From: Clostridiales bacterium
Lineage (GTDB): Bacteria > Bacillota > Clostridia > Lachnospirales > Lachnospiraceae
Direction of reading: 5' to 3'
Assembly: GCA_012518935.1 (NCBI GenBank)
Contig: JAAYRE010000032.1
Span: 1 to 41,790, forward strand
Length of the DNA: 41,790 nt
Shown: positions 1 to 41,790 of the stretch, in pieces
Position numbering within the stretch: position 1 is the first letter of the stretch
How the letters are laid out: each line of letters starts with the position of its first letter
The notes under the pieces: model-generated
What the model was told of the DNA's origin: nothing
The model's input: only the letters and a program-made list of their open reading frames with translations
Databases searched by the model: none
Program-made: the position numbers and the translations under genes

Positions 1-247
1 CTTTAGCCCTATCAATTGCCAACTTCTCTGCCATATCTACAAATTCACAACCACCATAATATCTTCTACCAGGATATCCTTCTGCATATTTATTGGTTAA
101 CTGGCTGCCCATAGCTGCCATAACCGCTTTACTTACAAAATTCTCTGAAGCTATTAATTCAATATGATCATTTTGCCTTCCTATCTCCAAGGATATAGCA
201 TCGGCAATTTCAGGGTCAAACGCTCTTACATCATCAAATAAGTACAT
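1..247 (-). CDS. glyA: Serine hydroxymethyltransferase, 5' part only
   Basis: Not in the ORF track because it runs off the left edge. The reverse strand gives 82 codons beginning [10 protein letters not shown] and containing [14 protein letters not shown] and [15 protein letters not shown], the highly conserved N-terminal signature of GlyA. The enzyme is a cytosolic PLP protein that interconverts serine and glycine and loads one-carbon units onto tetrahydrofolate. The PLP lysine lies outside the window. The ATG at 247 is preceded by an AAAGGA ribosome site. It lies downstream of cdd on the same strand with a gap of about 160 bases, so co-transcription with the nucleoside cluster is possible but not shown. 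The identification is secure; completeness cannot be judged. Confidence 0.95.
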
Positions 248-409
248 TCTAATTCTTTCCTTTCTGGTGAATTATAAAATCATCCTCTTTTACATGGAAT
301 TAGTATATCATATGGTATAATTATTTAAAAGTAGAATTACCCTAATAAACACCATGAATTCATTACTTAATCTTATTAATAAGAAAACATATATTAATAA
401 ATATACATA

Positions 410-904
410 CTATTCTATATAATCTGGTCCAAAGCTAATTGGCAACAACTCCTCAAGAAAATACACAAGATAATCTTCTTCGGACTTAGCCACAATAACA
501 AGAAATTTACGGGGATCTACAAACTCTCTCATAACCTGTCTACATACTCCACATGGAGGGCAGTAATCTTGTAATATACCATCTTTGCCTCCTACTATTG
601 CTATAGCTGCAAAATCCTTTTCTCCTTCACTTATAGCCTTAAAGAAAGCAGTTCTTTCAGCACAATTACTTGGTGAATAAGCTGCATTCTCTACGTTACA
701 TCCTGTATATACCTTTTGCTTGATAGTAAGCAGGGCTGAACCAACCTTAAAATGAGAATATGGGGCATAGGCTTTTTCCATGGCTTCTATAGCATCACGG
801 ATAAGAAGCCTTATGACTGAACGGCTTACCAACTCATTCTTTGCCAACAACTCTCCTTTTTCACGGCGAACTAAACTATGGATTCTATCTTCTTCTTGTT
901 TCAT
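410..904 (-). CDS. cdd: Cytidine deaminase
   Basis: Cytosolic zinc hydrolase that deaminates cytidine and deoxycytidine to (deoxy)uridine in pyrimidine salvage. Visible motifs are TGCNVENAAY (about residues 67-76), NCAERTA with zinc ligand C81 and catalytic E83, and PCGVC with zinc ligands C118 and C121. The C-terminal LLPISFGPDYIE resembles the usual family ending. At 164 residues it is about 30 longer than typical Cdd. The extra part is a charged N-terminal stretch before the core that starts near IRLLIRDAIEAM. The ATG at 904 has a good GGAGGA ribosome site, so the extension appears to be translated. It is the third gene after deoD and deoC and fits a nucleoside-catabolism operon. Confidence 0.96.
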   Translation of the reverse strand: MKQEEDRIHSLVRREKGELLAKNELVSRSVIRLLIRDAIEAMEKAYAPYSHFKVGSALLTIKQKVYTGCNVENAAYSPSNCAERTAFFKAISEGEKDFAAIAIVGGKDGILQDYCPPCGVCRQVMREFVDPRKFLVIVAKSEEDYLVYFLEELLPISFGPDYIE

Positions 905-987
905 CCTAGTCCTCCATTCTAAATTTTATCTCTAAATATCCTAAGTACACATAGCATAGGTAAGTGACATGCCCCCACCAATTATAG

Positions 988-1653
988 CTAGTACCCACTT
1001 GTCTCTTGATTCTTAGCCAGTTTAACTATTCTACTTGTACCAAGTCTCTGGGCACCAAGCTTAATAAATTGTTTTGCATCATCAAATGAGGTAATTCCTC
1101 CTGCTGCCTTAATCTTTACATCTTGTCCAATATTCTTAGCAAATAAGGTCACATCATCAAAGGTTGCTCCAGCTGTTGAAAAACCTGTAGAAGTCTTAAT
1201 ATAATCAGCTCCTGCCTCTGTTACAACCTGACACATCCTAATTTTTTCATCCTCAGTGAGAAGACATGTTTCAATAATAACCTTTAATATTCTACTACCG
1301 CATACTTCTTTTACCTGCTTGATTTCATCAATAATCTTATAACATTGACGGTTCTTTACATCACCCAGATTTATGACCATATCAATCTCATCTGCACCAT
1401 TTGCAATGGCATCCCTTACCTCAAATACTTTAGTGGCTGTAGTCTGATAGCCATTAGGAAATCCAATCACCGTGCAGACTGCCATCTTATCTTTTACATA
1501 TTCCTTTACCTGCTTTACATAAGATGGTGGTATACATACAGATGCTACACCATAATTAATGGCATCATCACATAGCTGTTTTACTTCCTCCCATGTTGCT
1601 GTTTGGCTAAGCAAGGTATGGTCAACCTTAGCAAAAATCTCTTTTCTATCCAT
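988..1653 (-). CDS. deoC: Deoxyribose-phosphate aldolase
   Basis: Class I aldolase that splits 2-deoxyribose 5-phosphate into acetaldehyde and glyceraldehyde 3-phosphate, feeding deoxynucleoside sugar into glycolysis. The Schiff-base lysine is K153 in YIKTSTGF. The second active-site lysine is K182 in IKAAGGI, and the acid/base aspartate is D91 in EIDMVIN. The 221-residue length matches the family. The ATG at 1653 has a moderate GGAAAG ribosome site. It sits 50 bases downstream of deoD and 83 bases upstream of cdd on the same strand. DeoD releases deoxyribose 1-phosphate; the mutase (DeoB) needed to convert it for DeoC is not in the window. Confidence 0.97.
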
Positions 1654-1703
1654 AACTTCATCTTTCCAATCTTTAATTTGTTTTGATAATCTATTTGATA
1701 TTA

Positions 1704-2420
1704 TTATTGTTCATAAGCAACTTCCAAGGCAATCTCCATCATATCCCGGAAGGTGTTCTGTCTATCCTCTGAAGATAAGGCTTCTCCTGTAAATACATGA
1801 TCTGATATGGTAAATATTCCCAATGCCTTCTTACCTGCCCTCGCTGCATTCATATAAAGGGCTGCTGCCTCCATCTCCACACATAGAACATTCATTTTTT
1901 TCCATAGGGCATTGGTTTCATCATTATCATTATAGAATGGATCAGAAGATAGTACATTACCTACTACTGTCTTTATATTAAGCCTTTCAGCAGCTTCCAC
2001 TGCCTTTCTTAGTAGTCCAAAGTCAGCTATGGGAGCAAAGGTTCCCGGTAACTGATACTGCACTGCATAGTTGGAGTTGGTGGATGCACCCATACCTATA
2101 ACAATATCTCTAAGCTTAATATCATCAGCCATTCCACCGGCAGAGCCTATTCGTATAATATTATCCACATCATAAAAATTAAACAATTCATAAGAATAAA
2201 TCCCAATGGAAGGCATACCCATGCCACTTCCCATAACAGACACCCTTTTGCCCTTATATGTGCCGGTAAATCCCAACATATTTCTTACCTGGTTGAAACA
2301 TTTTACATCCTCTAGATAGTTTTCTGCAATAAACTTGGCCCGTAAAGGATCACCTGGCATAAGAACTGTTTTGGCAATCTCATCTACTTTTGCTTCAATA
2401 TGAGGGGTAGGTATATTCAT
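1704..2420 (-). CDS. deoD: Purine-nucleoside phosphorylase, DeoD type
   Basis: Hexameric-type phosphorylase that cleaves purine (deoxy)nucleosides with phosphate to free base and (deoxy)ribose 1-phosphate. Family residues seen include H7, R27 in GDPLRAKF, R90 and S93 in RIGSAGG, the VEMEAAALY sugar-binding segment (E182 and E184) and the catalytic aspartate D207 in SDH. These match the E. coli DeoD residues with a constant offset of three. The length of 238 is typical. The ATG at 2420 follows an AAGGAGGA ribosome site. It is the first gene of the deoD-deoC-cdd cluster. No promoter with good -35 and -10 boxes could be chosen in the 191 bases upstream. Confidence 0.97.
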
Positions 2421-2611
2421 AAGCTATTCCTCCTTGATAAAATCATTGTGTATTAATATGTGCATGTATTATGAAACTATGGTCAAAGGCCATATTTACA
2501 AAGTTAATAATATAATGTATATAATCATCAATTATTATTTTATATTAACATTATTTCTTGAATAAGGCAATTATATCAATTTAGTATTGCCATTGTTTGT
2601 CTGAAGATCCA

Positions 2612-3004
2612 TTAAAAGTCCGAGTATACTTCTATCTCTCCTGTGAATGGATTCACCCTATACCAACCATAGGTTACAGTATGACCAATACCGGTTTCCT
2701 CATCATCTAATACAAATTCATATAAATGAATTAGATAACAACCACTAATTTCTTCTATTCCTTCATATACCAAATAATAATCTGCCAAAGCCAGTTTATA
2801 GTAGTATTCTTCCTCATTCTCCTTAAAGCTACTTTTAATAAAATTAGTTGCATATTCTTCCCTTACCATATCAAGGGCTTCCATAGGAGTAAGGTTAGCA
2901 TTCCCATTGGTAGTCCATATCTCATCAGAGTATTTGGGATATATATTTATAAAAAAATTAATATTTATTATCAGTATAAGTAATAGAATCGAAATTCGTC
3001 CCAT
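2612..3004 (-). CDS. Small secreted or membrane-anchored protein, unknown function
   Basis: A 130-residue protein that I do not recognise as a named family. It opens with one strongly hydrophobic helix (residues about 4-23), which could be a signal peptide or an N-terminal anchor. The rest is polar and acidic and ends in a TYGWYRVNPFTGEIEVYSDF strand-turn pattern. That ending resembles the tail of PepSY-like and similar small extracellular domains, in which a Trp/Tyr strand precedes a T-G-E turn. No lipobox cysteine is present. The ATG has a GGGGAG ribosome site about ten bases upstream. It lies downstream of the DUF4349 lipoprotein on the same strand, so both may be envelope proteins. Function unknown. 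Confidence 0.75.
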   Translation of the reverse strand: MGRISILLLILIININFFINIYPKYSDEIWTTNGNANLTPMEALDMVREEYATNFIKSSFKENEEEYYYKLALADYYLVYEGIEEISGCYLIHLYEFVLDDEETGIGHTVTYGWYRVNPFTGEIEVYSDF

Positions 3005-3164
3005 AAAAATATCTCCCCATCCTTTAGTCTGCTATATGTATCCAATCCTATCATATGGTTACATATATTTCCAGCTATATCGGTTGGGGAGAATCGACTT
3101 AATCCAATGTTTCTCCTATTATTTTTTGATTTATATCTTGAAAGCCTAGGGCTTAAGCAACGGC

Positions 3165-4184
3165 TTATTCACTGTCCCTTTGTTCCTCAATATAGTCTCC
3201 TTGTTTTATGTCATTATCTATTGTTGAAATAAATCTTTCTCTCATATTACGTTTTCTCAAGATTTTCCGTATTATTAGGACTGCCAGTGAAATTATAGCT
3301 GTCCATATGATAATATAGGGTAGATTAACAACAAACCACACAAAGAAGTTCTTTAATCCTTCGCTGATATCATAGATAGTCTTGCTAAAACCATTCTTAA
3401 TCCTTGTAAATACAGTTTCCTTATCTTGTGTAGGAGTCATTCTCTCCACTTCATTAATAGTGATTGTGACTGTACTATAATCCACCTTATTATCCATTGT
3501 CCTCAACTGGGTTTCATACATCTGAAGCTCGTATCTTATGGAGCTTAAACGGCTTTCTAAGGTAACTATATCATCTAAGGTTTCAGTCTTTTCAAGTAGT
3601 GAAAAAAGCCTTTCCTGCTCAATTTCAAGAGATTTTTTACGACTTTGGGTATCCACATATTCTAATGTGACATTCTCTGATGAAGATGATTCGTTAACAA
3701 CATTTCCATTGTCATTAACTATATCTACAAACTCATCCAACCTATCCTTTGGGATTCTAGCAACAATATAAGCATATCTGTTATTATTGCGACTATTATA
3801 TTTGTTACCACTTATTTCAGTTCTTTCATCATAGCCCCCAAGGCGGGTAATCTCATCCTTCAGTGTATTTATCAAATTGTCAAAATCTTGGGTCTCCACG
3901 TTGAGATTAACATACTTTATAATCTTCTCCATGGTACTTACACCTGAATTATCCACTGATATTCCTGATGAACTGGTTAACTTACCGTCTACCGTGTTGG
4001 ATACAAATCCACCTTCATCAGGCATATCGTTTTTCATATCATAATCGCTACTTTTATATTGTGGTGCACTAGCACTTACTGATGCATCCATTTTGGCACC
4101 ATCATAACCTTTACTGCAAGCAGTCATTATAAAGGTCATTGAAACTGCTATTAATACTGCTATTACCTTTCCGATTTTTTTCAT
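3165..4184 (-). CDS. DUF4349-domain lipoprotein
   Basis: The track starts at a TTG inside the ribosome site. The ATG at 4184, preceded by GGAGGAGGATATT, is the better start and gives 339 residues (MKKIGKVIAV). A lipoprotein signal peptide ends in FIMTAC. A Ser/Gly-rich linker follows, then the DUF4349 region with KYVNLNVETQDF, a YIVARIPKDRLDEFV segment, a predicted coiled coil with charged heptads, and VDYSTVTITINE. A transmembrane helix (NLPYIIIWTAIISLAVLII) and a basic tail close the protein. The family is a putative envelope protein of unknown biochemical role, often lipid-anchored outside and membrane-anchored at the C terminus. NUDIX lies 52 bases upstream on the same strand. Confidence 0.88.
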   Translation of the reverse strand: MKKIGKVIAVLIAVSMTFIMTACSKGYDGAKMDASVSASAPQYKSSDYDMKNDMPDEGGFVSNTVDGKLTSSSGISVDNSGVSTMEKIIKYVNLNVETQDFDNLINTLKDEITRLGGYDERTEISGNKYNSRNNNRYAYIVARIPKDRLDEFVDIVNDNGNVVNESSSSENVTLEYVDTQSRKKSLEIEQERLFSLLEKTETLDDIVTLESRLSSIRYELQMYETQLRTMDNKVDYSTVTITINEVERMTPTQDKETVFTRIKNGFSKTIYDISEGLKNFFVWFVVNLPYIIIWTAIISLAVLIIRKILRKRNMRERFISTIDNDIKQGDYIEEQRDSE

Positions 4185-4236
4185 AATATCCTCCTCCAAT
4201 ATTCATAAGAAAATCACATAACCCTCTTTCTTACTC

Positions 4237-4767
4237 TTACTTATTAGACGCAGTAATCCCCCATATAGTTCCATACTCCTCTTCTATAAGCTGAAATAAG
4301 AAATCCATATAAAAATACTCCACACAGATGCCCTTGTCCCCCATGGCTTTCATCTCGCTGCGGCTTACCCATTTTGCCTCTACCACTTCCGCCGGTTCTA
4401 GTGTAAGCTCCTCTATGGTTACATCGGTTCTCACCAGCCATACTGCACAGAAACTATTATGTCTTCTATACATCATTGCTAGGCTGGAATTCTCCCTGGT
4501 GGCCTCTATTCCTAGCTCCTCCCATAATTCCTTCCTGCAAGTAGTCCATGGATCATCTCCAGCTATTGCAGAGCCACTGGTGGCTGCCCAATATCCTGGC
4601 CTCCAGCTTAATGTTTTGGTTCTTTTTTGAAGAAGAATCTGACCTTTACTATTAATAGGGTAAATGTGCACTACCAGATGATAATCCCCATCTGCCAAAG
4701 GTATTCCTCGTTCATGGGTTCTTCCGGTCTTAACAAAACATTTATCATATATATCCCATAGCTCCAT
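4237..4767 (-). CDS. NUDIX hydrolase
   Basis: Cytosolic hydrolase of nucleoside-diphosphate-linked or related pyrophosphate substrates. The Nudix box is GSAIAGDDPWTTCRKELWEELGI. It departs from the consensus by D for the first E and K for the R of REUXEE, but keeps the metal-binding EE pair. The N-terminal half (LWDIYDKCFVKTGRTHERG, then DGDYHLVVHIYPIN) resembles the isopentenyl-diphosphate-isomerase-like NUDIX subgroup common in Clostridia, so the substrate cannot be named. The track start at 4788 has no ribosome site. The ATG at 4767 (MELWDIY) follows GAAGGA and matches the family N terminus, giving 176 residues. It precedes the DUF4349 gene. Confidence 0.9.
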   Translation of the reverse strand: MELWDIYDKCFVKTGRTHERGIPLADGDYHLVVHIYPINSKGQILLQKRTKTLSWRPGYWAATSGSAIAGDDPWTTCRKELWEELGIEATRENSSLAMMYRRHNSFCAVWLVRTDVTIEELTLEPAEVVEAKWVSRSEMKAMGDKGICVEYFYMDFLFQLIEEEYGTIWGITASNK

Positions 4768-4844
4768 GTGCTCACGTCCTTCTATCATATGTTAATTAAC
4801 ATCTATACAATACCATTATATCACAAATATGTAGTTAAGAAACT

Positions 4845-4889
4845 AATATGAAAAGCTGTTGCATATTATATGCAACAGCTTTTCATATT
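4845..4889. terminator. 21-bp perfect hairpin after the nucleotidase gene
   Basis: Arms 4845-4865 and 4869-4889 are perfect reverse complements with a three-base loop, and include AAAAGCTGTTGCATA. It begins 14 bases past the stop of the minus-strand nucleotidase, with the run CTTTT inside the 3' arm. It probably stops that transcript. It is symmetrical, so it could also act on plus-strand transcription. Confidence 0.75.
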
Positions 4890-4902
4890 CATAAATAATT
4901 GT

Positions 4903-7900
4903 TTATTTATTTACTATAACCTTGATTAGGGGGCCTCTTCCCGCCTTATTAGTGCCCCAAAGCTTTATTGCTGTCCCTTCTTGCTGAGCAGGAATCTCAA
5001 TAGTAAATTTTCCCTTGTTATCAATGGTTCCTTTATATTTTTTACTTCCTATCTGAGCATATACTCTAGTTTGAGTTTTTGCTACCTTTGAAGGTGCATT
5101 CTTAAACTCCTTGGGGGTCTTCACTTCTTCCTCTTCTTCATCTCTCTCTTCTAGGGGAGGGTTATAATCAAGAAGCTCTATGGTACCTGTAATTACCTCA
5201 TCCTTCTCATATATTGGATTCACCTTAGGAGAATCCGGTGAAACCTTAATTAACTGAGACACATAAGGATCACTGGTTCCTGAATCATTAGAGGCTAAAA
5301 CTGTGACTGATGTACCAGATTGGTCTCTATCAGTGGCAAAGGTATATACATATGCTCCTATAGTCTCATCATATTCAAATTCTGTGGTCTTATATGTCTT
5401 CTTACCAATTATAAGAGTAACCTCACAGTCCTTGATGGCAAGCACCTTAACCTCTTTGTCCGTGTTAGTTATTTCATTAAGAAGCATGGGCATATCTGGT
5501 CTTCCAGCTACTACTGTAAAAGACCTGGCCATAAGAATCTTACCATTTTCAAATCTTGTCATAATGTATATCTTATGTCCTACCTCTAAATTCTTCTCAA
5601 GACGATATTGATATCTATGCATTTCATTGGTTGATATTTTATAAAGGTTATTTGTAAACTCTGTCCCCTCTCCCTTGGCTATGGCTAAATACACGTCTCC
5701 ACTAGAATAATAATAGCCTGATATTAAATTGGATTTATCTGTTACTCGGTTCAAAGTAAGATTAGTAGAATCAGGTCTCACATAGAATTCAATATCTTTT
5801 ACTACTACTTGCAAGGGGAAGCTATTTCTTTCTTTATTATCCTTTATATCATAGGCAACAACAATCAGCTCCTGATTAGCATATAGTTGATCCTCAAATT
5901 CTAATACAAAGTTGCCCTCCTTATCAGTCATGGTAGTATAGTAATTATCACCTATTCTAAGCTCAATATTATATAGATTACCTGAAGCTTCGGGAACATA
6001 TCCCCTGATGGATTTTTCAATATTGCTCACATCATAAACTACAGGCATATTGGGAGCCTTCATACTTACTGTGACTGTACTTACCCTACTATTTCTTGAT
6101 ATGTGATCCATTGCGTAAACCTTTATAGATGTTCCTGGCAGTTGGGGTGGTAATATTAGGACAAATTGTCCCTCAGGTGAAACATCAACAATGGTTTCTA
6201 CAATTTTTAGGGAAGGATCATAGATTTCCTTATTTGCCTCAAATAACTCTCTGCCTCCATCATTAGAAACATATACTAGATCATCAATTATAGCTACAAC
6301 CGATGTAATATCATCGTAGGCATTACCAACTATATAATTCATATTATTTGAAACAGGATTGACATGGGGTTGGTTGGGTCCCGTACGATTAATCCTTACA
6401 GGAACTCGCTCACTCTCCAAGCCTCTCTCTTCATCCTTAATATATATATTAATTGTGGTATCTGCCAGTTGACCCGGAAGTGGATATGAGAATTTGCCCG
6501 TAGGTCCGATATTAATCTCATAATCCTTAGTTGGAGTCTCAATAACCAATATAGTATTTGGTTCGGCTTCTCCCTTAATATTGGATTTTCTATTGGTATA
6601 GAATTCAAAAGTAGGTTTAGCTAAAAGGTTGTCACTGAAGTTGTCAATTACAATTCTCTTAACAGCCTTATTCCCATGGATATCCTCAGCAAAGACTGTA
6701 TATATACCATTATTATGGACTGTAAATCCTTTGCTTGGTATGTCATTTTCAACAGCCCATACAGCATTGGATACATCAGTATCATCATTGGCGTACTTAA
6801 GCCTCTTAATTTTGGAATCATCCACTGCTTGTACTGCAATCTCAAAGGAACTTGCCGTTGGATTTGTTACAAGTGGAGCTATTACTATATGAGGAGCACT
6901 GGTATCCTTATTACTTGCTGGATAAGAAGCAATATAATATTTGTATTCATTCTTCTGAATCAACTCATCTACATACCATGGTGTTTCCTCAAATAAGGTG
7001 CCTGCATAGTATGGTACCTTCACAATAAATTCATAACCTGTAGGCAAAATCAATTTCCAGTTATAATCCACCTGTGGCATAATACTTCCACTGGAAGATA
7101 ACTCTTTAATATATTTTCCCAGTATAGATTGACTTCTTACAAATCCTTTTAGTACTGTCTGGTTTTCTACACCTTTGTTGGCATCTGTAGGTTTGGTTAT
7201 CTTGTTAGTTGCAATTAAAAACTCCATATCATCTGTAACTTCTTTTCCCTGATAAGTTACATTGGATACTCTTCTGTCATTATTAATAAAGTTTCCAGAA
7301 AAATCATATCTGGGAAATCTTGATATGTCAATATCATAACTGATCCCATCAAATATATAAAAATTACTCCAATCATTTAGCCATTCCTCACTGATCAGAG
7401 ATTTTAATCCTGTTTGCTTCATCAATGAGGACATAGTGTCATCTTCCCAGTAGGTGTTCCTGCTAGTAGTTTCATAAGCACTGGCAGACCATTCTAACCA
7501 CTCTTTAAGCTGAGCCCCGTTAATATAATATACATAGAGATAACTATTATAATTTTGTAAAGTAGCTAAGTCTGACTCAGTAATTTTATCTTTAATATTC
7601 ACAAAATCATAGATGGATTTAACCCCGTATGTATCATATGTTGAAGCAGCTATAATGGGATAATCCATGTATTTCTTGTCACCCTTAATCTGTTTTAAGG
7701 TATAATTAATCTTAGAGTCATTTAATAATTGAATTGCGGCATTATCTGCTAATAATCCATAATAATTTTGGATTATTGTATCTCCTTTTAATTCACCGAG
7801 AATATCTGTTGCATAATCCTTTAATTCATCTTCCCATTCTCCAAATATGGCACTAATGGACTTATCTTCACTGGTTGACTTTTCATTAACCATCCGTAGC

Positions 7901-8925
7901 TCAGACTTACGATTTACTATCTTAACCTTATCATCATTAATCTCTATCTCTAAATCAACTACCCCTATGGCCTTACCACGATCACCAGCCATTACGACAT
8001 TCTTACCATTCATAAGATAGCTTTCCTTGTTAACCCCTGGAAGCTTAAAATAAGGTGAAGTCATGTCATTAGTAGGGAAAAGATTATGTTCATGTCCACA
8101 CACCACAACATCAATTTCAGGAATTTTTGTTAAGGCATAGGCAACATTCTTAAAATTAGTCTCAGGATTTTCAGGACCAATTCCCGTATGGGAAAGGGCA
8201 ATTATTATATCAGCACCCTCTTCTTTTAATATAGCAGCTTGCTTCTGTGCATTTTCTATCATATCTTCTGTAACCAGTATCCCAGCATAACTATGGGTCT
8301 TGCTAGTAAGAGTGGGAATAGTATGACCAATGATACCAATCTTAATCTCAATCTCCTTGCCATCCCTGCTGGTTACTTTTCGGGTAAGAAGCATATTCTC
8401 AAGAAAGGGATGCTCTCCCGTTCTTGCATCGGTTACATTTGACACTACCGTAATATCACGAAGCCCTGATTCATCCAGTTGTCTAAGGATATAATCATAT
8501 CCATAATCAAAGTCATGGTTTCCCAAAGTAATGGCATCATAACCAACCTGCTTCATTGCCAGGTATATAGGTTGTGTAGCCCCTTGGTTTGTTGAAAATA
8601 TATATTCTGTTGTATAGTCAAATAATACATCACCCGCATCCAGAGTAAGAGTATTGCCCTCTGGAAGTTCAGCTCTTGTCTTATTAATTAGATCAAAAAC
8701 CCTTGCCAGTCCACCATTATTATAATCCACACCCTTTTCGTAATCAAAGCTATTAAGCTGTCCATGGAGGTCTGTGGTTCCAATAATCCTAAGATCAACC
8801 TTCTCATAATCATCTTTTGCTGCATTGGCACTGCCAAGTTTATTTGTACTTAAGCCAATAATCAGGCTAAGTGATGCAATCATCACTATTGCAAACAAAT
8901 TATATTTAACTTTCTTATGCGTCAT
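4903..8925 (-). CDS. Exported CpdB/5'-nucleotidase-family phosphoesterase with Ig-like repeat tail
   Basis: A 1340-residue secreted protein. A signal peptide covers residues 1 to about 36 (SLSLIIGLSTNKLGSANA). The metallophosphoesterase domain has TTDLHGQ (D52, H54), GNHDFDYG (N136-D138), ALSHTG and CGHEH. The 5'-nucleotidase C-terminal domain follows, with QNYYGLLADNA, TYDTYGVKSIYDF and YLYVYYINGAQLKEWLEWSA, closest in pattern to CpdB-type 2',3'-cyclic-nucleotide phosphodiesterases. From about residue 690 the protein is a chain of Ig-like beta domains about 85-100 residues long, with repeated KGKFTIEIP and GNFVLEF style turns. It ends at VIVNK with no LPXTG, SLH or dockerin. It likely scavenges extracellular nucleotides. 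Start: ATG after AAGGAGGA. Confidence 0.9.
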   Translation of the reverse strand: MTHKKVKYNLFAIVMIASLSLIIGLSTNKLGSANAAKDDYEKVDLRIIGTTDLHGQLNSFDYEKGVDYNNGGLARVFDLINKTRAELPEGNTLTLDAGDVLFDYTTEYIFSTNQGATQPIYLAMKQVGYDAITLGNHDFDYGYDYILRQLDESGLRDITVVSNVTDARTGEHPFLENMLLTRKVTSRDGKEIEIKIGIIGHTIPTLTSKTHSYAGILVTEDMIENAQKQAAILKEEGADIIIALSHTGIGPENPETNFKNVAYALTKIPEIDVVVCGHEHNLFPTNDMTSPYFKLPGVNKESYLMNGKNVVMAGDRGKAIGVVDLEIEINDDKVKIVNRKSELRMVNEKSTSEDKSISAIFGEWEDELKDYATDILGELKGDTIIQNYYGLLADNAAIQLLNDSKINYTLKQIKGDKKYMDYPIIAASTYDTYGVKSIYDFVNIKDKITESDLATLQNYNSYLYVYYINGAQLKEWLEWSASAYETTSRNTYWEDDTMSSLMKQTGLKSLISEEWLNDWSNFYIFDGISYDIDISRFPRYDFSGNFINNDRRVSNVTYQGKEVTDDMEFLIATNKITKPTDANKGVENQTVLKGFVRSQSILGKYIKELSSSGSIMPQVDYNWKLILPTGYEFIVKVPYYAGTLFEETPWYVDELIQKNEYKYYIASYPASNKDTSAPHIVIAPLVTNPTASSFEIAVQAVDDSKIKRLKYANDDTDVSNAVWAVENDIPSKGFTVHNNGIYTVFAEDIHGNKAVKRIVIDNFSDNLLAKPTFEFYTNRKSNIKGEAEPNTILVIETPTKDYEINIGPTGKFSYPLPGQLADTTINIYIKDEERGLESERVPVRINRTGPNQPHVNPVSNNMNYIVGNAYDDITSVVAIIDDLVYVSNDGGRELFEANKEIYDPSLKIVETIVDVSPEGQFVLILPPQLPGTSIKVYAMDHISRNSRVSTVTVSMKAPNMPVVYDVSNIEKSIRGYVPEASGNLYNIELRIGDNYYTTMTDKEGNFVLEFEDQLYANQELIVVAYDIKDNKERNSFPLQVVVKDIEFYVRPDSTNLTLNRVTDKSNLISGYYYSSGDVYLAIAKGEGTEFTNNLYKISTNEMHRYQYRLEKNLEVGHKIYIMTRFENGKILMARSFTVVAGRPDMPMLLNEITNTDKEVKVLAIKDCEVTLIIGKKTYKTTEFEYDETIGAYVYTFATDRDQSGTSVTVLASNDSGTSDPYVSQLIKVSPDSPKVNPIYEKDEVITGTIELLDYNPPLEERDEEEEEVKTPKEFKNAPSKVAKTQTRVYAQIGSKKYKGTIDNKGKFTIEIPAQQEGTAIKLWGTNKAGRGPLIKVIVNK

Positions 8926-9077
8926 TCTTCCTCCTTACTATGAAGAATTTATCTTCTTCAAAAATCAGTCAACATTGCCAGCGTTTCACATCCTGGGTAT
9001 AATTTAGCAATATTTTAAGGCAAAAGAATGTCAAATTCCTTAAGAAAATCCTACCAATTCTTATTAAAACATTTAAA

Positions 9078-9149
9078 GATATCCAAGTAAAGTTATAAGT
9101 CCCTTTCTGAGATTCATATGGGATTATCTAAGAACATTACTTGGATATC
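9078..9149. other. Spaced inverted repeat, possible terminator or structured RNA
   Basis: GATATCCAAGTAA (9078-9090) and TTACTTGGATATC (9137-9149) are perfect 13-base reverse complements around a 46-base spacer. The spacer itself partly folds, ATAAGTCCC against GGGATTAT with a bulge. It lies about 34 bases past the mrnC stop, and 150 bases upstream of the nucleotidase start. It may end the cysE-cysS-mrnC transcript, although no strong T tract follows on the minus strand. Confidence 0.4.
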
Positions 9150-9183
9150 AATTTACTCTTTATTATATTTAATTCTAAAAAAT

Positions 9184-9633
9184 TTAAGAATCTAGAAGAA
9201 CAGGACCAATTAATTCTAGCATACGCTCAATCTGTCCTGTAAGATATAGATAGCCGATTAAGGCCTCTACTCCAGTGGCTGTCCGATATTCTATTATATC
9301 CACATTCTTAGCTGAGCTATAGGACTTGGAGTTTCTTCCCCTTTTGTAAATAGCCATTTCCTCCTCAGTCAGCATGTCCTTAATATTCTTATAAAGTTCT
9401 GCTTGGGCAGAAGCCTTAACAAGATTAACAGCCTTCTTATGGAGCTTATTTACTGGGGCATTGCCTTGTTCCACAATATATGTCCGAATTATCAATTCGT
9501 AGATAGCATCTCCTATATAAGCCAAGGTTAGGCCCGAGTAGGATTTTATATCTGTATCCGGCAGCTTCCAGGTCCTTCTAATGTAGTCAGACATAGGTAT
9601 GCATTCATAATCCTTGTTTATTTTCTTTTCCAT
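9184..9633 (-). CDS. mrnC: Mini-ribonuclease 3
   Basis: Ribonuclease III-like enzyme that lacks the double-stranded-RNA-binding domain; in Bacillus it matures 23S rRNA. The 149-residue length fits the family. Signature segments are LAYIGDAIYEL with the catalytic aspartate near residue 43, RGRNSKSYSSAKN, and TGVEALIGYLYLTGQ with the second acidic residue. The start ATG at 9633 has AAGGAG four bases upstream. It lies inside the 3' end of cysS, overlapping by 16 bases, which implies translational coupling. The cysS-mrnC pairing is a common Firmicutes gene order and supports the call. Confidence 0.95.
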   Translation of the reverse strand: MEKKINKDYECIPMSDYIRRTWKLPDTDIKSYSGLTLAYIGDAIYELIIRTYIVEQGNAPVNKLHKKAVNLVKASAQAELYKNIKDMLTEEEMAIYKRGRNSKSYSSAKNVDIIEYRTATGVEALIGYLYLTGQIERMLELIGPVLLDS

Positions 9634-11021
9634 TTTACTCCTTCCCTTGTATCCTCAAGTATAATACCCTTATCTAAGAGACTATCTCGGATTTCATCAG
9701 CCCTAGTAAAATCCTTGTTTTTCCTGGCTATTTGTCTTTCCTCTATAAGCTTTTCGATTTCTTCTGGAAGAATTTCTTCCTCTTTCCTCGTCTTAATTCC
9801 AAGGATATCACATAACATTATGATATTTTCATTCATGCTCATAATAAATGTCTTACTGTTTTGTCCATTGCAGTGTGTATTAGCCAGCCTTACCAATTCA
9901 AAAATTGCTGCTATGGCATCTGCGGTGTTAAAATCATCTTCCATTGATGCCTCAAACTTATCTTTTAAGGTCTCTGCCTCTAACAGTATAGCCTTTTCCT
10001 CTTCAGTTACCTCTGCCTCATTTAATTTATGGTTTTTAAGTAGATATTCCAAGGAGTCAACAGCAGTCAAGATGCGTTCTAAGGAATTATGTGCAGAATC
10101 AATTAAATCCCTGCTAAAATTTAAGGGACTACGGTAATGGGCATTAAGCATAAAGAATCTTATAACCTGTCCCGAATATTCATTTAAGATATCCCTTACA
10201 GTAAAGAAATTACCTTTTGATTTGGACATTTTCTTATTATCAATATTAATAAAGGCATTATGCATCCAATAATTGGCAAAGCCCTGGCCACTGGCAGCTT
10301 CACTTTGAGCAATCTCATTTTCATGATGGGGAAATATCAAATCCTCTCCACCTCCATGAATGTCAATCTGCTGCCCAAGATACTTGCTACTCATTACAGA
10401 ACACTCAATATGCCAACCGGGGCGACCATCGCTCCAAGGTGAAGGCCAGAATGGTTCTCCTTCTTTTTTAGGTTTCCAAAGAACAAAGTCCAAGGGGTCA
10501 TCCTTTTCTTCTGCTATTGCTATTCTTGCACCGGATTCCAAATCATCAATATTCTTTTTTGACAGCTTACCATATTCTGCAAAGCTTCTGGTTCTAAAAT
10601 AAACTGTCCCGTTTTTTTCGTATGCATGGCCTTTTTCTATTAATGATTCAATTAACTTAATCATACCATCAATTTCTTCAGTAGCCTTTGGATGGTAAGT
10701 TGCCTCTAGCACATTTAGAGCTTCCATATCTTTTTTATATTCACCAATGTAACGCTCAGAAACCTCCTTAGGATTCACACCCTCATCAAGTGCTTTCTTT
10801 ATAATCTTATCATCCACGTCTGTAAAGTTAAGTACATAGTTAACATCATATCCCTTGTACTCAAAATATCTTCTCACTGTATCAAAGAAAATAGCAGGTC
10901 TTGCATTACCTATATGAATATAATTATATACGGTCGGTCCACAGACATACATCCTAACTTTATTCTTCTCAATGGGATTAAACTCTTCTTTTTGTTGGGT
11001 TAGTGTATTGTATATCCTCAT
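9618..11021 (-). CDS. cysS: Cysteinyl-tRNA synthetase
   Basis: Class I aminoacyl-tRNA synthetase that charges tRNA-Cys. The N-terminal GPTVYNYIHIGNARP holds the HIGH motif and the first zinc cysteine. WHIECSVMSSKYLG and GGGEDLIFPHHENE supply further zinc and active-site residues, and KKMSKSKGNFF is the KMSKS loop. The C-terminal IEERQIARKNKDFTRADEIR is the usual helical anticodon-binding end. The 467 residues are a normal length. The ATG at 11021 follows TTAGGAGGATGAATT. It is 33 bases downstream of cysE and overlaps mrnC, so the three form one unit under the cysteine T-box. Confidence 0.98.
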   Translation of the reverse strand: MRIYNTLTQQKEEFNPIEKNKVRMYVCGPTVYNYIHIGNARPAIFFDTVRRYFEYKGYDVNYVLNFTDVDDKIIKKALDEGVNPKEVSERYIGEYKKDMEALNVLEATYHPKATEEIDGMIKLIESLIEKGHAYEKNGTVYFRTRSFAEYGKLSKKNIDDLESGARIAIAEEKDDPLDFVLWKPKKEGEPFWPSPWSDGRPGWHIECSVMSSKYLGQQIDIHGGGEDLIFPHHENEIAQSEAASGQGFANYWMHNAFINIDNKKMSKSKGNFFTVRDILNEYSGQVIRFFMLNAHYRSPLNFSRDLIDSAHNSLERILTAVDSLEYLLKNHKLNEAEVTEEEKAILLEAETLKDKFEASMEDDFNTADAIAAIFELVRLANTHCNGQNSKTFIMSMNENIIMLCDILGIKTRKEEEILPEEIEKLIEERQIARKNKDFTRADEIRDSLLDKGIILEDTREGVKWKRK

Positions 11022-11054
11022 AATTCATCCTCCTAATAATGACTTTATCATGGT

Positions 11055-11768
11055 TTATTTATCTTTATTTTCTTTACTTTCCATGGTTTTATTAATGTCT
11101 AAAATCATTTTCTCTAACCTATCAAATCTATCACAAATATTTTTAAGATCACCCTTTAAGCAATCATTTTCTTTTCTTAGATTAATTACATCCCTCTTAT
11201 AAGGGTCTGGCAAATGTACCTGATCCATATCTTCTCTTGGCAATCTAACATTGTCACGTTTAACAACCCTGCCTGGAACACCAACTACAGTGGAATTAGG
11301 TGGAACCTCTGACAAGACTACGGAACCTGCACCTATCTTAGAATTCTCCCCAATTGTAAATGAGCCTAATACCTTTGCTCCTGCACTTATCATTACATTA
11401 TTGCCTATGGTAGGATGCCTTTTTCCTTTTTCTTTACCTGTACCCCCTAGGGTAACACCTTGGTATAGAGTCACATTATCCCCTATAATTGTGGTTTCAC
11501 CAATTACTACGCCATGGCCATGATCAATAAATAACCCCTTTCCTATGGTGGCTCCAGGATGTATCTCTATACCAGTCTTACGAGCTGTCCTTTGGGATAT
11601 CCACCTTGCCCAAAAATAATGTTTTCTCTTGTACAGCTTGTGGGCAAGTCTATAGTGCAATATAGCCCTAAAACTGGGATATAGGAAGACTTCCATTGAG
11701 GAGCGTATGGCTGGATCTCTTTCTCTTATAATTTGCATTTCTTCTTTTATATATTTAATTAATCCCAT
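11055..11768 (-). CDS. cysE: Serine O-acetyltransferase
   Basis: Catalyses acetyl-CoA plus serine to O-acetylserine, the committed step of cysteine synthesis. The left-handed beta-helix hexapeptide repeats are clear ([55 protein letters not shown]), with catalytic histidines in DHGHG and the RHPTIG loop. The track starts at a GTG that overlaps the ribosome site. The ATG at 11768, with GGGAGGTGGATATA upstream, is preferred and gives 237 residues. A charged coiled-coil-like tail ([20 protein letters not shown]) follows the enzyme core. The gene is first after the cysteine T-box and precedes cysS, the order known from Bacillus cysES. Confidence 0.96.
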
Positions 11769-11861
11769 TATATCCACCTCCCATTTATTATACGATTAAA
11801 GTTTGCATTCATGCGGAGCATATTTCGATATACTAGGATGCACTTTCCTATTATATCAACA

Positions 11862-11885
11862 AACCGCCTCTATATAGAGGCGGTT
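11862..11885 (-). terminator. T-box attenuator hairpin
   Basis: Perfect palindrome AACCGCCTCTAT/ATAGAGGCGGTT, effectively a nine-pair G/C-rich stem with a TATATA loop, followed on the minus strand by TGTTGATAT. It overlaps the part of the T-box that would otherwise form the antiterminator. This is the expected regulatory terminator of the leader. Confidence 0.9.
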
Positions 11886-12110
11886 ACTTCGCGGTTCCAC
11901 TCTAATTGAATGTCATTATGTACTTAAGCTGACATATCTCATATTCAGATAACGGCTGTAACCGAACTCGGCTAAGTTACCCCTCACCGAATCAGCTCCC
12001 GGATGCACTTCACTTATAGATACCATAAGGAGTGCTTTCAGCCGGTGACACCCCATCTCTGATACAGATCCATAAGTTACTTTTCCGTTCATAGCTTTTA
12101 ACATATTATA
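11862..12110 (-). promoter_or_regulatory. T-box leader, probable tRNA-Cys sensor
   Basis: On the minus strand the leader of cysE carries the T-box sequence AGAGTGGAACCGCGAAG (11903-11887), matching the family consensus AGGGTGGNACCGCG. It is followed by the terminator AACCGCCTCTATATAGAGGCGGTT (11885-11862) and a T-rich stretch. Upstream, Stem I can be traced: CGGA pairs with TCCG, ACTTAT pairs with ATAAGT, and the distal CAGAGATGGGGTG region follows. The specifier loop reads GAAGTGCATCC. TGC (12007-12005) followed by a purine fits Cys and the downstream cysE-cysS genes. Uncharged tRNA-Cys should stabilise the antiterminator and allow transcription. GTG, one base earlier, is the less likely specifier. 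Confidence 0.93.
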
Positions 12111-12118
12111 TTTAGTTC

Positions 12119-12147
12119 ATTTTATGCATAAATCTATAATTTGTCAA
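12119..12147 (-). promoter_or_regulatory. Sigma-A promoter for the T-box/cysE operon
   Basis: On the minus strand TTGACA (12147-12142) is separated by 17 bases from TAAAAT (12124-12119). This predicts transcription starting near 12112, just at the beginning of the T-box Stem I. It lies between the ispF stop and the leader, so cysE has its own start. Confidence 0.8.
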
Positions 12148-12166
12148 CAGTTATTCTTCTAGCTAT

Positions 12167-12712
12167 CTATTTTGAGCATCCTTTACAGCCATTACAGTTT
12201 TTTTCATTATTCATAGGTGTAACATCTACCTGGTAATTCATCATGGACTCTATAAGGCAGACGGCATTTGCAGCTATACCAAGACCTTCTCCAGTAAATC
12301 CAAGTCCTTCCTCAGTAGTTGCTTTTATATTAATCCTATCAGGCTCAATATCCAAAGCATCTGCTATATTCTTAATCATCAAAGGTATATAATTGGCTAG
12401 TTTGGGTTTTTGAGCAATAATAGTGGCATCTATATTTTCGATTAAGTAAAGCTTGTCATCAAGTAGGAGTTTTACCTTTTTTAATAGTTCAATGCTGGAT
12501 ATATCCATATAAGAATCATCCGTATCAGGAAACTGTCTGCCAATATCCCCAAGAGCTGCTGCCCCCAAGAGGGCATCCATGATTGCATGAACAAGTACAT
12601 CTGCATCGGAATGACCCAAAAGACCCTGTATATATGGAATTGTAACTCCTCCCAGAATTAACTCCCTATCCTCAACCAATCGGTGAACATCATAGCCTGT
12701 TCCAATTCTCAT
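12167..12712 (-). CDS. ispF: 2-C-methyl-D-erythritol 2,4-cyclodiphosphate synthase with Cys-rich tail
   Basis: MEP-pathway enzyme that cyclises CDP-methylerythritol 2-phosphate to the cyclodiphosphate on the way to isoprenoids. The metal ligands are D8 and H10 in GYDVHRL and H42 in the DADVLVHA segment. [21 protein letters not shown] and [18 protein letters not shown] are family signatures. The usual protein ends near residue 160. Here about 20 extra residues follow, ending [14 protein letters not shown] with C173, C176 and C179 in a C-x2-C-x2-C pattern. The ATG at 12712 has an AGGAGGT ribosome site. It lies 70 bases downstream of the phosphatase-ASKHA fusion. ispD is not in the window. Confidence 0.96.
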
Positions 12713-12782
12713 CTAATAATACCTCCTAAATAAATTCTAGCCCATACATTTTTTGCTTAATAATATATCATCAGCCCTATAA

Positions 12783-14597
12783 TTAAAATAACATATTCTG
12801 AATATATAGTTTATTAAAATTATCATCATTAGACAAATGTATCTCTTTTGTTATTGATATTATGTGCTCCAACCTTTTTAGATTATCTGATTTTCTAGCA
12901 ACTTGACTGGCTCCAAGTATTGATGTATTACCTGTTCCCTTAACCTTGTTTGCAACAAGCTCAGGAAGTAATCCAATCCTTACAGCTTTTTCTATGTCCA
13001 GATGATATCCAAAGCTTCCTGCTATATATACCTTATCAAGCTCTTTTAATGAAGTTCCAAACAGATTAACTAATATCTCTGTTCCCGCTCTAATAGCTGC
13101 CTTAGCCATCTGAAGTTGTCTAACATCCTGTTGACTAAAGCTAAAGTCAGCAAGAACAAAACCCCTATCAAAATATGGATCCTCTAATAGGCCGGTCTCG
13201 TCAATAATACCCTCTTTTAAGAGTTCAGATACCAACTCTATAATTCCTGTTCCACATAACCCAACAGGCTTCTCATCCTCAATAGTCTCATAGCTTAACC
13301 TTCCACCCTCTAGAGTAATGTGGTTAATGGCACCAGGAATGGAGCCAACACCACAAGAGACATTGACTCCTTCAAAGGCTGGACCTGCAGCGGTAGAGGT
13401 TACCAGTATCTTGTCCTTATTACCTATGGCCATTTCACCGTTGGTTCCTAAATCTATGAACATGCAAATCTCATTCTTATGGTCAAAGTCACAAGCAAGC
13501 AATCCTGATGCAATATCCCCTCCTACAAAGGTAGATATACCAGGAAGCAATATGATTGGTATCTTTTCTTCTATACAAAATATCTTGTCTGTTGATGTAT
13601 TAATAGTTTTCAAATTAATCGGAGTATAAGGATATAACCCCAGTCCATGACAGGAATAGCCCATAAAAAGATGAATCATGGTGGTATTACCGGCTATAAC
13701 TATCTTATCAATTCTATCAAAGCTTATTTTATGCTTATCTATAAGATGACGAATTCCAAGAAGAATCTCATGACGAATTAGTTGCATCAATAAGTCTCGT
13801 TTACCTTCATTGGAGGCCTTTATTCTTGAGATTACATCTGTACCATATTTTCTTTGGGGGTTTAATGCAATATATTCACCCACTGCATTCCCATCTGATA
13901 ATGATAACAAACTAAGAACTAAGGTTGTGGTTCCAGTATCAACTGCCACAGCATATTTATCTGAATCAACTGTATTATATATTTTTTCTGTTCTATCTGC
14001 TATATCTGAATTCATTGTCATTACCATAAATTCATCTGGGGATAGATTAAAAGATTCTATCTTAAGCTTTGAATCTTCATATGTAAGTGTGCTGATACAT
14101 GAATTTTTTAACCTGGTCTTTCCTGAGCCTTCATCTCCACCAGATAAAACAGAAAGTACGGCATTAATTGCCGCTCCATGTGATACCATTATTATATCTT
14201 GATCTTTATACTTCTCTATATTTCTATAAATACAATCAAGAAGCCTTTTGCATAATTCATCAAAAGGCTCCATTGATTTTTCTTCCCTACCGAAAGTATC
14301 AAAATACTTCCTTCTATCATAGGACATACCTGATAAAATACCAAATTCCCGCTCTATCAAATCCTCATCAATGATTACATCAGACCCAGCAAGACCTTCA
14401 GAAATAATCTTGGCAGTCTCTACAGCACGAATAAGAGGGCTGGTTAAAACAACTCTTACCCCCGTATCCCTTAGTGCTTCCTTGGCTCTTCCGGCTTGTA
14501 TTCTTCCTGTCTCATTAAGCTCGATGTCTTCTCTGCCTTGAAGTCTGCCCTGTAGATTCCAGTCAGTCTCCCCATGACGGATTAAATAGATTTTCAT
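12783..14597 (-). CDS. Fusion of histidine phosphatase and RACE/DUF4445 ASKHA domain
   Basis: One uninterrupted frame encodes two unrelated enzymes. Residues 1 to about 190 are a phosphoglycerate-mutase/CobC-like histidine phosphatase: LIRHGETDWNLQGRLQG with catalytic H8, LTSPLIRAVETA, EREFGILSG, and the second histidine H140 in VSHGAA. Residues from about 215 are the ASKHA ATPase domain of corrinoid-protein reductive activators (DUF4445): AVDTGTTTLVLSLL, ALNPQRKYGTDVISRI, FIDLGTNGEMAIG, AAGPAFEGVNVSCG and YIAGSFGYHLDIEKA. The N-terminal 2Fe-2S domain usual in RamA-type activators is absent. The track TTG start lies in the ribosome site. The ATG at 14597 follows TGGAGGCTACTT and gives 604 residues. 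It is 20 bases downstream of pflA. Confidence 0.88.
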   Translation of the reverse strand: MKIYLIRHGETDWNLQGRLQGREDIELNETGRIQAGRAKEALRDTGVRVVLTSPLIRAVETAKIISEGLAGSDVIIDEDLIEREFGILSGMSYDRRKYFDTFGREEKSMEPFDELCKRLLDCIYRNIEKYKDQDIIMVSHGAAINAVLSVLSGGDEGSGKTRLKNSCISTLTYEDSKLKIESFNLSPDEFMVMTMNSDIADRTEKIYNTVDSDKYAVAVDTGTTTLVLSLLSLSDGNAVGEYIALNPQRKYGTDVISRIKASNEGKRDLLMQLIRHEILLGIRHLIDKHKISFDRIDKIVIAGNTTMIHLFMGYSCHGLGLYPYTPINLKTINTSTDKIFCIEEKIPIILLPGISTFVGGDIASGLLACDFDHKNEICMFIDLGTNGEMAIGNKDKILVTSTAAGPAFEGVNVSCGVGSIPGAINHITLEGGRLSYETIEDEKPVGLCGTGIIELVSELLKEGIIDETGLLEDPYFDRGFVLADFSFSQQDVRQLQMAKAAIRAGTEILVNLFGTSLKELDKVYIAGSFGYHLDIEKAVRIGLLPELVANKVKGTGNTSILGASQVARKSDNLKRLEHIISITKEIHLSNDDNFNKLYIQNMLF

Positions 14598-14617
14598 AAG
14601 TAGCCTCCAGAAATATA

Positions 14618-15358
14618 TCAAGTATTTGTAGAAACCACTTTTCCATTGGTTTCAAAAATCTCAATTACTTGTTGCATAAGTTCCTTGCTTGGTTCCTTGG
14701 TGTCATGCAACTTATAATCTAGACCAAGTTCCTCCCATTTATATTCACCCATTTTGTGAAATGGAAGTAGCTCGATTTTCTCCACATTGGGATATTCATC
14801 AAGATGAGCTGATAACCTTCTTACACTATCAAGATTATCCGTTAAGTTGGGTACTAGGATATATCTAACCCAGGTAGCTACATTCTTTTCCCTAAGATAA
14901 TCTAGGAAATTCAGTGTAGGACTTAATGATACCCCTGTTACATTTTTATATACAATCGGGTCATAATTCTTAATATCAAGAAGTACTAAGTCGGTATATT
15001 CCATAAGCTCTTTAATAGTATTATTAAAGATATATCCAGAAGTATCAATAGCAACAGAAATACCATTTTCTTTACACTTCTTACTTACTTCTAGTATAAA
15101 CTCAGCTTGTAGCAGAGGCTCGCCACCTGTAAAGGTGACACCTCCACTAGAATGTTTAATATAAGCTTTATATTTTAGGATTTCTTCCATTAATTTATCA
15201 GGTGTATATTCATCACCCAAGGTTACATCCCATGTATCAGGATTATGGCAAAACTGGCATCGCAGGGGACATCCCTGCATAAAGACCACAAAGCGTATCC
15301 CGGGTCCATCTACAGTACCAAAACTCTCCAACGAATGTATTCGTCCAAGTTTACTCAT
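14618..15358 (-). CDS. pflA: Pyruvate formate-lyase activating enzyme
   Basis: Radical-SAM enzyme that abstracts hydrogen from the PflB glycine to make the active glycyl radical. The 4Fe-4S cysteines are C30, C34 and C37 in MQGCPLRCQFCHNP. VTFTGGEPLLQ is the SAM-binding GGE motif. The length of 246 is typical, and no extra ferredoxin insert is present, as expected for a PFL rather than a dehydratase activase. The ATG at 15358 has AAGGATGG upstream. It follows pflB by 26 bases and precedes the phosphatase-ASKHA fusion by 20, so the three very likely share a transcript. Confidence 0.97.
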   Translation of the reverse strand: MSKLGRIHSLESFGTVDGPGIRFVVFMQGCPLRCQFCHNPDTWDVTLGDEYTPDKLMEEILKYKAYIKHSSGGVTFTGGEPLLQAEFILEVSKKCKENGISVAIDTSGYIFNNTIKELMEYTDLVLLDIKNYDPIVYKNVTGVSLSPTLNFLDYLREKNVATWVRYILVPNLTDNLDSVRRLSAHLDEYPNVEKIELLPFHKMGEYKWEELGLDYKLHDTKEPSKELMQQVIEIFETNGKVVSTNT

Positions 15359-15384
15359 AGGCCATCCTTCTTTCTATATGTTTC

Positions 15385-17610
15385 CTATCTCTTATGGAAT
15401 GTACGATTTATAACGTCTAGTTGTTGCTCCCTATTAAGTTTGACAAAGTTAACAGCATAACCGGATACACGAATAGTAAGTTGAGGATACTTCTCTGGAT
15501 GTTCCATTGCATCTATCAGAGTCTCACGGTCAAATACATTAACATTAATGTGATGTCCTTTACTCTCAAAATAACCATCTAATAAACCCACAAGATTATT
15601 AACTCTATCTTCTTTATCCTTACCCAATGCCTTAGGTACGATTGAGAATGTATAAGAAATTCCATCCTCCGCATGCCTATAAGGTAATTTAGCAACAGAT
15701 GCCATGGATGCCACTGCACCATTCTTATCCCTTCCATGCATTGGATTTGCTCCTGGAGCAAATGGTTCGCCAGCTTTTCTACCATCTGGTGTACTTCCTG
15801 TCTTCTTGCCATATACAACATTGGATGTTATGGTAAGGACTGACAATGTCGGTATTGCATCACGGTAAGTTTTTACTTTACGAAGCTTATTCATAAAGCG
15901 TTCTACTATTTCAATTGCAATTTGGTCAACACGGTCGTCATTATTACCATAGGCAGGATAATCTCCTTCTATCTCATAATCTGTAGCCAGACCTGCTTCA
16001 TTACGTATTACCTTAACTTTGGCATATTTAATAGCAGATAGGGAGTCCGCTACTACAGATAATCCTGCTATTCCACATGCTTCTGTACGCAATACATCCT
16101 TATCATGTAGTGCCATCTGTAATCTTTCGTAGTTATATTTATCATGCATGTAGTGAATTACGTTAAGGGTATTAATATATAATTCTGAGAGCCATTCTAG
16201 AGTCTGGTCAAACTTTGTTACAACTTCGTCATAATCAAGATATTCGCTTGTAATAGGTGCAAACATAGGACCAACCTGGTCTCCTGACTTCTCATCCTTA
16301 CCACCATTAATTGTATATAATAGTGCCTTAGCAAGGTTTGCCCGTGCACCAAAGAACTGCATCTGCTTACCAATTCTCATAGCTGATACACAGCAAGCAA
16401 TTCCATAGTCATCGCCCCAGTAATCTCTCATCAAATCATCGTTCTCATACTGGATAGAGCTGGTATCTATGGAAACCTTGGAACAGAATCTCTTAAATGG
16501 TTCAGGCAAAGATACAGACCAAAGTACAGTTAGGTTTGGCTCTGGTGCAGGTCCCAGATTATACAAGGTGTTCAATATTCTGAAACTGCTCTTAGTAACA
16601 AGGGTTCTTCCGTCAACTCCCATGCCACCGATAGATTCTGTAACCCAGGTAGGATCTCCTGAGAAAAGATCATTATATTCCGGTGTACGAAGGAATCTAA
16701 CCATACGTAATTTCATTACGAATTGATCCATTAACTCTTGAACTTCTTGCTCAGTTATTAAGCCATTTTTTAAATCTCTTTCATAATATATATCCAGGAA
16801 TGTGGACACACGGCCAAGACTCATAGCCGCACCGTCTTGTTCCTTAATAGCTCCAAGATATGCAAAATAAGTCCACTGAGTAGCCTCAAAGGAGTTTTTT
16901 GCAGGTACACTAATATCATAACCGTATGATGCTGCCATTTCCTTCAGTTGCTTTAATGCCTTAATCTGCTCAGATAATTCCTCACGCTGACGAATATCTG
17001 GAGAACCAAGTGAAGGATTTTCAAGAAGTTTTTTCTCATGAAGTTTTTCTTCAATTAAATAATCCACTCCATAAAGAGCTACTCTACGATAATCTCCGAT
17101 TATTCTTCCTCTGCCGTAAGCATCAGGTAGTCCAGTGATTATTCCTGAATGTCTTGCCTTTCTCATAGCATCTGTATAAGCATCAAATACTCCATCATTA
17201 TGGGTCTTACGATTGTCTGTGAATATTTGCTCTGTAGTCTTATCAAGAGTATATCCATAGGAATCCAGTGCTTTTTTAACAACACGGATTCCACCGTTGG
17301 GCATAATACCTCTCTTTAAAGGTTTATCTGTCTGAAAACCTACAATAACTTCATTATCTTTATCTAAATATCCAGGACCAAAGGTAGTTATTGTAGAAGG
17401 TCTTAAAGTCTCCGCATCAATAATTCCTTTTTTATTCTCTTCCTTCATAAGCTCCTTAACTTGTTCAAAAAGCTTAAGAGTTCTTTCTGTAGGCCCTGTT
17501 AAGAATGAATCGTCACCTTCATAGGGTGTATAATTATGTTGTATAAAGCTTCTGACATTTACATCTGTCACCCAGCTTCCAGGTTCAAAGCCTTGCCATT
17601 CTTGTCTCAT
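15385..17610 (-). CDS. pflB: Formate C-acetyltransferase (pyruvate formate-lyase)
   Basis: Glycyl-radical enzyme converting pyruvate and CoA to acetyl-CoA and formate in anaerobic sugar fermentation. The adjacent catalytic cysteines C406 and C407 are in [11 protein letters not shown]. The radical glycine is G717 in [11 protein letters not shown], 25 residues from the end. The N-terminal [20 protein letters not shown] and 741-residue length match true PflB rather than diol or glycerol dehydratases. The ATG at 17610 has AAGGAGG upstream. A strong promoter and a Fur-type dyad precede it. Its presence marks a mixed-acid or ethanol-type anaerobic fermenter. Confidence 0.98.
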
Positions 17611-17665
17611 ACTTTATCCTCCTTATTTTGCAGGAACATTAAGGTTTATAATATTCTACTTAATA

Positions 17666-17694
17666 ATCATAGAGATTGATTATTTTCTTGTCAA
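17666..17694 (-). promoter_or_regulatory. Sigma-A promoter of pflB
   Basis: Minus-strand TTGACA (17694-17689), 17-base spacer, TATGAT (17671-17666), located about 55 bases upstream of the pflB ATG. Both boxes and the spacing are near consensus, so pfl transcription probably starts near 17659. Confidence 0.8.
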
Positions 17695-17701
17695 TGGTAA
17701 A

Positions 17702-17716
17702 TGATAATAGTTATCA
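17702..17716. promoter_or_regulatory. Fur-family-like 7-1-7 dyad upstream of pflB
   Basis: TGATAATAGTTATCA differs by one base from the Fur box consensus TGATAATNATTATCA. It ends eight bases upstream of the pflB -35 box. An FNR-type site (TTGATNNNNATCAA) fits less well because the spacing is wrong. Binding by a Fur-family regulator is inference. Confidence 0.45.
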
Positions 17717-17767
17717 AAAACATTTTTCATTAAAAATAGTCATATTGACTAAACCACCTTTTTATTC

Positions 17768-17995
17768 CTAAATCATCTCACTGAAATTCTTAAATAATTC
17801 AATATCTTCTTTTGTAAGTCTTAAATTTGAACTGATATTTTTTCCTTCCTCAGTCATAACATTGATTTCAATAACAGTTCCTTCTTTTAAATAATTATGT
17901 TGTAAAGCACCAATAAAACTAATAAATTTGGGATGATTAATTGCAAATCTTTCCCATGCAGCTTTTATTTTAAATAATTTACCAGGGTTCAACAT
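17768..17995 (-). CDS. Small conserved-looking protein, unknown function
   Basis: A 75-residue soluble protein. The pattern MLNPGKLFKIKAAWERFAINHPKF, then EGTVIEINVMTEEGKNISSNLRLTKEDIELF, resembles small uncharacterised proteins that I recall from Lachnospiraceae genomes; no function is known to me. It is predicted as an N-terminal helix, then a beta hairpin and a C-terminal helix. The ATG at 17995 is preceded by GGAGTG. A second ATG five bases earlier reads into a stop after three codons, so it is not the start. It lies upstream of pflB on the same strand, but pflB has its own promoter in between. No signal peptide or membrane helix. Confidence 0.75.
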   Translation of the reverse strand: MLNPGKLFKIKAAWERFAINHPKFISFIGALQHNYLKEGTVIEINVMTEEGKNISSNLRLTKEDIELFKNFSEMI

Positions 17996-18286
17996 TCCAT
18001 AATCACTCCTATAACAGTTATTGTTACTTTATAATGCATAAAGAACTTCGATAGACAATTATATTACATGATTAGACTAATTAAATCAATGATTTAAATC
18101 ACATTTACATTATATATTATAATAAGTAAAAGTTGGATTTTATCCGATATAATTAGTATCAGTGTAACTATGTATATTAATGTCAAAACACCGACTAAAT
18201 TTAAGCAGTTATGATTATTGTAAAATCTGGGGATAAGAGTTTTAAAGAAACACTTTAGAATCCTATATTAAGAATGGAGAAATAGT

Positions 18287-19999
18287 ATGGAAATAAATGA
18301 TTCAGGAAGATTAAAACATCAAAGGCTTCATAAAATAGTAGCCTCCGAATATGAATCTTCCTTAGCAAAAGCACAAGATATAAAACCCCCTAGGCAGGAG
18401 CCAAATATTTCCCCTTCAATTAATGAAGATAATATCATTAAAGGAGAAATAATTGACCTTAGGCTTCATGATGTCAAAATCAGGTTAGAACCCAGTGGTC
18501 AGGTTATTACAGCTAAGGTGTCAGCAAAGCTTCCTCTATCAATTGGACAGCTAGCTAACTTTATAGTTTCAGACAAAACAGGAGATCAGATTACCTTAAA
18601 ATTAATATCCTCTGATACTACTCCTATTAACGACCTGGTTTATAAGGCATTATATAGTGCCGGATTGGCTACTTCTGATAAGAATCTTAACTTAGTACAA
18701 GAACTATTAAAGTACAATATGCCTGTGGATAAAAAGACTCTTATGTCATTAATAAAACTTACATCCACTTATCCTGATACAGATATAACAACCCTTACAT
18801 TAATGTATAAAAACAACCTACCAATTAATACAAGCAGTGTTGCACAATTTGAATCATATCAGCAGGGAACCCATCAAATTCTTAATGAGCTAAACTCACT
18901 TGCGGATATAATACCTAATACAATATTTGATATCCAAAAATCAGATGACAACACAATAGATTTAACTAATGCCTATAAATCAGAAGAAGTTGTTATAAGC
19001 TCTAATGATAAGTGTCATTCACCTCATTTAGTTTCTGCTGATACAGATAATTTGTTAAGCCTACATAAAGAGATTCTTAATATTATCAGAGACGGGGAAA
19101 ACAGGCAAATAGAGTATATAACTAATAGAGAATTAAAACATATATTTACTGAAAATGAACTTATACAACTACAGGATGCTCTTAATCTAACATACCTACC
19201 AGACTCCATGACCTTAACCGAGCTTTATCATCATGTTAGTAACCTCTATAATAAAGGGAATGATTTTATCTCTATTATCAATAATATCAAACTAACAGCC
19301 CATGTATTTGAGGCTTTTATCGGCATGTCATATTATATGGCAAAATCTGACAAGGAGATTTTATTTGATCTTCTAAATACTAATAGCTATGAGGATTTTA
19401 TATATGATTCCCTACATAATCGTTGGACCTTAAGTCCCAAGGACCTGGTAACTTCCAATAAGGTTACTGAGTATTTTAGAAGATTAGAAAATGATTTAGA
19501 AAGTTTACAGGAGCTTTCAACAAATAGTAAAAGTTCCGATATTAGCAGTGTGAAATCTTCATTAAATAAACTGCAGGAAAATCTGCAGTTTATGAGAGAT
19601 TTGAATAATTTATTTTTATATGTCCAGCTACCCATCCGTCTACTAGGACAAGATGCCCATGGTGAATTATATGTATTCTCAAAAAAGAAGCAAGCTCTTG
19701 ATTTAACAGAGCAAATTAGCCTTCTTCTTCACCTTGACATGGCTAATCTGGGGCCATTAGATATTCATATGACCATGAAAGATAGATATGTACAAGCAGT
19801 ATTTTATCTAGAGAAAGAGTCTGAACATATTATTAAAGAACATATAAACCAGTTAATTAATCTACTTTCATTAAAAGGCTATACTCTTCAAGCAAAGACT
19901 GAAGTCTCCAGAGGAAAACCAGATTTTATTACTGATATATTGGAGCAAGATGTTAAGGAGCATATGGTATACCGTCATTCCTTTGATATTAGAGCGTAG
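18287..19999 (+). CDS. FliK-like flagellar hook-length control protein
   Basis: A 570-residue protein, low in motifs for most of its length, with an N-terminal beta-rich segment (GEIIDLRLHDVKIRLEPSGQ) and a long helical middle. The C-terminal part resembles the FliK hook-length domain: LLHLDMANLGPLDIHMTMKDRYVQAVFYLEKES, then a helix LINLLSLKGYTLQAKTEV. FliK measures hook length and switches export specificity of the flagellar secretion system. The N-terminal layout resembles the FliK-related family (DUF6240) of Clostridia. No other flagellar structural gene is in the window, so it is away from the main cluster. The ATG follows GGAGAAATAGT. The 3' end overlaps the convergent PilZ gene by 11 bases. 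Confidence 0.65.
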   Translation: MEINDSGRLKHQRLHKIVASEYESSLAKAQDIKPPRQEPNISPSINEDNIIKGEIIDLRLHDVKIRLEPSGQVITAKVSAKLPLSIGQLANFIVSDKTGDQITLKLISSDTTPINDLVYKALYSAGLATSDKNLNLVQELLKYNMPVDKKTLMSLIKLTSTYPDTDITTLTLMYKNNLPINTSSVAQFESYQQGTHQILNELNSLADIIPNTIFDIQKSDDNTIDLTNAYKSEEVVISSNDKCHSPHLVSADTDNLLSLHKEILNIIRDGENRQIEYITNRELKHIFTENELIQLQDALNLTYLPDSMTLTELYHHVSNLYNKGNDFISIINNIKLTAHVFEAFIGMSYYMAKSDKEILFDLLNTNSYEDFIYDSLHNRWTLSPKDLVTSNKVTEYFRRLENDLESLQELSTNSKSSDISSVKSSLNKLQENLQFMRDLNNLFLYVQLPIRLLGQDAHGELYVFSKKKQALDLTEQISLLLHLDMANLGPLDIHMTMKDRYVQAVFYLEKESEHIIKEHINQLINLLSLKGYTLQAKTEVSRGKPDFITDILEQDVKEHMVYRHSFDIRA

Positions 20000-20342
20000 A
20001 CACCTGCTTATCATCATAGGCATCAAAAACATATGAAAGAATTTCTGCCATACCTACAAATTCGCATCCATACATGGTTTGCTTATCATCAATGGGCTGA
20101 CTACGGATTATTTTCACAACAGTACGAAGAGTTTCTTTATCTCCTAGGTTGATATTTGCATTGAAATAATAACCTAGGGGTAGTTTACTCTCCGAGCTAA
20201 AGCCTATCCCAGATTTTGAAATATCCAAAACTTTTATTGGAGCGTTAATATTTAATACTTTAACATAGTCTTGCTTATATAGTTCGTTAATTTCTAAGGA
20301 CAAATTAATTGACATCCTTTTATCTCTTCGTCTATCTTTCAT
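19989..20342 (-). CDS. PilZ-domain protein, probable c-di-GMP receptor
   Basis: A single PilZ domain. The c-di-GMP motifs are RxxxR in RRRDKRMS at the very N terminus and DxSxxG in DISKSGIGF near residue 63; YGCEFVGM is the usual closing strand. It probably binds cyclic di-GMP and modulates motility or envelope functions. The track starts at TTG inside the ribosome site. The ATG at 20342 with TGGAGGTGCATT upstream is preferred, giving 117 residues. It lies 60 bases after gatB on the same strand and could be the last gene of that unit. Its last codons overlap the FliK-like gene on the other strand. Confidence 0.9.
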   Translation of the reverse strand: MKDRRRDKRMSINLSLEINELYKQDYVKVLNINAPIKVLDISKSGIGFSSESKLPLGYYFNANINLGDKETLRTVVKIIRSQPIDDKQTMYGCEFVGMAEILSYVFDAYDDKQVSTL

Positions 20343-20402
20343 AATGCACCTCCAATCCAATGATGATGTAATTATATTACAAATTCATAAGTATAACAAT
20401 GA

Positions 20403-21833
20403 TTATTGTAAAAGTTCTAAAAGAATTTTTCTTACCAGGGAGGGATCTGCTCTTCCATTCAATTCTTTCATAGTCTGACCCATAAGGTATCCCAAGGCTT
20501 TTGCCTTGCCTTGCTTATAATCAGATACTGACTTGGGATTATTATTAATTACCCTTAGGGCGGCACTGCCAAGTATCTTATCATCTGATATAATCCCTAA
20601 TCCGTGCTTATTAACGTATACTTCGGGATCAATATTTTTTAGAAATATTTCCTCAAACACTTCTTTTGCAATGGTGCGATTAATCTGGCCTTTATCTACC
20701 ATCAAAATCAGCTTAGCCAAATTATCAGGATTAAAATCAATATCCCATACATCCATTTCATTTGCTCTGATAATACGCATACCCTCTACCATCAGCCAAT
20801 TAGAGACTTCCTTTGGCATATGGCAAAGCTTGGCAGTCTCTTCAAATATATCAGCTATTTTCTTAGATGAGGTAAGAACTTCTGCATCATACAAAGAGAT
20901 ATCATAATCTCTCTGAAAACGAAATATTTTTTCATCCCTAAACTCCGGTAGCCTAGCCTTAATCTCATCTATCCAGTCTGAAGATATAATAAGTGGGGGT
21001 ATATCAGGATCAGGAAAATAACGATAGTCCTCTATATTCTCCTTTGCCCTCATCCTAATACTTTCATTACTTACATCGTCCCAGCGTCTGGTCTCTAGTG
21101 CCACTTGACCACCATTTCTTAAAATCTCTATCTGTCTGGCACTTTCACTCTCTATAGCTCTAGCTATGGCTTTAAATGAGTTTATGTTCTTCATCTCTGT
21201 TCTGGTACCAAGGGTTATGGCACCAGCTTCTCTAACTGATAGATTTAGATCAACTCGAATAGAACCTTCTTCCATCTTGCAGTCAGATACACCAAGATAT
21301 TGTAAGATTGACTTTAATTTATCTAAGAAGGCCAGAACTTCATCTGCAGAATGCATGTCAGCTTCAGTTACAATTTCAATAAGGGGAATGCCGGCACGAT
21401 TATAGTCAATATAAGTTTTATCTTTTTCCCAATCATGAAGTAATCTACCAGCATCTTCTTCTAAGTGTAACTCATGGATTCTAATAATCTTCTCCTGGCC
21501 TGATTCATTAATTATTACCTTACCCTTTTGTGCTAGGGGATAGTATAACTGAGATATTTGATATGCCTTAGGAAGATCAGGATAGTAGTAATTTTTCCTG
21601 TCAAACATTGTATCCCTTGTAATAGTACAATTAAGAGCAAGTCCCACCGCCACCCCATACTCTACAGCCTTTTTATTAAGGACCGGCAGTGTGCCTGGCA
21701 TTCCGGTACATACAGGACAACAACTGCTATTAGCTTCAAGGCTAAACTTAGTAGAGCAAGCACAAAAAATCTTAGAGGCAGTAGATAATTCAACATGTAC
21801 CTCCAAGCCAATATCTAATTCATATTCTTTCAT
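20403..21833 (-). CDS. gatB: Asp/Glu-tRNA amidotransferase subunit B
   Basis: tRNA-binding and kinase-like subunit of GatCAB, which converts mischarged Glu-tRNA-Gln (and Asp-tRNA-Asn) to the amide form. Family signatures are GLEVHVELSTASKIFC, CCPVCTGMPGTLPVLNKKAVEY, FDRKNYYYPDLPKAYQISQ, HLEEDAGRLLHD, YNRAGIPLIEIVTE and EDYRYFPDPDIPPL. The C-terminal GatB/YqeY-like domain ends KALGYLMGQTMKELNGRADPSLVRKILLELL. The 476 residues are full length. The ATG at 21833 has GGGAGAATAAGTC upstream. It is the last gene of the gatC-gatA-gatB block. Confidence 0.98.
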   Translation of the reverse strand: MKEYELDIGLEVHVELSTASKIFCACSTKFSLEANSSCCPVCTGMPGTLPVLNKKAVEYGVAVGLALNCTITRDTMFDRKNYYYPDLPKAYQISQLYYPLAQKGKVIINESGQEKIIRIHELHLEEDAGRLLHDWEKDKTYIDYNRAGIPLIEIVTEADMHSADEVLAFLDKLKSILQYLGVSDCKMEEGSIRVDLNLSVREAGAITLGTRTEMKNINSFKAIARAIESESARQIEILRNGGQVALETRRWDDVSNESIRMRAKENIEDYRYFPDPDIPPLIISSDWIDEIKARLPEFRDEKIFRFQRDYDISLYDAEVLTSSKKIADIFEETAKLCHMPKEVSNWLMVEGMRIIRANEMDVWDIDFNPDNLAKLILMVDKGQINRTIAKEVFEEIFLKNIDPEVYVNKHGLGIISDDKILGSAALRVINNNPKSVSDYKQGKAKALGYLMGQTMKELNGRADPSLVRKILLELLQ

Positions 21834-21876
21834 GACTTATTCTCCCATTAAAACACAAAGTAATTATCATTTATTA

Positions 21877-23346
21877 TTATGTTAATATAGAAGGTCTCTC
21901 ATATGGCCTTGTCTGTTCAAATGCATAAGCTGCCCGAATAATATTCTTCTCACCAAACTGCTTGGCAATCAATTGAATACCAATCGGCAGACCATTTCTA
22001 TCTTGACCACAAGGAAGACAAACAGCAGGAAGACCTGCCAAATTCACAGATGCATTAAGCATCTCTGATTGATGCTTTTCCTTAGGATCATTAACCTTAT
22101 AATTTAGTGGAGGAGCAGTTTTTATTTGCTCTGGGCTTAGTAGAACATCGTATTTTTCAAAGGCTTCTTCATAGGCCTGATATATTAACCTTCTAATCTT
22201 TCTTGCCTTATTATAATAGTCTTCATATTTGCCAGGGCTTTGAGTAAATGCCCCTAGCATAATTCTACGCTTTACCTCATCTCCAAAAGCTTCACTTCTT
22301 GATTTGATATATAGCTCTTGGATTCCTTCATATTCTTCAATTCCATAACCATATTTTAAACCATCAAATCTTGATAAGCTTGATGTAGCTTCCGCACATG
22401 ATATTACGAAATAGGCTTGGGGAGAATACCTAAGTACATTCATATCAAAAAATTCCACATCAGCTCCCAGACCCTTATATGTTTTTACCACCTCAGTAAA
22501 TTTCTTGTGAACATCATCATCTAAACCTTCATCAAGATAAAGCTTTGGAATGCCTATCCTCATGCCTTTTATATCATCAACAAGAGCTTCTCTATATGAA
22601 TAATTCTTTTTTCTTATGGATGTCGAATCTTTGGGATCATGTCCTGAAATCACTTCCAACATAGCCACACAGTCAGAAACACATCTACCAATAGGTCCTA
22701 TCTGATCTAGGGAAGGAGCAAAGGGTATCAAACCATATCTAGATACTGTTCCATATGTGGGCTTAATCCCCACTACGCCACAAAATGATGCTGGTTGCCT
22801 TATGGAGCCCCCTGTGTCAGAGCCCAAGGATATATAGGCTTCCTCAGCAGCTACTACGGAAGCAGAGCCACCACTTGAACCTCCCGGTACATGCTTAACA
22901 TTCCAAGGATTCTTTGTGGCCCCAAAATAAGAGCTTGTAGTGGTGCCTCCCATGGCAAACTCATCTAAATTAACTTTCCCAATAAGAATTACCCCTGCTT
23001 CTTTAAGTCTCTCAATGACTGTAGCATCATAGCTTGGTATAAATTCCTCAAGCATTTTTGAGGCACAGGTTGTTCTTACTGATTTTGTACATATATTATC
23101 TTTTATAGCAACTAAAACTCCCGCCAATGGAGAGTCAGCTAATCCACCGGTATCAATCCTTTGTTGAACGAACTTTGCTTGTCTATATGCTTCATCCTCC
23201 ATTATAGTAATATAGCTATTATATAGTGGCTCCCTTTCATATACGGCATTTAGTTGTGTTCTTAACACTTCTATTACTGACAACTCTTTATCTTTAATCT
23301 TTCTTGCCAGCCGCAGTGCTTCCATTGATGTAATGTCATTAATCAT
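21877..23346 (-). CDS. gatA: Asp/Glu-tRNA amidotransferase subunit A
   Basis: Amidase-signature glutaminase subunit that supplies ammonia to GatB. The Ser-Ser-Lys triad is visible: K82 in VAIKDNIC, cis-serine S157 in PGGSSGGSASVVAA and nucleophile S181 in GSDTGGSIRQPASFCG. The C-terminal EMLNASVNLAGLPAVCLPCG and GIQLIAKQFGE are typical. The 489-residue length is normal. The ATG at 23346 follows TTGGAGGGTTAAG. It lies 16 bases downstream of gatC and 43 upstream of gatB. The complete GatCAB suggests that this organism uses the indirect route for Gln-tRNA, though absence of GlnS cannot be seen here. Confidence 0.98.
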   Translation of the reverse strand: MINDITSMEALRLARKIKDKELSVIEVLRTQLNAVYEREPLYNSYITIMEDEAYRQAKFVQQRIDTGGLADSPLAGVLVAIKDNICTKSVRTTCASKMLEEFIPSYDATVIERLKEAGVILIGKVNLDEFAMGGTTTSSYFGATKNPWNVKHVPGGSSGGSASVVAAEEAYISLGSDTGGSIRQPASFCGVVGIKPTYGTVSRYGLIPFAPSLDQIGPIGRCVSDCVAMLEVISGHDPKDSTSIRKKNYSYREALVDDIKGMRIGIPKLYLDEGLDDDVHKKFTEVVKTYKGLGADVEFFDMNVLRYSPQAYFVISCAEATSSLSRFDGLKYGYGIEEYEGIQELYIKSRSEAFGDEVKRRIMLGAFTQSPGKYEDYYNKARKIRRLIYQAYEEAFEKYDVLLSPEQIKTAPPLNYKVNDPKEKHQSEMLNASVNLAGLPAVCLPCGQDRNGLPIGIQLIAKQFGEKNIIRAAYAFEQTRPYERPSILT

Positions 23347-23362
23347 CTTAACCCTCCAAACC

Positions 23363-23629
23363 CTAATCCCTTAATACCTTAATCTTATCAATCTCAGAAT
23401 TAAGTTGACCACTTGTATCATAACATATGACTTCATCTTCCCTAAAGACATTAGTTTGTGGAAGCACATGGGTCAAAGGCTTGACATTACTGGTATCTAG
23501 TTCCTTCATGGTGTCAATATATTCAAGCATCTTATTTAACTCTTTAGTAATTTGCTTCTCATCTTTATCTGTAAAAGATAACTTAACTGCATTGGCAATA
23601 TAGGTGAAATTATCTTTGTTAATATGCAT
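23363..23629 (-). CDS. gatC: Asp/Glu-tRNA amidotransferase subunit C
   Basis: Small helical and extended subunit that wraps GatA and GatB together. NKDNFTYIANAVKLSFTDKDEKQITKELNKMLEYIDTMKELDT and VKPLTHVLPQTNVFREDEV follow the family pattern closely. The track begins at an ATG (23641) with no ribosome site at a useful distance. The ATG four codons later, preceded by GAGGGAAAAG, aligns with the usual GatC N terminus and gives 88 residues. The first start remains possible. It is the first gene of gatCAB. No strong promoter or terminator is evident between it and the sulfatase gene upstream. Confidence 0.92.
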   Translation of the reverse strand: MHINKDNFTYIANAVKLSFTDKDEKQITKELNKMLEYIDTMKELDTSNVKPLTHVLPQTNVFREDEVICYDTSGQLNSEIDKIKVLRD

Positions 23630-23752
23630 CTTTTCCCTCATTTCAAGATTTTTATATAAACCTTCTGAGATTTTAAATATATCTACTTTTTATACTCTGT
23701 TATAAAGCAAATATTTATCCATCTGTAATATAAAAATATTTTCAAGAATGAA

Positions 23753-25837
23753 TTAATTAAAACTCTCTGGGTAATTAGGAAAAACATAACGGTAATAGTC
23801 ATACTTTACTATGCTTTTTGATATGGTAAACTTATTCTTGATTATATTGTTGATATTCTTTACATAGTTCTTTGGAAGTTTTTCGTCGGTTAACTTAATA
23901 ACTTCACCGGTTGCAGAATTAAACATAACCTTATCTGTAATAAAACTTCGGTTATTTAAAATCACCAGAGGTTCTGCATCTGAAAAAATATCTCGGCCCA
24001 TAAGCAGCCTTGAATCATAGGTAAGTCCAAAAAGGTTACTTAGGGTAGGAAGTATGTCAAGACTTGAAGCTGGCTTATCTATAATGATTGGTGTTTCAAT
24101 CCCTGGATTCCATAAAATAAAATGATTTCTATACACTTCAAAATTCGGATCTACCACATGACCTGCCAATTCATCTAATCTTTCCTTCTCCCATCCATAA
24201 GGATAATGATCAGCACTTAAAGCTATGACTGTATTATCTACTACCCCGGCTTCTGTTAATCTATTTATTAATTCTTCCAGGGCCCTATCTAGCTCAATTT
24301 GACAGGCAATATATGCCCTAGCATCGGATGAGTAAGGCAAATCCTTAACTAGATCCTTGTTTTTGTAAGACATGCTATTACCTACAAATGTGTAATTCAT
24401 ATGGCCACTGACAGTAAGATAATATACATGAAAGGGTTCTTCACCAGTAAATTCATCTACTGTGTGCTCTATCATTTCTAAATCAGAAGCTGGCCAGACT
24501 TTTGAATCAAGAACCAAGCCATTTCCTAATCCTTTATATGAATAACCCAGATTAGGATAAGTCCTATCTCTCTCATAGTAGGTATAAGTGTGATTATGAT
24601 AGGCCCTACTATTTAAACCTAATAGGTTAAATTGATTACCCAAGGCAAAGGGCATCAAATTATTCCTAGAATGATACATGCTTCTTGTTCCAACAGGTAT
24701 AAGACCTGTCATTGCCACATATTCTCCGTCACTGGTACTGGTTTGCCAAAGAGCAGTATAAAAGTTGGTAAATATAAAACCTTCATTAGTTAACTTATAT
24801 AAGGTAGGTGTCACTTCCTTATGAACGGCATAGGGAGAAAAACCCTCTGCAGTTATCATAATAAGGTTATATCCCTTAAACATACCTGTATATTCGTTCT
24901 TATTAGTAGGGGTTTCAGCGGCAAAATAATTATGAATGGTACTAATTATATTATCATCTTCATTCTCTGCCAATTCTTTAAAATCAATATTCATAATATT
25001 TGGTGATGTGTCAATGGGTATAGGCGTCGGACTAGGTGTAGCTGTTGGTAGGGGTGTGTTAGGAGTTGGTGAGGCTTGCTCATTTGGAATACTTGAAGTT
25101 GGTGCAACTTGCTTATGGGGATTATTAGGCTTAGTTACAGTAGTATCAGGTATGATTGTAGGTTTGGGACTAATTACAGAGTTGGTATCAGCCAAGACCA
25201 ACTCATCATCCTCATATAAACCTGAAAGGTCAAATCTAGTTAAGGTAAGAATCCCCAGCTGCTGCCCACTTAATTCAGGAACCTTGCTGTTATAATATAA
25301 ATCATAAGGGCTATAATCATTTTTTCCGTGGAAGGGAAGTATAAGCAAAGCAATAAGGTGAAAAAATAAAACACCAACAAAAAGATAGATATCCTCCTTG
25401 ATATCTCTCTTTTCACATATGAACACATATTTAATCAAATAATATAAAACCACCAGAGGGATCATTATTAGCAATATTGGAAACAGATTTGTTTTTATGG
25501 CATGATTTACATCGTCTGTAAATTCTGTCAGTGCATCATTAGCCATACCAAGAGACTGAAATGAGAAATACACCTTGAATATATTATAATAGACCAACTG
25601 CACTGAAAAAACCAAACAAGTAATAGATGTAATCGCCCACATTATAAGCCTGTTCCCAAATTCATCTAATATTCCAGAAACAAATGTGAATAAACATCCT
25701 ATGGGGATTGTAAATATAATCGGGTAAATTATTTTGCTATCTATAGCTTTGTATAAGTACAAATGAACAAGTAACTCTAGATATATGAGAGTTCCAATAA
25801 AAAATAGTAAGGGATATAGAAGTTTTTTTCTATGCAA
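23753..25837 (-). CDS. LTA-synthase-like membrane sulfatase/phosphotransferase
   Basis: Alkaline-phosphatase-superfamily membrane enzyme resembling lipoteichoic acid synthase. Five hydrophobic helices occupy roughly residues 5-190. A Pro/Thr/Ser-rich linker follows (SPTPNTPLPTATPSPTPIP), then an extracellular sulfatase-type domain. Visible active-site features are ITAEGFSPYAVHK, WQTSTSDGEYVAMTGL (nucleophile Thr/Ser region), HNHTYTYYERD, YYLTVSGHMNYTF and ALSADHYPYG. Its likely role is transfer of glycerol-phosphate or another head group to a surface polymer; the exact substrate is unknown. The best start is a TTG at 25837, seven bases after AAGG and five after the stop of the upstream S66 gene. 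The track TTG at 25855 overlaps that gene. Confidence 0.85.
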   Translation of the reverse strand: MHRKKLLYPLLFFIGTLIYLELLVHLYLYKAIDSKIIYPIIFTIPIGCLFTFVSGILDEFGNRLIMWAITSITCLVFSVQLVYYNIFKVYFSFQSLGMANDALTEFTDDVNHAIKTNLFPILLIMIPLVVLYYLIKYVFICEKRDIKEDIYLFVGVLFFHLIALLILPFHGKNDYSPYDLYYNSKVPELSGQQLGILTLTRFDLSGLYEDDELVLADTNSVISPKPTIIPDTTVTKPNNPHKQVAPTSSIPNEQASPTPNTPLPTATPSPTPIPIDTSPNIMNIDFKELAENEDDNIISTIHNYFAAETPTNKNEYTGMFKGYNLIMITAEGFSPYAVHKEVTPTLYKLTNEGFIFTNFYTALWQTSTSDGEYVAMTGLIPVGTRSMYHSRNNLMPFALGNQFNLLGLNSRAYHNHTYTYYERDRTYPNLGYSYKGLGNGLVLDSKVWPASDLEMIEHTVDEFTGEEPFHVYYLTVSGHMNYTFVGNSMSYKNKDLVKDLPYSSDARAYIACQIELDRALEELINRLTEAGVVDNTVIALSADHYPYGWEKERLDELAGHVVDPNFEVYRNHFILWNPGIETPIIIDKPASSLDILPTLSNLFGLTYDSRLLMGRDIFSDAEPLVILNNRSFITDKVMFNSATGEVIKLTDEKLPKNYVKNINNIIKNKFTISKSIVKYDYYRYVFPNYPESFN

Positions 25838-25841
25838 ATCA

Positions 25842-26870
25842 TTACCTTCTTTCAAAAATAATTGTACCTTTATTATTTTTACTATTAACCCTAGCTAATG
25901 CCCCGTTAATCATCGTAAATTGCGGTGGTTTATGACCAATGTCAGCCTCCAGAATAATCGGTAGATTTAATTCTTTAAGAGCAGAGCAAACGCTTTCTTC
26001 ATAGGATATATCATATTGGCTTCCAAACATAGCAGGGCGTCCAAATATAAAGCCCACAGCATGGTTAAACCATCCAGCTTCCTTAAGCTGCCAAAGTCCT
26101 CGGTACAATGCCTCACTATTAAGGTCATAGCTTTCAAGAAACCACAAGATACCATCATCCCGATATCTTTCTATGAATTCTTTAGTTTTATCAAATCTCG
26201 TACCCACAAGATTTAAAAGGCAATCCAAACATCCACCTAAGGCTCGACCATGTAAGTTAATCTCATTATTATCATCCACTTGGCCTGACATTATATTTTT
26301 CCATTCTACATTCTTTTCAAGTACAAACCCTTCAAGACCAGTTATTCTCTTATAATATCCGTCCTGGAAGTGTTCAAAACTCTTTTGAGTTATATCCTGA
26401 CCTTCAAGTATTCGAGTATTATTAAGCAGGGAATGATGCCAATTCTCCATACCAAAGGTTCCAAAATTATATGAATATATGGTGGCAATATCAAGATTTG
26501 TTGTTATTGTAAAGGTAAGTCCTGTTGTATCTGAAAAACCCTGAACCCATTTTGGGTTTTTTGCTATTAGATCAAAGTTTATATAGGAAAGCATTTCCAC
26601 AAGATAATCTCCTCCACTGGCGGCAAAGATTACTCTTATCTCAGGATCTGTAATTAGTTCCATTAATTCCTTTGCTCTTGTCCTGCCATCAGAGCTTCTT
26701 CCTTTATAACTGCTCCGAACATTTTGTGTTACAATCACAGGATAGCCCAATTCTTCAAAGTGAGAAATTGCACTATCTAGCCTCCTAAAGTCAATGTCAT
26801 TATCATAGCCTGATGATGTTGCTGTTACACCTATATTAAAGCCCTTTTCCAGCTTAAATGGATATATCAT
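25842..26870 (-). CDS. LD-carboxypeptidase, peptidase S66 family
   Basis: Serine peptidase of the LdcA/MccF family, which trims the terminal D-Ala from L,D-linked muropeptides or acts on related peptide-nucleotide substrates. The Ser-Glu-His triad is seen as S113 in QGFSDTTGL, E246 in WFLESYDLN and H313 in EADIGHKPPQ. AASGGDYLVEML, which positions the oxyanion loop, is also present. The 342 residues fit the family, and no signal peptide is present, so it is cytosolic. It lies between dapF upstream and the LTA-synthase-like gene downstream, and a peptidoglycan-recycling role suits those neighbours. Muropeptide versus MccF-type substrate cannot be told from sequence alone. Confidence 0.9.
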   Translation of the reverse strand: MIYPFKLEKGFNIGVTATSSGYDNDIDFRRLDSAISHFEELGYPVIVTQNVRSSYKGRSSDGRTRAKELMELITDPEIRVIFAASGGDYLVEMLSYINFDLIAKNPKWVQGFSDTTGLTFTITTNLDIATIYSYNFGTFGMENWHHSLLNNTRILEGQDITQKSFEHFQDGYYKRITGLEGFVLEKNVEWKNIMSGQVDDNNEINLHGRALGGCLDCLLNLVGTRFDKTKEFIERYRDDGILWFLESYDLNSEALYRGLWQLKEAGWFNHAVGFIFGRPAMFGSQYDISYEESVCSALKELNLPIILEADIGHKPPQFTMINGALARVNSKNNKGTIIFERR

Positions 26871-26903
26871 TTTATCCTATACCTCCGTAAATCTAATAAA
26901 AAT

Positions 26904-26932
26904 AGTATATCATTTTAGGTAAAAGATAACAA
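26904..26932 (-). promoter_or_regulatory. Candidate promoter for the S66 peptidase gene
   Basis: Minus-strand TTGTTA (26932-26927), 17-base spacer, TATACT (26909-26904), about 34 bases upstream of the ATG. It would give this gene and the sulfatase gene a start independent of dapF. Confidence 0.5.
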
Positions 26933-26950
26933 GTCAATGGACCTTGCCAT

Positions 26951-27784
26951 TTATATATCTATATGTCCAGTAAATACTGTTACAGCTTCGCCTGTCATAT
27001 ATACAATGTTCTCTTCACGATTGTATTCAATATACAAGTCCCCACCCAATAATGATACTTTTACTTCATTATCAGTAAGGTTGTTTAGTACACTTGCCAC
27101 TGCGCTGGCACAAGCACCGGTACCACAGGCTAGAGTTTCGCCTGAACCTCTTTCCCATACCCGCATCTTAATATGATTACGATTTATAACTTCTACGAAC
27201 TCTGTATTAACCCTATCAGGAAATATTTCATGATTCTCAAACTGTGGTCCAATTATATCAAGAGGTAAATCATCTGTATTTTTAACAAAAACTACAGCAT
27301 GGGGATTGCCAACCGATAGGCAAGTAATTCTATACTCTTTGCCCCCTACTATAATTGGCTCATTCACTAACATATCTTTATCCGAAATAACTGGTATATC
27401 CTTAGGTAAAAATAACGGATAACCCATATCAACAGTAACTAAGGATACTTGCCCATCCTTTATAGTTAGATCAAGCTTCTTGATACCACTTAAGGTTTCT
27501 ATCCTAAGCTGTTTCTTATCAGTTAAGCCCATATCATATACATACTTTCCTACACAGCGAATCCCGTTACCACACATCTTACCTCTAGAGCCATCACTAT
27601 TATACATATCCATAAAAAAATCCGCCTTATCGGAAGGCTTAATTAGTATTAAACCATCAGATCCGATTCCAAAATGCCTATCGCTGACTTTGACGGCTAC
27701 TTGAGGGGCATTTTCAATCTTTTCCTTGGTACAGTCCACATATATATAATCATTTCCGCATCCTTGCATCTTTGTAAACTTCAT
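26951..27784 (-). CDS. dapF: Diaminopimelate epimerase
   Basis: PLP-independent epimerase that makes meso-diaminopimelate from the LL form, for lysine and peptidoglycan. The two catalytic cysteines are C71 in GKMCGNGIRCVG and C220 in GETLACGTGACASA. The N-terminal KMQGCGNDYIYVD and FGIGSDGLI are typical, and the 277 residues are full length. The ATG at 27784 has GAGGAGGATGTTTTA upstream. It is divergent from the PilZ gene at 27963 and upstream of the LD-carboxypeptidase on the same strand. This clusters genes that make and process meso-DAP-containing wall. Confidence 0.97.
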   Translation of the reverse strand: MKFTKMQGCGNDYIYVDCTKEKIENAPQVAVKVSDRHFGIGSDGLILIKPSDKADFFMDMYNSDGSRGKMCGNGIRCVGKYVYDMGLTDKKQLRIETLSGIKKLDLTIKDGQVSLVTVDMGYPLFLPKDIPVISDKDMLVNEPIIVGGKEYRITCLSVGNPHAVVFVKNTDDLPLDIIGPQFENHEIFPDRVNTEFVEVINRNHIKMRVWERGSGETLACGTGACASAVASVLNNLTDNEVKVSLLGGDLYIEYNREENIVYMTGEAVTVFTGHIDI

Positions 27785-27962
27785 TAAAACATCCTCCTCA
27801 TTTAAATATATATATTATTATTGAATTTCTATCATTGTAATAATATAATAAATGTAAGTCAATCTTAAAAATATATCGAATAATATATATATATGTTGAA
27901 TATTTAGCCATTATGTCATATACTTACAATGGTTGCTTAGTAACATATTAGGAGGGAAGACT

Positions 27963-28652
27963 TTGTACATAAATGATATCCCACAAGGGGCAAATATTGA
28001 TCTGGAAGTAAAATTAAAAAATCACTCTATGTCTTTTCGTAGTAGAGTTGTCATAATAATACATGATTCTTTATTAGTTGAACCAATTACATTTAACGAA
28101 CAAACTATTGGTTTTGATGATGATTGTTTGCTACGTCTTATTGTTAATATCAATAATAAAATATTTATGTGGGATGATATTACTATTAAATTAGTAAAAT
28201 ATGATAATGGTATTTATCACAAGATTGATTTAAGTGGTCAAGGAAAACCATATAACCGACGAGATGCCTATAGAATATACATAGGTGAGGATATGCCTGT
28301 ATATATTAACACCGCTTCTGGACCCATAGCTTTATCTGTATTGGTGAAAGACCTTAGCGAAACCGGTGTGGCTTTTATAACAAAAGAAGAACTGGAAACA
28401 GATAGAACCATTCGCTTAAAGCTAAAAGATAATAATCACATTATAAGCTTATCTGGCAAGATATTAAGAAAGGAGTTTTTACCTAATTTAAATTCCTTTC
28501 TTTATGGTTGTAAATTTATTGAGAAGAATCAAAAGCTTGGTAATTTTATAGCGAAAAAGCAAGGGGAGCAACTACGTAAAAGAGTCAATAGCTATTCCTC
28601 CCCTCCAATGGCAATTACTAGTCCTAAGAATAAAAAGAAACGTAAAAAATAG
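27963..28652 (+). CDS. YcgR-like PilZ-domain protein
   Basis: A 229-residue two-domain protein. The N-terminal half is a beta-rich YcgR-N-like domain (PQGANIDLEVKL, VEPITFNEQTIGF). The C-terminal PilZ domain has RxxxR in NRRDAYRIY and DxSxxG in KDLSETGVAF, so it should bind c-di-GMP. It ends in a very basic tail, SPKNKKKRKK. YcgR proteins brake the flagellar motor or act on envelope targets. The track TTG at 27933 lies before the ribosome site. The TTG at 27963, eight bases after GGAGGG, is the likely start, an uncommon codon that may lower expression. Its stop codon abuts the stop of the convergent LCP gene with no gap. Confidence 0.85.
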   Translation: MYINDIPQGANIDLEVKLKNHSMSFRSRVVIIIHDSLLVEPITFNEQTIGFDDDCLLRLIVNINNKIFMWDDITIKLVKYDNGIYHKIDLSGQGKPYNRRDAYRIYIGEDMPVYINTASGPIALSVLVKDLSETGVAFITKEELETDRTIRLKLKDNNHIISLSGKILRKEFLPNLNSFLYGCKFIEKNQKLGNFIAKKQGEQLRKRVNSYSSPPMAITSPKNKKKRKK

Positions 28653-29879
28653 CTATCTATATTTTTCTAGATTGGCTTTCGCTTGTTCATGATTATCAAG
28701 ATATATGAATTTGTATAATTCCATAACATTAGCATCCCAATCAAGAACTAATGGATATGTTATACCATTATACTCTAATGGAGCTTCATATAGTCCATTA
28801 CATGGGACCCGCATAGTATCCATCTTAGATATCTTATTCTCAACAATATCTTCTAGGGCTTTTTCAATCTGGCTCTGGGTTACATTGGTTTTTACATAAC
28901 CTAAAACATTCTTTGATATAGAGATTAAACTAAATATATTCTTTGATTTGTATTTGTTGAAAATAGCACTTAATACCCTCCGTTGGCGAAGTGTCCTTCC
29001 ATAATCATCTGTTGCTCCCCCAAGAGTTTCTACCATACGTATACGGCAGTAACCAAGAGCTTGGTTACCATTTAAAAGATTCCAACCTGGTTTCACATTA
29101 CGATATTTAGGATTGGATATATAATTTGTTGTATTTAGATATTCAGCCTCAGCTACTCCAAGTTCAATAGAGATACCACCTAGGTAATCTATAATCTTCT
29201 CAAAAGACTCAAAGTTAATAGATGCATAACCATCTATATCAATTCGGTACTTCTCCTCTATAAGTTCTACTAGCCCACCTGCTCCACCAAGGGAATAGAA
29301 AGCATTTAACTTATTAGGATTACAATTATCCGATTCTATATATGTATCACGAAGCAAGGATGTAAGCTTGATGCTATTATCTTTTGTATTAATAGATGCT
29401 ATCATCATAGTATCAGTATTCTTAGCATTCTTAATTTCTTCTATGCCAAGTATAAGATAATTGCTGACATAGTCCTCACATCTAGGTTCTGTTTTCTTCC
29501 TTGGAATTACTAGATTACTAGTATCCTTATCTTCCTTATTATTAGAGGCTTTATTGGTAGTTTTATTATTGGCCTTATTACTATCATCGGTTATATTATC
29601 TTTATAATTATCTTGTTTATTTAAGGGTGTTATTACAGAGCTTGATTCCATATCATCATCTGTATCTAGTCCTGTATATATAGCCTTACCTGCAATCTTA
29701 TATATAAGGCTACGTCCGCTTTTGGTAAATATCACCCACATAAATAATAAAGTTAAAACAAGTATAATCCCACCGCTAAGCATCAGTATTTTTTTAACCT
29801 TTCCTTTTACCAGGCCAGACGTTAAATCAGCTGTACCTAAGTGTTCCTCTAATTCAGATTCATAATCTAGTTTATCCAT
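28653..29879 (-). CDS. LytR-CpsA-Psr family protein
   Basis: Membrane-anchored LCP phosphotransferase of the type that attaches teichoic acids or polysaccharides to peptidoglycan. A cytosolic N terminus is followed by one transmembrane helix (ILMLSGGIILVLTLLFMWVIF, about residues 31-51), then a Lys/Asn/Thr-rich linker and the LCP domain. Domain marks are TDTMMIASINTKD, SLLRDTYIE, KLNAFYSLGGAGGLV, LGYCRIRMVE and DDYGRTLRQRRVL, which include the conserved Arg residues that hold the lipid pyrophosphate. The 408-residue length is normal. The ATG has AAGGAG about twelve bases upstream. It is downstream of the lipid-kinase gene on the same strand with an 81-base gap. Confidence 0.93.
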   Translation of the reverse strand: MDKLDYESELEEHLGTADLTSGLVKGKVKKILMLSGGIILVLTLLFMWVIFTKSGRSLIYKIAGKAIYTGLDTDDDMESSSVITPLNKQDNYKDNITDDSNKANNKTTNKASNNKEDKDTSNLVIPRKKTEPRCEDYVSNYLILGIEEIKNAKNTDTMMIASINTKDNSIKLTSLLRDTYIESDNCNPNKLNAFYSLGGAGGLVELIEEKYRIDIDGYASINFESFEKIIDYLGGISIELGVAEAEYLNTTNYISNPKYRNVKPGWNLLNGNQALGYCRIRMVETLGGATDDYGRTLRQRRVLSAIFNKYKSKNIFSLISISKNVLGYVKTNVTQSQIEKALEDIVENKISKMDTMRVPCNGLYEAPLEYNGITYPLVLDWDANVMELYKFIYLDNHEQAKANLEKYR

Positions 29880-29960
29880 TATATAATATTCTCCTTACCC
29901 CTTTGTTACCATATAAACCCTATTGATATTATAAGCTTATTTCATACAGATTTCAAATTA

Positions 29961-30857
29961 TTATACTAGAATCCTTATGGCATGAGGAATGTTTTGTATC
30001 GTAACTTTGCTACAACCATTCTCGTATTCTCCATCAATAGACCAAGGAATCGGTTCATCCATATAAAAAGTTGCTTCTGGTGCCTTAATAAATTGAATCG
30101 ACTTATCCTTATACTCCCTCTTTCTTATAGAATTTAAAATTCTGCTAAGCTCTATTGGTGTTTTGGGATTCTTAATTAAGAGAATTTCAAATAAACCATC
30201 ATTTAAATCCACATCATTGATATCCAGCTTTAAAAGCCCTCCAATAGATACAGAGTTACTGACAGCTCCAAACAAATAATCACCTTCATAGGTCATACCA
30301 CCTGCTTCAACACGGAGATGATAAGGCCTAATATTTGGAATGTCTTTCATACCTTCCAATATATATGCTAGATGTCCGATCAAATTCTTATAGGATTGTG
30401 GTGTAGAATAGGAAGTTCCAGTAAATGCACCAAAGGAAGCAATATACGAAAAATATCTTTTTTCACCAAACAATCCAATATCTATGGTCCGGGGAGTTCC
30501 ATTTATAATGGACATTGCAGCCACATCCATATGGTTGGAAATATTTAAACTACTGGCAAAATCATTAGTTGTTCCTGATGGAATATATCCTAAGAGTACC
30601 TTTTTTTCTAGTTGCATTATGCCAGAAATAACTTCATTTAAGGTTCCATCACCACCGCTACATACTATCAAATCATACTTGTCACCATATTCTAATACAA
30701 GTTCAGTAGCATGTCCCTTCGAATCTGTCTTTTTCATAACTATATTATAATGTTCCTTTAGTATCTCTATAGCATTATGCAAGCCCTTCTTACCGTGAGT
30801 CCTACCAGCTATAGGATTCAATATAAATAACAATCTATCTTTCTTAAGATTAGGCAT
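29961..30857 (-). CDS. Diacylglycerol/lipid kinase family protein
   Basis: Soluble DagK/YegS-type kinase that phosphorylates diacylglycerol or a related lipid at the membrane, recycling it into phospholipid synthesis. The N-terminal FILNPIAGRTHGKKG is the nucleotide-binding loop, SGGDGTLNEVISG (residues 68-80) is the kinase signature, and LGYIPSGTTNDFASSL is the second conserved block. SIGGLLKLDINDVDLNDGLFEILLI is the usual metal-binding region, and IDGE is near the end. The 298 residues are typical. The ATG at 30857 has AAGGAGGAGCTATT upstream. LTA synthesis releases diacylglycerol, so the LTA-synthase-like gene elsewhere in the window is a possible functional partner. Confidence 0.92.
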   Translation of the reverse strand: MPNLKKDRLLFILNPIAGRTHGKKGLHNAIEILKEHYNIVMKKTDSKGHATELVLEYGDKYDLIVCSGGDGTLNEVISGIMQLEKKVLLGYIPSGTTNDFASSLNISNHMDVAAMSIINGTPRTIDIGLFGEKRYFSYIASFGAFTGTSYSTPQSYKNLIGHLAYILEGMKDIPNIRPYHLRVEAGGMTYEGDYLFGAVSNSVSIGGLLKLDINDVDLNDGLFEILLIKNPKTPIELSRILNSIRKREYKDKSIQFIKAPEATFYMDEPIPWSIDGEYENGCSKVTIQNIPHAIRILV

Positions 30858-31177
30858 AATAGCTCCTCCTTGATCTTACTAATGTCTTATGTCTTATTAC
30901 TAAGCTACACTTTTATCTAGCATATTAGTACTTTTTAACATTACATATATTATACACTATTTTTTAGCAACTAACTCATTTATACTCGCTTTTAGAAAAT
31001 TTTTCAAGTATATATCCATATAATTAAGTAATTTTTAATTATTTATGTTAATTGTGATTTTTTTGTGATTAGGCCTTGACATATCAAATTATAGGTGTTA
31101 TAGTACTTATAGAACAGATAGTTGTTTTAGAATTGTCCGAACAGCTTTAAAACAAAATCAAATTAGGAGGTATAAAT
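30858..31177. promoter_or_regulatory. Divergent intergenic region between lipid kinase and hsp20
   Basis: This 320-base gene-free stretch is AT rich and holds promoters for both directions. The hsp20 side has a near-consensus promoter (listed separately). The 5' untranslated region has a weak hairpin, TTGTTTTA (31122-31129) with TAAAACAA (31148-31155), that does not cover the ribosome site. On the lipid-kinase side a minus-strand TATAAT is present without a convincing -35. No CIRCE element or CtsR heptad repeat was seen. Confidence 0.5.
31076..31104 (+). promoter_or_regulatory. Sigma-A promoter of hsp20
   Basis: TTGACA (31076-31081), 17-base spacer, TATAGT (31099-31104). It lies about 74 bases upstream of the hsp20 ATG, leaving a leader of roughly 65 bases. 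Near-consensus vegetative promoter. Confidence 0.8.
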
Positions 31178-31624
31178 ATGTTATTACCAAGTATTTTAAA
31201 CAATAACTTTTTAGATGACTTCTTTAACGGATTCGATGATACGTTCAGACTACCATCTTTTGCGGCATTTCCCATGACAAGGGGAAGAATGATGAATACT
31301 AATATTAAGGACTTAGGAGATAAATATCAGCTTGAAGTGGAACTTCCCGGTTATAACAAGGAAGATATCACTGCAACACTTAAGAAGGGATATCTGACTA
31401 TTGCTGCTAAGAAAATGGAAACAAAAGACGAAAAGAATGATAAGGGTAAGTACATTCGCAGGGAACGCTATTGTGGTAGTTGCGAAAGAAGCTTTTATGT
31501 AGGCAATGATTTGAAGGAAAAAGATTTCAAGGCTTCATTTGAAAATGGAGTTTTAACACTGACATTTCCCAAGGATAAAAGTGATGTAAAACTTGAAGAA
31601 AAAAAATATATTCCAATTAAATAA
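31178..31624 (+). CDS. Hsp20/alpha-crystallin small heat-shock protein
   Basis: ATP-independent holdase chaperone that binds unfolding proteins in the cytosol. The 148-residue protein has an N-terminal arm (LLPSILNNNFLDDFFNGFDD) and the alpha-crystallin domain with YQLEVELPGYNKEDITATLKKGYLTI, ending in the A-x-x-x-x-G-V-L-T-L-T-type motif FENGVLTLTFPK. The tail EKKYIPIK carries the I-x-I motif that docks oligomers. RRERYCGSCERSFYV replaces the more usual RRERRYGSFSR-type sequence and has two cysteines separated by two residues, which is unusual. The ATG follows TTAGGAGGTATAAAT. A strong promoter lies upstream and a bidirectional terminator downstream, so it is monocistronic. Confidence 0.96.
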   Translation: MLLPSILNNNFLDDFFNGFDDTFRLPSFAAFPMTRGRMMNTNIKDLGDKYQLEVELPGYNKEDITATLKKGYLTIAAKKMETKDEKNDKGKYIRRERYCGSCERSFYVGNDLKEKDFKASFENGVLTLTFPKDKSDVKLEEKKYIPIK

Positions 31625-31630
31625 TTAATT

Positions 31631-31709
31631 ATGCTTTGACATAATGATAAGATAATGGGTGTGTATATGTTTCATATCATGCACACCCATTATCATTATG
31701 TCAAAGCAT
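31631..31709. terminator. Long bidirectional hairpin between hsp20 and the xylanase gene
   Basis: Left arm 31631-31663 and right arm 31682-31709 pair as ATGCTTTGACATAAT plus GATAATGGGTGTG. The only interruption is a five-base GATAA bulge in the left arm that duplicates the next five bases. The loop can add ATATG/CATAT. It lies seven bases after the hsp20 stop and ten before the end of the convergent xylanase gene, so it probably ends both transcripts, although the T tract is weak. Confidence 0.7.
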
Positions 31710-31718
31710 ATGTTATGT

Positions 31719-33614
31719 TTACTCGACTACAGATAGGATACTGTAGAATGATGTTTTTGGTTGAAGTTTTTTATCAAATAATCTAGAATAGTTTGTATCG
31801 TCAGAGTAGAACATATATTCATCCATCAAACCAAATACCGTAACGCTGGTTATATTAGCAGACTTTCCACTTGCTGTATCCATATCTACTAAAAGCTTAA
31901 ACAATGTTTCGTATCTCTTGGCTTGCTTTTCCATTGAGTCCCTTTTGTTATTATCACTGCTTATACTTAACTCTGTAATATGAATTTCCAGATCCAGCTC
32001 AGCGAATTTAGTAATCGCAGTCTTAATATTGTGACCCCCGGATTCTATTCCTGGATAACCAAGACTCATATATCCTTGCATTCCAATGCCATCTATTAAG
32101 TCCTTACTCTTCAAATAAGAGGCTAGTTCATATATTTTTGCTGTCTTATCAGGTTGGAAGGTATTATAATCATTATAAAATAACTTTACATCTTTATCAG
32201 CATATTTTCTTGCATACTCAAAGGATTTTTCTACGTAATCTACTCCGACAATCTTATGCCAAAGATTTTCCTGGTTATTGCCATACTTTGTTCTTATGTT
32301 AAAGCCGGATTTATTCTCGTAGCTTCCTGGTGCAATTTCAACAGCTTCATTTACTACATCCCAACAGTATATTACACCAGGGTATCTTACCTGGGTAAAG
32401 GTTAAGACTTGCATAATAAAGCTTTCTAATCTAACGAGCATTGTATCCCTATCAACAAAGGCACCATCGGATTTATATCCTTCTCTAAAAAACCATTCAG
32501 GTACCTGATTATGCCAAACCAAGGTATGGCCACGCATCTGAATATTATTCTCCTTACAAAATTCTAGTCCCTTGATACAGGAAGAGAAATTCACTACTGG
32601 CTGATCGATACCATTTTCATAGTTTCTAATGCTTGCATTCTGATCTAACAGATAGGAAGGCTTCATTAGATTTGAATAAGTTGCACTATTAAAATGATAT
32701 TTTATAATCTCAGACATGGCTGCTGATTGGAGAGTGTCTGTTTGTATGTTATAGCCATTGAGTCCTACACCTATCTTAAAATAATCATTATAGGCATCCT
32801 TAAGAGATGTACCGTTAACTGAATCTGTTAGATTATAACCATCTATAACAACAGTTTTCTTTACTGTATCTTTTTTAGGTTCTTCTTTTTTAGGTTCTTC
32901 TTTTTTAGGTTTCTCCTCTTCAGCTACTGGGGATTCTTCCTCTTGGGGTTCTTCCTCTTGGACTTTCTCCTCATTGGCTAATGGAGGCTCTTCCTCTATA
33001 GGTTTATCCTCTTGGAGTTTTTCCTCATTGGCTACTGGAGGCTCTTCCTTTATAGGTTTATCCTCTTGGGCTTTCTCCTCATTGGCTAATGGAGGCTCTT
33101 CCTCTATAGGTTTATCCTCTTGGGGTTTTTCCTCATTGGCTAATGGAGGCTCTTCCTTTATAGGTTTATCCTCTTGAGGTTTCTCCTCATTGGCGAATGG
33201 AGGCTCTTCCTCTATAGGTTTATCCTCTTGAGCTTTCTCCTCATTGGCTAATGGAGGCTCTTCTTCCTTAGGTTCTTCCTCTTGGGGTTTTTCCTCATTA
33301 GCTTCTGGGGATTCTTCTATAGACTTATCCTCTTGGGGTTTATCTTCTATAGGTTTCTCCCCTATGGATTTTTCTTCTTCATCAACCTTAGAGATTTCTT
33401 CCTCAGAATCTACTTCTGTAGGATCTACTTCTGTAGGATTTTCTGCCTGGGTTTCCTCATATTTCTCTATATTATTTTTATCTTCATCTTCTTCGGAATT
33501 ATTGGTCACTTCCTTATTAGCTAAAACATCTGACAAATTATCCTCTTTTTTACTGCATGCAAAAAGTAATATTACAGTAGATAAGATTAATAATAATAGC
33601 ACCTTAGTTCTCAT
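31719..33614 (-). CDS. Surface lipoprotein GH10 xylanase on a repeat stalk
   Basis: Endo-1,4-beta-xylanase family GH10 displayed on the cell surface. Residues 1-20 are a lipoprotein signal (LLLLILSTVILLFAC) with lipid-modified C20. Residues about 24-250 are a disordered Glu/Lys/Pro-rich stalk containing seven 18-residue repeats of the type EEKAQEDKPIEEEPPLAN. The GH10 barrel runs from about residue 262 to the end. It has RGHTLVWHNQVPEW, acid/base E423 in WDVVNEAV, FYNDYNTF, GIGMQGYMSLGYP and nucleophile E548 in EIHITELSI. No carbohydrate-binding module, dockerin or sortase motif is visible. The ATG follows TTGGAGGAACAGAT. It is 38 bases downstream of DUF4956, in an operon with the VTC gene. 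Confidence 0.95.
   Translation of the reverse strand: MRTKVLLLLILSTVILLFACSKKEDNLSDVLANKEVTNNSEEDEDKNNIEKYEETQAENPTEVDPTEVDSEEEISKVDEEEKSIGEKPIEDKPQEDKSIEESPEANEEKPQEEEPKEEEPPLANEEKAQEDKPIEEEPPFANEEKPQEDKPIKEEPPLANEEKPQEDKPIEEEPPLANEEKAQEDKPIKEEPPVANEEKLQEDKPIEEEPPLANEEKVQEEEPQEEESPVAEEEKPKKEEPKKEEPKKDTVKKTVVIDGYNLTDSVNGTSLKDAYNDYFKIGVGLNGYNIQTDTLQSAAMSEIIKYHFNSATYSNLMKPSYLLDQNASIRNYENGIDQPVVNFSSCIKGLEFCKENNIQMRGHTLVWHNQVPEWFFREGYKSDGAFVDRDTMLVRLESFIMQVLTFTQVRYPGVIYCWDVVNEAVEIAPGSYENKSGFNIRTKYGNNQENLWHKIVGVDYVEKSFEYARKYADKDVKLFYNDYNTFQPDKTAKIYELASYLKSKDLIDGIGMQGYMSLGYPGIESGGHNIKTAITKFAELDLEIHITELSISSDNNKRDSMEKQAKRYETLFKLLVDMDTASGKSANITSVTVFGLMDEYMFYSDDTNYSRLFDKKLQPKTSFYSILSVVE
32919..33296 (-). 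repeat. Seven tandem 54-base repeats encoding the xylanase stalk
   Basis: Seven head-to-tail units of 54 bases (18 codons) span residues 107-232 of the xylanase. The central five are nearly identical (EDKPIEEEPPLANEEK-type); the first and last are more diverged. Further degenerate copies flank the array. The units keep frame, so gain or loss of a copy would change stalk length without breaking the protein. Confidence 0.93.
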
Positions 33615-33652
33615 ATCTGTTCCTCCAACTTATATGTACTATAGGTTACAAA

Positions 33653-34324
33653 TTAGCACGCGAAATCTCCATTGTAATTTATTAAGGTAGCACTATGTAC
33701 TCCATCTAACTGAGATAGGGTTGATACGAAGTTTGTAGTATCCTTTGCTCTTAGCTTTAACTCAACAATCAATTCTACCCTATCATCCATAATAGTCTTA
33801 TTCTTAAGAGAATATTTTAGGTTTGTTAATTCCTTCTCTACATCTTCACTAACAGCCTTGTTATATTTGAGGATAAAGAGGAAGACATTTGCCCTTTGTT
33901 TTAAATGAACTAATAATATGTATATAAATGATATGAAGATTGTACAAACCAAAGACATAAGATATAGACTTGCTCCACAGGTTATGCCTATGGCAATGGC
34001 AAAAAACAAAAACCCTGTATCCAGTGGTTCCTTTACAGCTGTACGGAATCTTACAATAGACAATGCACCTACCATACCTAAGGATAGTGCAATATTTGAA
34101 CTGATGGTTAATACAATAAATGCTGTAATCATACAGGCAAATACTAGTAATATGTTAAAAGTATGGCTATACAAGACACCCCTATAAAAAAACTTGTATA
34201 CAAAAAAGATAATCATACCGCAGATAAAAGCAGCAAGCAAAGCCATAATAACATTATAAAAATCCAAATCCATTGAAGCATCCTTCAAAAAACTCTTTTT
34301 AAAAATATCTGAAAATGTCTTCAT
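33653..34324 (-). CDS. DUF4956 membrane protein
   Basis: A 223-residue integral membrane protein. Four hydrophobic helices occupy about residues 24-46, 55-80, 83-113 and 116-138. Between them lies the family hallmark LSLGMVGALSIVRFRTAVKEPLDTGFLF. A cytosolic C-terminal domain of about 80 residues follows (NKTIMDDRVELIVELKLRAKDTTNFVSTLSQLDGVHSATLINY), which looks like a ferredoxin-fold/ACT-like domain. Its biochemical role is unknown. The family is repeatedly found beside VTC-domain polyphosphate polymerases, as here: the start ATG overlaps the VTC stop by four bases (ATGA), so the two are translationally coupled. The GH10 lipoprotein follows by 38 bases. Confidence 0.92.
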   Translation of the reverse strand: MKTFSDIFKKSFLKDASMDLDFYNVIMALLAAFICGMIIFFVYKFFYRGVLYSHTFNILLVFACMITAFIVLTISSNIALSLGMVGALSIVRFRTAVKEPLDTGFLFFAIAIGITCGASLYLMSLVCTIFISFIYILLVHLKQRANVFLFILKYNKAVSEDVEKELTNLKYSLKNKTIMDDRVELIVELKLRAKDTTNFVSTLSQLDGVHSATLINYNGDFAC

Positions 34325-35031
34325 ATTATTCTCACCTTTCTATTAATATCTCTACACATAACATATTTTGATATAGCACAGTTTTGCATGCCCTCTGATT
34401 GGAATATCTTCCATATGTAATCTGGAATATAATCATCATATTTTACCTCTAATATCATAGCTTCTTGTATGGGAACCCGAACTGTCTCATACCCTTTGTC
34501 AAAGATATCTACGGACCCTATAGAAGCAGAAAGCTTTTTGTCAAATGTCAATCTTACATTTCCTAATTGATGAACATAGGCCTCTCTTTGATACTCCACA
34601 GTGGTCACTGGGCTTAGCCTTTTGGTTACATATTCCCCATACACCTCATGGCATAAATCTTCCTTTCTAGATAGCAGGAACTCATAATCTCCATTAAGGA
34701 TGCTATCATATTCTGCCCTTGATAGGGAAACCCCCACTTTAGAAATATAATTATTGTATTTACTTTTACACTCTAACTTTATAACATCATCTTGATAATT
34801 ATAAAGCCTTATCCTGTATTTCTTTCTAAATCTTACACCAGCTAGCTTTTCATTAACAGCTGAGCCATAAAGGTCATCAAAATATATACTACTAATTATG
34901 TACCCATCTTCGTTCTCCATATTAGGGTCAGCACCTAGGACATGTCGAAAACGTTCTCTCAGTACATGGTAGACGAAGCTATTAATATAGTATTTATATT
35001 CATGCCTTAGTCTATGTCCTTGATAATCCAT
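34321..35031 (-). CDS. VTC-domain protein (polyphosphate polymerase family)
   Basis: A 236-residue tunnel-fold protein related to the catalytic domain of yeast VTC4, which makes polyphosphate from ATP. Family segments with the basic and acidic tunnel residues are HEYKYYIN, FRKKYRIRLYNYQDDVIKLECKSK, SPVTTVEYQREAYV, VRLTFDKKLSAS and MILEVKYDDYIPDYI. The first ATG at 35037 overlaps the ribosome site AGGAG. The second at 35031, six bases beyond it, is preferred. It is the first gene of a VTC-DUF4956-xylanase operon, with a good promoter 90 bases upstream. In other Firmicutes this pair often accompanies CotH or surface proteins. The substrate of the bacterial proteins is not certain. Confidence 0.88.
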   Translation of the reverse strand: MDYQGHRLRHEYKYYINSFVYHVLRERFRHVLGADPNMENEDGYIISSIYFDDLYGSAVNEKLAGVRFRKKYRIRLYNYQDDVIKLECKSKYNNYISKVGVSLSRAEYDSILNGDYEFLLSRKEDLCHEVYGEYVTKRLSPVTTVEYQREAYVHQLGNVRLTFDKKLSASIGSVDIFDKGYETVRVPIQEAMILEVKYDDYIPDYIWKIFQSEGMQNCAISKYVMCRDINRKVRII

Positions 35032-35127
35032 AGTCATCTCCTATCCCATGATTATTAAATCCATATTGGCATTTAGCACAAAACATATAGATTCATTCTA
35101 TTATTTTTATAAAAAACAACTAGATTT

Positions 35128-35156
35128 ATAATACTCTATTATACAAAATTTTGCAA
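35128..35156 (-). promoter_or_regulatory. Promoter of the VTC-DUF4956-xylanase operon
   Basis: Minus-strand TTGCAA (35156-35151), 17-base spacer, TATTAT (35133-35128), predicting a start near 35121. This leaves about 90 bases of leader before the VTC ATG. Confidence 0.6.
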
Positions 35157-35180
35157 CAAAACTTATTAAAGCTATCATAA

Positions 35181-35258
35181 ATAACTTGAACCTTCCTGTT
35201 CAGTTATAAAAGAGTTCGTTGGTGAAACTCTCGCACCGAAGGCGATCAGTTTTGCTGG
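35181..35258. other. Cluster of tandem small hairpins, function unknown
   Basis: Within 78 bases four successive inverted repeats can be drawn. ATAACT-t-GAAC pairs with GTTCAGTTAT (35181-35207). AGAGTT pairs with AACTCT (35211-35231). TCGC pairs with GCGA around ACCGAAG (35231-35245). TCAG pairs weakly with CTGG (35246-35258). It is more G/C rich than its surroundings. It sits between the Crp/Fnr terminator and the VTC promoter, outside either predicted transcript. No known riboswitch was recognised. Confidence 0.4.
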
Positions 35259-35270
35259 CAAATTTCATAT

Positions 35271-35313
35271 AAAAAAGCATATCATCCTATAAGTTAGGAT
35301 GATATGCTTTTTT
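35271..35313. terminator. Intrinsic terminator of the Crp/Fnr gene
   Basis: AAAAAAGCATATCATCCTA (35271-35289) and its perfect 19-base complement (35295-35313) around a TAAGT loop. It begins five bases past the Crp/Fnr stop on the minus strand and ends in a T run there. It is symmetrical, so it could also work on the plus strand. Confidence 0.9.
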
Positions 35314-35318
35314 TTATT

Positions 35319-36059
35319 CTAGACTAGCTTTAGACCTTCTAGATCAAGTATTTTTATTCTGCTTTGAGGCTTTTGTATAATAAGCTGTGCCTCTTCTAGC
35401 TCTAATAATTTACGACTGATAGACTCTGGGGTCGTTCCCAGATAAGATGCCAAATCTTTTCTACTCATAGGCAATTTAAACTCCAATGAATCCTTATCCT
35501 CAGCATATTCAGCAAGATACAAGGCGATCCTTGTCTCAACCCTTTCTGTAGATACCCTAGTTGTCTGCTTTTCTGACTGTTCTAATCGATTGGAAAATTC
35601 ATTTAATATCTTTAGGGAAATTGATGGATACTTAAGTAAAAGCTTATGAAAATCAGATCGCTTTACTGTGCATACCCATGTTTCTTCCATGGCCTCTGCA
35701 TATGCTTCGTTTATGGTTTCACTAAATAAGGCTAGTTCTCCAGTGAAATCTCCTACTCTTAGTATTTGAATTAATTGTTCCTTGCCTGATTCTGATAATC
35801 TGTATCTTTTAATTCTGCCACTACTTACAACATATAGCGAATCTGCTACTTCACCAGCTCGATATAACAATTCACCTTTTTTATATTTTACAGAATTAAT
35901 TAATTTGTAGATTTCATCCTTCTGGGCATCCTCCAAATGATTAAAAATAGGGACAATATTTATACACGAGTTATGTTTATCTTGACTATTATGATTACAG
36001 CCACAGTTGTGATTATGATTGTCATTGCAGTCGTGATTACCATTACAATTATGCTTCAT
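35319..36059 (-). CDS. Crp/Fnr-family regulator with His/Cys-rich N-terminal tail
   Basis: A 246-residue transcription factor. Residues 1-32 are extremely rich in His, Cys and Asn (MKHNCNGNHDCNDNHNHNCG...), with five cysteines (5, 11, 19, 21, 32) and six histidines. The cyclic-nucleotide-binding-like barrel follows (VPIFNHLEDAQKDEIYKLI, KKGELLYRAGEVADSLYVVSSGRIK, GDFTGELALFSE). A dimer helix and a C-terminal winged helix (MSRKDLASYLGTTPESISRKLLELE) complete it. The tail could hold an Fe-S cluster or metal, as the N-terminal cysteines of FNR do; this is inference. The track start is a TTG; the ATG at 36059 after AGGAGGATTCC is preferred. It is divergent from superoxide dismutase. Confidence 0.92.
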   Translation of the reverse strand: MKHNCNGNHDCNDNHNHNCGCNHNSQDKHNSCINIVPIFNHLEDAQKDEIYKLINSVKYKKGELLYRAGEVADSLYVVSSGRIKRYRLSESGKEQLIQILRVGDFTGELALFSETINEAYAEAMEETWVCTVKRSDFHKLLLKYPSISLKILNEFSNRLEQSEKQTTRVSTERVETRIALYLAEYAEDKDSLEFKLPMSRKDLASYLGTTPESISRKLLELEEAQLIIQKPQSRIKILDLEGLKLV

Positions 36060-36441
36060 GGAATCCTCCTTACCTTTCTCTACAATCAATATTTTCTTTG
36101 GATTTAGATAGATTAATTAATATCTATTGATAATTTACCATCATTATGCATCCATAGTCAATATATCTATGAGATTATATCAAGTTAATGGCAAGCAGTA
36201 TTCTACTTTGCTCATGGCATTCCATTTGGCAGATTATTATAAAATTATATCTATGCATTAAAAAAATAAATATTTTTAATTTACCTCTTGCATTTTCATT
36301 TATTATGTGCAATAATATGTTTACAATTAAATTGTATGCAATCTATATAGCTATTTTATATTCTAAAAGATAAGATTTGTTATTTAATTTTTATAAGTTG
36401 TAACCAATAGATATTAGATTTATTTTAAGGAGGACAAAACT
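36060..36441. promoter_or_regulatory. Divergent control region between Crp/Fnr gene and sod
   Basis: A 382-base gene-free region, very AT rich. Minus strand: candidate promoter TTGACT (36161-36156), 18 bases, TAAATT (36137-36132), with a dyad ATAGAT/ATCTAT (36108-36127) over the probable start, which could be an autoregulatory operator. Plus strand: candidate sod promoter TTTACA (36320-36325), 18 bases, TATATA (36344-36349), with a dyad listed separately. The 61-codon track ORF at 36188 has no ribosome site and is not accepted. Confidence 0.45.
36322..36336. promoter_or_regulatory. Perfect 7-1-7 dyad over the sod promoter
   Basis: TACAATT-A-AATTGTA is a perfect 15-base dyad overlapping the -35 box and spacer of the candidate sod promoter. 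A protein bound there would block RNA polymerase. It does not match the PerR (TTATAATNATTATAA) or Fur consensus well. The regulator is unknown; the divergent Crp/Fnr protein is one candidate. Confidence 0.45.
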
Positions 36442-37068
36442 ATGTATAAACAAATTGAATTAAACTATAACTTTAATGCCCTGGAGCCCTATATTGATGA
36501 ACTGACAATGAATACACATTATTCTAAGCATCACGCTGCTTATACTAACAATCTTAATGGTGCAGTGGATAAGCTTCCTCATCTAAGAGATTTATCTATT
36601 GAGGATTTACTTAAGGATCTAACTATTATTTCCGACGAGGATATAAGAAACTCTATAAGAAATAACGGTGGTGGTTATTATAATCATAATTTATACTTTG
36701 CATCAATGAAGCCAGGTGGAAGTAATAGACCCGTAGGAGCTTTGGCTAAGCAACTTGATAAAGACTTTGGCAGTTATGATAATTTTAAGGATAAACTATC
36801 CACTGCTGCCGCCAATAGATTCGGATCAGGATGGGCATGGCTATCGGCCAATGAGAATGGTGATTTGCAGATTAGCTCCAGTCCAAACCAAGATAACCCC
36901 ATTATTGAGAGCCATGGAGAGTGGACTCCTATCTTAGGAATTGATGTGTGGGAGCATGCTTACTATTTAAAATATAAGAATCTCCGTGGAGATTATATTA
37001 AGAATTTCTTTGAGGTTATTAACTGGGATATAGTAGAGGCTAACTATGCCAATGTAAAATCCAGATAA
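36442..37068 (+). CDS. Superoxide dismutase, Fe/Mn family
   Basis: Converts superoxide to oxygen and hydrogen peroxide in the cytosol. The four metal ligands are H26 in MNTHYSKHHAAY, H82 in GGGYYNHNLYF, and D168 and H172 in GIDVWEHAYYLKYKN. FGSGWAWLS is the usual core motif. The 208 residues are normal for SodA/SodB. Iron or manganese preference cannot be assigned from these residues alone, so no symbol is given. The ATG follows AAGGAGGACAAAACT. An anaerobe keeping SOD suggests exposure to oxygen. It is monocistronic, with an intrinsic terminator 69 bases after the stop, and divergent from the Crp/Fnr regulator. Confidence 0.97.
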   Translation: MYKQIELNYNFNALEPYIDELTMNTHYSKHHAAYTNNLNGAVDKLPHLRDLSIEDLLKDLTIISDEDIRNSIRNNGGGYYNHNLYFASMKPGGSNRPVGALAKQLDKDFGSYDNFKDKLSTAAANRFGSGWAWLSANENGDLQISSSPNQDNPIIESHGEWTPILGIDVWEHAYYLKYKNLRGDYIKNFFEVINWDIVEANYANVKSR

Positions 37069-37136
37069 GTAATATTTGGCAATTTAGAGAATTTTCCTTT
37101 TAAATAAATAGAGTCAGGCAAGCTTGGCACAGTTTT

Positions 37137-37171
37137 ACAGATTCTTCATCCTATGAAGAATCTGTCTTTTT
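37137..37171 (+). terminator. Intrinsic terminator after sod
   Basis: ACAGATTCTTCAT (37137-37149), loop CCT, ATGAAGAATCTGT (37153-37165), followed by CTTTTT. A 13-pair perfect stem with a T run, oriented for sod. Confidence 0.93.
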
Positions 37172-37173
37172 GC

Positions 37174-37385
37174 ATTGTAAAATTTTTCTTTATTTTACAA
37201 TAAAATAGTCCATGGCTAGGATGAATCATATTTTTTTGCTTCTGATTAATAAATTATATAGACTAAGAGCTGGTTATTGTATATAATTATACCGTTTTGA
37301 TATCATTTACATTATACTAGAAAGTATAAATGGCTATATGATATTTTACATTTACACAAATTTATTACATAAGGAGTTTAATACT
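37174..37385. promoter_or_regulatory. Gene-free region between sod terminator and DMT permease gene
   Basis: The whole sod-permease gap is 317 bases. After the sod terminator it holds a perfect inverted repeat, ATTGTAAAAT (37174-37183) and ATTTTACAAT (37192-37201), with an eight-base T-rich loop. The rest is AT rich, with several TATA-like -10 boxes but no clear -35. A promoter for the permease must lie here; I cannot choose one. Confidence 0.35.
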
Positions 37386-38294
37386 ATGTGGTTTCTATTT
37401 GCTTTACTAACTACCCTATCATGGGGTGTGGCTGACTTATTCTATAAGAAAGGGGCAGACAGCAAGGACAGATACAGCGCCATAAAGATTGGCATTATGG
37501 TTGGTCTTGTAATGGGTATTCATGCTATCTTATACATGCTTGTTAAGGGCATCCATTTTGATCCCTTTGATATTGTTATTTATTTACCAGTATCATTTTT
37601 CTATATCTTATCTATGCTTATTGGTTATTGGGGGCTACGTTATATTGAGTTGTCCATCTCTTCACCGGTACAGAATTCATCAGGAGCTATAACAGCCATA
37701 CTACTTATTATTTTATTTCCTCAGAAATTGGATATTGTAAGTATTGCAGGAATTATATTAATAACTGCTGGCGTTATAGGATTGGCTATTTTAGAAAAAA
37801 AATTACAGGCTACCGCCCAAAAGGCAGAAAATATTCAGGTTAATCCCAAGTACCAAATCGGTGTATTAGCCATAATATTTCCTATTTTATACGCTATAAT
37901 TGATGCTATTGGAACCACGGCAGATGGCATCTATCTAGATGAACTACAATTAATTGGTGAGGATGCTGCGCTTTTAGCATATGAGTTTACTTGGTTTATA
38001 TATGCCATTATAGCTTTGTTTTATCTTCTTGTAATTAAAAAACAAAAATACAATCCGCTCAAGCAACCAGTTAGAATCTCTGCTGCGGTTTTTGAAACAG
38101 CAGGACAATTCTTTTATGTATATGCCATGTCAAATAATGCTGTCATTGCAGCACCAATGATTGCATCATACAGCATAGTATCTGTTATTCTATCTCGAAT
38201 ATTTTTGAAGGAAAAACTAAGCAGATTGCACTATACTTTAATTATAATGGTTATGATAGGTATCGCAGTTTTAGGAGTGGCAGAGGAATTATAA
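37386..38294 (+). CDS. EamA/DMT-superfamily permease
   Basis: A 302-residue integral membrane protein with about ten hydrophobic helices in two halves, the drug/metabolite transporter layout. Recognisable EamA features are LTTLSWGVADLFYKKGAD at the start, YWGLRYIELSISSPVQNSSGAITAILL in the first repeat, and AMSNNAVIAAPMIASYSIVSVILSRIFLKEKLS in the second. The substrate is unknown. The track begins 16 codons upstream at an ATG with no ribosome site. The ATG at 37386 follows AAGGAGTTTAATACT and starts directly in the first helix. It is a single gene closed by a strong terminator. Confidence 0.9.
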   Translation: MWFLFALLTTLSWGVADLFYKKGADSKDRYSAIKIGIMVGLVMGIHAILYMLVKGIHFDPFDIVIYLPVSFFYILSMLIGYWGLRYIELSISSPVQNSSGAITAILLIILFPQKLDIVSIAGIILITAGVIGLAILEKKLQATAQKAENIQVNPKYQIGVLAIIFPILYAIIDAIGTTADGIYLDELQLIGEDAALLAYEFTWFIYAIIALFYLLVIKKQKYNPLKQPVRISAAVFETAGQFFYVYAMSNNAVIAAPMIASYSIVSVILSRIFLKEKLSRLHYTLIIMVMIGIAVLGVAEEL

Positions 38295-38320
38295 TAAGAT
38301 AGAATTTGGTAACCAAAATA

Positions 38321-38378
38321 TGGTTCTTTCATGATGGGAAGAAATCCTTCCTTGTTAACATGAAAGAGCCATTTTTTT
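38321..38378 (+). terminator. Intrinsic terminator after the DMT permease
   Basis: TGGTTCTTTCATG (38321-38333) pairs with CATGAAAGAGCCA (38359-38371), with one G-U pair. An inner GGAAG/CTTCC stem lies between them, and ATTTTTTT follows. A strong T run oriented for the permease. Confidence 0.92.
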
Positions 38379-38418
38379 AATATAAATTATTCTATCCTAA
38401 TTTTTTATTAGATAATAT

Positions 38419-38528
38419 TTGGAATAATTCTGTTAGTGCTTATACCGTATATTAAATTGCAAGAAGGTAATACTAAAAATTACTAAATCCTTTGTTTAAT
38501 TTCAAGTCTGCATACTTGGACTTGTCCA
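38419..38528 (+). promoter_or_regulatory. Candidate promoter and operator dyad for the sugar-acid operon
   Basis: A weak promoter candidate is TTGGAA (38419-38424), 16 bases, TATACC (38441-38446). Downstream lie nested dyads: CAAGTC (38503-38508) with GACTTG (38519-38524), and TGGAC-TT-GTCCA (38517-38528). A compact 12-base dyad about 14 bases before the ribosome site suits a repressor operator for a catabolic operon. The regulator is not in the window. Confidence 0.35.
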
Positions 38529-38554
38529 TATTTTAATTTAATAGGAGGACATAT

Positions 38555-39859
38555 ATGGCAGAATGTGTAGTGATTGCAGATGACTTAACTGGTGCCAATG
38601 CCACCGGGGTATTGTTAAAAAACTCTAATTATAACGCGTACACAGTATTAAATACAGAGCGATTAGATCTAAAATTATTATCTGACAGCGACTGTATTAT
38701 ATATCCCACTGACAGTAGAGCAATCGACTCTTCCATTGCTTATAATCGGGTATATAATGTTGCAAAACTTCTAAAAAACCAAAAGATAAGGGTATATTCC
38801 AAACGTATTGATAGCACCTTAAGAGGCAACTTAGGAAGTGAAACCGATGCCTTTTTAGATGCTTTAGGAGAGGATTTTGTTGCCATTGTTGCACCATGTT
38901 TCCCTGAGGCTAATCGTATAGTATCAGGTGGCTATATGCTTGTAAATACAGTTCCCCTCCATAAGACAGCTGCCTCAGTTGATCCGAAAAATCCGGTTAA
39001 AACTTCCTCAGTAAAAGAGGTATTCGAAATACAGACCAAATATCCTGTTGCTTCACTATTTATTGGCGATATAATGAAGGGAAAAGAGTTTATAGCAAAT
39101 AAAATTAAGGAATTTAAGAAAAATGGTTTTCGTATAATAATATTTGATTGCATATCAAAAGAAGATTTGGATGTTATAGCCAGTGGGGTAATTGATAGTA
39201 AAATCCCATTTATTGCTGTGGACCCTGGTACTTTTACAGCAACCATATCAAGGAAACTTATAACGCCAAATGAGATTAGAAGTAAGAATAAAGTATTGGC
39301 AACCATTGGCAGTGTTAATGAAGTGGCAAAATTACAGGTGGATGAGTTGTTTTTGGCTCAGGCTCTTTACAATGTGTATGTCAACACTAGAGAACTTGTG
39401 GAAAGTGTAGAGAAAAGAAAACAAGAAGTTAATAGGGTTGTAGAAGAAATTCTTGAAAACTGTACAGATTATGATATATGTACCGTTATAGGCGATGGGA
39501 TTATGCCTGAGAATAGACTTGATTTGAATAACTATGCTAGACGGTTTAATATGACCAGTGATGATATTAGTAATTATATTAATGATTCCTTGGCTGAAAT
39601 CACTTATCAGATATTAGTTAAGAATCATGACTTTAAAGGCCTATATACCAGTGGCGGTGATATAACAGTTGCAATAAGTAAAAGATTCAAAACCTATGGT
39701 ATTCGTCTACTAGATGAGGTGGTTCCCTTAGCTTCTTATGGCGAATTTATAGGTGGTGATTTTAATGGTCTTAATGTGGTTACAAAAGGAGGCATGGCAG
39801 GAGATAAAAACTCATTAATTCATTGTATTCAATATTTAAAGGAAAAATTATTCATGTAA
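38555..39859 (+). CDS. Four-carbon acid sugar kinase family protein
   Basis: ATP-dependent kinase of the DUF1537 family (DtnK/OtnK/LtnK type) that phosphorylates four-carbon sugar acids such as threonate or erythronate at C4. The N-terminal domain has VVIADDLTGANATGVLL and KRIDSTLRGNLGSETDA. The C-terminal nucleotide-binding domain has LYTSGGDITVAI and VVTKGGMAGDKNSL. The 434-residue length is typical, and the domains are in the normal order. The ATG follows TAGGAGGACATAT. It is followed by a PdxA2-type dehydrogenase and a GntP permease, the gene set known for D-threonate or D-erythronate breakdown, so a sugar-acid kinase role is well supported. The exact stereoisomer is unknown. Confidence 0.93.
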   Translation: MAECVVIADDLTGANATGVLLKNSNYNAYTVLNTERLDLKLLSDSDCIIYPTDSRAIDSSIAYNRVYNVAKLLKNQKIRVYSKRIDSTLRGNLGSETDAFLDALGEDFVAIVAPCFPEANRIVSGGYMLVNTVPLHKTAASVDPKNPVKTSSVKEVFEIQTKYPVASLFIGDIMKGKEFIANKIKEFKKNGFRIIIFDCISKEDLDVIASGVIDSKIPFIAVDPGTFTATISRKLITPNEIRSKNKVLATIGSVNEVAKLQVDELFLAQALYNVYVNTRELVESVEKRKQEVNRVVEEILENCTDYDICTVIGDGIMPENRLDLNNYARRFNMTSDDISNYINDSLAEITYQILVKNHDFKGLYTSGGDITVAISKRFKTYGIRLLDEVVPLASYGEFIGGDFNGLNVVTKGGMAGDKNSLIHCIQYLKEKLFM

Positions 39860-39892
39860 ATTGCCAAAACTATATACGAAAGGATGATTAAT

Positions 39893-40894
39893 ATGAAACC
39901 ATTAATAGCCATACCAATAGGTGATCCTGCAGGAATAGGACCTGAGATTGTTGTAAAGTCCATTGCCAATAAAGATGTATTTAATACTGCACGTTGTATT
40001 ATTGTTGGTGACAAAAAGGTAATGGAAGATGCAATGGCATTTACCAAGATACCCTTAAAAATAAATCTTATAAAAGAACCTAGGGAAGGTATCTTTGAGG
40101 AAAATGTATTAAATTTGATTGATTTAGATAATGTAGATATGAAGGATTTTAAGATTGGCGAAGTAAATGGTATGTGTGGCAAGGCTGCTTATGAATATAT
40201 TGAAAAAAGTATTGAGCTAGCCAATTTGCGAGAAGTAGATGCAGTAGCTACCACACCGATTAACAAAGAATCTTTAAAAGCAGGAAATATTAATTTCATA
40301 GGCCATACAGAGATATTTGGAGCTTTGACAAATACAGAAGATCCCCTTACTATGTTCGAGGTTCGTGGCATGAGAGTCTTCTTCCTCACCCGTCATGTAT
40401 CCTTAAGAGAAGCATGTGATTTGGTTACAAAAGATAGAATTAAGGATTATGTCAAAAGATGTAAAGACATGCTAAAAACCCTTGGGGTTTCTGAAGGAAC
40501 CATGGCAGTGGCAGGACTTAATCCTCATAGCGGTGAACATGGCCTATTTGGATATGAAGAAGTAAATCATGTAACCCCCGCTGTAGAAGAACTACGTGAA
40601 GAGGGCTACGATGTAGTCGGTCCTATTGGGGCTGATTCAGTATTTCACCTGGCTTTACAAGGCCGATTCAACAGCGTATTATCCCTATATCATGACCAAG
40701 GTCACATTGCCACTAAAACCTTAGATTTTGATAGAACTATTGCAATCACTGGTGGTATGCCGATTCTCAGAACTTCTGTGGATCACGGAACAGCTATGGA
40801 CATAGCAGGGAAAGGAATTGCCAGTGAAATAAGCATGGTAGAAGCTATTCTTTTGGGAGCAAAATATTCTCCGAATTTCGCATCACAAGCCTAA
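39893..40894 (+). CDS. PdxA-family dehydrogenase, probably PdxA2 four-carbon acid phosphate type
   Basis: NAD-dependent dehydrogenase of the 4-hydroxythreonine-4-phosphate dehydrogenase family. Conserved blocks are [54 protein letters not shown] and [16 protein letters not shown], with the metal-binding histidines. The neighbours (sugar-acid kinase before, GntP permease after) point to PdxA2. That enzyme oxidises and decarboxylates the 4-phosphate sugar acid to dihydroxyacetone phosphate, rather than acting in vitamin B6 synthesis. The track ATG at 39884 directly abuts AAAGG. The ATG at 39893, nine bases beyond, is the better start and begins at the family N terminus, giving 333 residues. It lies 33 bases after the kinase stop. 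Confidence 0.92.
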
Positions 40895-40923
40895 TAATGG
40901 AGACATAAGAAAGGAGTTGTATT

Positions 40924-41790
40924 ATGGATGTAAATGTATCGGGTTCGCAAATGTTAATAGGGTTAGGAATCGGTATTGTTGCACTAATTCTAATGATCCT
41001 AAAAACAAAGATTCATGTGTTTTTAGCTTTAATTGTGGCAGCAGTAATCGTAGGCATCGTAGGAGGCCTTGAACCATCTGCAACCATTAATGCCATCACT
41101 ACAGGCTTTGGAGGCACCTTAGGAAGTATTGGTATCATTATTGGATTTGGTGTAATGATGGGTAAAATGCTTGAATTATCCGGTGCGGCTGAAAAGATGG
41201 CACTAACCTTCTTAAGACTCTTTGGTAAAGGGCGAGAGGAATGGGCTCTTTCAATCACTGGATTTTTAGTATCCATACCAATCTTTTGTGATTCTGGCTT
41301 CGTTATCTTAACACCGCTGGCAAGAGCTCTTTCTAAGAAGACAAAAAAATCAATTGTTGCTTTGTCAATATCCCTAGCATCAGGTCTTGTTATCACTCAC
41401 ACCCTTATACCACCGACTCCTGGCCCTCTAGGTGTAGCAGGAACTTTTGGAGTGGATGTGGGTCAATTTATATTACTGGGAATTATCTTATCTATTCCCA
41501 TGGTAATTGCAACTACTATATATGGTAAATTTATGAATAAGAAGATTTATCAATTACCAGGTGATGAACCTGACACATGGGTAAGACCTAATTATCAAGA
41601 TCCAACATATGAAAATGTGTTTGATTCGGATCACAAGACGCCATCAGCTTTCTTGTCTTTCTTACCCCTTATAGTGCCTATAATACTCATACTACTAAAT
41701 ACCAGCTTAAAGGCAGCTGATTTAACCGAAGGTTTTTATAAAGCCTTGATTTTCTTAGGAGAACCAGTTATAGCCGTTGCTATAGGGTTA
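40924..41790 (+). CDS. GntP-family permease, 3' end outside window
   Basis: Not in the ORF track because it has no stop before the edge; 289 codons are visible. It is a multi-helix membrane protein of the gluconate:H+ symporter family. Family segments are MLIGLGIGIVALILMILKTKIHVFLALI, GFGGTLGSIGIIIGFGVMMGKMLE, SIPIFCDSGFVIL and HTLIPPTPGPLGVAG. The ATG at 40924 follows AAAGGAGTTGTATT and lies 29 bases after the PdxA2 stop, so it belongs to the same operon. It probably imports the four-carbon sugar acid that the two upstream enzymes degrade. The minus-strand ORF at 41013 is its shadow. Confidence 0.93.
   Translation, partial: MDVNVSGSQMLIGLGIGIVALILMILKTKIHVFLALIVAAVIVGIVGGLEPSATINAITTGFGGTLGSIGIIIGFGVMMGKMLELSGAAEKMALTFLRLFGKGREEWALSITGFLVSIPIFCDSGFVILTPLARALSKKTKKSIVALSISLASGLVITHTLIPPTPGPLGVAGTFGVDVGQFILLGIILSIPMVIATTIYGKFMNKKIYQLPGDEPDTWVRPNYQDPTYENVFDSDHKTPSAFLSFLPLIVPIILILLNTSLKAADLTEGFYKALIFLGEPVIAVAIGL

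Follow-up and report, generated by a model that had tools for sequence, protein, structure and literature searches.

In the window, the 41,790-nucleotide stretch of DNA analyzed here, one open reading frame joins a histidine phosphatase (HP) to the ASKHA portion of a corrinoid activator of the RACo type, and the ferredoxin (Fer2) domain is absent. This HP-RACo fusion is genuine, conserved, and rare. With a probability of about 60%, we favor the account that it was born of a deletion and acts as an ATP-driven reactivator of the methionine synthase MetH, supplied with electrons in trans and carrying an HP half that works independently. Its interest lies less in the phosphatase than in a corrinoid activator surviving without its electron-carrying domain.

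Structure and conservation of the HP-RACo fusion

The gene lies on the minus strand (12783-14597), running from an ATG at 14597 to a stop codon ending at 12783 and encoding 604 aa; a GGAGG read directly in the sequence upstream (14604-14608, minus strand) is its likely ribosome-binding site. Using hmmscan against Pfam, the HP domain (residues 3-184; 14046-14591, minus strand) was recognized by His_Phos_1 (PF00300; 154 bits, E 5e-45). The second half was recognized by Raco_middle (PF17651; 149 bits, E 1e-43), covering the first half of ASKHA (residues 215-373; 13479-13955, minus strand), and by RACo_C_ter (PF14574; 236 bits, E 6e-70) in the C-terminal ASKHA region (residues 376-603; 12789-13472, minus strand), all three matches being well over their cut-offs. 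The HP motifs RHGETDW (residue 7), SPLIRA (53), EREFG (82), and VSHGAA (138) are intact, as are the ASKHA motifs DTGTTT (220), GGDIASG (359), DLGTNGEMAIG (382), AAGPAFEG (403), and GLCGTG (446). With its PF00300 match and both the RHG and second-histidine motifs, the HP half belongs to branch 1 of the histidine phosphatase superfamily. By phmmer, the first half aligns to PhoE-like and phosphoglycerate-mutase-like phosphatases and the second to RACo (3ZYY/4C1N; E ~1e-62).

Between the two domains, alignments to separate HP and RACo genes delimit a junction (residues 185-214; 13956-14045, minus strand), in which HP runs to its normal C-terminal tail (NLSPxEF); some 25 linker residues without conservation come next, and ASKHA begins after them. 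This is the spot where Fer2 is absent: hmmscan gave no Fer2 match in the fusion protein, and inspection found no cysteine, hence no cysteine motif, in the linker. The sequence-only reading had proposed a single frame carrying a complete RHG phosphatase and a complete ASKHA domain of a RACo-type corrinoid activator, with the normal Fe-S ferredoxin domain missing. The Pfam domains, the intact motifs, the alignment to 3ZYY/4C1N, and the unmatched Fer2 bear this out.

The window is contig C168 of a fragmented draft genome (2.33 Mb, 218 contigs, 87% complete), in which a profile search found a single RACo_C_ter match. Fragmentation of this kind might point to an assembly or binning artefact, but when 33 other genomes of the genus were examined, a single one, G163, proved to have a full-length copy of the fusion (608 aa, 69% identity), likewise flanked by pflA and ispF. 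Because this independent copy differs at 31% of the protein sequence, keeps the same gene order, and shows low dN/dS, the chance of an artefact is negligible. When the two fusions are compared (Nei-Gojobori), dN/dS comes to 0.11 in HP and 0.15 in ASKHA and reaches 0.64 in the short linker, figures that are approximate because dS exceeds 1; both halves are under purifying selection in the two species. The linkers differ by in-frame indels, and both domains remain in frame. Of the 73 columns conserved among Fer2-bearing relatives, 71 are retained in the window frame and 71-72 across both fusions. Separate translation of ASKHA from an internal start was considered and rejected: no ribosome-binding site was seen in the linker, and its Met codons are absent from G163, whose own linker offers no Met codon usable as the start of the second half.

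No other HP-RACo fusion was found in overlapping samples of 150 family genera, 392 order genomes, and 391 class genomes, with the limit that strongly diverged fusions could have escaped the order and class searches because these used strict E-value limits. A scan of named genomes gave no further fusion among the matches listed, which were ordinary phosphatases. Several candidates were rejected. An apparent 828-aa frame with both domains in G159 consists of two ORFs of 199 and 518 aa; RACos of ~600 aa in G733, G872, and G619, from another family of the class, have an N-terminus resembling a MetH activation domain and not HP; and in G227, where the match extended into the HP half, the N-terminus is of that kind too and the frame is longer (read by eye). 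The sequence-only reading had allowed for a stop codon or frameshift between the domains, or for a widespread fusion with an unrelated function. No such interruption is present, G163 carries the same fusion independently, and the fusion is rare.

Gene order, origin of the fusion, and the HP half

As had been noted earlier, the fusion lies directly behind pflB, encoding pyruvate formate-lyase (15385-17610, minus strand; TIGR01255 above cut-off), and pflA, encoding its activating enzyme (14618-15358, minus strand; TIGR02493 above cut-off), and starts ~20 bp after the latter. Downstream is an ispF-like gene (12167-12712, minus strand; MECDP-synthase type, named by eye), which by synteny marks the RACo locus across the genus. 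In G159, G162, and G164, HP and Fer2-RACo are separate adjacent genes in the order pflB-pflA-HP-RACo-ispF-cysE-cysS; pieces at contig ends in G157 and G176 are consistent with this order, and extra genes stand between HP and RACo in G152, G153, G166, G170, and G180. Relative to the separate genes, the fusion lacks the HP stop codon, the spacer, and the Fer2 domain, and its HP half is 60-68% identical to the separate HP genes of close relatives. When 77 ASKHA domains were placed in a tree, the two fusions grouped together (100/100) among Fer2-bearing sequences, demonstrating their shared ancestry; next to this clade are seven genomes with Fer2-RACo beside ispF.

A single in-frame deletion is the simplest account of the fusion. 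In the ancestor of the two species, such a deletion would have joined the HP gene to the neighboring RACo-type activator gene, taking out the HP stop codon, the intergenic bases, and the N-terminal [2Fe-2S] domain of the activator, after which the two remaining halves would both have stayed under purifying selection.

Two further features of the window may be mentioned here. A T-box leader (RF00230, 108 bits; 11873-12101, minus strand) lies upstream of the cysE-like and cysS-like genes, and a 1340-aa protein (4903-8925, minus strand) combines metallophosphatase, 5'-nucleotidase C-terminal, and Ig-like (Big_6) domains.

The position behind pflB-pflA had suggested a role in glycyl-radical enzyme upkeep, with the protein serving pyruvate formate-lyase, and the co-directional arrangement 20 bp from pflA fits such a role. 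Across much of the genus, HP and pflA are at most a few genes apart, which fits it too and also means that the association of HP with pfl predates the fusion. In many genus members, on the other hand, RACo is located apart from pfl, and its presence tracks MetH, not pfl. The pfl genes are better viewed as an inherited neighborhood (pflB-pflA-HP-RACo-ispF) and pflA as a neighbor, not a functional part of the fusion; we consider a role in serving pyruvate formate-lyase very improbable.

Since gene order and a deletion explain the fusion, it should not be read as a shared pathway. The contrary reading is that HP and ASKHA serve one reaction or regulatory circuit, either by joining nucleotide-loop chemistry to activation or through control of the activator by the phosphatase, and that the fusion was selected for that; its retention in two species and the adjacency of HP and RACo in several relatives speak for it. 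However, HP reaches 79 bits against the CobC model TIGR03162, far below the cut-off of 162.9, and cobS (PF02654) gave no match in the window genome or G163 and was not found in 30 of the 34 genus genomes, among which HP is common. On these results HP as CobC was rejected, and the corrinoid nucleotide-loop link put forward from sequence alone is not supported. RACo, moreover, is present with no close HP at the locus in G150, G151, and G165, HP is at the locus and RACo elsewhere in G167 and G168, and the family, order, and class samples yielded no other fusion of the two. A shared reaction is, in our estimate, quite unlikely.

HP also stays below the cut-offs of cofactor-dependent phosphoglycerate mutase (NF038349; 98 bits, cut-off 225) and of the other named families listed. 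Because the window genome encodes iPGM, HP is not its only phosphoglycerate mutase; in the draft G163, no match to iPGM was obtained. HP is probably an attached phosphatase, an RHG-type enzyme that would work independently of ASKHA and whose attachment would reflect gene order more than a joint reaction.

Methionine synthase as likely client and the loss of Fer2

Both a PF02607 protein and RACo are present in 29 of the 34 genus genomes (window genome included), and the PF02607 protein is in most genus genomes a MetH of ~830 aa. A single RACo alongside a MetH devoid of an activation domain is the usual situation in the genus. G173 (99% complete) has neither RACo nor MetH, and G171 is the one genus genome combining MetH and PF02965 with no RACo. 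G156 has only the PF02607 protein, and G175 and G182 have only RACo, these three genomes being 61-82% complete. A profile search found PF02965 in no genus genome other than G171, the window genome included. In G171, MetH (788 aa) adjoins the separate PF02965 activation protein (L237:8065-11119).

The window genome yielded a single PF02607 protein, a MetH of 826 aa encoded on a contig other than the window (C205). It has homocysteine, folate, cap, and B12 domains but lacks an activation domain, so that a MetH lacking PF02965 stands in a genome (87% complete) in which no PF02965 was found. MetE was found neither in the window genome nor in G163; because both are drafts (87-89% complete), the sequence they lack could contain MetE, PF02965, or Fer2 as a separate gene. 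Ferredoxin-DUF4445 proteins have been genetically linked to the reactivation of MetH lacking PF02965 (PMC5764234). From the pairing of RACo with MetH, the missing activation domain of MetH, the presence of PF02965 instead in G171, and the lack of both in G173, we infer that MetH is the likely client of the fusion. In G172, G178, and G180, RACo may serve other clients too, because additional PF02607 proteins occur there. The earlier suggestion of a new activator or repair factor survives in reduced form, as an altered reactivator, most likely of MetH.

When RACo binds ATP, its [2Fe-2S] cluster is thought to pass an electron to Co(II) (PMC4934906). Work on O-demethylases describes every known ATP-driven activator of this type as an Fe/S protein that receives electrons from ferredoxin or flavodoxin (PMC6739815), so that function of the fusion without Fer2 is a prediction. 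Three RACo-bearing genomes of the genus, and no others, lack a RACo-type Fer2: the window genome, G163, and G169. The Fer2 match that is left in the window genome is an [FeFe] hydrogenase. With no Fer2, no cysteine motif in the linker, and no RACo-type Fer2 found in the genome, the fusion has no Fe-S domain of its own as donor. We propose that the ASKHA half probably still binds ATP and the Co(II)-cobalamin domain of MetH and makes reduction to Co(I) possible, with a soluble ferredoxin or flavodoxin, not a built-in cluster, supplying the electron in trans.

The main alternative is that ASKHA has lost the ability to reduce a corrinoid and now serves as an ATP-dependent binding or chaperone domain, for instance in handling MetH-bound cobalamin or in controlling the phosphatase; something else would then carry out reactivation, or it would not take place. 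The loss of Fer2, with no RACo-type Fer2 left in either genome, agrees with such a change. So do two fusion-specific or rare substitutions at conserved sites, G528S (AGSFG for AGGFG) in both fusions and V/I after GPAFEG, which could alter function. The cobalt ligand Ser398 of RACo is also replaced, by Ala; this is no sign of degeneration, Ala being usual here (70 of 77). Against a repurposed ASKHA, no PF02965 or MetE was found to take over, nearly all conserved columns are retained, and the tree path lengths of the fusions are not above those of their Fer2-bearing sisters, and we regard it as unlikely. Decay of the activator half, which would then persist solely through the need for the phosphatase, would be compatible with the lost Fer2 and is illustrated by G169 (see below), but it is barely credible with an ASKHA dN/dS of ~0.15 and intact motifs in both species.

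We retain MetH reactivation with electrons supplied in trans as the preferred reading. Two species keep an ASKHA motor under selection without a cluster, with MetH as the only methionine synthase found, and thereby offer a natural test of the need for a built-in carrier. The fusion pair would likewise show if the ATPase domain is enough by itself and what the source of the electron is.

Other Fer2-less RACos and comparison with known systems

Fer2-less RACos occur in other lineages as well. ASKHA-only ORFs were found in G084, G011, G065, and G508, and the surrounding sequence that was inspected contained no Fer2 gene in any of them; many of the Fer2-less examples were picked for shortness and Fer2 was looked for near the ORFs only, and their number is not a frequency estimate. 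Somewhat short of even odds, we would extend the argument as follows: a cluster-free activator drives ATP-dependent MetH reactivation with electrons in trans, Fer2-less activators arose more than once, the rule that such activators must contain a cluster is wrong, and the phosphatase occupies the freed N-terminus.

Within the genus, G169 has a 364-aa ASKHA beside ispF (L215:5803-6897) in which gaps fall on conserved columns; its genome also contains fragments of MetE. This is apparently a second, independent loss of Fer2, and it serves as a warning that such loss can accompany decay.

Other RACos are altered at the N-terminus. A short N-terminus with several cysteines replaces Fer2 in G297 (L224:207-1523), G414 (L226:5991-7304), G264 (L229:4963-6351), and G135 (L220:5982-7253), possibly forming a different cluster or metal site. 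ASKHA-only proteins of 358-359 aa in G129 (L222:5116-6195) and G070 (L223:4934-6010) share their gene order, with neighbors of similar sizes; their ASKHA is diverged (50-54 of the 73 conserved columns), and they perhaps have another function. Many RACos carry an N-terminal domain of ~215 aa that is unrecognized by Pfam, for example in G172 (L044:433-2712), G093 (L003:520-2724), G733 (L247:1498-3300), and G872 (L248:901-2688). In hhalign, a profile of this domain aligned with the MetH activation protein that G171 encodes separately (E 8e-7, probability 92), so the domain looks like a fused relative of the MetH activation domain; in G733 and G872 it is present and Fer2 is absent.

Among known systems, RACo itself (3ZYY/4C1N) aligns with the fusion ASKHA over residues 211-566 and has the ATP-binding motifs in common with it. 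The fusion differs in having no [2Fe-2S] domain, in being joined to HP, in carrying Ala at the position of Ser398, as most relatives here do, and in its AcsV score (283, cut-off 800). RamA-like/ferredoxin-DUF4445 proteins (PMC5764234) belong to the same ASKHA family, and the MetH of the window genome likewise lacks PF02965; they have a ferredoxin domain, whereas the fusion has HP in its place. The separate Fer2-RACos of the genus (such as L155:7030-8583 in G164) have an orthologous ASKHA at the same locus, 57-59% identical, but in them Fer2 is present and HP is not attached. On the phosphatase side, the HP half aligns with PhoE-like broad-specificity phosphatases (PDB 1H2E, 1EBB; E 1e-13) and has their catalytic motifs, although these enzymes, unlike the fusion, are single-domain proteins.
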